From Myotis daubentonii (lineage: Eukaryota > Chordata > Mammalia > Chiroptera > Vespertilionidae), in assembly GCF_963259705.1 (NCBI RefSeq), contig NC_081846.1, forward strand, positions 93,446,641 through 93,510,640: a stretch of DNA of 64,000 nucleotides, given 5' to 3'. The notes under the pieces are model-generated. The model made no database searches, was not told where the DNA came from, and worked only from the letters and a program-made list of their open reading frames with translations. The position numbers were made by a program, and so were the translations under genes. Positions 1-64,000 of the stretch are shown here, piece after piece; the stretch's first letter is position 1, and every line of letters begins with the position of its first letter.

Positions 1-141
1 ATCTGACTATGGCCTTATAGCCCCTAACCACCTCTGCCTCAGCCCCAATCACTGTGGCTTTGTCCAGAAGGAGGACTGGATGACTGGAAGATGTCTGGTC
101 AACCTGGTCTAATTAGCATATTACCCTTTTATTAGTATAGA
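1..141 (-). mobile_element. Helitron (HeliBat-type), cut by window edge
   Basis: The right edge reads TCTAATTAGCATATTACC followed by CTTTTATTAGTATAGA, the reverse complement of the HeliBat 5' end. The rest of the element lies to the left of the window. The internal sequence with repeated TCCAGAAGG-like words also occurs in the short copies at 1977 and 60119. Non-autonomous; no Rep/helicase coding is present. Confidence 0.8.
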
Positions 142-849
142 TAATGTTATAGTATAGATAATGTTATAGTACAATAAAATAACTATGAATTTACAAACCT
201 TATGGCCAATTAATATGAGGAAAGATGTGGAGAGCTTGTAGTGGGTTTTGAACAGGAAAATAATGATCTGGCTTTTGAAGAATTTGAGAGTACGCCACCC
301 TAAGATATGCCCAACTGGCATGTGGGTTATTTTGATTTAAAGACAAGAACAAGCAGAGAGAAGAAAAACTCTTTGCCCTCCCGCTTTCTACCAGGAAGGG
401 TAGGACTTTCCTTAATCACACTGGAGACAACTCCAGATGCTTCTCAGCCCATGGTTGGTACTAGAGGAATCTACATTGCAAATCTTGCCCCAAATTGTCC
501 TCATCCTCCATTAGTTTCCCCTGTTATTTACTTTTACATAATTTACTGCCCTTGCCAGTTCAAAGTCTCTTTCCTGTGTCTTGTCACATCTCTAGAAAGT
601 TATTACACTTTTGTTATAATGTTACTAGTATATAAGTCCAAGTTCCAACTACCCTTGTGAATATTCCCATGTATCTATGCAATGCACACATTAATAAGTT
701 TGTTTTTATTTTTATTAATCTGTCTTTGAGCTGTCTAATTTTCAGGACCCTAGCTGGAGAACCTGAGAGTGCAGAGGAAAAAAAATAAGTAAATTTTTCC
801 CCCTCCCACATTTTTATTTTACCAAATCATTCTACCTGGTATGTTGGGA
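142..849. other. intergenic, no gene recognised
   Basis: Unique AT-rich sequence. Short open frames here are neither conserved-looking nor flanked by convincing splice sites. I see no repeat with recognisable ends. Confidence 0.5.
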
Positions 850-1470
850 ATAGCCAGGAAGGTGGCAAGGGTGAACAAAGGAGAGCAGGTAATGAACTGT
901 TATTGGTTTTGGTAGAAGGTGTTGCTAGGTTGATCTTGATTGGAGATAGTGAGAATGGCAGACTCTAGATATATGTCAAAGGAAGAGCCAACAATATTTG
1001 ATGTTACTTTGTGATGTGGTATGAGAAATAAAAAATAAAAACAAATAAACAAAAGAACAAAAAAACAAGAACACATCTAGACTTTTGTCCTAAGTGTCTG
1101 GTAGCCAAAAGTGGAGGTTTATTGGATGAGTATTTCCGGAGAGGAATGAGGAGAAAGTTTGGGCTTGATGCATTTTTGAATAGGAAATAAGTGGATATGG
1201 TGAGTGGGCAGCTAGATGCATGAGTCTGAAAGTTGGGCTGGGGTCAGAGGAGAAGTCTGGGCTGGTGATGAGGATTTGAGAGTCCCAAGTGTGGGCATTA
1301 TTTGCAGCTTAGATCCCCTGGGGAGTGAGCATAGAGAAAGGAGAGGCACGAGGATTGAACTCTACACCACTCCAAAATGTAGATGCTGGGAAGATGAAGA
1401 GGAACCTGGAGAAGGGAGTGAGAGGGGTGAATAGTAAGACACAAGCGGTGCCAAGAGGAAGTGTGGCCCT
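850..1470 (+). repeat. probable ancient interspersed repeat, family not assigned
   Basis: The purine-rich text, with words such as AAGAGCCAACA and GAGTCTGAAAGTTGGGCTGG, resembles an old dispersed mammalian repeat that also seems present at 41510-42010. Similarity is weak and was judged by eye. Nothing suggests the small open frames here are genes. Confidence 0.3.
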
Positions 1471-1976
1471 GAATTCCAAGTGAAGACATGCTTCAAGGTG
1501 CTACCCTCCAACTTGGACAGGCTGCTGAGTCTAACTTAAGGTGAAGGCCACACTTTCTTTTCTTGTTTGTTACTAGCCTTAAAAGTTGGATTTTTGTCTA
1601 AATGTAATAAGAACTAGTGATAGCTTTAAACAAAAACAATATTTTAAATTCTTTATAAAATATATTATGTGTTATAATTAGAGAAAAAAAGAAGATGAAT
1701 GTGTTTTGAGTTGGGCTGTGGGACTGTGGACAAGCTGTCTCACTAGTTATGTTGATCCCATCACATTTGTATTTCACAGTTATCTTAGCAAACAGGCAAT
1801 TTTCTACATATTATTCACCTTTGGGTCTAATGACATTTAATTAAAAATTCAGAAATTAAAGTTATAAATTTCATGAGCTGAAAACAAAGAGTTGTATGGA
1901 GTTGTGATAGAAAAACATGCACAATGTGAGCACAAAAATAGAAATAGTCAATTTTCCTATGTTGCTTATTTATTGA

Positions 1977-2145
1977 CTAGAGGCCCAATGCACAAAATTT
2001 GTGCAAGGGGGTTGGCCCTCTCAGCTGAAGTGGCTGCCTTGGTCCTCACAACCACAGTTTCGTCCAGAAGGTCATCCAGAAGGACGTCCGGAAGGTTGTT
2101 TGGTTGTCCGATCTAATTAGCATATTACACTTTTATTATTATAGA
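1977..2145 (-). mobile_element. short non-autonomous Helitron (HeliBat-type)
   Basis: It begins CTAGAGGCCCAATGCACAAA (reverse complement of the Helitron 3' end, with the terminal hairpin TGCACAAAATTTGTGCA) and ends CTTTTATTATTATAGA. The flanking bases are A at 1976 and T at 2146, the A^T target typical of Helitrons, and there is no target duplication. Only 169 bp long, it is mostly the two termini. Confidence 0.9.
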
Positions 2146-2173
2146 TAACTTGCTTGTTCTAAATTGTAATCTT

Positions 2174-2517
2174 TAGCTGTCATGGCTCAGTGATTGAGCA
2201 TTGATCTATGAACCAGTAAGTCCTGTATCAATTCCTCGTCAGGGCACATGCCTGACTTGTGGGCTCAAACGACAATAGGAGGTGTGCAGGAGGCAACTGA
2301 TCAATGATCTCTCTCACTATTGATGCTTCTATCACTCTCCCCCTCTCCCTTCTTCTCTGAAATCAATAAAAAATATATTTAAAAAAGTAAGGAAAAGGAA
2401 GTTAAAAGCCAATGCGAATACCATAGGCTGGCCCTCTGTTGGAACTTTAGCATTCCTTTGTGGAGGTGATGTTATGATCTGGGTCTCTCCCCTCTCTGAT
2501 CTCTCTTTAAAAAAAAA
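2174..2517 (+). mobile_element. Ves-type SINE with extra 3' segment
   Basis: A tRNA-derived Ves SINE (box A-like TGGCTCAGTGATTGAG, degenerate box B, then the TCTCTCTCACTATTGATG region) runs to an A-rich tail near 2390. A further ~125 bp and a second A-run follow. The 13-bp direct repeat AAATTGTAATCTT flanks the entire unit (2161-2173 and 2518-2530), so the SINE and the extra segment probably inserted together. Confidence 0.8.
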
Positions 2518-2530
2518 AAATTGTAATCTT

Positions 2531-3581
2531 CTAGTAAGTAAAATCAGCATCTGGAACACCCATTGTTTTCAGAAATGTAAGTCATTGCCTGGGGCATAAC
2601 AAAGAACTAAAAAAAAATAGAAGCATAAATCTTCTAGTTGACTCACTTTGATCAATGTGTAGATGCTGCAGACTTCTCAAATTTTGTTTTTTTACCATAT
2701 GGTCATTTAGACTCTTAAGCCCTCAGGCTAAATCCAGGCAACAAGCATATTTGTTTGCTGTACACAGTGTTGGGAGACTGGACATGTACATCCATATTTC
2801 TGGTTTCTTTGCAAAACTGGCCCAATAATAGGCTGGAGCTTAGCTGCAGCTATCCCATGAAGACAGGGCCTGCATTCAGCCTTCAGCTTGTCAAAGTCTA
2901 CCTCAGCCTAGTTTATTGATTTAAATTACCCAGATAAGCCTTATAGTCAATTGAGTTTTCAATCATTGGTCTACAAGATTTATTTAGCATATAAATTATT
3001 GCAACTTGAGGTTTCTTCCAATACAACCCAATGTAGCTCAGCTACAAACATTTCTCAAGATAAGAAAATTGTTTTCTTTTGTGTTACATTGTTTGAATAC
3101 TAATTTGAATGGTGTAAAATTCTACTTAAATTATTTTTTTGATATGCCAAAAGAAAATGTATATGGTTCTGATTGAGTAAATAAACATGAATTATGATAT
3201 TTTCTAATATCAAAGTATTGTACAGAACTGATAAGTTGATTCACTTTGGCAGTAGGTATCTCCCATGTTGGATAAACCACCTGAGCCCATTGTGCTATAA
3301 TTTCGGAAACTGCTTCATTAGTTGGTTTATTTGTTTACTCACTTCCTCTGTATGGATATAGTTTATGAGCCAGACAGTGCTAGGAGACTGAGATTAGAAA
3401 AGATTAAACTTCTTTCCCTGCTATCGTGATTCAGTGGGAAGATAAATATAAAAGCAGACAATTGTGGTTCAGTGGGATAAATTCCGGGAGTGTGTGAGCA
3501 TTATGGAATCTCAGAGTAGAGGTACCACTGACATCAATAAATGAGGAAGTTTAGTGTGGATACTCCCAAGCTTCTTTGTTC
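2531..3581. other. intergenic, no gene recognised
   Basis: Unique AT-rich DNA. The part around 3330-3530 has the feel of an old mammalian repeat but cannot be assigned. No reading frame of interest. Confidence 0.45.
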
Positions 3582-4325
3582 TCTGTTGAATATCTTTTTT
3601 AAAATCTTTAATGCTGACAGTATTACAGATGTCCCCTTTTCTCCCCCATTGCCACCTTCACCACCCTGTTGTCTGTGTCCATGGGCTATGCGTACATACA
3701 TATAATTTATTTGATTAATCTGTTCCTACTCTCCTACCCTTTCCTCTGAGATTCATTAGTCTGTTCCATGTTTTCATATCACTGGTTTTATTTTATTTGT
3801 CAGTTTATTTTGTTCATTAGATTCTAAATATAAATGAGCTCATGTGATATTTGTCTTTTTCTGATTGGTTTATTTTGCTTAACATAATATTTTCTAGATC
3901 CATCCATGCTGTATCAAGCGGTAAGAGGTCCTTCCTTTTTTTACAGCTGCATAATATTCCATTGTGTAAAAGTACCACAGTTTTTTCTTACCACTCATCT
4001 ACTGATGGGCACTTGGACTGTTTCCAGATCTTAGGTATTGTAAGTTGTGCTGCGATGAACATAGGGGTACATATATTCTTTTTGGTTGGTGTTTCAGGAT
4101 TCTTAGGATATATTCCTAGAAGTGGGATCACTGGGTCAAATGGCAGTTCCATTTTTAATTTTTTGAGGAAACCACACTGTTTTTAATACTGGCTACACCA
4201 GTCTGCATTCCCTCCAGCAGTGTACTAGATTTCCTTTTTGTCCACATCCTCACCAGCACTTGTTTGTTGATTTATTAGTGGTAACCATTCTGGCAGGTAT
4301 GAGGTGATATCTCATTATCATTTTA

Positions 4326-4433
<108 letters not shown>

Positions 4434-4645
4434 TTAATTGGCTTGTTTGTCATTCTTTTTTTTAGTTGTATGAGTACTTCATATATTTTTAAACTTAATC
4501 CCTTATCAGATATATCACTGGCAAATATGTTCTCCCATTCAGTGGATCCCTTTTCATTTTGTTGGTGGTTTCTTTAGCTGTGCAGGTTTTTATTTTGATG
4601 CAGTCCCATTTGTTTATTGTCTCCTTTGTTTTTCTTGCCCTAGGA

Positions 4646-4881
4646 CAGTGATGGCAAACCTATGACATGCGTGTGAGAGGTGACACGCGAACTCATTTTT
4701 TTTGGTTGATTTTTCTTTGTTAAATGGCATTTAAATATATAAAGTAAATATCAAAAATATAAGTCTTTGTTTTACTATGGTTGCAAATATCAAAAAATTT
4801 CTATATGTGACACGGCACCATAGTTAAGTTAGGGTTTTTCAAAATGCTGACACGCTGAGTTCAAAAGGTTCGCCATCACTG
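4646..4881 (-). mobile_element. non-autonomous hAT element
   Basis: Terminal inverted repeats CAGTGATGGCAAACCT and AGGTTCGCCATCACTG enclose 236 bp. A perfect 8-bp target duplication CCCTAGGA flanks it (4638-4645, 4882-4889). It lies in the L1 3' half and is reversed relative to the copies at 6511 and 8266. No transposase coding. Confidence 0.93.
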
Positions 4882-5100
4882 CCCTAGGAGATGTAATGGC
4901 AAAAATGTTGCTATGAGAGATGTCTGAGATTTTCTGGCCTATGTAATTCTTCTAGGATTTTTATGGTTTCCTGACTTACATTTAAGTATTGTATCCAGTT
5001 AGAATGTATTCTTAATATAATATAAGTTGGTGGTCTAGTTTGATTTTTTTGCATGTATCTGTCCAATTTTCCCAACACCATTTATTGAAGCAACTGTCTT

Positions 5101-5991
5101 TTTAAGAAATTTACCTTTATTGTTGAAAATATTGCAAACACCCCTCTTCCCCCCCATTGTTCCCCCTCATCCCTATTTCTCCCCCTCCCCAAACCTTTAC
5201 CACATTATTGTCCATGTCCATGGGTTATGCATATATGCATATTAGTTCTTTGGTTCATCTCTTCCCACCTCCTCCCCTTCCCTCTGAAATATGTCAGTCT
5301 GTTGCATGCTTTTGTCTCTGGATTTATTTTGTTAGTCAGTTTATTTTGTTAATTAGATTCCACATATAAGTAAGATCGTATGATACTTGTCTTTCTCTGA
5401 CTGGCTTATTTCACTTAGCATAATACTCTCCAGGCCCCTCCATGCTGTTTCAAAGGGTAAGAAATCTTTCTTATTTTATAGCTGCATAGTATTCCATTGT
5501 GTATATGAAACACAGTATTTTAATCCATTAATCTACTGATGGGCACTTGGGCTGTTTCCAGATCTGAGGTATTGTAAATAATCCTGATCATACAGCCCCA
5601 CAAAATGAAGACAAACACTCCAATTGAAAAATGGGTAGAAGACCTGAATAGACACTTCTCCAAAAAAGACATACAAATGGATGAGAGACATATGAAAAAA
5701 TGCTCAACATCACATCTGCCAGATGGCTATCATCAATAAATCAACTAAAAAACAATTGCTGGCGAGGATGTGGAGAAAAAGTGACCCTAGCACACTGTTG
5801 GTGGGAATACAGACTGGTACAACCACTATGGAAAACAGTATGGAGTTTCCTCAAAAAAATAAAAAAAAGAACTGCCATTTGACCCTCTGATTCCACTTCT
5901 AGGGATATATCCTAAGAAACTTGAAGCACCAATCAGAAAGAATATATGCACCCCTATGTTCATAGTAGTGTTATTTACAATAACCAAGATC
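5101..5991 (-). mobile_element. second L1, 5'-inverted, nested in the older L1
   Basis: A T-rich start at 5101 marks the 3' end of a minus-oriented L1; its 3' region runs to about 5590. From there to 5991 the ORF2 C-terminal region reads on the plus strand, i.e. a 5' inversion. It interrupts the host L1 between 5100 and 5998. The duplication is TTGAAGCAACTGTCTT (5085-5100) against TTGAAGTGACTGTCTT (5992-6007), 14 of 16 identical. Confidence 0.85.
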
Positions 5992-6229
5992 TTGAAGTGA
6001 CTGTCTTGACTCCATTGTATGCTCTTGCCTCCTTTTTCAAATATTAATTGAGGATAATGGGTTGAATCAATTTCTGGATTCTTTATTCTGTTCCATCCTA
6101 TCTAATAAAGAGGGAATATGCTAATTGACACTCACACCATCACAAAGATGGTGGTGCCCACAGCCAATAAGGAAGGAATATGCTAATTGACCTCCATGCC
6201 CTCAAATATGGCGGTGCCCACAGCAACAA

Positions 6230-6490
6230 GATGGCCAGCAGGGGAGGGCAGTTGTGGGCAATCAGACCAGCAGGGTAGGGCAGTTATGGGTGACCAGGCC
6301 TGCAGGGGAGGGCAGTTATGGGTGACCAGGCCAGCAGAGGAGGGCAGTTAGGGGTGACCAGGCCTGCAGGGGAGGGCAGTTATGGACAATCAGACCAGCA
6401 GGGTAGGGCAGTTGTGGGTGACCAGGCCAGCAGAGGAGGGTAGTTAGGGGTGACCAGGCCTGCAGGGGAGGGCTGTTTGCGCAATCAGAC
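6230..6490 (+). repeat. minisatellite inside Helitron
   Basis: Tandem imperfect units built from GCAGGGGAGGGCAGTTATGG and GTGACCAGGCCAGCAGAGG. The same word family recurs in the Helitron at 15954-16417. Confidence 0.8.
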
Positions 6491-6510
6491 TGTCAGGGGA
6501 GTAGCTAGGG

Positions 6511-6746
6511 CAGTGATGGCGAACCTTTTGAGCTCAGCGTGTCAGCATTTTGAAAAACCCTAACTTAACTCTGGTGACATGTCACATATAGAAATTTTTT
6601 GATATTTGCAACTTTAGTAAAACAAAGACTTATATTTTTGATATTTATTGTATATATTTAAATGCCATTTAGCAAAGAAAAATCAACCCAAAAAAATGAG
6701 TTCGTGTGTCACCTCTGACACATGTGTCATAGGTTCGCCATCACTG
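6511..6746 (+). mobile_element. non-autonomous hAT element nested in Helitron
   Basis: Termini CAGTGATGGCGAACCT and AGGTTCGCCATCACTG enclose 236 bp. The 8-bp duplication AGCTAGGG is perfect (6503-6510, 6747-6754). It is the youngest layer of this nest because it splits the Helitron. Confidence 0.95.
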
Positions 6747-7064
6747 AGCTAGGGGGCAACCAGGCAGGTAGGCAGGTGAGCAGTTGGGAGCCAGCAGTCC
6801 TGGATTGTGAGAGGGATGTCCGACTGCCGGGTCAGACTCGGCCCCAAAGGGGTCCCAGATTGGAGAGGGTGCAGGCTGGGCTGAGGGACAACCCACCCCC
6901 CCATGCAAAAATTTCATGCACCTGGCCTCTAGTTGATATATATGCTTGTTCTTATGCTAGTACCAATGGCTTTGTAGTAAAACTTTATATTTGGCATTGT
7001 GATCCCTCCAACTTTGCTCTTCTTTCCTAATATTGCTGTGGTTATTCGGTGTCTTTTTGGATCC

Positions 7065-7954
7065 AGCAATATATTAAAAAGATAATACACCATGACCAAG
7101 TGGAATTTATTTCAGGGGTTCAAGGCTGGTATAATATTCCCAAATCAATAAATATGATACAGCACATAAACAAATAAAAATATAAAAATAACATGATCAT
7201 ACCAATAGATTCAGAAAAAGCATTCAACAAAATCCAAAACCCACCTTTGAAAAATACTTTCAGCAAAGTGAGAATAGAGAGATAATACCTAAAAATAATC
7301 AAAAGCATATATGACAAATCTACAGCAAATATCATCCTCAGTGGACAAAAACTAAAAGCATTTCCCCTAAGAACAGGAACAAGACAGAGATGCCCACTTT
7401 CACCACTCTTGTTCAATATAGTCCTGGAAGTCCTAGCCACAGTGATCAGGCCAGAAGAAAAAAATATAAAGCATCCAGATTGTAAAGGAGTAAGAAAAAC
7501 TCTTTATTTGCAGATGACATGATATTGTATATAGAACCCTTAAAGACTCCACCAAAAAAGTGTTAGATGTAATAAATGAATTTGGCAAAGTAGCAGGAAA
7601 TGAAATCAGCACCCAGAAATCTATGGCATTTTTATACACCAATAATGAACTCTCAGAAGAGAAACAAAAAAAAAAAAACAAAAAAATTTACTGTTGCAAC
7701 AAAAAATTAAGATACTTAGGAATAAACTTAACCAAGGAGGTAAATGACCTAAAATCAGAAAACTATGAGACACTGAAAAAAGAGATAGAGGAAGATATAA
7801 ACTCGTGGAAGAATATACCATTTTTATAGATGGTAGAATTAACATGATTAAAATATCCATACTACTGAAAACAATCTATATATTCAATGCAATCCCTATT
7901 AAATTACCAATGGATATTTCACAGATATTTTATAGCCCTGAATAGCTCCAGCAA
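7065..7954 (+). pseudogene. L1 ORF2 reverse-transcriptase remnant (inverted 5' part)
   Basis: The plus-strand text matches L1 ORF2 fingers and palm. The stretch after GACCAAGTGGAATTTATTTC corresponds to the HDQVGFIPG block, and TTTGCAGATGAC at 7507-7518 encodes the catalytic FADD motif. Stops and frameshifts interrupt it throughout; the longest open piece (7560-7829) corresponds to the region after FADD. It belongs to the L1 described at 3597-7954. Confidence 0.85.
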
Positions 7955-8011
7955 TCTCTTGAATATCTTGTACCTTACTTAGCACTTCTACTGTGTGTGA
8001 TGTGTCTAGAG

Positions 8012-8168
8012 CAGTGATGGCGAACCTTTGAGCTCGGCGTGTCAGCATTTTGAAAAACCCTAACTTAACTCTGTTGTCATGTCACATATAGACATTTTTT
8101 GATATTTGCAACCACAGTAAAACAAAGACTTATATTTTCGATATTTATTTTATATATTTAAATGCCAT
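8012..8168 (+). mobile_element. hAT element, left part only
   Basis: It has the same left end (CAGTGATGGCGAACCT) and internal sequence as the full copies, but stops near AAATGCCAT. About 97 bp of non-hAT sequence then precede the next complete copy. It is preceded by GTCTAGAG (8004-8011). Confidence 0.85.
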
Positions 8169-8265
8169 AGGGTGTTTTGCTGGAATCTCTATGTTTAATC
8201 TGTAGACACACCTTGTGGAAACATGAGCTTTCTCAGGATACTTACCCTGCTGATAGTCTCTAGAG

Positions 8266-8500
8266 CAGTGATGGCGAACCTTTTGAGCTAGGCATGTCAG
8301 CATTTTGAAAAACCCTAACTTAACTCTGGTGCCTCTCACATATAGAAATTTTTTGATATTTGCAACCATAGTAAAACAAAGATTTATATTTTTGATATTT
8401 ATTTTATATATTGAAATGCTATTTAACGAAGAAAAATCAACCAAAAAAAATGAGTTCGCATGTCACTTCTGACACGTGTGTCATAGGTTCGCCATCACTG
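8266..8500 (+). mobile_element. non-autonomous hAT element, complete
   Basis: Full-length copy with both terminal inverted repeats. The 8 bases before it are CTCTAGAG (8258-8265) and after it GTCTAGAG (8501-8508), 7 of 8 identical. The right flank matches perfectly the GTCTAGAG preceding the partial copy at 8012. Confidence 0.93.
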
Positions 8501-8504
8501 GTCT

Positions 8505-8600
8505 AGAGAGATAAGGAAGAAGGGAGGAGGGGGAGAATGGGGGATGACAGGAAGAAGAAAAGAAACAGGGGAAGGGAAAGGGAAAGAGGGGGAAAGATTT
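8505..8600 (+). repeat. purine-rich (GGA/GAA) tract
   Basis: Low-complexity GA-rich DNA directly after the hAT element. Open frames across it are a by-product of composition. Confidence 0.7.
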
Positions 8601-9404
8601 AAAGGATTTATTTTAAGAGGGTTCCTAGAGATAAGTTTATATAACACACTAAGTTATTCAGCAAATAAATTTCCTACCTTTAGTTTTTCCATCTGCTGCA
8701 GAATGGGCCAGATCCTCTATACTCTGTAGCTTCAGTTTGCATGTATATTAGTGAAGCATTAGTTTAACATTAGCCCCTCAACCGGGGTTCCTATGTGAAC
8801 CACAGACCACAGACAATGATGGGAATGGCTAATTTCTTGGTTCTTCTAACGATGGTATATAAGTAGTAACAATCTAAATGCAAGGAGATGATTTTATGAA
8901 TTCCATACAATGGATGCCTTCATGAGTTCAGGCTTAGTTCTCTTAGAATGCTGCTGGGTTCTGCTGTTGCTTTTAACTGGTTCATTTAAATTGGTCCTGC
9001 TCTATCCTCTACGAACCTGCAATCCAGGAGTCCACATTATGAATAACTTAGCTAGGTCACCAGGTGTTAGTATATAGCACACCTCTCTGTATCATATAAA
9101 TCTCAGCTGGAGTTACAGAGTTTGGTCTACATGCTGCTGAGGCCTAGGTTGACATTGTCATAGGTTCTGTTTCATTGAAAATTGAAATCTCAGTGGTCCA
9201 AGAAAAGTAAGTAAGGAGAACTCTGGTGATCTAATGGGCCTTTTGAGCTATCCTTCTGATGGACCAATGGTTTCACTTAGTTTACCAAAGAGAATTATGA
9301 ATTTAAATTCAATTTGGCCTACCACTGATACCCCAGAGGGTAATGGTTCCAAGAGAGCAAATTAAAACAACACTGTAATTATAAAAATGGAAGCTATTCA
9401 TCGA
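8601..9404. other. intergenic, no gene recognised
   Basis: Unique sequence without recognisable repeats or credible exons. Confidence 0.5.
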
Positions 9405-9553
9405 GTAGATGTTTTATACTTAACTGCATTCAATCCTCACAAGAACCCTGAGCCAGTCTTCTTGTTCTCCACTTCACAGATGAGGAAACTGAGAGGAGTA
9501 ATGTCACTCACCCAAATCCAGGGCTAGTTGCGGCAGAAGCCAGGTATGGACCA
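9405..9553 (+). repeat. MIR SINE fragment
   Basis: The core text CACTTCACAGATGAGGAAAC, preceded by CAATCCTCACAAGAACCC, is diagnostic of the ancient mammalian MIR family in plus orientation. Confidence 0.8.
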
Positions 9554-10515
9554 ATCTCTTTATAATCTTGATAACCTTATAATATAGAGCTCTTCATCAT
9601 GCCTACAGCAGGCAGGTCATGCTTCTCAGAGATGGAAATTGCAAGAACCAAACAAAGACTCCAGACCTGTGAAGACAGGGCGTGCCTGGTGACAAATAGC
9701 CTGAGGCTTCGAGGGTTCAGGGCATCCAGGAGCTATACTCCAGGCACCCTGAGCAGGCACCTGCAGGGAAGGGAAGATCCCTGATTCCACCCTCCCACAA
9801 CTGGTGGCACCAAATCTCAGCTCCAGGCTGCCTTTATCAGCATTGACGCAGTGGCCAGGGAGAGAGTGCAGGAGGGGCACCTGCAGATCCAGACCTCTGC
9901 CTGCAGGTTAGTGGGAAGGGGCTGGTACTGATGCTGTTTGGAGAATGAACCTGTACTCATATGTTTGGTTGTGATAATTTGCTTTGAAATATCATGGCAG
10001 AACTTTGGTGCTCTGCATGAATGTTCCGGGAATCATTTTAATGTTTCTATGCAATTCTGCCCAATTTGGGGAGCTCTTGCCTTATTTCAGGTACTGTTTC
10101 AGGCCCATAGAATGATTCCTGCAGACAGCCAGAGTCCTGGGAGTTTATATCATTCCAGGGTAGCCCTTCTCGGTGACTTGCAGGTGCAAGATCATGGGGG
10201 TCTGGCTTCCTTACTTGGGCAAGATGGCTCCAAACATAAATTACACTCCTGACCCTGCTGCAGCATAGCCTGAAGCTTTCTGCTCAATGATGTTTGTATG
10301 AATTTGCCCCTTTTTTGGTTCTCCTTTTCCGTCTGTCTGTCTCTCTCATTAGTTTCTCCTTAACAAGTGATTTGCTCATGATCCCTTCCTCGGGATTTGC
10401 TTCTGGGGAAAATCACCTTAGACTGCAGTGTGCACGTCTGTATGCTACATATTCATACATTCGGTCACGCACAGAGCTCATGCAGAGGCATGTTCCTGAA
10501 AGAAAGAGCAGGGTG
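9554..10515. other. intergenic, no gene recognised
   Basis: Moderately GC-rich unique sequence (9600-9930). A donor-like GCAGGTTAGT occurs at about 9902-9911, but no matching exon could be defined. Short frames are not recognisable. Confidence 0.45.
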
Positions 10516-10519
10516 TTGG

Positions 10520-10670
10520 GAGCCAGATGAATCTTCCTTAATTGCAAACCCAACCACTGTTTCTGAGGCCCTTGGGCAAGTTAAACCTCCTCGTTTCATA
10601 ATGTGTGGAACGTCAATAATGGCACCTAAATTGGAAGAGTCTGAATTTAGTGGGATAAAGTATTTAAAGT
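10520..10670 (-). repeat. probable MIR fragment
   Basis: The words CTTGGGCAAGTTAAACCTCC and ATAATGGCACCTAA match the reverse complement of MIR. Divergence is high. Confidence 0.55.
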
Positions 10671-11934
10671 ACCTCGTACTCAGTGGTACTACTTATTATA
10701 ACCCCAAACAAAATAAGTTTTGATATATCTACTCCCAGAGCTGTAATAAAGAAACTGGACTGAAGTTATAAATATTTTTCCTGTTACTACGTTTGTGCAT
10801 AGACTTCTCTCATATAAGAAGAAAAAATAATCCTCACTTCACTGGCCTTCATAGAGACAGTCAGTGCCCGCTTGGAATACTCTGTTGCTGCCAATTTGTT
10901 CTCACCCTCAGGAGGCACTGCGGTCTGTGGACAGAGAGATAAATATTTTTGTTTGTTCTTCATTTAGTATATGTCATCCTGCCTTGATCTTGGCTATTTC
11001 CCTCAAAGGGATGCATGCAGAAGCAGCTTTCACAGCACAGATAAATATTAAAGGCATATTTAGTTCTCCACAGTGAGCAAGGCTGAGAAGACAAACAGGC
11101 CCATCATGGAAGGATGAGTTTGAGGGTGTATTAAAGACTGGCCATCAAAGTGACCCACACAGAAGCCCTAAAAAGTGTCTCTTTCAGAAAATTGGATGAC
11201 TTGTCAACTTCCTTTGGGTTTGGTAGTGTCGATGGGACTAAGCCCTGCACCATTTCTGTCCTGCGAGCCTCAAAATGCTTTTTCCCTGACTCAATATTTT
11301 AAGTCTTCTCTTCACAGAAGCATGAAGGCTAGCTCATTTATTGGAATTGAAATGGGCTTTTGTTGGACTTGTTTGGCTCAATAAGAGACTGAGAAAACCT
11401 TGAACATTAATTCTACAGACCCCGCTTTTAGTTTGGGATAAGACCCTATTTACTATCGTCTGGACATTTAAACACACCAGGCTTTGTTTTCTGTCTCTGC
11501 TTTGGTCAATATATTTTCTCTGGAATATTTATCTTTTCCATTGCATTACACCTGTCTCTATTTACCTAGGGATCAGCTCCTCATTCTCCAACAGTCAACT
11601 CTAGCAATATCTGTTGTAATTAGCCTTCCCTGTCTCCACTAACTAGTCATGCCCATTCCTGTTGCCTTTCTGATGCTGTATGTACTTCCAATGTAGCAGC
11701 CAGTGCTAAGAGATGGTAATTACTCATGAGAAAGGATCAAGACATATTTTTGTTATTCAGTGTTGGGCATACAAAATGTATTAAATACATATTGGCTACT
11801 AAAGGAACAGCTATCATTGTGTCTGCCAAGATATTTAGAAAATAAAAATATGTCCCTACGTTCCAGAGTTAGAAGATTCACAAATTTCCAATCTCATGAA
11901 GAGGAGGATTTCAGTCTTTTTTGTTCACTGATGT
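10671..11934. other. intergenic, no gene recognised
   Basis: Unique AT-rich DNA. Nothing supports a gene. Confidence 0.5.
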
Positions 11935-12005
11935 TCCCAGTCCTCTAGAACAGGATCTGACACACAATAGGCCCCTAGTAAATATGCTATGAGTGAAATA
12001 ATGCA
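11935..12005 (+). repeat. possible L2 3'-end fragment
   Basis: TCTAGAACAGGATCTGACAC followed by AATAGGCCCCTAGTAAATAT resembles the conserved 3' end of L2 ("cagtgcctggcacatagtaggt"-type text). Short and diverged. Confidence 0.4.
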
Positions 12006-12466
12006 TTCTACTTGGTAATAGTATAGCAATCACAATGATGCATATTTTTTTACATTACAATGTGCTAAATGTAATGCTTTGGATTGCCAAGTTGGGTATC
12101 TTCTTTTAAAAGGCAAAGATCTCTGAGAAAATGTGACCAAGATATATTAACCATTAGCCAAACCATACAGAAACAAGTTAAACTCTTGTTTAAATTTGCT
12201 TTCCAAGAGTTCTGGTTTTTTAGATTCTTAAATGATACCTTGAGGCCAAGAGAAGCTGGTTGCTTTTGTGCTCAAATACTTTCCATTAAGCAGTGGTATG
12301 TAGATTTTCATCCAGCTAGTCATTAGCAGCCACTAAAATATGTGTTGAACTAAAGATTACCCCTTTTAGGTATAGAATACCTTCCTGATTGGAAGTCATT
12401 TCTGCTCTTCCTAGATTGTTAGGTTCTCCATCACAAGGGTATGTCTTCTCTTTATATAATTGAAAG

Positions 12467-12498
12467 ATTTGATAGAGGCACTAACACCTCTATCAAAT
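12467..12498. repeat. perfect 12-bp inverted repeat
   Basis: ATTTGATAGAGG (12467-12478) pairs with CCTCTATCAAAT (12487-12498) around an 8-nt loop. A short direct repeat of the TAGTAAATGACT type follows. Function unknown; not part of a recognised element. Confidence 0.75.
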
Positions 12499-12671
12499 GA
12501 CTTTAGTAAATGACTCTAGTAAATGACTTAAAATATCAGTAATGCCTGAAACACCCATGGCAGTCATCTCTGTAGGGATTTTTTTTTATGGCAAAGTGGA
12601 ATATCTTGATTTTTAAGGACAGTTTTGAATTAATAAAAGATAGATACGAGATTCTAAGATGGCTGCAGATT

Positions 12672-12877
12672 GCCCTAACTGGTTTGGCTCAGTGGATAGA
12701 GCCTCAGCCTGCGGACTAAAGGGTCCCAGGTTCGATTCCGGTCAAGGGCATGTACCTTGGTTGCCGGTACATCCCTAGTAGGGGGTGTGCAGGAGGCAGC
12801 TGATCGATGTTTCTAACTCTCTATCCCTCTCCCTTCCTCTCTGTAAAAAAATCAATAAAATATATATTTTTTAAAAA
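12672..12877 (+). mobile_element. Ves SINE (tRNA-derived)
   Basis: Pol III box A TGGCTCAGTGG (12685-12695) and box B GGTTCGATTCC (12729-12739) are intact, followed by the GTGTGCAGGAGGCAGCTGAT body and an A-rich tail. The 16-bp target duplication AAGATGGCTGCAGATT / AAGATGGCTACAGATT (12656-12671, 12878-12893) differs at one base. It sits at the 5' edge of the L1 that follows. Confidence 0.95.
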
Positions 12878-13561
12878 AAGATGGCTACAGATTAGATAGA
12901 AGCCACACCCAACTGCTCTCAGGCCCAAATAGGTTTACAGTTAAATTGCAGAGCATCAACATGAACAACCAACTAAAGTCTAACTGGACTGAAATATTGT
13001 GATAAAAGATTTACAGCAGAAGCCACAGAGACTGACAGGAAGGGTGGAGACACAGAATGGCCAGCTCAGCACTCAGGTCCGGTGGCTGAGAAGCTGGATG
13101 GGCTGCAAAACTCCCTCCCTCTAGGAGTGTGGGGCCTCAGCTGCATGCAGGGGTTCACAACACAGAGCAACAGGAGTGGGGAGAGGAGACTGCATAGCAT
13201 GTGGCTGGGATGATCAGTGGGGATTCAGTCCACCTGGGAGACCCAAACCCCACCATCCCTGGATCCAGTACTCCTTTTGTTACAGCAGCAGCCTGGGGAG
13301 TGCAGTATGGACTCCAACTGCTGCAAGGCCATCGGTGCAAACTCAGATCCTGCAGAGGGGTCTGTGGTTACACACAACATTGCCTACTAGAGGCCCTTTG
13401 GGAGTGAGCTTTGGAAAAATCCCAGATAGTGACTAGACTGTGTGGTTTGGGAAAGAGCGCCAGTTTTCCTGACATTAAGTGCACAGCTGACACCCATTCC
13501 CCCACCTGTTGAATTGGCCAGCCTCATCTTGCTGAGTTCAGCAGCACAGGGGAACCAGAGT

Positions 13562-14640
13562 GCAAGGCGAACAGCATGGTAGCTCCAGACAGGTAGCCCG
13601 AGGCCAATTACATACAACATCTGACATCAATCTACACCTAAACACCAACCAAGTGGATAAAGAACCAACACAACCAGTGATAGGCTGTGCAGAGCTGGGA
13701 CTTTTAGACCGTGTCTCCCAGGGAAGCTTTTGTCTGGGAACCAGATGGGCAAGTGCTTGGCTGCGTGGCTACACTGTGGGAATGTAAATCCAATCTCCCC
13801 TGAGAGTTCAGCCCAAGCTATCCTGGGAAATAGAAGTGCCACCCTTCGCCTTCCTCCTATGGGATTCTGGGCACCGGCCCCAACAGGAAACTGTTTGGAT
13901 TAGCCCTGTCATGTTATGGATACTCTGCACCACGGGGCTCAGTTCCATGGGTGGGGGGTTGAGGGAAGGGAGAGTGGCTCAGAGCTGGCACGTTCAAAGT
14001 GTGAGACCCTTGGAGGCTAGTGTCTGGGACTAGGGCACAGTGATTAGCCATATCCTTCAGGCTGGGGCAGCATCATCTCCAATGAGAGACTCTTTCCATG
14101 TATCCCCCTGAGCCTATAGCAGTTGAGCTTGCTTCTGCAGAGAGGACAACTAGCTCCACCCGAGCTGAACCTGCAGTGAGACCCTCCAGGGGTGCCTTAA
14201 CTGTGACCCTCAACTAAGGGACACATTAGTCCTGTCCACCTGACACTGTTTTCCCCACCCTACAAAGCTTGAAACCTGTAGAAGGGCCTGAGGATCACAG
14301 CTAGCATGGGCTCAGTCTTCAGTCTTTCTTTGTAAGGCTCTGGAAGAATAGGCAACCTCATGGGGATATGGAGTAGCTGACAGGTGGAGGCAGACCTGAG
14401 GGACCTCAGTCCCTTCAAAATTTGCCCCAGGTCTAAACTTGAGGAAACTGACCCTTGTACACAGATTGGCCCCTCCCATGCACACACAGGTCCAGTAGAT
14501 GCAGAAACAAACAGTGAACAGCATGGTAGCTCCAGACACGTAGCCCAAGGCCAATTACATACAAGATCTGACATCAACCTATACCTGAACACCAACCAAG
14601 CGGACAAAGAACCGACACAACCAGTGGTAGGCTTCAGACC
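13562..14640 (+). repeat. two ~125-bp repeats in the L1 5' UTR
   Basis: Segments at about 13562-13689 and 14514-14640 share GAACAGCATGGTAGCTCCAG, GGCCAATTACATACAA and AACACCAACCAAG-type text at roughly 90 percent identity by eye. The ~820 bp between them and the flanks beyond them do not match. This looks like an internally duplicated 5' UTR block. Confidence 0.8.
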
Positions 14641-15953
14641 ACACCAGAGCTTGACCCAACTAGCAGCACACCAAAAGGGGATTCCCACAGGCATCATACC
14701 CTGCTAGGAAACACTCTACCTCAGGGTACCGCCCCTGTATAGTGCCTCATACGTGGTGATTGAGGTTTACCCTTATAAACACCAAGCCTGAAGGGTTAAC
14801 TCCACTGAGAAAAGGGCCAACAGCATTTAAGACTCAACTACAACAAGGGGTGCACATAACTGACATGAAACATTCCTTGGGCATGGAGCTCAGGTGACCT
14901 GGAAGATTGTGCCACTGAGCCCAACAAGACTCCTTCATCAAAAAACCATCAGAACAAGTTTGGGAGTTATAGCAAATATACCTAAAACACAGAGATCAAA
15001 AAGAGGAGACAAAGAAAAATTCCCCAAATGAAAGAACAAGAGAAATCCCCAGAAAGGAATTAATGAAATGGTGGAATGGAAGCAATGAAAATACCCAATG
15101 CAGAGTTTAAAACAATGGTTATAAGGATGTGCAAGGACCTTAGGAAAAGAATGCATGATCTCAGTGAAAATTTAACCAAAGGGACTATAAGCATTAAAGA
15201 GGACAGAAAAGCAAAAAAAATAACAAGTCAGAAATGAATAATACAATATCTGAAATTAAGAATACACTAGAAGAAATCAACAGCAGGTAAGATGGAGCAG
15301 AGGATAAATCAGCAAATTGGAGGACAAGATAACAGTAAGTAGTCAAGCAGAGCATCAAAAAGGAAAGAGAACTAAAAGAAATGAGGCAAGTTTAAAGAAC
15401 CTCTTGGACAACATCAAGCATAATAAAATCTATATCATAGGGGTACCAGGAGAAAAGAGCGAGCCAGGGATAGAGAACCTGTTTGAATAAATGATGGCTG
15501 AAACTTCCTTAACCTGGTGAAGGAAAAAGTCACACAAGCTCAGGAAGCACAGACGGTCCCAATCAAGAAGACCCTGCTGGAACCACATTAAGACACATTA
15601 TAATCAAAATGGCAAAGAAAGAATTTTAAAGGCAGCAAGAAAAAGACAGGTACCTACAAGGGAGCTCCCATAAGGCTGTCAGTTTATTTCTAAACAAAAC
15701 CACTTCAGGCCAGGAGGAATTGGCATGAAATATTCAGTTTGATGAAAAGCAAGGACCTGCAACCAAGACTATTCTCCCCAGCAAGGCTATCATTTAAAAT
15801 TGAAGTTTAAATAAAGAGGTTCTCAGACATATAAAGGCTAAAGGAGTTAATTACCACAAAACCATTATTGCAAGAAATGTTAAAAGGACTGATTTAAAAA
15901 GAAGAAGAAATATATAGAGAAACATAGGTATAAAGAAAAAATGGCAATAAGTA

Positions 15954-16417
15954 TCTATACTAATAAAAGGATAATATGCTAATTAGGCTGGGTTTACCAG
16001 ACATCTTTTGGTTGTCTGGTCCTCCTTCCAGACAAAGCCATGGTGGCAGAGGCCGACGTGTAGGCGATTAGGGGTGATCAGGCTGGCAGGGGAGGGCAGT
16101 TAGGGGTGATCAGGCTGGCAGGGGAGGGCAGTTAGGGGGGATCAGGCTGGCAGGGGAGGGCAGTTAGGGGGCATCAGGCCATCAGGGGAGGGCAGTTAAG
16201 GGCAATTAGGCAGGCAGGGGAGGGCAGTTAGGGGTCATCAGGCAGGCAGGCAGAGGTGGTTATGGGCAATCAGACAGGCAGGCAGAGTGGTTTGGGGAGA
16301 TCAGGCAGGCAGGCAGGTGAGCAGTTAAGAGCCAGAAGTCCCAGATTGGAGAGGGTGCAGGCTGGGCTGAGGGGACCCCCTCTCCCCATGCATGAATTTC
16401 ACACATCGGGCCTCTAG
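15954..16417 (+). mobile_element. non-autonomous Helitron (HeliBat-type)
   Basis: It starts TCTATACTAATAAAAGG after A15953 and ends CGGGCCTCTAG before T16418. The middle (16060-16330) is a tandem array of ~32-bp units with GGGGAGGGCAGTTAGGGGTG words. It splits L1 sequence cleanly. Confidence 0.93.
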
Positions 16418-17524
16418 TCTATTAATAATAACCTTAAATGAAAATGGATTAAATGATAAAAGTAATAGAGTAGCTGAATGGATAACAAAACAAGACCTAT
16501 ATATATGCTGTCAACAAGACATCCACTTCAGATCAAAGAATACACACAGACTTAAAATTAAGGGATGAAAAAAAGTTATTTTATACAAGTGTAAAATAAA
16601 AAGCTGGGGTAGCAATACTTATATCAGACAAAATAGACTTTCAAAATAACTATAAGACACAAAGAATGACATTGCATAATGTTAAAGGGATCAATCCAAC
16701 AAGGGGATATAACCCTCATAAACATTTATGCATCCAAAATGGGAGGACCTAAACATATATAAAAATATCTTGAATATCTTGATGGACTTAAAGGGAGAGA
16801 GTGACATCAACAAAGTCATACCAGGGGACTTTAACATCCCACTCTCATCAATGGATAGATCTTCCAGACAAAGTATCAACAAAGAAACAGAGACCTTAAA
16901 TGACACACTAGAGCAGATGGGATTAATTGAAATTTGCATACATTTCATTCCAAAGCAGCAGAATATACGTTCTTCTCAAGTGCACACTGAACATATTCAA
17001 ATATAGACCACACTTTAGGATACAAAAGACGTCTCAATAAATTTAAGAAGATTGAAATCATATTAACCATCTTCTCTGATCACAATGGCATAAAACTATA
17101 AATCAACCATGATAAAAAAGCTAAAAATTATTCAAACACATGGAGGCTAAATAGCATGTCATTAAACAATGAATGGGTTACCAATGAGATTTAGGAAAAT
17201 GTCAGAAATTATCTGGAAACAAATAAAAATGAATACACAATCACCAAAAACTTATGGGACACAGTGAAAGCAGTCCTGAAAGAAAATTTCATAGCATTAC
17301 AGACATGCCTCAAAAAGCAAGAACAGTCTCTAGTAAACAATCTAACCCTATGGCTAAAAGAATTGGAAAAAGAAGAGCAGAAGAATCCCAGAGTATGTAG
17401 AGAGAAGGAAATAGTAAAAAACAGAGCAGAAATAAATGATGCAGAAACCAAAACAAAGAAAACAAAAGTTCAATGAAACCAAAATTTATTTCTATGAAAG
17501 GATAAACAAGATTGATGAATCTTT

Positions 17525-17742
17525 TTTTTAAAATATATTTTATTGATTTTTTACAGAGAGGAAGGGAGAGAGATAGAGAGTTAGAAACATCGATGAGAGA
17601 GAAACATTGATCAGCTGCCTCTTGCACATCACCCACCGGGCATGTGCCCGCAACCCAGGTACATGCCCTTGACCGGAATCGAACCCAGGACCTCTCAGTC
17701 CGCAGGCTGACGCTCTATCCACTGAGCCAAACCGGTTTCGGC
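17525..17742 (-). mobile_element. Ves SINE (tRNA-derived)
   Basis: The reverse complement of a Ves SINE, with T-rich tail at 17525, box B complement GGAATCGAACC and box A complement CCACTGAGCCA. The perfect 17-bp duplication AAGATTGATGAATCTTT flanks it (17508-17524, 17743-17759), indicating a relatively recent insertion. Confidence 0.96.
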
Positions 17743-17867
17743 AAGATTGATGAATCTTTAATCAAAATCATCAAGAAACAAAGAGAGTGGGCCAAGTAAA
17801 TAAAATAATAAATAAAACAGCAAAGTTAACAACAAACATCACAGGAATACAAATGATTATAGGAAAA

Positions 17868-18517
17868 CTAGAGGCCCAGTGCATGAAAATTCATACACTG
17901 GAAGGAGTGGTCCCTCTGCCCGGCCTGTCCCCTCTCACAGTCTAGGAGCCCTCAGGGGCAGGAGGCAACCCGACGATCAGAGGATGGCAACACCCCATCA
18001 CACCTCTGCTGCTGCCACTGCCAGCAGCACAAGCCTCGGCTGTCCCTCGTTACCTGAGCCTCGAGCCATCCCTGGGTGACTAGGAAGCTGCCATCCAAGG
18101 CCTGCCTGTGCCTTGGGCCGGCACTGGGTGGCTGGGGGTCTGAGGGGACTGGGGTCTCTGGAGGCAGGCACGCAGAACAGCCAGACTCGCCTTGGGGCAG
18201 GCCCAGCCTTGCCACACACCTGCCACCGCCCCAGCAGGGTTGAGGGGACTGGGTGCCTCCATCTTGTGGCTGTGGGTGCTGCCATCTTTGAGGGTGTGAC
18301 AGTCAATTAGCATATTCCCTTCTTATTGTCTGTGGGCACCACCATCTTTGAGGACAAGGCAGTCAATTAGCATATTCCCTCCTTATTGGCTGTGGGCACC
18401 ACCATCTTTGCAGACAAGGCAGTCAATTAGCATATTCCCTCCTTATTGGCTGTGGGCTCTGCCATATTTGCAACAGTGTGAGGGTCAATTAGCATATTCC
18501 CTCTTTATTAGATAGGA
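17868..18517 (-). mobile_element. non-autonomous Helitron with multiplied 5' end
   Basis: It begins CTAGAGGCCCAGTGCATGAA after A17867 and ends TTTATTAGATAGGA before T18518. Rejoining the flanks restores L1 text (GAAAATACTATGAACAACT). The 5'-terminal region is present as several 60-bp tandem units. The GC-rich interior (17900-18290) gives spurious frames and no recognised gene. Confidence 0.94.
18271..18517 (-). repeat. 60-bp tandem repeat of Helitron 5' end
   Basis: The unit AGTCAATTAGCATATTCCCT starts at 18301, 18361 and 18421 and a variant at 18483, a period of 60 bp. Each unit contains the Helitron 5'-terminal text plus the GCACCACCATCTTTG word. Confidence 0.93.
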
Positions 18518-19753
18518 TACTATGAACAACTATTTGAATTTATTAGGATTTATTTTGTGTCCTAATATGTGGTCTATCTTTGAGAATGGTCCATATACAC
18601 TTGAGAAAAATGTATATTCTGGTGCTTTTGGATGAAATATTCTGTAAATAACAATTAAATCCATTCTATCCAGGGGTTTATTTAAGGTCTCTGTTTCCTT
18701 GTTGATTTTTTTTGTCTGAAAGATCTATCCATTGATTTCAGTGGAGTGTTAAAGTCCCCTGGTATATATATTGCTGTCAATCTCTCCTTTAATGTCTGCC
18801 AAGATTTTCTTTTTATATTTAGATGCTTCTATTTTGGGTGCATATATGTTTACCAGGGTTATGTACTCTCATTGGATTGATCACTTCTTTAGTATTATGT
18901 GGTGACCCTCTTTGTTTTATATGACCTTTATTTTGAAATCAATTTGACAGATATTAATATTGCTACCCCAGCTTTTTTGTTTGTTTGTTTCCATTTGCAT
19001 GAAATATTTTTTTCCATCACTTTACTATTAGCCTGTGTGTATCTTTCTTTCTAAGGTTGGTCTCTTGAAGACCACATATACATGGGTCTACTTTTGTTAT
19101 CCAATTACTTTGATTAATGCACTTAAGCCATTTATCTGTAAAGTGATTATTGATAAGTACATATCTATTGCCATTTTTAAAAAAACTATATTCCCCTGTT
19201 GTCTTTCTTTTTCTTCTTCTTAATTCAAGCCCTTTAACCTTTCTTGCAATACTGGTTTGGTGGTAATGAACACCTTTACATTTTTCTTGTCTCAGAAGCT
19301 CTTTATTTCTCCTTGAATTTTAAATGATAGCCTTGCTGTGTAAAGTAGTTGTGGTTGTAGGTCCTTGATTTTAATCACTTTAAATATTTCATGCCAATTC
19401 CTCCCAGCCTGAAATGTTTCTGTTGAGAAACCAGCTTATAGTCTTATGGGAGCTCCCTTGTAGGTAACTGACTGCCTTTCTTTTGTGCCCTTTTAGATTC
19501 TCTCTTTGTCTTTAACTTTTGACATTTTAATTATGATATGTCTCGGTGTGGTCCTCTTTGGATTCATCTTGTTTATCACTTTATGTACTTCCTGGATTTG
19601 TATGTATTTTTTCTTCACCAGGTTAGGGAAGTTTTTAGCTGTTATTTCTTCAAATATGCTTCTGATCTCTTGCTCTCTCTATTCTTCTTCTGGTACAACT
19701 AAGATGCAGATTTGGTTACGATTTATGTTGTCTCACATGTCCCCTAAACTGTT

Positions 19754-19758
19754 CTATC

Positions 19759-19789
<31 letters not shown>

Positions 19790-19798
19790 ATCTATCAT
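19754..19798 (+). repeat. (ATCT)n microsatellite
   Basis: About nine tetranucleotide units next to the tail of the SINE at 19799. Confidence 0.95.
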
Positions 19799-20006
19799 TT
19801 ATATTTTTATTGATTTCAGAGAGAAGGGGAGAGGGAAAGAGAGAGATAAACATCAATGATGAAATAAAATCATCTATTGGCTGTCTCCTACACACTCTCT
19901 ACTTGGAATTGAACCCACCACCTAGGCATGTGCCCTGACTGGGAATTGAACCATCATCTGCTGGTTCAAATGTCGATGCTCAACCACTGAGCCATGCCAG
20001 TTGGGT
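19799..20006 (-). mobile_element. older Ves-type SINE
   Basis: Reverse complement SINE: A-tail complement ATTTTTATTGATTTCAGAGA on the left and box A complement CCACTGAGCCATGCCAG on the right. Diverged, and no clear target duplication was found. Confidence 0.85.
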
Positions 20007-21412
20007 AAGAATTCTCTTGTTATTTAAGTTGGGGCTTTTTTTCTTTGTCTCTCCATTATGGCTGTCACTTTGTGTTTGTCCCGATGTGTTAGGTTTATCT
20101 GCTACAACCCTGAGTCTTGGGAGGGTGTCCTTATGTTATAGGTGACTTGTGGGTTCCAGTGGTTTAATCTGCCTGATCAACTGAGCTGGGTGCTCTAAAA
20201 ATGCCTCTTGGGAGTGTTATGTCAGCCTCATGTGAACTGAGCCTTGATTTCTATTGGCATATCTGTGGGTGGGACTATCCCTCAGGCTGGTTGACAATGA
20301 GGCTCATCCGCTAACACAGCAGGCAGGTGGTGATCACAGAAAATGGAATTTGGCCTCAGGAGGGTTTGGTGCTTGCCAATATCTTCCTGTGTAAATGCTG
20401 CCTGTGAAGCTTATTGGATCCTGCTCTGTTGTCTGAACTGGCCACTGTGTGTGTTGGTTTTGGGTCTCTACAAAGGGACTCTGGTGCAGGCAAGATCAGA
20501 CACTGGCTCTGACTGGACCTGGGCAACCTATTTGGAACTATCAGTGATCCACAGCTCTGGCTCCCTCTGCTTGACCTGGGTTCTGGTGGAAATGGCTGTT
20601 ACTACTATTATTTAATGGAGTACTGGGAGTTCTAGCCACCTACAGCCATCAGACAAGAAGAACAAATAAAAGGCAACCAAATTGGAAAAGAGGGAGTAAA
20701 ACTGTTATTACTCATAGATGACATGATATTGTATATAGAAAACCACAAAGACTCCACCAAAAAACTACTAGTTCTAATAAATGAATTCAGAAAAGTAGCA
20801 GGACACAAAGTCAATATTCTGAAATTGATGGCATATTTATATACCAATAAAAAACTATCAGAAAGAAAACAATGCCATTTACTATTGCAATAAATAATAA
20901 GTAAACTAGGAATAAACTTAGCCAAAAGGTCAAAGACCTATACTTGGAAAACTATAGAACATTGAAGAAGAAATTGAAGAAGATACAAATAATCTGAAGC
21001 AAATACCATGTCTATCGATGAGAATAATTAACATAATTAAAGTAGCCATACTACCCAAAGCAGTCTATAGATTAAATACGATTCTTATTAAAATACCAAT
21101 GACATATTTCACAGATCCAGAACAAATATTCCAAAAACTCCAAGAGATCCCCTATAGCCTCAGCAATTTTGAGAAAGAAGAACAAATTTGGAGGTATCAC
21201 AATACCTGATATCAAACTATACTAGAAGGCCAGTGTAATCACAATAGCTTGGTACTTACATAATAATAGGTATGAAGATCAATGCAATAGAACTGAGAGC
21301 CTAGAAATAAACCCATGCTTTTATGATCAATTATTATTTTACAAAGGAGGCAAAAATATACAATGGGGTAAAAACATTCTATTCAGTTGGAAAAATTAGA
21401 CAGGTACATGAA

Positions 21413-21424
21413 GAAGAAAGAAAA

Positions 21425-21507
<83 letters not shown>

Positions 21508-21571
21508 GAAGAAAGGAAGGAAGGAAGAAAGGAAGAAAGGGAGAGGAAGAAAGAAAAAGGAAGAAACTAGC
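21413..21571 (+). repeat. (GAAA)n/(GGAA)n microsatellite
   Basis: A long pure GAAA run degrades to GGAA units on the right, inside L1 ORF2. The lysine/glutamate/arginine-rich frames across it are artefacts. Confidence 0.97.
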
Positions 21572-22432
21572 CCATCAACTTAACATCACACACAAAAATA
21601 AACTTTCAAAATTGATAAAGGACAAATGTACGTCATGAGACCATAAAAATCCTAGAAGAAAACACAGGCATTAAAATCTCAGACATCTCTCATAACAATA
21701 TTTTTTGTTGATATATCTCCTAGGACAAGGGACTCAAAGCAAAAACAACAAACAACACTACATTAAACTAAAAAGCTTTTGGTCAGAAGAAATAAACAAA
21801 CAAAAAACAAAACAAGACAAAACAAAACAAAATTAACAAAATGAAAGTGGAACCTATTGTATGGGAGAACATATTTGTCAATCATACATCTGATAAGGGG
21901 TTAATTTCCAAACTATATAAAGAACTTACCCAACTCAACACCAAGAAGACGAATAATCCAAATGGGCAAAGGACCTGAATCTAGTTACTTCTCCTAAGAG
22001 GACATGCAGATGGCAAATAGATATATGAAAAGATGCTCAATGTCACTAATCACCAAAGAAACACAAACTAAAACCACAATGAGGTTTCATCTCACACCTG
22101 TCAGAATGGCTACCATCAATAAACCAACAAATAAGTGCTGGTGAGAATGTGAAGAAAAGTTCATCCTGGTGCATTGTTGGTGAGAATGCAGACTGATGCA
22201 GCCACTGTGGAAAACTGTATGGAGTTTTCTCAAACGATTAAAACTGAAACTGACTTTTGGCCCAGATGTCCACTTCTGTGAATATATCTTAAGGATTCCG
22301 AAACATTATTTTGCAAGAATATATGCATCCCCATGTTCATTGCAGTGTTATTTACAATAGCTAAGATCTGAACACAGCCCAAGTGCCCATCAGTAGAGAA
22401 TTGAATAAAAAAGGTGTGGTACATTTTCACAA

Positions 22433-23648
22433 TCTACACTAATAAAAGAGAAACATGGTAATTGGCATATGACCGCTACCCTTTTCATTGGCTAATTAGC
22501 GAGATATGCAAATTAACTGTCAGCCAAGATGGCAGCCGGCAGCCAGGCAGCTTGAAACTAACATGAGGCTTGCTTGCCTCAGTGACGGAGGATCGTTGGA
22601 GGAAACCAACGTTCCCCGCCTGTGGCTGCAGGCCTCTGAGCGGGCAGTTTAAGAAACATTGTAACAAATACCGCAGGACTTCAGCCAGCAGATAACAACA
22701 TTGTAAGCAAAGGCCAGAAACCTACTTTCAGCCGCGGAGGCCTAAGAACTGGAGCCAAGCCTCAAGGTAAAGCTGGCCCAGAATAAAAAAAAAAAAAGAA
22801 AAAAAGGAGCGGTTGGGAACTTCAGTCACTCCCAGTCTGAAAACAGCCCTCAGCCCCTCACCCAGACTGGCGAGGCACCCCAGTGGGGACCCCCACCCTG
22901 ATCCAGGACACCCTTCAGGGCAAACCAGCCTGCCCCACCCATGCACCAGGCCTCTACCCTATATTGTAAAAGGGTAATATGCTTCCCGGCACCGGGATCA
23001 GCGTGACAGGGGGCAGCGCCCAAACCCCCTGATTGCCCTGTGGCTCTGTGTGTGACAGGGGGCGGGGCCCCAACCCCCTGAGCAGCCCTGCTCTGTGCCT
23101 GATAGGGGGAAGCTCCCCAACCCTCCCCCCCCCCCCCACGGGCCCTGCTCTGTGTGTGATGGGGTAGAGCCATAACCTCCCCGTCGGCCCTGCCCTGATT
23201 GTGAGAGTGGCAGCGCCCCAACCCCCTGATTGGCCCTGCTCTGTGGGTGATAGAGGGCAGTGCCCCAACCCCCTGATGGGCCCTGCTCTGTGTGTGATGG
23301 GGGCAGTGCCCCAACCCCCTGATTGGCCCTGATCTGTGCGTGACAGGGGGTGGCGCCACAACCTCCCCATCGACCCTGCCTTGAGTGTGACAGGGGACGG
23401 TGCCCCAACCCCCCAATTGGCCCTACCCTGAGCGTGACTGAGGGTGGCATCACAACCTCCCAATCTGCCCTGCTCTGTGCATGACGGGGCGGCGCCCCAA
23501 CTCCCCAATCGGCCCTGCTCTGAGCCCGACCAGGGGCTGCACCTAGGGATTGGGCCTGCCCTCTGCCACCTGGGAGCAGGCCTAAGCCAGCAGGTCGTGA
23601 TCTCCCGAGGGGTCCCAGACTGCGAGAGGGCACAGGCCGGGCCTCTAG
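22433..23648 (+). mobile_element. composite Helitron (two units end to end)
   Basis: The first unit starts TCTACACTAATAAAAGAG after A22432 and carries ATATGCAAATTAACTG and GCCAAGATGGCAGCCGGC. It ends at CACCAGGCCTCTA near 22957. A second 5' end, CCTATATTGTAAAAGGGTAA, begins immediately, and the second unit ends GGGCCTCTAG at 23648. The outer flanks are A and T. The same junction recurs in the elements at 34758, 46748 and 56247. Confidence 0.92.
22990..23530 (-). repeat. ~55-60-bp minisatellite in Helitron
   Basis: About nine units built on CCCCAACCCCCTGATTGGCC and TGCTCTGTGTGTGA. Because the unit is GC-rich and stop-poor, frames of up to 226 codons arise on the minus strand; they are not genes. 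Confidence 0.92.
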
Positions 23649-24076
23649 TAAAATATATGCACCCAGAAAAAAAAACATACTGTTTGCGATAGCATGATGG
23701 ACCTGGAGATTATTATGCTAAGTGAAATAAGCCAGTCAGAGATCTATAAATACCATATGATTTCACTTACGTGTGGAATCTAATGAGCAATATAAACTGA
23801 AGAACAAAATAGAATCAGAGGCATGGATACATGAAGCAGACTGATAGCTGTCAGAGGTCAGAAGGAAGGGCGGACTGCATGAAAGATGGTGAAGGAATGA
23901 GCCAGAAAACATTATGCACAGCCCATGGACACAGACAGCAGTGTGCTGATGGCCACATGGAAGCAATGCGGGGGTGTTGGGTGGATGTGGGCAAAGGGTG
24001 GAAAATGGGACATCTGTAACAGGGCCAATAATAAAAATAAAGTTAAAAATAAAGATATGTAGAGATTATAAAAGAT

Positions 24077-25502
24077 AATTCCAAACAAAGATTGGGAATG
24101 TAAGGAGATTAAAGTTAGCTTCGATCAAGAGTAGTAAAAGAAAGAAAAAAATATAACAAAATTTAGAAACATTTACCTTGTAAATTTTTACCTTTGAATG
24201 TGTTATTTGCTGGTATTACTGTTTATTGTTAAAGAGGTATCCATTTAGACATATTTTGGGAAAATCAGTTTAATGTTCTAATCCTTAGGAAGGAATAAGT
24301 TGCTCAGTTCAAACTAGGTCATTAAGATCTTTGTTCTAAATCTTTGATTTTCTGGAAGAAAAGAAGAGAGATGGTTGAGGAGAAGCAGCACTTTGGCCTG
24401 TTATCTGGAGACGGGGGTGGGAAGGCACCAATGGGGAAATGAGGCAGAAAGTAGGGCTTGGGTGCTTCCTAGGAAGAGAACTGGACAGGCATGAGCTAAG
24501 CACCTTATTGCAAATAGCTGCCATATGAATTGCAAATTCTTCACCAGTCCTCATCTAGGCTTTTCTCTCTGGCAGGATGCCAGAGAGGTGATTGTGCAGA
24601 GCAGGAAGGGACTAAGGATAACAGCGATTATGACTTAGGGAGTCCAGTGGCATGGCTGAGATTACCTTAATGTCTAGGAAGTCCTATGTATGCATTCTCA
24701 GGTGTCTTTCCTTCCTGACTATCCCTCCAGCTGCCTTTGCCTGCCAGTGAGGTATGACTTGTAGCCATTAGCATTTCTACCCGGGAGGGCTGAGCATTGC
24801 TCTGTGATCCTGGAGACAATGACTTGAAGTGTATTATTCCTGGGGGCTTGGCAGAGTTAGCAATTCACCTTTTTGGAGAATATGACTGTATTAATATTTA
24901 TGCTCCAGAGAGAAGCATTATTACAAAAATGGAATAATGGAAGAGCCACTTTTATTGCCTCAACTCATTGCACCAACGCTGTAGAGGAATACATATGCAT
25001 TTTTATTTTTTAGGATTGCTTTTTTAGAAACCCAAAAAGGAATGTGTTTCCTGAAATCAGATGTTCATTTTTCAAAGCAGAATCAATAGGCTGTCTTATT
25101 TCAGGGACAAAAGAAGCTGCTACTGTTGGTCTGGAACTTGCTAATCAATGGCACAAAGAATTAACCTTCCCATTCTGTCCTGTGAGGAAAGGCAGTGTGA
25201 GGAGGAAGCTCAGCATCTGTATCCCCTCTCATACCCACCCCCCATCCATTCACATCCTCCTTCAGACTACCCAGTGCTTACTTCGGCTTCCCACGGGGCT
25301 TTGTGGACTGTGCGCCTGAGCTCTCTGGAAGTGGTGCTTGTTATGCCATCTGGCTGATGACTCCACACCTTGACTTGAAGAGCTGGAGACAGTGACGCCT
25401 GTGTACTTAGTAAGTAAGCTTTCTTGCTTATTCGTTAATCATTAATTGATAATTAAATCCAGCCAACATTTCTGCTTCTATATTGTACAAAGAAGTACTT
25501 AG
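24077..25502. other. intergenic, no gene recognised
   Basis: Unique sequence between the L1 poly(A) end and the ancient repeat hosting the zinc-finger retrocopy. No credible exon. Confidence 0.5.
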
Positions 25503-25560
25503 AATGCTGTATTCGTTAGCATCCTCCAGAGAAACAGAAAAGATAGGTATACGATAAATT
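25503..25560 (+). repeat. ancient interspersed repeat, left fragment
   Basis: GCATCCTCCAGAGAAACAGA followed by ATAGGTATACGATAAATT matches the beginning of an old mammalian repeat whose continuation lies at 29433 on the far side of the zinc-finger copy. Family name not assigned. Confidence 0.65.
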
Positions 25561-25592
25561 TTTTTTTCTCATTCCTTAGGAATTTCTTGATT

Positions 25593-25598
25593 TTTATT
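25593..25598 (-). terminator. polyadenylation signal AATAAA of the retrocopy
   Basis: On the minus strand AATAAA is followed about 25 nt later by a run of nine A (25567-25559 on the plus strand, T), the spacing expected for a processed mRNA end. Confidence 0.75.
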
Positions 25599-25699
25599 AG
25601 CAAATACCTACCATAGAAACACTGAACAGTAACAAAAACATCAGGGGGATCAATGGAGAGAGCCAGCACAGCTGTGGTTAAACACAGGGCCTCTGAGGC

Positions 25700-25895
25700 C
25701 AAACAACCTCAGTGCCTCTCTGAGCTAGCTGTGTCCCGAGGTCGGTTTCTCAACATCTCTGCCTCAGTTTCTCCATTTGTAAAACTGGGATAACAACAGC
25801 ACCTACCTCGTAGAACTAAGGGGATTGAACACATTAATCAACTGAAAGCATTTAAAACAAAGCTTAGCACGTGGTAAGTGCTGCATGTGTTTATA
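25700..25895 (-). repeat. MIR SINE in the retrocopy 3' UTR
   Basis: CTGCCTCAGTTTCTCCATTT and GGATAACAACAGCACCTACC are hallmark MIR words in reverse orientation. It presumably came with the parent transcript's 3' UTR. Confidence 0.85.
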
Positions 25896-26800
25896 AAACT
25901 TTAAAATTTTTAAAATTAACTGGGTTAATTCATCCATGGGTTTTTCCAGTCCGTATCCATACACGATTTTAGATGTTATAGAGGACATGTATATACAACT
26001 CTGTCCTTGTTATTCCTTCATGGTATGTACTCTGACGCAGTGTCTATAATATAATTATAACTTATCGTGATCACCTAAAACAAATTACAAACATCCAACA
26101 CTGAGTAAACCATGGACACGGACACACTGTGATATTAAATGTCACTTTTTGTCCCAACAACATCAGCCTCATACTTCCAGAAAATAACTTTTCCACCATT
26201 AGTAATCTCATTTACTAATTTTTCTAAGGTTAATCTCGACTAACAGTAAATATCCCATTCAATACTATTTTTTTTCTTAACCTCAAACTTAGTATTCCAT
26301 CATCTATTCCTTAAAGGGCACCCAGACCCTCGCCCTAATAATAGCAAAATCTGTCTTTTCGCAATTATGCACAGAATGTTGTTATAAAGCTTCCCACCCA
26401 ATACTCCAGCTCAATGCAAAACAGCTTATTTCCAGCTGAAGCACTTCCTAGAACAAGGTTTTTCTCCTCCATCAATGCACTCTGGTCCGCAAATCCTTGA
26501 TCTCTCACTAAAGGTGTCTCCTCCCTACATTCACGCTCCTCAAGCAAGATCCTGGTGGACTGTGAGGAGTGGGGCTTTCCTTCTTCACTGCAATTATCCG
26601 ACGTTAAATGAGGGCTACATAACCGCGACGCTTTCCTCTATCATTTTCCTTCCTACGTTTCTTCTAGATGTTTCTACTGAGTAGTAAGGGGAAGAGCCTC
26701 CCTGAACTCTTACTAGGAAACAACCCCTCCTGATTACACTTCTAGTGTTTTTTTCAAAGTATCGCATGTACAAAGACAGGAAGTCTCCCATCAGTTCCGT

Positions 26801-28363
26801 TCAGACTTTCTCTGCACCGTGACTCCTCTGGTGCTGCAGCAGGGCCGAGTGGCCACTGTAGGACTTCCCACAGTCGCTGCATATAAAGCGTTTCTCTCCG
26901 CTGTGCATTCTCTGATGAATGACGAGAGAAGAATTCTTACAGAAAGCCTTCTCACAATGGCTGCATTTGTAGGGTTTTTCTCCAGTATGGTTTCTCAGAT
27001 GGACAATGAGGGAAGAACTCTCATTAAACGCCTTCCCACATTCGTTACACCTATATGGTTTCTCTCCAGTGTGAGTTCTCCGGTGCGCGATCAGGTGAGA
27101 GCTGCAGTTAAAGGACCTTTCGCACTGATTACACTTATAGGGCTTCTCGCCCGTGTGAATTCTCCGGTGAGCAACAAGGTGACAGCTCTGGCTGAAGGAC
27201 TTCCCACATTTGTTGCCCTCATAGGGCTTTTCTCCAGTGTGAGTCCTTTGATGTCGAACCAGGTGAGCCATTTGGCTACAGGACTTTCCACATTTATTAC
27301 ATTCATAGGGCTTAATTCCAGAATGAATTATTTCATGTTTCGTGAGGGCCGAGCGTTCCCTGAATGCTTTGCCGCATTCCTGACAGTTATAGGGTTTCTC
27401 CCCCGTGTGAGTTCTCTGGTGGGCGATAAGGTGGGAGCTCCAGCTGAAGGACTTTCCACATTCAGTGCATTTATATGGTTTTGCTCCAGAGAGAGTTCTT
27501 TCATGTTTACTGAGAGCCGAGTAATCCCTAAAAGCTTTTTCACATTCATCACATTTAAAGGGCTTCTCTCCAGTATGCATCCTCATGTGGGCAATCAGAT
27601 GGGAGCTCCAGCTGAAAGACTTGCCACACTCAGTGCATTCAAACGGTTTTTCTCCGGTGTGAGTCCTCTGATGGCCAATCAGATGGGAGTTCCAGCTGAA
27701 GGCTTTCCCACATTTATTACATTCATAGGGTTTTATTCCAGTGTGAGTCCGTTCATGTTTAGTAAGGGCTGAACGATTCCTGAAAACTTTCCCACATTTA
27801 TCACATTCGTAGGGCTTCTCTCCAGTATGTGTGTTCTTATGTTGGATAAGGTAAGAGCTCCAGATGAAAGACGTCCCACATTCATTGTAGTCATAGGGTT
27901 TCTCTGCGGTGTAAGTGCTTGTATGTTGAGTGAGGAAGGAGTCATACCCAAAGACTTTCTCCCACTCATTGTATTTATACGCTTTCTCTACGGTGCCAAT
28001 ATTCTGACACTCCATAAAAGACGAGAAGTAAAAGATATTCTCATATTCTTTATAACCACACTGGTTTTCTCCGATCAGAGGTCTGGGATGTTCAATACAT
28101 GATGGGCTCTGGTTAAAGATTTGATGGCATTCCTTATACTCATAGAGTTTCCCTCCTGTGTGCATTCCCTTATGATCACCAAAATGAAGTACGTGATTGA
28201 AAGATTTAACGGCATCAGAACATCTGAAAAGATTATCTCCAGTCTGCACCCTTGCAGGGTGAATAGGTGGCAAGGACTGGTAGAAGGCTGTCATAATCAC
28301 TATTTCCACAGGTGATCTTATCTGCACACATGATGGCTGACTTACACCTCCAACTTTCAACAT
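26801..28363 (-). CDS. C2H2 zinc-finger ORF, 520 codons
   Basis: Twelve C2H2 units of 28 residues run from about residue 185 to 520, joined by TGEKP-type linkers; DNA binding in the nucleus is the family role. Unit 4 has lost its second zinc-binding histidine (KHERTLSGAKP) and unit 8 its first cysteine (YEGNKCGK); the other ten keep all four ligands. Residues 65-180 hold about four degenerate fingers (e.g. YNEWEKVF, YNECGTSF). The upstream ATG at 28363 is in the finger frame, but the first ~27 residues are read from what was linker in another frame, so a functional start is uncertain. The ORF is intact to a normal terminal finger, so expression as a KRAB-less protein is possible but unproven. 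Confidence 0.7.
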   Translation of the reverse strand: MLKVGGVSQPSCVQIRSPVEIVIMTAFYQSLPPIHPARVQTGDNLFRCSDAVKSFNHVLHFGDHKGMHTGGKLYEYKECHQIFNQSPSCIEHPRPLIGENQCGYKEYENIFYFSSFMECQNIGTVEKAYKYNEWEKVFGYDSFLTQHTSTYTAEKPYDYNECGTSFIWSSYLIQHKNTHTGEKPYECDKCGKVFRNRSALTKHERTHTGIKPYECNKCGKAFSWNSHLIGHQRTHTGEKPFECTECGKSFSWSSHLIAHMRMHTGEKPFKCDECEKAFRDYSALSKHERTLSGAKPYKCTECGKSFSWSSHLIAHQRTHTGEKPYNCQECGKAFRERSALTKHEIIHSGIKPYECNKCGKSCSQMAHLVRHQRTHTGEKPYEGNKCGKSFSQSCHLVAHRRIHTGEKPYKCNQCERSFNCSSHLIAHRRTHTGEKPYRCNECGKAFNESSSLIVHLRNHTGEKPYKCSHCEKAFCKNSSLVIHQRMHSGEKRFICSDCGKSYSGHSALLQHQRSHGAEKV

Positions 28364-28785
28364 GTGTATCAGGCTTATAGAAATGTTCTATGTGAGAAAC
28401 TCTCTGAGAGGGACTAAAGTTTAAGCTCTGGCCACACCCCGCGCCAAGGTCACAGAGTTCAGAGCCTCTTCGAGGCAGCACTTGCTTCTGCATGAAGACC
28501 ATCTGCCTCATAGCTGTACTCTGGTTCACACAGTACATTTGTAACTGGTCGTCACATCCCAAAATTTCTAACCTGGAGAACCAAGGGTCATCCCACACGA
28601 ATCGTTCCAACTTCATGCTATGGGACTGCTCTCCCTCAAAAATGCGACGTGCTGGGATCAACGCTTTACTTTCAGGACTTCTCACCATTTCTGGACACGG
28701 ACTCCGGGGCCGTGGCTGCTCCACCCGCCAGGGCTCCGCGCCCTCCTCCAGCAGGGAGATGACCTTGGGCTTGGCGACCTGAGCC
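28285..28785 (-). pseudogene. KRAB-B box and linker region, frameshifted from fingers
   Basis: The minus-strand frame from 28785 reads KPKVISLLEEGAEPWRVE, a clear KRAB-B box, preceded by a TGCAG/GG acceptor-like boundary in the phase normally used by KRAB-B exons. It continues without an intron into a linker containing MKLERFVWDDPWFSRLE, typical of KRAB zinc-finger proteins. Near 28285 the frame shifts relative to the finger frame, and this frame ends at 28233. KRAB-A, which recruits the TRIM28 co-repressor, is not found upstream. Confidence 0.75.
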
Positions 28786-29432
28786 CCTGCACTGGGGCTG
28801 GTGGGGGCCCGGAAGCCCCGCTCCCGGCCTCAGGGGACGCCTCCTCCTCCTCCTCCTCCTCCTCCTCCTCCTCCTCCTCCTCCTCCAACCGCCAGGCAGG
28901 GTCCCGAGGACACGGGGCTGGCTCCTCGGGGCGGGTGCCCAGCCTCGGCAGGTCAGAGGTCACAGTGCGGCAGCCAGGGTCGGCGAGGACACCCCAGGAG
29001 GCCCGGGGGCCGGGGGCAGCCATCCCGGACGAACGGACGGACGGACAAGGCGGGTGCCGGAGTCGGTGCAGCCGGAGGGCGAGGGCAGCGCCACCTGGTC
29101 TGCAGCCGCCACGCCGCCCCCCGAGGCGCCCGGGGGACCCTCGGCCTTTGTTCGGCGCCGGGACGGCCCGCGCGGCCTCGGGTACAAAGGCGGACCCGCG
29201 GGGCCTGGGCTGGGTTCGGGGCGTCCAGCGACGAACGGGTCGCAGGGTCCGCGCGGGGCACGGGGACCGGAAGCGCAGCCGCCCCGCGGAGGGCGGGGGC
29301 TGGACCCCCCTGGCGCCCCGCGGCCCTGAAGGCGGCGCCGCCTCTCCCCGCCCGGCGCTCCGGACCTCCCGGGCGCCTCCCACGGTGCCCCCGCGACCGT
29401 CTCACCTCAGCCGCGGACAATGGCGACTGGGC
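28690..29432 (-). promoter_or_regulatory. CpG-rich island at the 5' end of the zinc-finger copy
   Basis: Very GC-rich sequence dense in CG dinucleotides, stopping sharply at the 29433 duplication. It is either retained 5' UTR/first-exon sequence of the parent mRNA or intron-retained 5' sequence. Long frames in it on both strands reflect GC content. Promoter activity would be an inference. Confidence 0.6.
28840..28886 (+). repeat. (CTC)n trinucleotide repeat
   Basis: About fifteen CTC units in the CpG-rich region, read as GAG on the gene strand. Confidence 0.97.
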
Positions 29433-29935
29433 GGTATATGATAAATTGATAGCACATCAGCATATAATATTTTATAGTGAGTTTCTGTATATACAATGGG
29501 GGCAAAGAAGTCCCACTATCTGACTGCCATCTGCAAGCTGGAGGCCGGGGACAGCTGATGGCATAATTCAGTGCAATCTGGCAGCCGGGAGCAGTGGGCA
29601 GATGATTAAGTCCCCACCAGAGTCCAAAGGCCTAAGAACCAGGAACATTGATGCCTGAGGGCAGAAAAAGATCAATTTCCCAGTTCAAGCAAAGAGAGAA
29701 ATGTGCTCTTCCTCTGCCTTTTTGTTCTGGTCAGACTCTCAAAGCATGGATGATGCTCAATCACTTTGGGGAGGATAATCTTTACTCAATCTACTGGTTC
29801 AATAAAGATTGCTAATCTCTTCAAAAACACCCCGAGAGATATACCCAGGAATCATGTTTTACCAACTATCTGAGTCCCTTAGCCCAGGCAAGTTGGCACA
29901 AAACCATCATAGGCATAGTGCAAATTTTATTACTC
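29433..29935 (+). repeat. ancient interspersed repeat, right fragment
   Basis: GGTATATGATAAATTGATAG continues the repeat broken at 25560. Later text (CATCTGCAAGCTGGAGGCC, then GATGATGCTCAATCACTTTG, then AAAAACACCCCGAGAGATAT) follows the order of a known old mammalian dispersed repeat. Family not assigned with certainty. Confidence 0.65.
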
Positions 29936-29938
29936 TTA

Positions 29939-30678
29939 TCCTATATAATAAAAGCCTAATATGATAAGTGTCCAGTCGTCTGTTTGGCAGTTCAACTGAT
30001 CAAAGCCTAATATGTTAATGATATGCTAAGGCCGCTCAACCACTCCACATGACATGCACTGACCACCAGGGGGAAGAGAGTTGACCAATTGCTATGACGT
30101 GCACTGACCACCAAGGGGCAGATGCTCTGACTGGTAGGTTAGCTTGGTGCTGGGGTCCGGCTGGCTGGTCAGGACTGAGTGAGATGGGCCAAACACACCC
30201 TGGAGCCCTCTTGAGGTCCCTCCCTGGCTGGCCAACCTCCCGTCCCCTCCCCAGCCCCTTTCGTGCACTGGTGGGGTCCCTCAGCCTGGCCTGCGCCCTC
30301 TCACAATCTGGGACCCCTTAGGGGATGTTGAAGAGCCGATTTCGGCTATACAGTGGGACAACCAGTCACTATGACATGCACTGACCACCACGGGGCAGAC
30401 ATTCAATGCAGGAGCTGTCCCCTGGTGGTCAGTGTGCTCCCACAGGGGGAGTGCCACTCAGCCAGAAGTTGGACTCATGGCTGGTGAGCTCAGTGGTGGT
30501 GGCGGGAGCCGCTTTTGCCTCCACAGCAGCCCTAAGGATGTGCGACTGACGGCTTAGGCCCACTCTTAAGCCATCAGTTGGACATCCCCTGAGGTTTCCT
30601 GGACTGTGAGAGGGTGCAGGCTGGGCTGAGGCACCAACCCCTCACTGAATGCACAAGTTTTATGCACCGGGCCACTAG
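29939..30678 (+). mobile_element. non-autonomous Helitron (HeliBat-type)
   Basis: It starts TCCTATATAATAAAAGCC after A29938 and ends GCACCGGGCCACTAG before T30679. The interior repeats the GCACTGACCACCA block at 30056, 30101 and 30380, and holds an inverted pair of the block around 30386-30429. No gene. Confidence 0.94.
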
Positions 30679-31094
30679 TAGATAAATAATCTATGGTGGA
30701 ATATGTTGTTTGAGATGGGTGAGCAAAGAGGAATGAGGTTCTGAACATGGAAAGGATGAGTAAAAATTGTTTTCTGGGGAAAATACTACCTCTCATTCCT
30801 GGGGACACCTGACTGCTCCTAAGTCTGGTGGATTCTTCATGTGAGTGGGAGACCATGTGCTGAATTTGGATTACAAAGTGGAATGTGCTCTTCCTCATTG
30901 AAATATGGGTGTTTCAGAGTTGTGCTCACGAGTAACTATCATCCTGTAGTCTACCATCCTGCCTTTTGTTTTAGGAGACATCTTTATGTGGTAGAAGGAG
31001 AAAAGCCTTGCTTGGAGTACGATTCTGAGTGTCCTGGGCAGGGAACCGACCTGGGCAAGCCCAGGGAGCTGGCTGCCCTGTGGAGCAGCACACA

Positions 31095-31200
31095 GGGGGA
31101 GCAACTGGTTCTGTTACTTACTAGAAATATGACCTCCGGCAGGTTCCTCACCTGATCTGTGCTTCAGCTTCCTCATCTATAAAATGCAGACAATAACAAA
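31095..31200 (-). repeat. MIR fragment cut by Helitron
   Basis: CAGCTTCCTCATCTATAAAA with upstream GGTTCCTCACCTGATCTGTG is reverse-oriented MIR text, ending exactly where the Helitron at 31201 begins. Confidence 0.7.
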
Positions 31201-31589
31201 TCCTATCTAATAAAAGAGAAACATGGTAATTAGCCGTACATCCACTACCCTTCCCATTGGCTAATCAGGGCGATATGCAAATTAACTGCCAACCTAGATG
31301 GTGGTTAACCGCTAACAAAGATGGCGGCTAATTTGCATACTGAAGGCAGGGTAGGACAGTGCAAGCTTCCATCCAGGCTCCCATGTGCCATCGGGGCAGG
31401 CGGGGGCTGGGGCCAAGGCAAGCAGTGCTGATCACTTCCACTGCCTACCAGAGACAGGGGGCCCACTCCTGTGTGCGACCCGGGGGTGGGCAGGGGATCA
31501 GCGGCATCACTTGCCTTAGCATGAGCCCCGCCCGCCCGCTGGGAGCCATCCAGCTCAGGGCCAGGAAGACAGGAGGCCACCCTGGAGCG

Positions 31590-31925
31590 CTGGAGCCACC
31601 TGGCTCTCCCAGCTGTCCGCGCTTCATGAATCCCAATTTTCCGCGGAGGTAACTGCTGCAGGACCCAGAGGGGGAGACAGGGGAGTGGGCCAAGCGCAGC
31701 TCTGGCTTGGGCTTGATGGAGGGCACCCGCGCGTGGAGGAGATCTCCCCAGGGGGCAGCGACTCCCCCTGCCGCTGGGGAGATTTCCTCTGCGCCGGTGC
31801 CCTCTGTCCAGCCCGAGCCACACTCAGCCTGCTCCCCTGTCTCCTGCTCTGCGTCCTGCAGCCGCTGCCTCCGGGGAAACTTGAGATTCATGAAGCAAGG
31901 GCGGTGGGGAGGAGGAGGCACCTAA
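31590..31925. repeat. long imperfect palindrome inside Helitron
   Basis: The left arm (CTTCATGAATCCCAATTTTC ... GGAGGGCACC) and right arm (GGTGCCCTCTG ... GAAACTTGAGATTCATGAAG) are inverted copies meeting near 31766. The innermost part, GGAGATCTCCCCAGGGGGCA against TGCCGCTGGGGAGATTTCC, is the best matched. The right arm runs directly into the FZD1-like fragment, so the palindrome may be an inverted duplication of captured 5' sequence. Confidence 0.85.
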
Positions 31926-32210
31926 GAAGTCCCAGGCCTCCAGCGCAGGGAGCTGGGAACTTTGTGCCAGGCGCTCCCGGTGGGGCAATGGCAGAGGGGA
32001 GCTGGGACTCTGGCCACCACTGCCGCCGCCCCCCAGCTGGCTCCGGGCACTTGGTGCGCTGGCTACTGCTGCTGCATTGGCTGCTGGAAGCTCCGCTGCT
32101 GCTTGGGGTCCAGGTGCAGGAGGCTGGCCAGGGGCCTAGGCCAGGTCAGCAGCCCCTGCCGCGGCCTCAGCAGCAACAGAGAGGGCAGCAATATAATGGT
32201 GAGCAGGGCC
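31905..32210 (+). pseudogene. FZD1: captured Frizzled-1 N-terminal fragment
   Basis: In one plus frame the fragment reads EEEAPKKS and then SWELCA. After a frameshift it reads LLEAPLLLGV, then QEAGQGP, then PQQQQ and GQQYNGE. This order and spacing match the N-terminus of mammalian FZD1 (Wnt receptor): acidic start, signal-peptide core, Gly/Gln/Pro linker. The cysteine-rich Wnt-binding domain that should follow is absent; similarity ends near 32210, just before a GA repeat. The expected ATG is not preserved. FZD1 is a single-exon gene, so the fragment could derive from genomic DNA. Non-functional as a receptor. Identification is from memory of the family. Confidence 0.82.
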
Positions 32211-32244
32211 TGAGCCCCGCCCGCACACCCGGACACGGGGCCCT

Positions 32245-32289
<45 letters not shown>
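32245..32289 (+). repeat. (GA)n microsatellite
   Basis: About 22 GA units at the edge of the captured segment. Confidence 0.97.
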
Positions 32290-32292
<3 letters not shown>

Positions 32293-33490
32293 GAATTTGG
32301 CACCCCTCATCCCTCCCTGATCAACCACTGTGATTCAGGCCAGCGAGGGCTGCCTTTAGGCCGCAGCTCCAGGTCCTCATCCCCACCCCAGGCCCGAGAG
32401 CACAGTGCTGGGCAGAAGCACCCAGTGGTTCGGGAATGCAGCGCAGCAAGGGGCCAGCACGAGGTGGGGGCGGGGGCTGTGTTTACACCACGAAGTTCCC
32501 CACTTCTGCCCTGGCCCATATCCCTCCTCCTTCCCCTCAGAGGCCCAGCTCCTGCCTACATGCTTGCTGGGCAGGCCCAACTGCACCGGAGAGTGAGTTA
32601 TGGCAATCAGGATGGCCACTTCCTGGGATGGGATGGCCAGACCACGGGGATTCATGAGGGCAATGAGGCCCATGGGGCATGCACAGCCCTCCGGCAGTGG
32701 GTGTGGCTGGCCAAGCTGAGTCTGGCTACAGTGGGGCCAGTGGGAGCCCGAGGCCACCCCAACCTCCACAGGTCCTGGGCGGACGGTGGCTCATTGGAGT
32801 GTGGTATCTCCATGCATGGTGCCCAGGGGTGGCTGTGAGCTGCTGAAACCCCACCCCACGCTTCAGGGAGGGGGAGAAGGCTCATAGCCACCAGCACCCT
32901 ATGCTGCACCGCCTGGCCTGTGCCTCAGCCTGCCAGGTTGGCAGGGTCCAGAGAAGGTGAGCTGTTCCCTTCCCCCAGTGGTAGAACAGGGAGGAGAGCG
33001 CTGGGTGCAGGGAGGGGACCTCCGCTGGGATCCTGCTGGTGTGGGCCCAGGCAGGGGCCGGTGCAGAAGTACCAGGGCACAGTTGCTTCGGTGTCTCAGT
33101 GAAGTTTGCAACTGACCCAAGGAGGAAACCCGAGAGGGGAAAGGCCGGGAGGCATGAATTGCTAGCACTGTAGCCACTTGAAAACAGCTCCACTTGGAAT
33201 GTGAGGTGATTGTATGTTCAGCTGAGAAGTGAGGGGGCTGAACTCCACCGTCGCTGGGCTCCTGTCAGTCCGAGGCCCAAGCGTCCACCACGACAAGGAG
33301 AGAACAGAGCGAGGGGCCTGGAGGAAGGGAGGACAATTGAAGAAAACCATGTCTAGACTTTCCCCAGCCCTCTCCTTCTTTCTGCTGCCTACAAGAGGCC
33401 CAGGCCCGGCCACAGTTCTGTGTCCACCTTTTAGTCCCCTATTCTCCAACCACAGAGGAAAGAAATAAGGAAGGAGTCTGTGCTGCCTTC
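32290..33490. other. unidentified GC-rich cargo of the Helitron
   Basis: No homology to the other Helitron interiors in this window was seen. Open frames on both strands (e.g. plus 32425-32838 and minus 32377-32769) show no recognisable domain. It is likely further captured host DNA, perhaps from more than one locus. Confidence 0.5.
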
Positions 33491-33677
33491 AGAAAGTATC
33501 TATATACCTGATCAGCCCAGTTGCCTTCCACAGAGGGAGGCCAGACTTCGGCTTAGGCCCACTCCTCACAGGGACATCAGTAGGACTTCCTGTGAGGGCT
33601 CCCAGACTGTTAGAGGGGGCAGGCTGGGCTGAGGGATGCCCCCTGAGTGCACAAATTTTTGTGAACTGGGCCACTAG

Positions 33678-33681
33678 TATT

Positions 33682-33741
<60 letters not shown>
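33678..33741 (+). repeat. (TA)n(CA)n microsatellite
   Basis: It begins within a few bases of the Helitron 3' terminus and runs TATATA into a long CA tract. Confidence 0.96.
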
Positions 33742-33744
<3 letters not shown>

Positions 33745-33899
33745 CCATGGAGTTTATCTAAGCGCTAGATGAGTTTATATATAAACTGCTGTCAAAGATG
33801 TCTGGCCCGTAATATGCTCGATGTGAGTATCCACTCTCTCTTTCCTGGTAAAACAAGCCTGGCACCACAGGCTGGGCTGGAATCAATTCGTATACCTTA

Positions 33900-34125
33900 G
33901 GACTGTGGCTCTCAACTGGAAACAAATACAGCCATGGGCAATATTTGGCAATATCTTCACACATTTCTGATTATTAAAATTGGGAAGTGGGGTAGTACTA
34001 ATGGCAGCTAATAGGGATGTTAATAAACATCCTACACTGTTTAGCATCCTACATCCCAGCAAAGATCCCAGAACAAAGTGGTATCCAGTTCAAATGCCAA
34101 TAGTGCTGAGGTTGGAACCTTGTCT
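33900..34125 (+). repeat. MER5A-like ancient hAT MITE
   Basis: GTGGCTCTCAACTGGAAAC, ATATTTGGCAATATCTTCAC, AATAAACATCCTACACTGTT and AATAGTGCTGAGGTTGGAAC occur in MER5A order, with the expected end-to-end inverted similarity. Confidence 0.75.
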
Positions 34126-34757
34126 TTTGGAATGCCTAGGCGTGTTCCAGGTTTGCAGTGTGTAATGGTGCCTTTCTTTTATCCATCCTTCTCAATCTTT
34201 ACCATTCTGTCACCTTCCTCTCTTCACCAGTGTTTATTCATAATCAACATCTCCAGTTGATGCCCTGCCTTTCCCTGTTCCTTCAAGAATACACCAGCTA
34301 TGGGGCTCTTGGGAAGATTTTGAAATAACGGCTCATTGAGCAACTTTCTTTCATGACCCTATCTTAGAGCTCTCTTTCCAACTGGGAGGAGATGGATGAC
34401 AGGGAGCCAGCCTTGCTTGGAACTCAGAGTCATGGACTCTACAGTCATTTAAGAGTCATTTTTTCCATTTCTAAATTCACACCAGGGCATGCTCTGTGCT
34501 GTGATAGGTTCTTGGGCATTTGAATGGGATCTTTGAAAAGAGCAGAGTGCTTGGTAAACAGTGAAGAGGGGTGTACATTTATTTCTCTTAATTCCTTTAT
34601 GACGATCCCACAATGAGAAGTAGTTAGTGTCATGGGTGGGAGGAAGGAATAATGGACATGCAGAGGGCCTTTCACAAACTGTCTTTGAGCTCTAGCTGGA
34701 GCAGCTGCTGGAGCTACAGGTAGTTTATTGTTGTAGATACATAATTCATCTGAATTA
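34126..34757. other. intergenic, no gene recognised
   Basis: Unique DNA; no credible exon. Confidence 0.5.
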
Positions 34758-35990
34758 TCCTATCTAATAATAGAAAAACATGGTAATTAACCATAGCTTT
34801 GCTACCCTTCCCATTGGCTAATCAGGGTGCTAGGCAAATTAACTGCCAGCCAAGATGGCGGCCGGCAGCCAGGCAGCTGAAGCAAACAGGAGGCTTGCTT
34901 GCTCCAGTGATAGAGGAAGCCAAGGTTCCCCGCCTGCCGCTGCCGGCCTCTGAGCTGCACTCTAAGAAACAATGTTTCAATTGTAGAACCTAAACAATCC
35001 TCAGAAACCTGCTTTCAGCCGTCAGAGCTGGAGCAAGCAGGACCCCAACAGTGTTACAATTATAGAACCCCAAAAAACCCAGAGACCTGCTTTCAGCAGC
35101 CGAGGTCTCAGAGCTGGAGCCAAGCCTCAGAGCTAAGGCCGGCTTTCAGCTCCAGTGACAGACATAGAAGGTAAATAAATCCCAGAATAATAAAAAAAAA
35201 AGACAAAAAGGAGAGGTTGGGAGCTTCAGTCACCCGCCAGCCTGAAAATGGCCCTCAGCCCCTCACCCAGGCTGGTCAGGCACCCCAGTGAGGACCCCTA
35301 CCCTGAAGGGGGTGTGACCAGCTGCAAACAGCCATCATCCCCTCACCCAGCCTGGCCAGGCACCCAAGCAGGACCCCCACCCTGAAAGGGGTGTGACCAG
35401 CTGCAAACAGCCATCAGCTCCTCATCCAGGCTGGCCAGGCATCCAAGTGGGACCCTTAACCTGATCTGGGACACCCTTCAGGGCAAACCAGCCAGCCCCC
35501 ACCCGTGTACCAGGCCTCCATCCTATATAGTAAAAGGGTAATATGAAAACTGACCCTAACAGCAGAAGGACTGGGAATAACTCATCACTATGACACACAC
35601 TGACCACCAGGGTGCAGACTCTCAATACAGGAGTTGCCCTGTGGTGGTCAGGTCGCTCTCACATGGGAGGAGCACTGCTCAGCCACAAGCCAGGCTAATG
35701 GCTGCCAGTACAGCGGTGGTGGTGGGAGCCTCTCCTGCCTCCTCAGCAGTGCTAAGGATGTCTGACTGCAGCTTAGGCCTGCTCCCCACTGGCAAATGGA
35801 CATCCTCCAAGGGCTGCCGGGTTGCCAGAGGGATGTCTGATTGCCATCTTAGGCCCAATCCATTTGGGAGCGGGCTTTAGCCAGCAGGTGGTCATCCCCT
35901 GAGGGGTCCCAGACTGTGAGAGGGCACAGGCCAGGTTGAAGGACCCCCCTCCCCCCTAAGTGCACAAATTTTTGTGCACCGGGCCTCTTG
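34758..35990 (+). mobile_element. composite Helitron (two units end to end)
   Basis: Unit 1 starts TCCTATCTAATAATAG after A34757 and bears an exact YY1 motif CAAGATGGCGGC (34851-34862). It ends CACCAGGCCTCC-type at 35520 (here GTACCAGGCCTCCA). Unit 2 starts TCCTATATAGTAAAAGGG at 35521 and ends GGGCCTCTTG at 35990 (CTAG mutated to CTTG). A ~60-90-bp tandem array (35230-35450) lies near the end of unit 1. Confidence 0.92.
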
Positions 35991-37384
35991 TTATAATCAT
36001 TTTGATTACCTATAAACATTCCCTAAAGCATGAAGGTTTGGGGCTATTTTATGTTTCTAAATGAAAAGAGCAATAGTAAGCATTAGGGTGTTATTCAAAA
36101 TCTTCTCAGAAAATGTAGTAATTAGATGTGCATGTAGAGGGAGCTTTATTGGAATCAAATATGCCATTATTAATTCCTGAACTCAAATTATACCTTGCAC
36201 TTGTGTAAAATAGAGTATAGTATTAATCCTTATTTCGATGTTTGACTAACCAATTTTCCATATTCTCAAAGCTCTGTATCTATCTCTCCTCTCATATATA
36301 ATTATGGTTTTAGAATGAGAAATAAAAGCAGGAAGGAATTTTTCCTAAAAGTAACCTAGTATTTTATTTTCAGGATTATAGAATATGAATGAACATGCAA
36401 TATGTCTATAACCTTATGTTACCCACATTGTATTTAAAAAATGTGCATTTGGTAAAGACTCAGATAGGAACCATTAATCAAGGCAGTTTTTCAAAACCAT
36501 TGTGCAGAGTTCTTAAGACAGCAATACATACCTAAACATCCATTTAATAATTGAATTCAGACAGATTTGCAATCTTGGTCGTACATCACCAAACTCTTTA
36601 TTTAGCACCTATCAGAAAAAAACATCATGGGATGCTTTTGTGAAAGATGTTTTCAAGTTAGAAAAAAAAAAAAGAAACTCAGAAAGCAAATGGAGAGGAA
36701 GTACTTAGGCATAATTCTGAGTCTTTTGTTAAGTATGATGCATTAGTCTTATTTGAGAGCAGGAAGTAAGAGTGTCTTGAATTGTACAGGCAGTCAGACT
36801 ATGTTGAGATTTTGGTTCCTTCTCTTAATCTCTCTGTGATCTTGGATACTTTATTGAACCTCTGCTTTTAAAAGTTTCTTCACAGAGAGGGATGTGAAGT
36901 TGTAATTAGATGATGCTTGCAGACATCTTAGCAAGGTCACTGGGACGTAGTTGGGTGCTTAAGGAATTATACCAAAAGCTCCTCTGGTGAAGGTCATGTG
37001 TAATTTATGTGATATTTACAAACATGGCATTTTAAAATGTTGGTCTTTATGATCTCCTTTCTGGAAATCTTTGGAGTTGGAGAGTTGGAAATAAGTTGGA
37101 TATAGGGCCCCTTTCTAGTCACATCAGCCCCGGGAACATACTGCCGGGGACCCTAGGAAGTGAGAGCAGGTTTTATGCTTGTTACGAGCAGGAGGACTTG
37201 GATTGCCCCCAGCCATGGGAATGGCTCTCACAGGATGATGATTTGCTTACATGCATGACTGGCTCTTCTCTCTTCTTAGTTCCAGTTCAAAGATGAAGAA
37301 GGGAAATCAGATAGACATTCTTTGCTTCTTTGTTTACATTGCTCTTCAAATCCAATAAAAAGGCAAATATTTCCAAGTACTATG
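35991..37384. other. intergenic, no gene recognised
   Basis: Unique AT-rich sequence without identifiable repeats or exons. Confidence 0.5.
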
Positions 37385-37490
37385 TCATTAACCAGCTACA
37401 TGATTTTGAGCAAGTTACCTAGTCTTTCTAAGCCTCATCGCTTCATCTACAAAATGGTACTAACCAGGCTAATTCACTGCAGGCCTCTCC
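37385..37490 (-). repeat. MIR fragment
   Basis: AGCTACATGATTTTGAGCAAG and CATCGCTTCATCTACAAAATG are reverse-oriented MIR text. Confidence 0.7.
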
Positions 37491-38525
37491 ACAAACAAAC
37501 TGGATGGGAGGCAGGATGTCACGGAGCAGCTCAGCCACGCCCTCCACAGGGAGGTCACTGGTTGTGAGGGTGGAACCCTTATGATGGGGTTGGTGCCCTT
37601 TAAAAAGGGGCAGGAGAGAAATGACATCTATCATGTGAGGCCACAGTTAGAGTATCTGTCTGCAGACCAGGAAGAGGGGCTCACCAGGAACCACCTGAGC
37701 TGGCAACTTGAGCTCAGGTTTCCCAGCCCTCAGAGCTGTGAGAAATAGAAATTTAATGTTTACATCCCCCAGTCCATGGCAGATTGAGGCTATTTTAGGA
37801 AAAGCTTTGGAGTTACTAGTACACGGGTCAACTGGAAAAAAAATATAGATTTAAACCTAAATGCAATTTTGAACATTTATTGCTAACACAGCTACAATCT
37901 TGGAAAATTAAAAATATATATATATACAAGCAAACAATATCTCTCTCTGTCAGTTAAAAAACCCTTTGCCTGTTTGATCTTCAGGACACAAAATTTACTG
38001 CACAAAAATACTGGGGAAGCCGGGATGTTCTTAAGGAAGACATGCCTCCCCAAGCAGGAAGTAGACAGAGACATTTCTGGAACTCTGAGTCAATGAACTG
38101 CCCTCACCCCTGAAGTACTGGATTTCATAAATGGGCCAGTGCCTTCTGTGTGTCCTCCATTCTTTCATGCTCAGACTGCGAACTTTCATTGTCATTTTCC
38201 TGCCCTTGGCTCACCTTGCTTATCAGTGGGCATGGCCTGTGCTGGGCTCTTACTGGACCATGAAAGCCACATGAGGCTGACCTTGCCTCCTGGGGAAGGC
38301 AGTGTGCTCTATAGCAGCCAGCAGGGTGGACAATAAGGGATATAACATGTGATGCTGTTTCCTTTTTCTCCTGGTCATTTGAGAAAACATTTCCCAGGTC
38401 TTCCAGCAAACATATACTCGTTAAAGTTAGATGGAACTTTAGGATTGAAATTTGGCCTCAGGAGTGTGGGTAGAAGTGGCTGTCTGTTCAGGGCTGGCTT
38501 TAAGTCCCTCTCACGGGACCCTTCG
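37491..38525. other. intergenic, no gene recognised
   Basis: Unique sequence up to the L1 5' truncation point. The open frame at 38349-38858 begins here but its informative part is L1. Confidence 0.5.
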
Positions 38526-41495
38526 CAAATTGACAAACCTCTAGCCAGACTCACCAAGAAGCAAAGAGAGAGGACCCAAATAAACAAAATCAGAAAGGAT
38601 AGAGGTGAAATAACAACGGACCCCACAGAAATACAAATTATTGTTAAAAAATACTATGGACAGCTCTACTCCAACAAACTAGACAACCTGGAGGAAATGG
38701 ACAAATTCGTAGAAAAATACAACATTCCAAAACTCAATCAGGAAGAATCTAAAAATCTCAATTGTCCCATAACTATGGAGGAAACTGAAGCAGTCATCAA
38801 AAAGCTTCCAGCAAACAAAAGCCCAGGACCAGACGGCTTCACAGGGGAGTTTTACTAAACATTCAAGGAAGAACTAAAACCTATCCTCCTCAGACTACTA
38901 CAAAAAATTCCAGAGGAAGGAACACTTCCAAGCTCATTCCATGAAGCCAGCATCACCCTAATACCAAAACCAGGTAAAGACAACACAATGAAAGAGAATT
39001 ACAGGCCAATATCCCTCATGAACATAGATGCCAAAATCCTCAACAAAATCTTAGCAAATCGGATCCAGCAATACATCAGAAAGATCATACACCATGACCA
39101 AGTAGGATTTATCCCAGGGATGCAAGGATGGTACAATATCCACAAATCAATAAATGTGATACATCACATAAACAAATTGAAAGAAAAAAAACCACATGGT
39201 CATATCAATTGATGCAGAAAAAGCATTTGACAAAATTCAACACCCATTTTTGATAAAAACTCTCAGTAAGGTTGGAGTAGAAGGATCATAACTCAACATA
39301 ATAAAAGCCATATACAACAGGCCTACAGCCAGCATCATACTCAACGGACAAAAACTAACACCATTTCCCCTAAGAACAGGAACAAGACAGGGATGCCCCC
39401 TCTCAGCACTCCTGTTCAACATAGTACTGGAAGTGTTAGCCATTGCAATTAGGCAAGAAGAAGAAATAAAAGGCATCCAAATTGGAAAAGAGGAAGTAAA
39501 ACTGTCCTTATTTGCAGATGACATGATATTATACATACAAAACCCTAGAGACTCCATCAAAAATCTACTAGACTTAATACATGAATTTGGCAATGTAGCA
39601 GGATACAAAATTAACCCCAAGAAATCTGAGGCATTTCTATACACCAATAGTGAACTTTCAGAAAGAGAGATTATAAAAACAACCCCATTTACCATCGCAC
39701 CAAAAAAATTAAGCTACTTAAGAATAAACTTAACTAAAGAGGTGAAAGACCTCTACTCAGAAAACTACAGGACGTTGAAAAAAGATATAGAGGAAGACAT
39801 AAACAGATGGAAGAACATACCGTGTTCATGGATTGGTAGAATCAACATCATTAAAATGTCCATACTACCCAAAGCAATCTATAAATTCAACGCACTTCCC
39901 ATTAAAATACCAACAGCATACTTCAGAGATCTAGAACGAACTCTCCAAAAATTCATCTGGAATAAAAAAAGACCCCGAATAGCTGCAGCAATCCTGAAAA
40001 AGAACAAAGTAGGTGGGATCTCAATATCAGATATCAAGATGTATTACAAAGCCACTGTTCTCAAAACTGCCTGGTACTGGCACAAGAATAGGCATACAGA
40101 TCAATGGAATAGAATAGAGAACCCAGAAATCGGCCCGAACCAATATGCTCAATTAATATTTGACAAAGGAGGCAAGAACATACAATGGAGCCAAGATAGT
40201 CTCTTCAATAAATGGTGTTGGGAAAATTGGACAGATATATGCAAGAAAATGAAACTAGACCACCAACTTACACCATACACAAAAATAAACTCAAAATGGA
40301 TAAAGGACTTAAATGTACGACAGGAAACCATAAAAATTCTAGAAGAATCCAAAGGTAACAAAATCTCAGACATATGCCGAAGCAATTTCTTCACTGATAC
40401 AGCTCCTAGGGCACTTGAACCTAAAGAGAAAATGAACAAATGGGACTACATCAAAATAAAAAGCTTTTGCACATCAAAAGAAACCATCAACAAAACAACG
40501 AGAAAACCCACTGTGTGGGAAAACATATTTGCCAATGACATATTTGATAAGGGCCTAATCTCCAAAATTTATAGGGAACAAAAGGAAGATAAACAATCCA
40601 ATCAAAAAATGGGCAAAGGACCTAAATAGACACCTTTCAAAAGAGGACATTCAGAAAGCCAAGAGACATATGAAAACATGCTCAAAGTCACTAATCATCC
40701 GAGAGATGCAAATCAAAACAACAATGAGGTACCATCTCGCACCTGTCAGACTGGCTATCATCAACAAATCAACAAACGACAAGTGCTGGAGAGGATGTGG
40801 AGAAAAAGGAACACTTGTGCACTGCTGGTGGGAATGCAGACTGGTACAGCCACTATGGAAGACAGTATGGAGTTTCCTCACAAAACTGAAAATGGAACTC
40901 CCATTTGACCCTGTGATCCCACTTCTAGGAATATATCCCAAGAAACCAGAAACACCAATCAGAAAGGATATATGCACCCCTATGTTCATAGCAGCACAAT
41001 TCACCATAGCTAAGATCTGGAAACAGCCTAAGTGCCCATCAGTAGATGAATGGATTAGAAAACCGTGGTACATCTACACGATGGAATACTATTTTGCTGT
41101 AAAAAAGAAAGAACTCTTACCATTTGCAACAGCACGGATGGAAATGGAGAGCATTATGCTAAGTGAAATAAGCCAGTCAATGAAGGAAAAATATCACATG
41201 ATCTCACTCATTCATGGATAATAGAGACCATTATGAACTTTTGAACAATAATAGATACAGAGGCAGAGCTGCCTCAAACAGATTGTCAAACTGCAGCGGG
41301 AAGGCTGGGGAGGGTTGTGGGGCAGGAGGTAGGGGGGTAAGAGATCAACTAAAGGACTTGTATGCATGCATATAAGCATAACCAATGGACATAAGACACC
41401 GGGGGATAGGGGAGGCTAGGGGACTGTCTAGGGCGGGGGGGAAAAATGGACACATATGTAATACCCTTTGTAATACTTTAAGCAATAAAAAAAAA
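38526..41495 (+). mobile_element. 5'-truncated L1, best-preserved copy
   Basis: It covers ORF2 from the post-endonuclease region to the 3' UTR and ends in AATAAAAAAAAA. The frame is open in four pieces: 38526-38858, 38988-39212, 39433-40629 and 40670-41221. The third carries the catalytic [11 protein letters not shown] motif (FADD 39511-39522). The last carries the C-terminal [13 protein letters not shown] block (bases about 40833-40871). Each break is a stop or frameshift, so it is inactive, but divergence is much lower than in the other L1 copies. No clear target duplication was found. Confidence 0.93.
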
Positions 41496-41509
41496 GGCAA
41501 AGCAATCGA

Positions 41510-42010
41510 AAGTAATCAATTGAGAAATGTTAAGCAAGGGAGTGACATGATCTGATTTAGGATTAAAATGGTTTCTATATGAAAAATGGATTAAAGGGGG
41601 GCAAGTTTAGAAGCAGTGAGACCAGTTAGGAAGTAATTACAGTATTCGAGATGCTATTGAGATCACAGTAATTTAAACAGAGGCGTAGCAACAGAGATGG
41701 TAAGGCATGGGCAGATTCAGGATGTTTTAAAATTGGAAGTTGTGGATAAAGCAGCCAAAATGTGAGAGTAAAGGAGAAGGATCAATATAATTAAAGCTTG
41801 AGGATATCATTGGATAATGGTGACATTTTCTTAGATGGAAAAGAACAGAGAGAGGAATAAGTTTGGTAGTGAGTGAATCTTAAGTTCTATTTTAAGCCTA
41901 TTATGTGTGAGATGTCTATATGAAAGAGAATGGAATTCTGTGGGGAGCTAGGGCCTGCTGATATAAATATGGCAGTCATCAGCATCTAGAGGTTATTAAA
42001 AGTCATTGAA
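41510..42010 (+). repeat. probable ancient interspersed repeat, family not assigned
   Basis: GAGTGACATGATCTGATTTA, GAGACCAGTTAGGAAGTAAT and GTCATCAGCATCTAGAGGTT look like an old dispersed mammalian repeat. The region at 850-1470 may be another piece of the same family. Confidence 0.4.
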
Positions 42011-43836
42011 ACTGGATACGTTCACCGAGATGTGTACATTAAAAAAAAAAAAAGTAGTTGAAGTATCAGCCTGGAGACTTTCTAGCTTTTAAAGTGTGTT
42101 GATAAGGGAAAGTCAGAGACAATCCATGAAGAGTGTATAACAATTATAAGCATAAATGCACTTAACAAAAAGAACCTCAAAACGCTTGAAGCAAAATTTG
42201 ACAGAATTGAAAAGAGTAATAGACAATTGATCCATAATAGTTAAACACTTCAACTCTTCAAATGAAAATAATGGATAGAACAGTTGGAAAGAATATCAAG
42301 TAAATAGGGGACTTGAACAACACTGTAAACCAACTGGATAAGACTCATTTCTATAGCACTCTCCACCCAACAGTAGAAGAATGCACACTCCCTTTAAGTT
42401 CATTCCATTTTGGATAGATCGTGTCTTAGGCTATAAGAATACTCAATATACTTAGAAGTATTAACAGCATACAAAATATGTTCTCCAAACACCATGGAAT
42501 GTTATTATAAATCAAAAACTTGAGAAAATTTGGGAAATACACATTATGTGGAAATTAAATGCATTCTTAAATAACAAGCAAAACAATAGAAAAAAAACAC
42601 CACAAACTGGAAGATGATTTAAACAAAACTGACAAAACTTTAGGTAAACTGACAAAAACAAAAAACAACAACCCGAAATTACTAAAATCAAAATGAAAGA
42701 GTGGATATTATTACAGGCTTTATAGAAACAAAAAGATAAGGGAATACAATGAGTAATTCTATGTCCACAAATTAGAAAAAGTAGGTGAAATGGTAAATTT
42801 TTAAAAAGACTCAAACTATCAAGACTTATTTAAGAAGATATAGTACATCTGAATAGATACATAACAAGTGATTGAATTAGTAATGAATAAACTTTCCACA
42901 AAGAGAAATCCAGCACCAGAAGGCCCCTCATGAGTTCTATAAAATATTTTAAAAAGAATAAGCATGTATACTTCACACACTCTTCCAATAAATAAAGGGG
43001 GGGCAGACTTTCCAACTCATGTTCTAAGGCCATTATTACTCAGATATCAAAACAAACAAATACATCACAGGAAGTAAATACAACAGATTGTTATCCTGAG
43101 GAAAATATACCCTAAAAATCCTCAACAAAATAATATTCCGCATATTATGTAAAGGATAATTATTTGGAGATTTTTCCTGAGAATACAAGTTTGGCGTAAT
43201 CTGTAAAAATGCATCAATGAAATACACTGCGTTAAAAGAGTAAAGGACAAAAAACACTTCATCGTAATTGCTGTAGTAAAAGCATAATCTCCTTTCATTA
43301 TAAAAGCACTAAAAACTGCAGGAACAGGAGGAAGCTCTGACAATACACTAGAGCTTACCTGTGACACCCCCACAGCTAGCGCCTTGCTCATTAGTGAGAG
43401 ATTGTTCCTGCCCCATAAGACCAGGAACAAGTCAAGGCTGTTCACTCTTGCTACTTCCATTCAACAGTATAGTTGAGGCTCTACCTCAGCATTTAGTCAA
43501 GAAAAACAAATACAATAGTGTGGTGAAGGCTTGGGAGTGGCAGTGGAAGGGATCAATGTGGAAAAAAGGATGATATTTGTAATAGTTTTAACAATAAAGA
43601 TAAATTTTAAAAGTAAAAGTTCTCTAAATTGGAAAGCAATAAGTAAAACTATCTCTATTTGCAAATATGATCTTACACAGAGCAAATCCTAAGGAAACAA
43701 CAACAAAAGTCCCATTTGATCAAATAAATAATTTTAGTAGGTTGCAGAATAAAGAATAAAGAATAAAGAATACAAGTCAATTGTATTGGTACTTACTAGA
43801 AATAAATAAGATGGGAATGAACCAATTGCTCTTATA

Positions 43837-44039
43837 GCCCTAACCGGTTTGGCTGAGTGGATAGAGCGTCGGCCTGGGGACTGAAGGGTCCCAGGTTTGA
43901 TTCCGGTCAAGGGCATGTACCTTAGTTGCAGGGCACATACCCAGTGGGGAGTGTGCAGGAGGCAGCTGATCGATGTTTCTCTCTCATTGATGTTTCTAAC
44001 TCTCTATCCTCTCCATTGCTCTCTGTTAAAAATTAAAAA
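43837..44039 (+). mobile_element. Ves SINE
   Basis: GCCCTAACCGGTTTGGCTGA, then GATTCCGGTCAAGGGCATGT and GTGTGCAGGAGGCAGCTGAT give a complete SINE. Its tail runs into a TA microsatellite. Confidence 0.93.
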
Positions 44040-44061
44040 AGTATATATACATATATATATT

Positions 44062-44101
<40 letters not shown>
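44040..44101 (+). repeat. (TA)n microsatellite
   Basis: An AT dinucleotide run grown from the SINE tail. Confidence 0.96.
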
Positions 44102-44104
<3 letters not shown>

Positions 44105-44351
44105 GGCACAACTAACTGGTAATTATTAAAAAAAGAGTTCCTAAATAAATGGAAAAAGATCTTATGTTCATGGATTAAGATATTTAATAGAATTAATTGA
44201 ATAATCTCAAATTGACCTACAGATTCAATATGATCCTTGTCAGATCCTAGCAACGTATTTTTATTGAAATTGACAAATTGATGAAAAAATAATGTGAAAA
44301 TTTATAAGGAAGCCAGAAGAGCAAAAACAATTTTGTAAAAGAACATGTTGG

Positions 44352-46124
44352 GGAAGGCTGGATGAGTGGAAATTCTACAATGAGAAGGAAAGAGAAAAGC
44401 ACACTGAGACTCAGAGGAGGTACAGAAGTAAAGTGCAGAGTTATGGAGGCACACTTGGAAATGGCTGGCAACTGAGGACTCGGTTGTCTTTTTCAATCAG
44501 GAGGGAGTCTCAAGCTCTGAACTCCAGTTCTGGGCCAGGCTCTGGGGACCCAGACTCATATGGGGAGAAACTGACTGTCTGGCATCGGGCAGAACTCGAG
44601 GGTGGCTTTCTCTCAGAGGTGCTTGCAGCGATTACCGGGACACTGAGACACAGGACCTTTTAGGGTAGGACTGAGGATCAGCCATAGCTGTTTGCTCCAC
44701 CCTGTTGATTCCCTGAGACCCTGCTCCACCCAAGTTGTGTACAGAGGCTTTTGCATATGAAAGGCCTGGCCCTTTGCAATCTAAAATTACCTAACAAACG
44801 GCAGCTGGGTCAGAGAGACCCAGAACTTCCAAAAGAAGGCCCAAGGCCCCACAATAGCTTGCACTGCTTCACATCTGGGCCTCATTTTGGCACCTCCAAA
44901 CCCCAAACAAAGAAGAGGAATCTACATATCTCTCCATAGCTCCTGCTCGGTAGCCTCAGGAAGAGGCTAAATTAGCACCTCCTTAGAGATCCAAGAGCCA
45001 GTGTACCCAGTGGTCAGAGTGGGACCATCCAGATTACAAGTCCTCAGATCTATAAGGGACACTCTTAGGGGCAGACTCAGTGAGCACCAAAGCCCCACTG
45101 AAGCAAGTCTTGCTCCAGAAGGGTGTCTCCAGCACAGAAGTTCTCCCACCATAGACACAGCTGATTACCATAGCCAATTGGCCTTGAAGTCAAATACTCC
45201 CACTGATACCTAAAACAATCAAGGCTTAACTGCAACAAGACTGTGCACAGAGCCCACAAAGGAGTGCACCAAGAGTGTCCACCTCAGGTAATTGGGGAGG
45301 TTGAGCCACTGGGCCCTATAGGACACCTAGCACAGAAAGCCACTCTATCAACACGGGGAAGCAGCCAAAATGCGGAAACAAAGAAACAGGTCACAAATGA
45401 CAGAAATGGAGGAAAGCAAACTACTGGATATAGAGTTCAAAACCACACTCTTAAGGTTTTTCAAGAATTTTCTAGAAACCGCCGATAAACTTAATGAGAT
45501 AATCTTAAAAGCAGCAAGAGAAAAACAGTTAGTTACCTACAAGGGGGCACCCATAAGATTGTCAGCTGATTTCTCAACAGAAACTATGCATGCCAGGAGA
45601 GAGTGTCAAGAAATATTCAAAGTGATGAATAGCAAGAACCTACAACCAAGAATACCCTACCCAGCAAAGCTATAATTTAGAATTGAATGTCAGATAAAGA
45701 GCTTCACAGATAAGAAAAAGCTAAAGGAGTTCATCACCACCAAACAAGTATTATATGAAATGCTGAAAGGTATCCTTTAAGAAGAGGAGGAAGAAGAAAA
45801 AGGTACAGATACAAATTATGAACAACAAATACACATCTATCAACAAGTGAATCTAAAAATCAAGTGAATAAATAATCTGTGAACAGAATAAACTGGTGAA
45901 TATAATAGAATCAGGGGCATAGAAAGGGAGTGGACTGACTATTTTGGGGGGAGGAAAGGGGTGTAGGGAGTGCGGAAAGAGACTGAACAAAAATCATACA
46001 CCTATGGATGAGGACAGTGGGGAGGGTAACAGCAGAGGGTGGGGTAGGAACCGGGTGGAGGGGAGCTATGGGGGGAAAATGAGGAACAACTGTAATAATC
46101 TGAACAATAAAGATTTAATTAAAA
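44352..46124 (+). mobile_element. half-L1 (HAL1-like) element, ORF1-only
   Basis: A perfect 15-bp duplication AAAAGAACATGTTGG (44337-44351, 46125-46139) defines the unit. It has an L1-like 5' region, an ORF1-related segment (open 45370-45675, including TYKGAPIRLSADFST) and a G-rich 3' UTR with AATAAAGATTT before the poly(A). ORF2 is entirely absent between ORF1 and the 3' UTR, the defining trait of HAL1 elements, which must borrow L1 reverse transcriptase. ORF1 itself seems internally deleted. Confidence 0.85.
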
Positions 46125-46747
46125 AAAAGAACATGTTGGATGTATCACATTTCCTGATTTAGAAGTTGCTGCAAAATGATAATAATCAATATTGTTTTAC
46201 TCACATATAAAGAAATGGAATAGAATTGAGTGTCTACAAATAGACCTTTTTTCTTATAGTCAATTAATTTTTGACAAGGGTGCTGTAAGAATTGAATGGA
46301 GAAAATTGTTTTCTTAGAAAATGATGCTGGGAAACTGCAATAACATTGGACTGCTGCCTCACACCATATACAAAAATTAACTCAAAATGGATCAAAGACC
46401 TGAATATAAGAGATAATACTATAAACTCTTATAGATATGTCATCAAAGTACAATAAAATATAGATACATTGGACTTCAAAATTAAAAACTATTGTGCATC
46501 AAAAACCACTATAAATTCAAAAGAAAAAGAAACAGAATGAGAGAAAATATTTGCAAATCAGACATCTGATTAGGGTCTACTATCCAGAATATATAATGAA
46601 CTCTTACAACTTTTGGTAAAAAGAATAACAGCCATCCAAAGATGTCCAAGTTCTAACCTTGGAAACTGTAAATCCAGTGGTGGGCAAAAGTAGGTTAAAA
46701 TTGTGAGTATGCAAAATACAGTTTATTCCTGCATTATTATTTATTAA

Positions 46748-48332
46748 CTAGAGGCCCAGTGCACAAATATTTGTGCACTGGTGGTGGGGGGGTGTCCCTC
46801 AGCCCCACTTGTGCCCTCTCACAGTCTGGGACCCCTCTGGAGATAACGACTTGCTGTCTTAGGCCCGCTCCCGGGTGGCAGAGGGCAGACCCAATCCCTA
46901 GGTGCAGCCCCTGGTTGGGCTCAGAGCAGGGCCGACTGGGGAATTGGGGCACTGCCCCCTGTCATGCACAGAGCAGGGCGGATCGGGAGGTTGCAATGCC
47001 ACCCCCAATAACGCTCAGGGTAGGGCCGATTGGGGGGTTGGGGCGCCGCCCCCTGTCACACTCAAGGCAGGGTCAATGGGAAGGTTGCGGCGCCACCCCC
47101 TGTCATGCACAGAGAATGGCAGATCAGGGGGTTGGGGTGCTGCCACCTATTAGGCACAGAGCAGGGCAGATCAGGGGGTTGGGGAGCTCCCCCCTATTAG
47201 GCATAGAGCAGGGCCGATCAGGGGGTTGGGGAGCTCCCCCCGGTAACACTCAGGGCAGGGCCGATGGGGAGGTTGCGACTCCACCCCATCACACACAGAT
47301 CAGAGCCCATGGGTGGGTTGGGGCTCCACACCCTGTCACACACAGAGCGGGGCCGATCAGGGGGTTGGGGTACCACCCCTGTCACTAACAGAGCAGGGTG
47401 GATAGGGAGGGTGTGGCCCCACCCCCTGTCACACACAGAGCTGCAGGGCGATCAGGGGTTTGGGCACTTCCCCCTGTCACGCTGTTCCAGGGGCCAGGAG
47501 GCCTCGCAGCTCCGCTGATGCCAGTGCTGGGAGGCCTCGTGGTTCCACTTGACACTGGGGCAGTGAGTCCTTGCTGCTCAGCTGATCCTGGTGCCAGGCG
47601 GCCTCGCGGCTCCACTGATCCCGGATTTGGGAGGCATATTACCCTTTTACTATATAGGATAGATGCCTGGTGCACGGGTGGGGGCCGGCTGGTTTGCCCT
47701 GAAGGGTGTCCTGGATCAGGGTGGGGGTCCCGCTTGAGTGCCTAGCCAGACTGGATGAGGGGATGATGGCTGTTTGCAGCTGGTCACACCCCCTTCAGGG
47801 TGGGGGTCCCCACTGGGGTGCTTGGCCAGTCTGGGTGAGGGGCTGAGGGCTGTTTTCAGCCTGGTGGGTGACTGAAGCTCCCAACCTCTCCTTTTTTTCT
47901 TTTTTCTTTTTATTCTGGGATTTATTTACCTTCTATGGCTGTCACTGGAGCTGAGAGCCAGCTTTAGCTTAGAAGCTCGGCTCCAGCTCTGAGGCCTCGG
48001 TTGCTGACAGCAGTTATCTGGGTTTGTTTGGGTTCTATAATTGAAACTCTGTTGCATCTCCATCTCAGCCAGCTGGCTGAAAGCATGGGGTTTGTTTAGC
48101 TTCTATATTTGCAACATAGTTGCTTAAAGTGCAAGCTCAGGGCCCAGCAGCGGCAGGTGGGGAACCTTGGCTTCCTCCTTCACTGGAGCAAGCAAGCCTC
48201 CTGTTCACTTCAGCTGCCTGGCTTCCGGCCGCCATCTTGGTTGGCAGTTGATTTGCATATCACCCTGATTAGCCAATGGGAAGCGTGTCAGAAGTACGGT
48301 TAATTGCCATGTTTGTCTATTATTAGATAGGA
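46748..48332 (-). mobile_element. composite Helitron (two units end to end)
   Basis: It begins CTAGAGGCCCAGTGCACAAA after A46747 and ends TATTAGATAGGA before T48333. The internal junction of the two units is at 47659/47660 (CTTTTACTATATAGGA then TAGATGCCTGGTGCACGGG). The unit at the right has an exact YY1 motif on the minus strand (48228-48239) and octamer ATGCAAAT in GATATGCAAATC. Confidence 0.92.
46920..47500 (+). repeat. ~55-60-bp minisatellite in Helitron
   Basis: About ten units with GGGGGTTGGGGCGCCGCCCC and CACACAGAGCAGGGCCGATC text, homologous to the array at 22990-23530. The frames across it are not genes. Confidence 0.9.
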
Positions 48333-48560
48333 TGATTGTATTATTTCTTTGAATTACATCTGCAAACCTACTTTGACCACCCCAATATACTACCTTATAT
48401 GGCAAATGATACTTTGTGAAGTGATTAAGCTAAGGACCTTGAGGAGGGGAGATCACCCTGGACTATCTCAGTAGGTCCAATGTAATTACGAGGGTCCTTA
48501 TGTAAGGAAGGCAATAAGGGCAGAGCTAGACATATGGCCATAAAAGAAGAGATCAGAGTT

Positions 48561-49049
48561 AATAAATAAACTGCCTCATAGGGCAATAGGACAAAATGAA
48601 GGATTTCATGTGGCATGTTTAGCAGAGTAACTAAGCTATTGTTACTGTAATTATAATCTAATCCCTGGAATTTGGTTAATATGACTTTCTCTGAGATGAC
48701 CAATCAAATTCCCAAGCCTATACCATAGAGGAGAAGAACTGGATTCAGGAAAACTTTCCAGGGGTAAACTATTCTGTCTGAATCTCATAGGATTTTATAA
48801 AACAAAATAATTTCATAAAATAAAGAAAGGATGAGGCAAAGAAATCCAAACACATTGCTAGCTGCTGTCAAGTAAGATTAAACTTCAATCATACAATACA
48901 GAACAAGCCACAGATAGAACAAACACACCCAACTGTCACTGCCATTTCATAAAAGAAAGGACATTTCAACATTAAAATGTAATAAAATTAATCTTGGAAT
49001 AAATAATGGCTTTTTGAATAAATTTAGCTTGTTAAAAAGTTTACCAAAT
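48561..49049. other. intergenic, no gene recognised
   Basis: Unique AT-rich DNA. Confidence 0.5.
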
Positions 49050-49346
49050 TTAGTTTGGTTTTTCAATTCGTTGCAGATCAGTAAAAAATATCTTTGTTTG
49101 TTTTTTGGTGCCAACAACTGCACCAGCACTTTGTAAAGATTGATAGAGATCATGTTGGAGAGTCTGTTGACAAACTAGTTGATGTTGCTGATAGACACTC
49201 CATATTTGCTCCTCAATTAATATGCACATTTGCACTAAACGGTCTACAGTGCCCTGGACGTCCTCCATGTGTGAGCAAATATCCACACATGATGTTACTC
49301 TGTCAGACTGCAGAAAGCTATCATCAAGCAGGGACAGAAAAGAAGT
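49050..49346 (-). pseudogene. unrecognised coding-like segment
   Basis: One minus-strand frame is open for about 98 codons and reads like real protein: SLLDDSFLQSDRVTSCVDIC, then HMEDVQGTVDRLVQMC, then EEQIWSVYQQHQLVCQQTLQ, ending in a lysine-rich tail. A stop lies directly upstream and no start or splice site is convincing; the A-rich text after GAVVGTKK could be an old poly(A). It may be a pseudogene fragment or an isolated exon. I do not recognise the family. Composition suggests a helical, possibly coiled-coil, segment. Confidence 0.4.
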
Positions 49347-49384
49347 TCACAACAAGAATCTGTGTTTTTTAGTATGTTATTATG

Positions 49385-49610
49385 CTCTAGATGCTGTCTT
49401 AGGGTTTTATTTATGTTATTTCACTAAAGTGCCACAGTATTCTCTTTAGAGAATAGTAGGGAAAGCTATTATTTAGTAGATAAGAGTATTCTCATTTACA
49501 GACATGGTATCTAAGGCATACAGAGGTCAAGTGTAATAATCCAATAAGTAATGGAGCTAGAATTTCATCCCAGGTTGTCTTACTCCATGACTCAGCTCAG
49601 CTGGTCACAG
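49385..49610 (+). repeat. MIR fragment
   Basis: ATTCTCATTTACAGACATGG, CATACAGAGGTCAAGTGTAA and AATGGAGCTAGAATTTCATC follow the MIR core order. Confidence 0.65.
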
Positions 49611-49774
49611 GTCATCTCTTTATCCACAGAACTTGTTATGTAAAGAAGATGGACACATACACAGATTCTTTCAACAAAATAATATATATCATTTTAAGAC
49701 CTAGCCAAGCATAAATTACTTAGAAATACAGAGAATTCATCATTGACCCATTCTGGGTTCAGAAAGTGCTTTTT

Positions 49775-49979
49775 AAAAAATCCTCACCAGAAGATATGTT
49801 TTTATCAAGTTTTAGAGAGGGAGCAGGGAGAGAGAGAAATCAATGTGAGAGAGAAACACTGATTGATTGCTTCCCATATGCAACCCCAACCAGGCTGTGT
49901 CTTTCCTGATTGGGAATCAAACCAGCACCTTTTTGGTGTCCTGGGACGATGCTCCTACCACTGAGCCACTGGCCAGGCC
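49775..49979 (-). mobile_element. older Ves-type SINE
   Basis: TTTTAGAGAGGGAGCAGGGA at the left and ACCACTGAGCCACTGGCCAG at the right mark a reverse-oriented SINE. A possible duplication is CAGAAAGTGCTTTT / CAGAACGGGCTTTT. Confidence 0.85.
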
Positions 49980-49994
49980 CAGAACGGGCTTTTC

Positions 49995-51064
49995 TTAGGA
50001 GATGATGCTTATGTTTATGAACAATAGAGAAGGTAAGAAGGACGTTCCTAAGAGTAAATAGCACCAGCAAAGGCATGGATGAACAAAAAGAATGCAGAAA
50101 TTATGCGGCCTGTGAAGAGTTCCATGTAGTTCAAGATGAACAAGTATCAACAACTTGAAGGAAGTTTTTAAAAAATAAAGTTAATGTTCAGATGGAAGTT
50201 TACAATTATAAGGGAATTGGGGGATAGAGCACTTTGCTCCTTCCATTCTTTTCTGCAGGGAATATCTGTAAGCGATAGGATGGCTTTAAATGACCAGGCA
50301 CCTACATCATAGCTTTTCTTTCCTTCTTTTATGCTTGGCTCATTAAGCCAATCTTTTCACAAATCTAATACCAGATTAAAAAATGCCTATTTATGAAAAA
50401 GGTGAAGAATACATACTCCTGGAGTATTTATATTGAGCATTTTTACAGTGGGCTATAGAACTTCTTGGTGTACCATTGTTTCTTATCTTAAGCATTAAAG
50501 CATGAGACAATGGCACTGGGAACGATGGGCTAAGCAATGACTTAGCACAAAGGGCTGGATTCTCTCCTGACATGAGACCATTTCCACCCGATGGCATACC
50601 AATGGATTTGTTTACAATGCAGAGTTAGGAAGCATTTTGGAATTATTAAGATGGTTCTTTTGAAGATATATTAAAATTGAAACACAAAATCAGCCTTTAT
50701 GGAGATTATTAATTTACTTTTATGGCATATAGGAGACCATATGGTCAATAACATTTCTTAAAATAGTACTAGCGAGTAGGCCTATATTTTAATTTAAAGG
50801 CACAGTTATAAAAGAATAAGGGCCTGGTTTGTTATACCCACCCAGGAAATAATTCAATAGAGCAAAAGAGAACTAATTTATGCATGGCCTGTATGCCATG
50901 TGGAGGAACACACAGATGGCTGGGAATCATTGGTGGATTTTTAAGAATGAAATCTCAAATGTTCAGGTATAACATATAGTATTTCCACATGAAAGTGTGG
51001 TGGATGTATTAATGAATGAAAGCCAGGAGGAGAGCAACTGGAAGGCTATTGTAATCATTAGCTG
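49995..51064. other. intergenic, no gene recognised
   Basis: Unique sequence; no credible exon or repeat ends. Confidence 0.5.
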
Positions 51065-51200
51065 GAGAAAGAGCATGGGGAAGTCTGGTAGGTCAAGGTT
51101 TAAATCCTACTTTTAAAACCAAGGATCTACTACTGGTTGTTAACTCCTTGAAAGTTACTTCAGTCTTTTCTAAGTAAATTTCAGGTTCCTCCACTGTATG
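51065..51200 (-). repeat. possible MIR fragment
   Basis: TCCTTGAAAGTTACTTCAGTC with CAGGTTCCTCCACTGTATGG resembles reverse MIR text; diverged. Confidence 0.4.
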
Positions 51201-51329
51201 GAGGAATACCAGAGGATCTGACCTCTAGGTTTATTGTGGGATTTAAGACATTATTTGTGTAGAGTGCCCCACAGAGCACCTGACTTACTAAATAAACAAC
51301 ATTATGATAGCATGTGATTTTTAGGTTCT

Positions 51330-51722
51330 CACCACCAGGGGGCAGATGCTCAAGGCAGGAGCTGCTGAGCTGTGGTGATGTGGCAGTGGCAGTTCTCTGG
51401 TGAAGCACCCAGCAACCCAAGAGGAGTGAGCCAGATTCTGGGGTGCATGACCCGAGAACCACCCTCTCGCAATCTGGGATCCCTGGGGGATGTCAGAGAC
51501 CGGGTTTCGGTCTGATCACCACAGGCCAGGCCAAGGGACCGCACCTGCTGGAGAGACCTGCTCACTCCGCAGATGCTTTCAAGCCCCAGGTGCACTGTTT
51601 GGCTCCAGGGTGTGTCCAGCCCATCTCGCCAAGCCTGCCCCCCTCCCCACCCCCCACAGCCACCTTCCACCTTCTAATTAATATCCTTTCAATGTCCATG
51701 AGTCCGTGTACCAGGGCACTAG
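51330..51722 (+). mobile_element. degenerate Helitron, 5'-truncated
   Basis: CACCACCAGGGGGCAGATGC at the left matches the internal block of the Helitrons at 29939, 34758 and 56247. GTACCAGGGCACTAG at the right is the Helitron 3' end. No 5' terminus is visible. It contains an exact CTCF-core match, CCACCAGGGGGCAG, at 51332-51345. Confidence 0.75.
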
Positions 51723-51740
51723 TTAAAAATAAGAGAACAG

Positions 51741-51973
51741 CCCAGCTGGCGTGGCTCAGTGGTTGAGCATGGACCTATGAACCAGGAGGTCATGATCTGA
51801 TTCTTAGTCAGGGCATATGCCCAGGTAGCAAGCTTGATCCCCAGTGTGGGGTGTGCAGAAGGCAGCCAATCAATGATTCTCCCTCACCACTGCTGTCTCT
51901 ATCTCTCTCCCTCTCCCTTCAACTCTGAAATCAACAAAAATATATATAAGAAGAGATTTAAAAAGAAAAAAAG
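51741..51973 (+). mobile_element. Ves-type SINE
   Basis: CCCAGCTGGCGTGGCTCAGT start, box A TGGCTCAGTGG, GTGTGCAGAAGGCAGCCAAT body, A-rich tail. An 11-bp duplication TAAGAGAACAG flanks it (51730-51740, 51974-51984). Confidence 0.93.
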
Positions 51974-51984
51974 TAAGAGAACAG

Positions 51985-52085
51985 AGGCTCAGGAAAGTTA
52001 AGAGTCTTGCCCAAGTTCATAAGCCAGTGTCAGAGGAGGAAACACAAAGCAGGTGGCCCAGTCCTGGAGCCTGCACACCGCTCCC
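51985..52085 (+). repeat. MIR fragment split from 51723-51740 by the SINE
   Basis: AGAGGCTCAGGAAAGTTAAG and CTTGCCCAAGTTCATAAGCC are MIR core words. Confidence 0.7.
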
Positions 52086-53355
52086 CCCTACACCCCCATG
52101 TCACCTGTCGATGTGGTCATGTACACAAATCAGATAGCATACATGGAAGCGCCTATCCCTTTCATTACTCTTTTGTCAGTTATGCAGTGATTAACTACCA
52201 GTGTCTTTGGTGGAGCTGTTTTTGTTTTACTCAAACATAGTTGATGCTTAAAAACATTAACTTGGATTAAATAGTTCCTAGCAGCTTAGTGATTATACAC
52301 GATGGCACAGAAAGAGGATTCTGTTCTGTTATTCAATAAAAAAGTATTTGCTGAGCATGATTATACTTAAGATGCTTATTACATGTCAGAGTGGGGATGT
52401 TAAACAGACAGTTGGAAAAGCGAGTTAAGGAGGTAAACTGTGTCAAAATTAAAGCCACTAATTCTGGATTTTGGAGTAGAGGAAACCTTAGCCTTAGTTT
52501 TAACAGGCTCACAAACAAGTAAGAATTTGAGTTCAAACTGGTGGTTTTAGCTGATCGTTATGGGAGATGGGTGTGTGGTGTTTGTTTGGGGCTGGCTCAT
52601 GGAGTTAGTGAAACAGTGAATGTAGCCTTTCTCCATTTGGAAAACAGAAACCACATGTAAAGGAAACATAATAAATAGAATAGTGAATATTTAACAACAT
52701 TTATGTAAAATACATTTTTTAAATAAAAAACATCAGATTAACTATACTCTTGCATTTAATAAATGTTTTGGGTTACTATCATTTTATCTTTTAAAGAAAT
52801 ATTCTTTTACAATTGACCAATTCTCTATGTTCACAAGTGAATTTTACATTTTGACTGCACATTTATTTTATTTCCTGGCATAATGAAATTCCACTGAGCA
52901 ACAACACCAGCTCTGAAAAATAATTTGGTTACTTTGAATCAGAAAATTCACATTAGACTGAAATGCAACAAATCACCCATTACTTTGTCTTTGAAAATAT
53001 AAAGAGAGTTTTCTGGTTTTACTGCATCTAGTGATCCTTAGGGTTCCATCCACATGGTGCTAAATTTCATTGCATTCCCTTCACAGCACAGTGTGTTAAA
53101 TGTGAAGAAGCGCCTTGGATTGCATGCTTTTGCTAAGATTCTCACTTAAATTGCTTTGGCACTAGGTGACCCCTAATAGTCCCGTTACTGCGAGGCATGT
53201 TTGTTTGACTTTGTTTATATAGTTGCCAGAAAACAAAAGCACCTCTGTGGTTCTAGGGCTGGGAATATAATGAAGTAGTCAAGATAGACTCTTAAATGTC
53301 CCAACAGTATGCACAGAGTATAGCTGTTACTCTTGATTTTAATGTTGTTATTTTT
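52086..53355. other. intergenic, no gene recognised
   Basis: Unique AT-rich DNA with no supported gene. Confidence 0.5.
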
Positions 53356-53562
53356 TAAAGATATTTTTATTGATTTCAGACAGGAAAGATAGGAAGAGAG
53401 AGAAGAAACGTCAATGATGAAAGAGAATCATGGATCTGCTGCCTCCTGCACATCTCACACTGGCGATTGAGCCCACAGCCCAGGCATGCGCTCTGACCGG
53501 AACTCTAACTGTGACCTCCAGGTTCCTAGGCCGATGCTAACTACTGAGCCAGCTGGCTGGGT
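53356..53562 (-). mobile_element. older Ves-type SINE
   Basis: AAAGATATTTTTATTGATTT at the left and CTACTGAGCCAGCTGGCTGG at the right define a reverse SINE. The target duplication is unclear. Confidence 0.85.
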
Positions 53563-55020
53563 AATGTCATTTTTGAAAAGCTTACAAAGAAGGAATGTGT
53601 AAAGAGAAGTAAATGCTAGCTTGACTTTGGGCTTTGAGGGAATTTTTGAAAGAATTTAAGCATAAAAACACGATCCTTTACTGTGGTGGACCTTTGCAGT
53701 AAGTATATACGAACAGAAACATTGCTGACAAGGAACCGAGCTAAGCGGATATTAAATCATCCAGATGAAAGCGTGCATGTTCCTGTGTTAGTTTGTTCTT
53801 TCTGTGTCTTTGATTCTAGAAAATATAAGTATAGCCCAATGTTCCCTTCTCTAGAGTGGCCAATTGTAACATGTGTTTCCTTTCTTTATTTTGGCCGGGA
53901 CTCCAATATCGAATAAGTTGTCTGTTTTCTTGTGTTCACAAAATTGGTGCTGCTTCTCCTCCCTAAAGAAGCGGGGCTTATCAGCCACACAGGCAGCCGC
54001 CTCTTCATGCGGTTCTGTGACCTGGAACTCTCCGGGGACCCTTTATTCATTGTATAGACAATGAATAGTAGGCATTGTTCTTTTACCAAATCCCAGAAAT
54101 GAGACTGGACATTAAATGCCTTCCTAAGCAGTTACTGTATGTGCTCTGCTCCATCTGGCTCATCTGATGGTAAAATTGAGATGTGACAACTTTGCTTTGT
54201 AGATTCTCTGGCATAATTGAATATGGAAAAAAGTGCTATGCAGCAATTCCCGACATACTATTGGCTTGTGAATTGAGAGTTGTTATTGAAAATAGTGATT
54301 TTTAGAAAGGCTTAGCCTGAGTGTATGTCCTAGTGATATATCTTACCTATAATTGTTGGTTTTAAGTAGTAATGAGAATATCTTTTAGAGAAAATTTTTG
54401 TTAACTATCATGTGAATATTAAAAAGCACATAATTAGATTACAAATAATGGAAACCTTGTTTCCTGTGCTTTGTTTGGCTTAATCTGCAAACAAGCAACA
54501 GAGCCCCTCCTTCCCTGTAATGCAGGGCTTCGCTTTTGTATGCACTGGCCCTTCTCCATGCCTACTTCTTAGCAGGCAGCAATAAGTCAATGTTGAAGTT
54601 GTATAAACTCAATAACAAGCTAATTTAGCATATTCATGTGTCATGAAAAACACTCTTAGTGATCACTTACATACTAAGCAAACCATTCATACAAAACTCC
54701 CACATGTACCCATTTACCATTTTCTGGGTTTCTACTGCTGGGGTCTTGTGAAATAAGGACTGCAGTGTTTTCATCCTCCGGGAACCCACAGTGACAACGC
54801 TATACATTATGACCAAACAGTATGAAGTGTCACCATAGATGTGCACAGACACTTCCTATGGTGTGCCAGGTGCGGGGAGGGGGCTGCCAGGCCCATTTCA
54901 ACCTGGAAACACACAGTTACAGAAATTTATTCTAGAGTTGGAGGCAATCTCAGAACTCATGATGCAAACTTTTAGTCTCTCTCCTCAGACAAGTAAATAA
55001 AACCATCTTTAAAATAAATC
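53563..55020. other. intergenic, no gene recognised
   Basis: Unique sequence. Small frames at 53683-54064 show no recognisable domain. Confidence 0.5.
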
Positions 55021-55540
55021 ACAAGTGGCTAAAAGGCCCCATGAGTCTGAAACAGCTGCTTCCTGGCCACGACACAGGGACACGGGCAGGCAACAGAGTA
55101 TCACGGCCTGGTCCACCTGTGACCACCCCTCAATGGTGGGGGTAGCTCTTTTGTCTAATATAGAAAACAAACACAGAGATTCGAGCAAAATGAAGAGGCA
55201 CAGAATTATTTCCCGACAAAAATAAATAAATATAACCCAGGAGGGGAAATATAATCAAATGGAGGTAAGTAATCTACCCGATGAAGACTTTAAGAGAATG
55301 GTCATAAACATGCTCACAGACCCAGGGAGGAATTTGATGAACAGAGCAAGAACTTCAAAAAAGAAATGGAGAAGTCCAAACAAAAATGATGGAGTTGAGG
55401 ATACAATGCATAAAGTAAAAAATACATTAGAAGAATTTAATAGTAGATCAGATAAGGCAATAGAAAACATCAATGATCTTAAAAACATGGCAGTGGAAAT
55501 TACTAAAGAAGAGCAGCAAAAAGGAAAAAATTAAAACCTT
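55021..55540 (+). mobile_element. L1/HAL1-type ORF1 fragment
   Basis: GATGAAGACTTTAAGAGAATGG, ATGGAGTTGAGGATACAATG and AACATCAATGATCTTAAAAAC match the ORF1 coiled-coil region of L1-type elements; the frame 55259-55534 is open. Both ends are truncated. Confidence 0.7.
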
Positions 55541-55765
55541 TTTAAATTTAAAAAAAATTTAAAGAAATTATTTTTTAATTAAAAAATTTAAAAAAAATCA
55601 AAGATAGGAGCATATATGGAGGCAGGCAGGATGGCTACAGCGTATCAGGAGCTGCATGCCCTTGCTCCCTGGGACTGGACCTACAGGTGAACTACTGTGC
55701 AATCAACTTGAAACCCTGAGAGAAGTACAGCTGACAGGAAACAGGAGACCTCAGAGGCACTAAAG
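55541..55765. other. AT-rich spacer, no gene
   Basis: Poly(A/T)-rich DNA, then unique sequence, possibly L1-derived. Confidence 0.4.
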
Positions 55766-55976
55766 CAGTGTTTCTCAACCTGTGGGTTGCGACCCCCATG
55801 GGGTCGAACAAATCTTTCACACGGGTCACCTAAGACCATCAGAAAACACATATACAATTACATATTGTTTTTGTGATTAATCACTATGCTTTAATTATGT
55901 TCAATGAAACATAACAATGAAATTGAGGGTCACCACAACATGAGGGTCGCGGCATTAGGAAGGTTGAGAACCACCT
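55766..55976 (+). mobile_element. hAT MITE, second family
   Basis: CAGTGTTTCTCAACCTGTGG at the left and GGAAGGTTGAGAACCACCT at the right are terminal inverted repeats. The flanks CACTAAAG (55758-55765) and CTCTAAAT (55977-55984) resemble a decayed 8-bp duplication. GTTGCGACCCC near the left and GAGGGTCGCGGC near the right extend the inverted similarity. It is distinct from the CAGTGATGG family. Confidence 0.82.
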
Positions 55977-56246
55977 CTCTAAATGCTCTTATGATGTAAA
56001 ATGTTATCAGAAACAGCCAAGTAATTTTCTGAGAAGTATGACAGAGGAGGTTGTTAAAGTTGGACTTTCCCTTCTTTGTCAATTAGCTAGTCATCTTCTA
56101 GTCAAGCCTTGTTTGGGTGACTTGCATTTTTCCCCACCTATGATCATTAATTAAAATTTCTTGGAATTCTCCCATAAGAAGAGAATTGCATTACTAACAG
56201 AAGTTGGTTCACACTCATTTCTGGTCCAATATGATGTTCTTATATA

Positions 56247-57621
56247 TCTAATCTAATAAAAGAAAAACATGCAAATTGACCGCACCTCCACTACGCCCCA
56301 AGCTATGTCCACCAGCCAATCAGAGTGACTATATGCAAATTAACCCAACCAAGATGGCAGCCTGCAGCCACAGAGCTGGAGCAAGCAGGAGGTTTGGTTG
56401 CCCCGGCGACGGAGGAAGCCAAGCTTCCTGCCTGCCCTGGCTGTCTGCGGCCTCCACTCAAGGCAACAGTTTCAATTATAGAAGATATATAAATCCCAGA
56501 TAACTGCTTCCAGCCAGCCTCCACTAGGAGCCTGGGTGGCTGGGGGTCATGGCCAGCCTGCAAACAGCCATCAGCCCCTCACCCAGGATGGCCACACCCT
56601 CATGGGGTGAGGGTCAATGCTGGGGGCCTTGGCCATCCTGCAAACAGCCACCAGCCCCTCACCCAGGCTGGCCAGGCACCCCAGTGTGGACCCCCACCCT
56701 GAAGGGACTGTGGCCAGGCTGCAAACAGCCATCAGCCCCTCACCCAGGCTGGCCACACCCTCATGGGGTGAGGGTGCCCACTGGGGGCTTGGCCAGCCTG
56801 AAACAGCCATCAGCCCCTCATCCAGGCTGTACAGGCACACCAGCAGGGACCCCCAACCTGAAGGGGCTGTGACCCGACTGCAAACAGCCATCAGCCACTC
56901 ACCCAGGCTGGCCAGGCACCCCAGCAGGACCTGCCTCCTTGAAGGTGCTGTGGCCAGCCTGAAAATGGCCATCAGCCCCTCATCCAAGCTGACCAGTCAC
57001 TCCAGGGGGAACACCACCCTGAAGGGGGTATGGCCAGTCTGAAAACTGCTCTCGGGCCCTCACCCAGGCTGGCCAGACACCCCAGCGGGACCCCCACCCT
57101 GATCCGTGACACCCTTCAGGGCAAACCAGCTGGCTCCCACTCATGCACCCGGCTTCTAGCCTATATAATTAAAGGGTAATATGTAAATTTACCCTAACCG
57201 CAGAATGACTGGGACTGACTGGTCACTAGGACACACACTGACCACCAGGGGCAGATGCTCAATGCAGGAGCTGCCCCCTGGTGGTTACTGTGCTCCCACA
57301 GCGGGAGCTCTGCTCAGTCAAGAGCCAGGCTGACTGCTGCCAGTACAGCGGTGGTGGTGGGAGCCTCTCCTGCCTCCTCAGCAGTGCAAATGACGTCCTA
57401 CTGCAGCTTAGGCCTGCTCCCCACTGGCAAGTGGATATCCCTCAAGGGCTCCCGGGCTGCCAGAGGGCTGTCTGACTGCCAGCTTAGGCCCAATCCCCCA
57501 AGGAGCAGGCCTAAGCTAGCAGGTGGTCATCCCCGGATGGGTCCCAGACTGCGAGAGGGCACAGACCCGGCTGAGGGACCCCCCACCCAAGTGTACAAAT
57601 TTTTGTACACCAGGCCTCTAG
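56247..57621 (+). mobile_element. composite Helitron (two units end to end)
   Basis: Unit 1 starts TCTAATCTAATAAAAG after A56246, with TATGCAAATTAACCC and CCAAGATGGCAGCC. Its junction with unit 2 is TTCTAGCCTATATAATTAAAG near 57160. Unit 2 ends CAGGCCTCTAG before T57622. A 70-100-bp tandem array (CTGCAAACAGCCATCAGCCC units) fills 56540-57110. CTCF-core-like motifs face each other at 57242-57284. Confidence 0.93.
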
Positions 57622-57929
57622 TACTATATATATTTAATTATTTTCATGCATGTAGAAAGTACAAGTAAATCCACTAGACATTTTAATCTACATCCAAACA
57701 TATTCTTGTCTATCTTTCCCATTACCATGTTTTCTCTTGGTATATTCTTATCTTTCTAAAGTCAGTGTTCAATATTCAGACTTTACTCTATATATTGTTT
57801 TATACATTTGAATATTCCTAATAACTATATAGTTATTAACTCTTGCATACAATGCAACTGATTTTTTTCAATTAAAGTTATGTTCACTTCATAAAAAGCA
57901 CTGTGTTTTATATAGTGTTGGAGCTGTGG

Positions 57930-58830
57930 TGGAGGGGGGGTTCATTAAATATTATTCTGCTGAGCTTCAACTATATTGGGCTTGTTACCATAGTTAGTTT
58001 TTTTTTTACCACTTTGTTATAACCCATTATGTGATTACCCCATAGTTTTTTTGTGTTCTCATTATGAACACTTGGAGTGTTTCCCATTTGTTTCCCTGTT
58101 CTGAACAAAATTGCTATGAACATTGTTTCACATGGCTTCCATTGTACACAGACAAGAGTTTCCTGTATAATTTTAATTATATATTTTAAGAGTAGAAATA
58201 TTTCCTTATAATATATGCAGTGTGCAGCCTTAGGAGGTAATGTTAAACTATCTTGAATATATTTGCATCTGAATAAGAGATTCTATTTGGCCATATATAC
58301 TCTGACATTTCGTATTGTCACATAGTTTTGGTTTTCTTAAATATATTTTATTGATTTTTTTTACAGAGAGGAAGGGAGATGGATAGAGAGTTAGAAACAC
58401 TGATGGGAGAGAAACATCAATCAGCTGCCTCCTGCACAACCCCTACTGGGGATGTGCCCACAACCAAGGTACATGCCCTTAACCGGAGTCAAACCTGGGA
58501 CCCTTCAAACCACAGGCCAATGCTCTATCCACCGAGCCAAACCAATCAGGGCTGTCACATAGTTTCTATTAATTGAATAATGTAAAAGGGCATCTCAGTA
58601 TGATACTGATTTAAATTTCACTGAATTCTAATAATTTTGTTTCTTATATTTCTTCTTCAACAAAATTCCTATTCATATACTTTGCCATTTTTTGTTTAAG
58701 TAGTTTTCTTTTTCTTACCAATTTATACCTATTTTTAAAATGTGCTTGACGCTATTCCTTTTGGCTGTGAAAATTGTAAATATATTCCCCCATTTATAAT
58801 TTGTCCTTTTACTCTTTTTTTTCTGGTGAA
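57930..58830 (-). mobile_element. old L1 3' region, split by SINE
   Basis: AACACTTGGAGTGTTTCCCA and AAATTGCTATGAACATTGTT (left part) and CATATACTTTGCCATTTTTT, TTATAATTTGTCCTTTTAC (right part) are reverse-oriented L1 ORF2/3' text. Old and decayed. Confidence 0.65.
58329..58552 (-). mobile_element. Ves SINE
   Basis: Reverse SINE with T-rich tail at the left and CCACCGAGCCAAACC at the right. The perfect 13-bp duplication TGTCACATAGTTT flanks it (58316-58328, 58553-58565). Confidence 0.95.
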
Positions 58831-59289
58831 AAAAGGTAGTAAACTAATGAAGAATGCAAATACCATCTTTATCAATCATTTCCATTTTATTTCAAGTATC
58901 AATGTTAAACTAGTAAGACTTTGAAAAGCATCGTGATTATACTGTGCTTTACCCATCCTGCATCACTATTTCTGTTCACTCCAATTTTACTTTTACTTTC
59001 TAGTAGAAATTTTAAGATAGCGTCATAGGCATGATCAAATGTCCCTATAGGCATCCAATGGGGCAAGTTCCAGCCTCTCCAATAATGTTTTATTCTAATC
59101 AGAAGGTTTCTAACCAACCTTATACATCAATCCATATGTCCTTAATATTCAGGTAAGTCTATTGCTACTATGTGGAAACTGAATAGAGGGCATAGCAAAC
59201 TAAAATGAAATGAATCACAAAACTGTCTAGAATATTTTCAGAGCACTAGTAGCCCATATTGTCAAACTTCTTTACCTGTTTTTCTTCCT
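58831..59289. other. intergenic, no gene recognised
   Basis: Unique AT-rich sequence. Confidence 0.5.
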
Positions 59290-59395
59290 CATTAAAGTAA
59301 ACTCCTTGAAAGTAGAGGTTACATCATTTCAAGAGCATCAGCAATTCCTAGTGAGTGCCTGGCACTCTGTAGAGATCTTTTCAATAAATTAATTA
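59290..59395 (+). repeat. L2 3'-end fragment
   Basis: AAACTCCTTGAAAGTAGAGG, GAGTGCCTGGCACTCTGTAG and TTTTCAATAAATTAATTAAT match the conserved L2 3' end order. Confidence 0.6.
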
Positions 59396-60118
59396 ATTAA
59401 TGCTATTATCTCATCATATGTGATGTTATATATATTTTTAAATGTAAGAAATTGGTTTGAAAGTTATAAAAACAATAATTTTGAAGGAGTAACAAAATAC
59501 GATGCTTCCTTGAAGTGAAGTTGAAAGAAATGTTTCTGGTGAGAGAGTATGCATGTATATGCAATGTAAATACACTGTTCTCACAAATATTTGAGGATGT
59601 AATATGCTATTATTCGTGAAGAGTTTCTTTGAGAATCATTTCTTCCTTTAGACTCTTTAGTTGAGCTCTCCTTAATAAACCTGGTTATTGTTCCCATTCC
59701 ATTTCAGAAGTGCATTCTCTGTCTCTCAAACACAGGAGCTATCACAATGCCCTGAATAGTTCCCAGCTTGGCCACTCTGCTTTGGCAACACTGTCTCCTA
59801 CAAGAAGTGAGGATTTAGCTAGAGATAACTCAGCCCAACAACACAAGAGTGGATGGTCACATACATGTACACACTGAAGAGGAGGAGGGAGGAATGGGAT
59901 GGATTGGTTAAAAGGCACCACGGAGCCTCAGATAAAATGATTGGATGGTAGAGCCAAAAAACTGCTGAAAGTAAATACCACCTCCAACTTCACAAGAACA
60001 ATATAATAGTTAATGACAATGGAAGCTACAAAACCCAGGCAATATCAGGTCTTTGGATCATTTGTTTCTCTGCAAGGGGATCATTTGTTCCTCTTGCTTT
60101 AAAATGTTTTGTGTAGTA
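59396..60118. other. intergenic, no gene recognised
   Basis: Unique sequence. Confidence 0.5.
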
Positions 60119-60318
60119 CTAGAGGCCTGATGAATGAAATTCATGCAAGAGTAGCCCTTCCTTCCCCCAGCTTCCCTCTGGCACCCGGAACCTGGGCTTC
60201 CCTCCAGGCATGAGCAGGCACCTGAGATCTGGGCTTCACTGGCAGCCTCGGTGTCTTCCGGAAGGTTATCTGGAAGGACTTCCAGTCTAATTAGCATATT
60301 ATGCTTTTATTATTATAT
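60119..60318 (-). mobile_element. short non-autonomous Helitron
   Basis: It begins CTAGAGGCCTGATGAATGAA after A60118 and ends CTAATTAGCATATTATGC-CTTTTATTATTATA. The interior carries the same TCCGGAAGGTTATCTGGAAG text as the copies at 1 and 1977. Confidence 0.9.
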
Positions 60319-60885
60319 TTTATATAATATTACTCGTTTACCTTATTAAATCTTATGTCCTCCTTATGAAATCTAATAATGGGTGTTTTAATGAGGCTAT
60401 CTTAGCCATATCGTTAGTAGTAAAAGATGATCCAAAAGTTTTTCTTAGATTATATATAGGGATGACTACAGCAATTAAGTTATTATGGAAATCTCAAGTA
60501 TCATGTGGAAAGACAAAATATTGTAACCATACACCGGATGACCAGGGTTTACACTCATTGATCCTGCTCACTCCTTCTTTATTTATTAAGCACATCACTA
60601 AATTCTCTAGGATTATAAACTCTACATTTATAATTTAGGTCAAGACACTTTGAAGGAAAAGAAAAATGGGAAGCAAAAAGCACAAAATACAAATAATAAT
60701 TCAGGTGGTAGAGAGTTATTCACACATGAAGGTAAAAATTCCTTCTCAAAGAAATCTAGTGCCAAGATAAAACTGAAGAGACACTTGAAAGAGTCCAGTG
60801 TTAAGTTATAGATATATAACATGGAGAAAAGTAGAAGAGCCTAGAAGTAACAAAATTCTTTGAAAATGTAATTTTTTAATGACAT
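60319..60885. other. intergenic, no gene recognised
   Basis: Unique AT-rich sequence. Confidence 0.5.
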
Positions 60886-61030
60886 ATTGTTTGTAGTTTC
60901 TTTTATTTTTATTGAGATTACTGGAGTTTTATTGGTTTTAAAATATGTTATAAGGATACAATTCTATAATACATCACTTCTATTGTTTTCACCACCACAA
61001 GTGCAGTCTCTTTCCACCACTGTTTATAAT
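60886..61030 (-). repeat. old L1 3'-end fragment
   Basis: TTTTATTTTTATTGAGATTA with TTTTCACCACCACAAGTGCA is typical of the 3' end of old mammalian L1, reversed. Confidence 0.6.
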
Positions 61031-62065
61031 AGTGTGTTGGTGATAGCACTGGAAAATACTGCCCATGATTACATGGGGTAAGACCCAGAGGCAGGGCCTA
61101 CTGGGCATAAGGAAGACTTAGAAGGCTAAGTCAGCCAAGTTCTAATGTAACTGCTAAGGAAATACATATTGCTCTTAAGGGATGAGGCATATTCTGTGGT
61201 GGGTGGGATGTAGAATGGACTCTATTATAGAGTCCAAACCCTGTTTAGAGCCCAACCGTTTCCAGAAGATCTAGATGGGGGCCTAGAACAGAGCCTGGAA
61301 AATGAGACCTTCTAGCTTGACAAGAACAGGATTCATGACAAGGGCCAGAGGCTCCCGCTATCCCCAAGCCTCTGGGGACATGATAAGGAAAAGCATAGCC
61401 AAAGAGAAAATGGCTTGTTGTAAAAATGCATGAGACTATTCCCCATACTGGGCGATACTCGATACATGATAGAGTTGTATGGAATTTTCAAGTCCACACA
61501 TATTAGTATACACCAATACATACCTCACATATAACTCATGTTTATACATTAGTTAAATAGAACTGCCAATAGCATATACTACATAAAAATACCACTGTCT
61601 GTGAGACAGGCATGGTTCTAAGCATACTTTTCTCAGGCATTTCTTAGCCTCACCACTGGGGAGAATTAGTAATGTGCTTATCCTAGACATATAAAATCAT
61701 TTCTTTTGTTTCATTCAGGTCACCTATCCTCTCGTTTTGATATGAAGTAAACAATAAAAAATTCAAGTTCATGGTAGTGTTTCCATTGGATATAGGGATC
61801 ACTCTGGCCAGTGGGTGTGGCAGCCTTGTAGTTCTGTGAATACTGGTTGGGTGGCTGTGGTGCACTCATGTCATACACAGGTCATAGAACACCACTGAAA
61901 CCATGGTGATGACGTGCATCATAACTGCCCTGGTGGAGTCCAAAGCACTGGTCAGAGTAGTGATTTGGTGAGAGGAGAGGTCTCTCAAGTGTCTTATTAT
62001 TGATAGTAATTTGTTTATATTAATTGTATTTGTTAATTTTATTCTTTGTCTTCACCAACTGACAC
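61031..62065. other. intergenic, no gene recognised
   Basis: Unique sequence. The stretch near 61590-61670 may hold a MIR relic. Confidence 0.45.
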
Positions 62066-62160
62066 TCTCCCCCAAACTCTGAGAGCAGAGTTTGGGGGAG
62101 AACCCCATTTGGGGGAGAACCCCCAAACTCTGCTGTTTGGGGGAGAAAGGTATCTGATTT
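62066..62160. repeat. hairpin cluster of CCCCCAAACTCTG words
   Basis: CTCCCCCAAACTCTG (62067-62081) pairs perfectly with CAGAGTTTGGGGGAG (62086-62100) over a 4-nt loop. A second hairpin CCCCCAAAC / GTTTGGGGG follows with a 6-nt loop near 62120-62145. Confidence 0.9.
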
Positions 62161-62334
62161 GAGTGACTCTTTAACGAGTTCAACCATGAATCATAAAGAG
62201 AAACAGAAACATTTGGAAGACAGGCATTTCATCAAAACTGCAAGCATGTCAAGAGGTATGTGTTATGCACATTCTCGGGGCATAGGGTAACCAGGTGCTC
62301 TTTTCTAAAGAAAGACATAGAGAATTCCTAGTTT

Positions 62335-62515
62335 TGATGGTGAATAGAGAGAGTGAGAGAGTGAGGAAAGAAGAGGGAGGATGGGAGAGGAGAGAGGAAA
62401 GGGAGTGAGTTGTGGGTGGGAGAGAGAAGAGAGAGAATGAAGAGGAGAAAGATGATAAACCAGGGAAAGAGGGAGAGGGTGGTGGGAGGGAGGGAAGAGA
62501 GACCTTGAGAGACTG
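62335..62515 (+). repeat. GA-rich purine tract
   Basis: Low-complexity GAGAG/GGGAGA DNA. Confidence 0.85.
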
Positions 62516-62979
62516 AGATGGATGTGTGCCTGCTGATCTTTTTAGGGCCCAGGGAGTCTGAGAGTAAACTTAGATGTCCAGGGCCTCGTCACTGTGGGTT
62601 AGGACATGTGCTACCTGCATCCTGTCCGTCTGGGTTGCTCTGTTAGAGACATAGTGGTTGATTAGTATAATATTTCTTAGGAAATGTATTTCCCTGTATT
62701 TGATTTCTGCCTAAGGGCATTGGTAGAGTAAATGCTGTTGTTGCTAGTTTTTTAATAGTATATTCTCCTGTTAATCAGGAAGAAAGTCTGGCTCCTAGAG
62801 GTGAGCAGTAAATTGGGGGTGGGGGGAGAAGGACATTGAACACTGAAAGTTATTGTGCAAGGATGAGTGTTTAATGTCAGATAGAATTTATTTACTCAGG
62901 GGTAAAAATGAATTGTTATCTTTTAGATTCTGAAGATATAAATGTGGGCCTACTATGTGAAATGTAAGAAAAAATGGGT

Positions 62980-63035
62980 TACACACACAAACACACACAC
63001 ACACACACACACACAAAAACAACAACAACAACAAA
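62980..63035 (+). repeat. (CA)n/(AAC)n microsatellite
   Basis: An ACACAC run passes into AAC and ACA triplets. Confidence 0.95.
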
Positions 63036-63317
63036 AATACAACTATTAACAATGATGGTTAAATTAAGAAGAAAGTTTGGCTCTTTCTGAAAACTGGAAA
63101 ACTGGAATGCTTTGGTTACTATGGAGATTGAAAGTAAACAAGCAACCAGTATCTGGAAGAACTGTTGGTCAGGTGTGGGAGGGTGGCAGATTGGAGCCAA
63201 CACCAAAGTTCTAATGGTAGCTCACATTCCTCAAGGGAACTGGTATTTCCAACTTGTTTGGGATTTCTGCGTCTTCCAGGGGACCTTTGGCAACATCATA
63301 TTGTAACTGTATTTTTA

Positions 63318-64000
63318 TCATTGGTACTATTACTACAAGTGTTGTCATTGCCCAACGGCCTTACGTCTTGCCCACCTCCCCCACAACCACTCCCCCTTTC
63401 CTGTGGCCATCACAACACTGTTGTCTGTGTTTATCAATTATGCATATGTGCTCTTTGGCTAATCCCTTTACCTTCTCTCATCCCATCTCCTCTCTCCTCC
63501 TCTGTGAGAGGGGTCAGGCTATTCCAAGTGTCCATGCCCCTGTTTCTATTTTGTTTGTGAGATTGGTATCCCTGCTTTTGAATTTTAGGTAAACAGAAGT
63601 GCAAAATACATACTTTGTGTCTGGTTCCTTTCTCTCTTCGTTATATTTATGATATTCATTCATGTAGCATTTGACTTTAGCTTTTTCAGTCTTGTTATCT
63701 GTATGGCATTGCATGAATATAATTTCTCCATTGATTATACTTTTCTGAGCATTTCTGTTGCTTTGTGTCTGAACTACATGAAAAGGTGATGTTCTGGGCA
63801 TTCTAGTACAAGTATTTTTCAGTTCAGACACATTTCTACTTGGTGAATGCTGAAGAGCTAGACTGCTGGGCCTAAGGTGCCATATTCTATCTTAAACCCT
63901 TGAGAACTCAATCTTTCATGCTTTTAACTTCTAAGGCAATTACATGTTACTGGCCTCCTAATTTGCACACTCTTTGTTGTACTCTTTGCATCTTTTTTTA
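63318..64000 (-). mobile_element. L1 3'-end relics, to window edge
   Basis: CAACACTGTTGTCTGTGTTTA and CTCTTTGGCTAATCCCTTTA resemble the minus-strand 3' end of the L1 at 3597. TTTGTGTCTGGTTCCTTTCT and GAAGAGCTAGACTGCTGGGC further right resemble the ORF2 end of an older L1. The exact extent is uncertain. Confidence 0.6.

Follow-up and report, generated by a model that had tools for sequence, protein, structure and literature searches.

A Helitron family in Myotis daubentonii has dispersed a Frizzled-1 fragment bearing a fold-back inverted duplication

A 64,000-nucleotide stretch of Myotis daubentonii DNA (the window) holds a Helitron that carries the 5' part of the Frizzled-1 gene (FZD1). We are confident that this copy belongs to a single Helibat-type family with one FZD1 capture, in which the gene piece would have entered the element's internal minisatellite in collinear form, been reshaped by a fold-back and trimmed at its right end, and then been amplified. 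The 5'UTR part of the cargo is a fold-back inverted duplication, a feature missed by the original prediction for this DNA. The features of the window copy are as follows, native coordinates being those of the genome's own FZD1 locus (L072).

31201 to 33677, plus strand: whole non-autonomous Helitron with the FZD1 piece, 2,477 bp, limits TC after A and CTAG before T
31201 to 31304, plus strand: Helibat-type 5' terminal region, 84-87% match to the Helitron starts at 34758, 48332 (minus strand) and 22439
31378 to 31531, plus strand: one or more internal minisatellite units preceding the captured piece, from repeated HSPs of element bases 178-296 and junction sequences
31532 to 31749, plus strand: FZD1 5'UTR in native orientation, L072 1991-2201, 79.9% over 219 columns, E 2e-51
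31592 to 31922, no strand: palindrome of 331 nt, arms 31592-31754 and 31771-31922, identical columns 124/163
31753 to 31911, minus strand: inverted copy of the FZD1 5'UTR, L072 2224-2066, 85.5% over 159 columns, E 1e-48
31909 to 32209, plus strand: FZD1 coding fragment, L072 2285-2587, 88.9% over 306 columns, E 1.3e-110
31988 to 32248, plus strand: 86-aa ORF in the FZD1 frame with a derived ATG (native GTG, Val), ending in the minisatellite
32198 to 32203, plus strand: donor-like GTGAGC (native GCGAGC), a candidate splice site, GTGAG in 36/45 copies
32210 to 32248, plus strand: minisatellite remnant right of the capture, CTGAGCCCCGCCCGC..., similar to the sequence left of the capture and to L060, an element without FZD1
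32249 to 33677, plus strand: (GA)n tract and Helitron tail, common to relatives without FZD1 (L057-L060)
33647 to 33677, plus strand: 3' terminal hairpin GTGCACAAATTTTTGTGAAC (imperfect) and CTAG end

Both limits of the element are exact, and its ends are intact and lie between A and T flanks, as had been predicted: the A at 31200 is followed by TCCTATCTAATAAAAG, TC starting at 31201 (element base 1), and GGGCCACTAG, whose CTAG closes at 33677, is followed by T. The two ends differ in sequence from each other, and the first ~104 and last ~130 bases match the ends of other Helitrons within the window. The hairpin GTGCACAAATTTTTGTGAAC, imperfect in this copy, stops 11 nt short of the 3' end; Helibat-type elements as a rule have a short palindrome at about this distance (accessible text of PMC4778049). 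In its ends, its A/T insertion and its 3' palindrome, the window element is of the Helibat type, and ends of this type suggest a vesper-bat host. A search for a RepHel transposase gave no Pfam match in the FZD1-side frame, and seven ORFs of the tail and arms gave only three sub-cutoff DUF matches; because no transposase was found in the stretches searched (this frame and these ORFs), the Helitron is classed as non-autonomous. The repeat number at element bases 178-296 varies among other copies, and sequence resembling TGAGCCCCGCCCGCCCGCCGGG, part of this internal minisatellite, flanks the FZD1 cargo on both sides.

The surroundings of the window copy hold further repeats. A second, shorter Helitron-like unit of 740 bp, with the same orientation, precedes the element by ~500 bp (29939-30678, running from TCCTATATAATAAAAG to GGGCCACTAG before a T). 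The left flank (31078-31196) resembles a MIR SINE, with 87/124 matching columns and a score of 47.5 against a MIR consensus, none of 200 shuffles exceeding 15.0; the right flank, taken as the possible other half of a MIR split by the insertion, had a score of 19.5, with shuffles reaching 19.5 without and 18.0 with the (TA)n(CA)n microsatellite that adjoins the 3' junction at 33680-33741.

The peptides encoded within the element had been attributed to the N-terminus of FZD1, and protein and DNA comparisons bear this out. A PDB search (177,635 distinct sequences, E ≤ 10) returned only two Frizzled-1 chains (E 1.4e-5 and 1.7e-5), and a protein search returned four matches (best E 3e-21), three named Frizzled-1 and a fourth, unnamed, with the same Pfam domains as these. 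A frameshift-aware alignment spanned residues 3-117 of panda FZD1 with 77 of 119 columns identical and one frameshift, scoring 305 compared with at most 62 in 30 shuffles. The native FZD1 gene was the second strong match, on C11, in a genome search with a fragment of copy L061; this locus, L072, has its ATG at L072:2279; residues 1-287 of panda FZD1 match it at 93% and residues 571-651 at 98%. The alignment to bat FZD1 suggested by the original prediction gave 88.9% for 31909-32209, with 5'UTR sequence just upstream, and the blocks matching L072 (31532-32209) uphold the proposed capture of a 5'UTR plus N-terminal piece. That piece, for which the original prediction had also allowed for promoter sequence, reaches from 288 nt upstream of the FZD1 ATG into the coding region; the transcription start of human FZD1 mRNA presumably lies further upstream. 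The coding fragment spans codons 3 to ~103, without the native ATG. Independent support for both the forward and the inverted 5'UTR block comes from P0006, a protein that reads a mammalian FZD1 5'UTR in another frame. Its match on the plus strand, from 31626, scores 98 (at most 54 in 40 shuffles), and that on the minus strand, from 31891, scores 125 (at most 46 in 40 shuffles).

At the right edge, the FZD1 match stops near 32209-32214 and gives way to LSPARTPGHGAL, which is Helitron minisatellite. A continuation of FZD1 into 32210-32248 was ruled out by the minisatellite present there in the copies and in an FZD1-free relative, and because the minisatellite stands there, the residues 'P.HG' at the alignment end are a chance extension. 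Chance or low complexity as the source of the FZD1 homology was likewise ruled out, by the PDB, protein, frameshift-aware and native-gene alignments. Searches of viral_contigs and genome_contigs for FZD1-like or Helitron DNA returned nothing useful.

Compared with the native gene, the cargo is ordered in three blocks, 1991-2201 forward, 2224-2066 inverted and 2285-2587 forward. The resulting palindrome is the sole inverted repeat of at least 60 nt with arms within 600 nt in the window, and when folded as single-stranded DNA it reaches -127.7 kcal/mol (z -12.7), with none of 100 shuffles as good. The forward arm ends just past GGAGATCTCC, itself a palindrome (native 2190-2199), the inverted arm starts, in native coordinates, ~22 nt beyond the point where the forward arm ends, and at the return junction the inverted arm joins FZD1 codon 3. 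Short stretches of bases are shared at the junctions (by eye, about GGC at the fold-back and GAG at the return). The original prediction had placed the cargo in the orientation of the Helitron, which is right for the coding fragment and for 31532-31749 but not for the inverted 5'UTR at 31753-31911. It had also described a lost ATG and frame; the ATG is indeed gone and the frame shifted, but the start codon is missing because the inverted duplication removed it, that is, through rearrangement and not slow decay.

Dispersal of the cargo, which had been raised as a possibility, is evident from at least 42 palindromic copies in the same genome, the window copy included. A genome search (2.13 Gb) with 31600-32300 (701 bp) gave 46 candidates, 40 of which were scored; all 40, the window among them, were copies, at 78% identity and up, and other searches added L056 and L074. 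A tail query (32320-33520) gave 208 first-look candidates, 40 of them scored. The cargo carriers found thus comprise at least 42 palindromic copies, two collinear ones (L061 and L073) and one partial one (L075). Capture junctions were compared across copies, again as originally suggested, and proved to be common: all six FZD1 limits agree in 33 of the 42 palindromic copies (left limit, 40/42; forward-arm end, 37/42; inverted start, 39/42; inverted end, 42/42; coding start, 40/42; coding end, 42/42), the other nine being without at least one limit through later change or alignment breaks. A self-inverted match of at least 100 nt is present in 41/42, L054 having lost its forward arm. Genome-wide, a 34-nt pattern of the inverted/coding junction (up to 3 mismatches) had 37 matches and its reversed control had none; every match falls in a panel copy, with none in L028, L029, L048, L052 or L074.

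The ends of the palindromic copies follow the same rules as those of the window copy. Among 36 placeable 5' ends, 27 show TC after A and six stand directly after another Helitron's CTAG, and CTAG before T closes 36 of 40 placeable 3' ends. At least nine of these 40 run into another Helitron start (L019, L020, L022, L023, L024, L048, L050, L052 and L074), the first four being one array. Exact head-to-tail junctions, with CTAG directly followed by TCCTATCTAATA, were read in L024 and others; such junctions are expected from circles or from repeated insertion at the same T. The four array copies (C4:7.69-7.76 Mb) are near-identical and recur every ~19.4 kb, as if a segment containing the element had been duplicated in tandem, so that independent insertions number fewer than 42. 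Some 170-200 extra tail bases near element base 1845, absent from the window copy, occur in L039, L045, L047, L055 and others, as well as in most FZD1-free and both collinear relatives.

Relatives that lack the palindrome bear on the order of events. Four of them, L057-L060, have the Helitron ends and tail without FZD1 (L058 bears an inverted repeat of its own of at least 100 nt, unrelated to FZD1). In L061 and L073, native 1991/1998-2607 is kept in native order with its ATG, and a search for self-inverted matches of at least 100 nt found no palindrome in these two copies or in native FZD1. Their cargo, ~617 bp of FZD1 (L072 1991-2607) covering 5'UTR and the first ~110 codons, sits between minisatellite units, as read directly in L061 and from the borders of both copies. 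Since native 2225-2284 and 2593-2607, missing from the palindromic form, persist in L061 and L073, the palindromic form would be derived, unless there were two captures, and the two collinear copies likely represent the intermediate state of the cargo. The reading with two captures, in which a variant FZD1 or a duplicate would have contained the palindrome before the Helitron captured it, L061 and L073 stemming from an independent capture of the ordinary gene, is in our judgment unlikely. It could draw on the differing right border of these two copies (native 2607) and on their clustering, with moderate support, with FZD1-free tails, but native FZD1 is without such a palindrome, the left borders correspond (L061, native 1991; L073, native 1998; 40/42 palindromic copies, native 1986-2010), and L061, L073 and the palindromic copies have left flank and tail in common.

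Trees of the tail and of the palindrome arms agree weakly with the palindromic form as the derived one. In the tail tree, from which six of 49 sequences with incomplete tails were left out (L021, L036, L038, L046, L052 and L075), the six non-palindromic copies group together (UFBoot 56), collinear L073 pairing with FZD1-free L060 (64) and L061 standing near L058/L059 (21). With midpoint rooting, these six fall inside the palindromic copies and are not basal; the tail tree leaves the order unsettled, so the FZD1-free relatives could include later losses. The arm tree unites all 42 inverted arms in one clade with one of 41 forward arms (UFBoot 72) and gives L061 and L073 no firm placement. Among the 18 copies with a CACTAG end (153 pairs), non-CpG tail distances, calculated after dropping three of the four tandem C4 copies, average 3.5%; for the 68 pairs that set a palindromic against a collinear copy, the mean is 5.9%. 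The bat substitution rate is about 2.2-2.7e-9 per site per year, which would give ages, indicative only, of ~7-8 My and ~11-13 My, respectively.

For the favored history of one capture followed by a fold-back, we propose the following course. After collinear capture of FZD1 within the internal minisatellite, the growing strand would have switched template at or near GGAGATCTCC during replicative transposition, used the opposite strand as template for ~160 nt and returned to the original template at FZD1 codon 3; a further deletion would have trimmed the right end of the cargo before the rearranged element spread, mobilized, to judge from its ends, by a rolling-circle transposase supplied in trans. 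The replication fault, read from its product only, would be microhomology template switching, as the layout of the two joins, with ~3 shared bases at each, is what a double template switch should leave. In the accessible text on Helraiser, lagging-strand synthesis is proposed on the peeled-off strand and double-stranded circles are shown (PMC5876387), and 3' read-through is proposed as a capture route (PMC4778049). As the cargo lies inside the minisatellite, repair or recombination at the repeat may fit better than simple 3' read-through. The excess of at least 42 palindromic over two collinear copies, with antisense identity of at least 21 nt kept in 16/49 sequences, could also suggest that the fold-back benefited the element, its hairpin aiding replication or double-stranded RNA antisense to the FZD1 5'UTR touching Wnt-receptor expression in germ cells, an idea that we regard as quite improbable.

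As a protein, the FZD1 piece most likely does nothing today. The hydrophobic core of the FZD1 signal peptide is retained in the window copy's 86-aa ORF, and the GTG to ATG change that opens this ORF is present in 29/45 copies. An ORF of at least 87 codons arises in 12.45% of 2000 shuffles. Of the 43 derived copies (the 42 palindromic ones and L075), 39 have a disturbed FZD1 frame, with a gap length not divisible by 3 or a stop, although some gaps may compensate each other. A conserved coding function was set aside on the grounds of this disturbance and of the loss of the ORF from most other copies, and in the window copy the signal-peptide ORF is probably without function. It is very improbable that the ORF and the donor-like site yield a secreted or chimeric product, or that the hairpin yields small RNAs against FZD1. 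The frequencies of the derived ATG and of GTGAG would speak for such roles, as would the 16 sequences with an exact antisense match of at least 21 nt to the native 5'UTR, but the frame disturbance, the loss of the signal peptide by frameshift in many copies, the ease with which shuffles produce such an ORF and the window copy's longest antisense match of 14 nt all speak against them.

An FZD1 retrocopy or segmental duplication bracketed by separately inserted Helitron ends and then mobilized whole is scarcely credible: FZD1 has a single coding exon, so the absence of introns cannot separate a retrocopy from a capture, but only the 5' part of FZD1 is present and its 3' end is missing, the cargo is embedded in the Helitron's own minisatellite, and both Helitron ends are common to dispersed copies.

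Gene capture by bat Helitrons is established. The main survey of Myotis Helitron captures, reportedly that of Thomas et al. 2014, was outside our reach and may list FZD1; a literature search for Helitron capture of FZD1 or frizzled found none by title or the start of the abstract. The FZD1 case appears to combine a capture of the usual kind with a later fold-back that altered the cargo ahead of its spread, and our search found no prior description of it. In Myotis lucifugus, the promoters of 15 genes were captured in 4,690 Helitron copies, and HelibatN3 carries the captured promoter and first exon of NUBPL (accessible text of PMC4778049). Like HelibatN3 as described there, the FZD1 element is a non-autonomous bat Helitron with a captured and multiplied 5' part of a host gene, 5'-TC and CTAG-3' ends and an A/T target; unlike it, the FZD1 element derives its cargo from another gene, as 5'UTR and coding sequence, its cargo was apparently later folded back into a palindrome, and its donor-like site is a derived change within coding sequence, not a captured splice site. 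With Helraiser/Helibat1, as far as presented in the accessible parts of PMC4778049 and PMC5876387, it has in common the terminal motifs, 3' palindrome, A/T insertion and head-to-tail junctions, and it differs in its length of 2.5 kb, the lack of a transposase in the stretches searched and its imperfect 3' hairpin. Maize gene-capturing Helitrons, likened here by general description alone, likewise take along and disperse pieces of host genes.

The way in which Helitrons acquire host genes remains a matter of dispute. Here, one genome keeps the donor gene, a collinear capture that is the likely intermediate, and the rearranged, multiplied descendants, and both the capture and the fold-back junctions of this Helitron family are readable at base level. 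Template-switch models thereby become testable across vesper bats, and the dispersal of a gene 5' end minus its start codon sets a trap for gene annotation.
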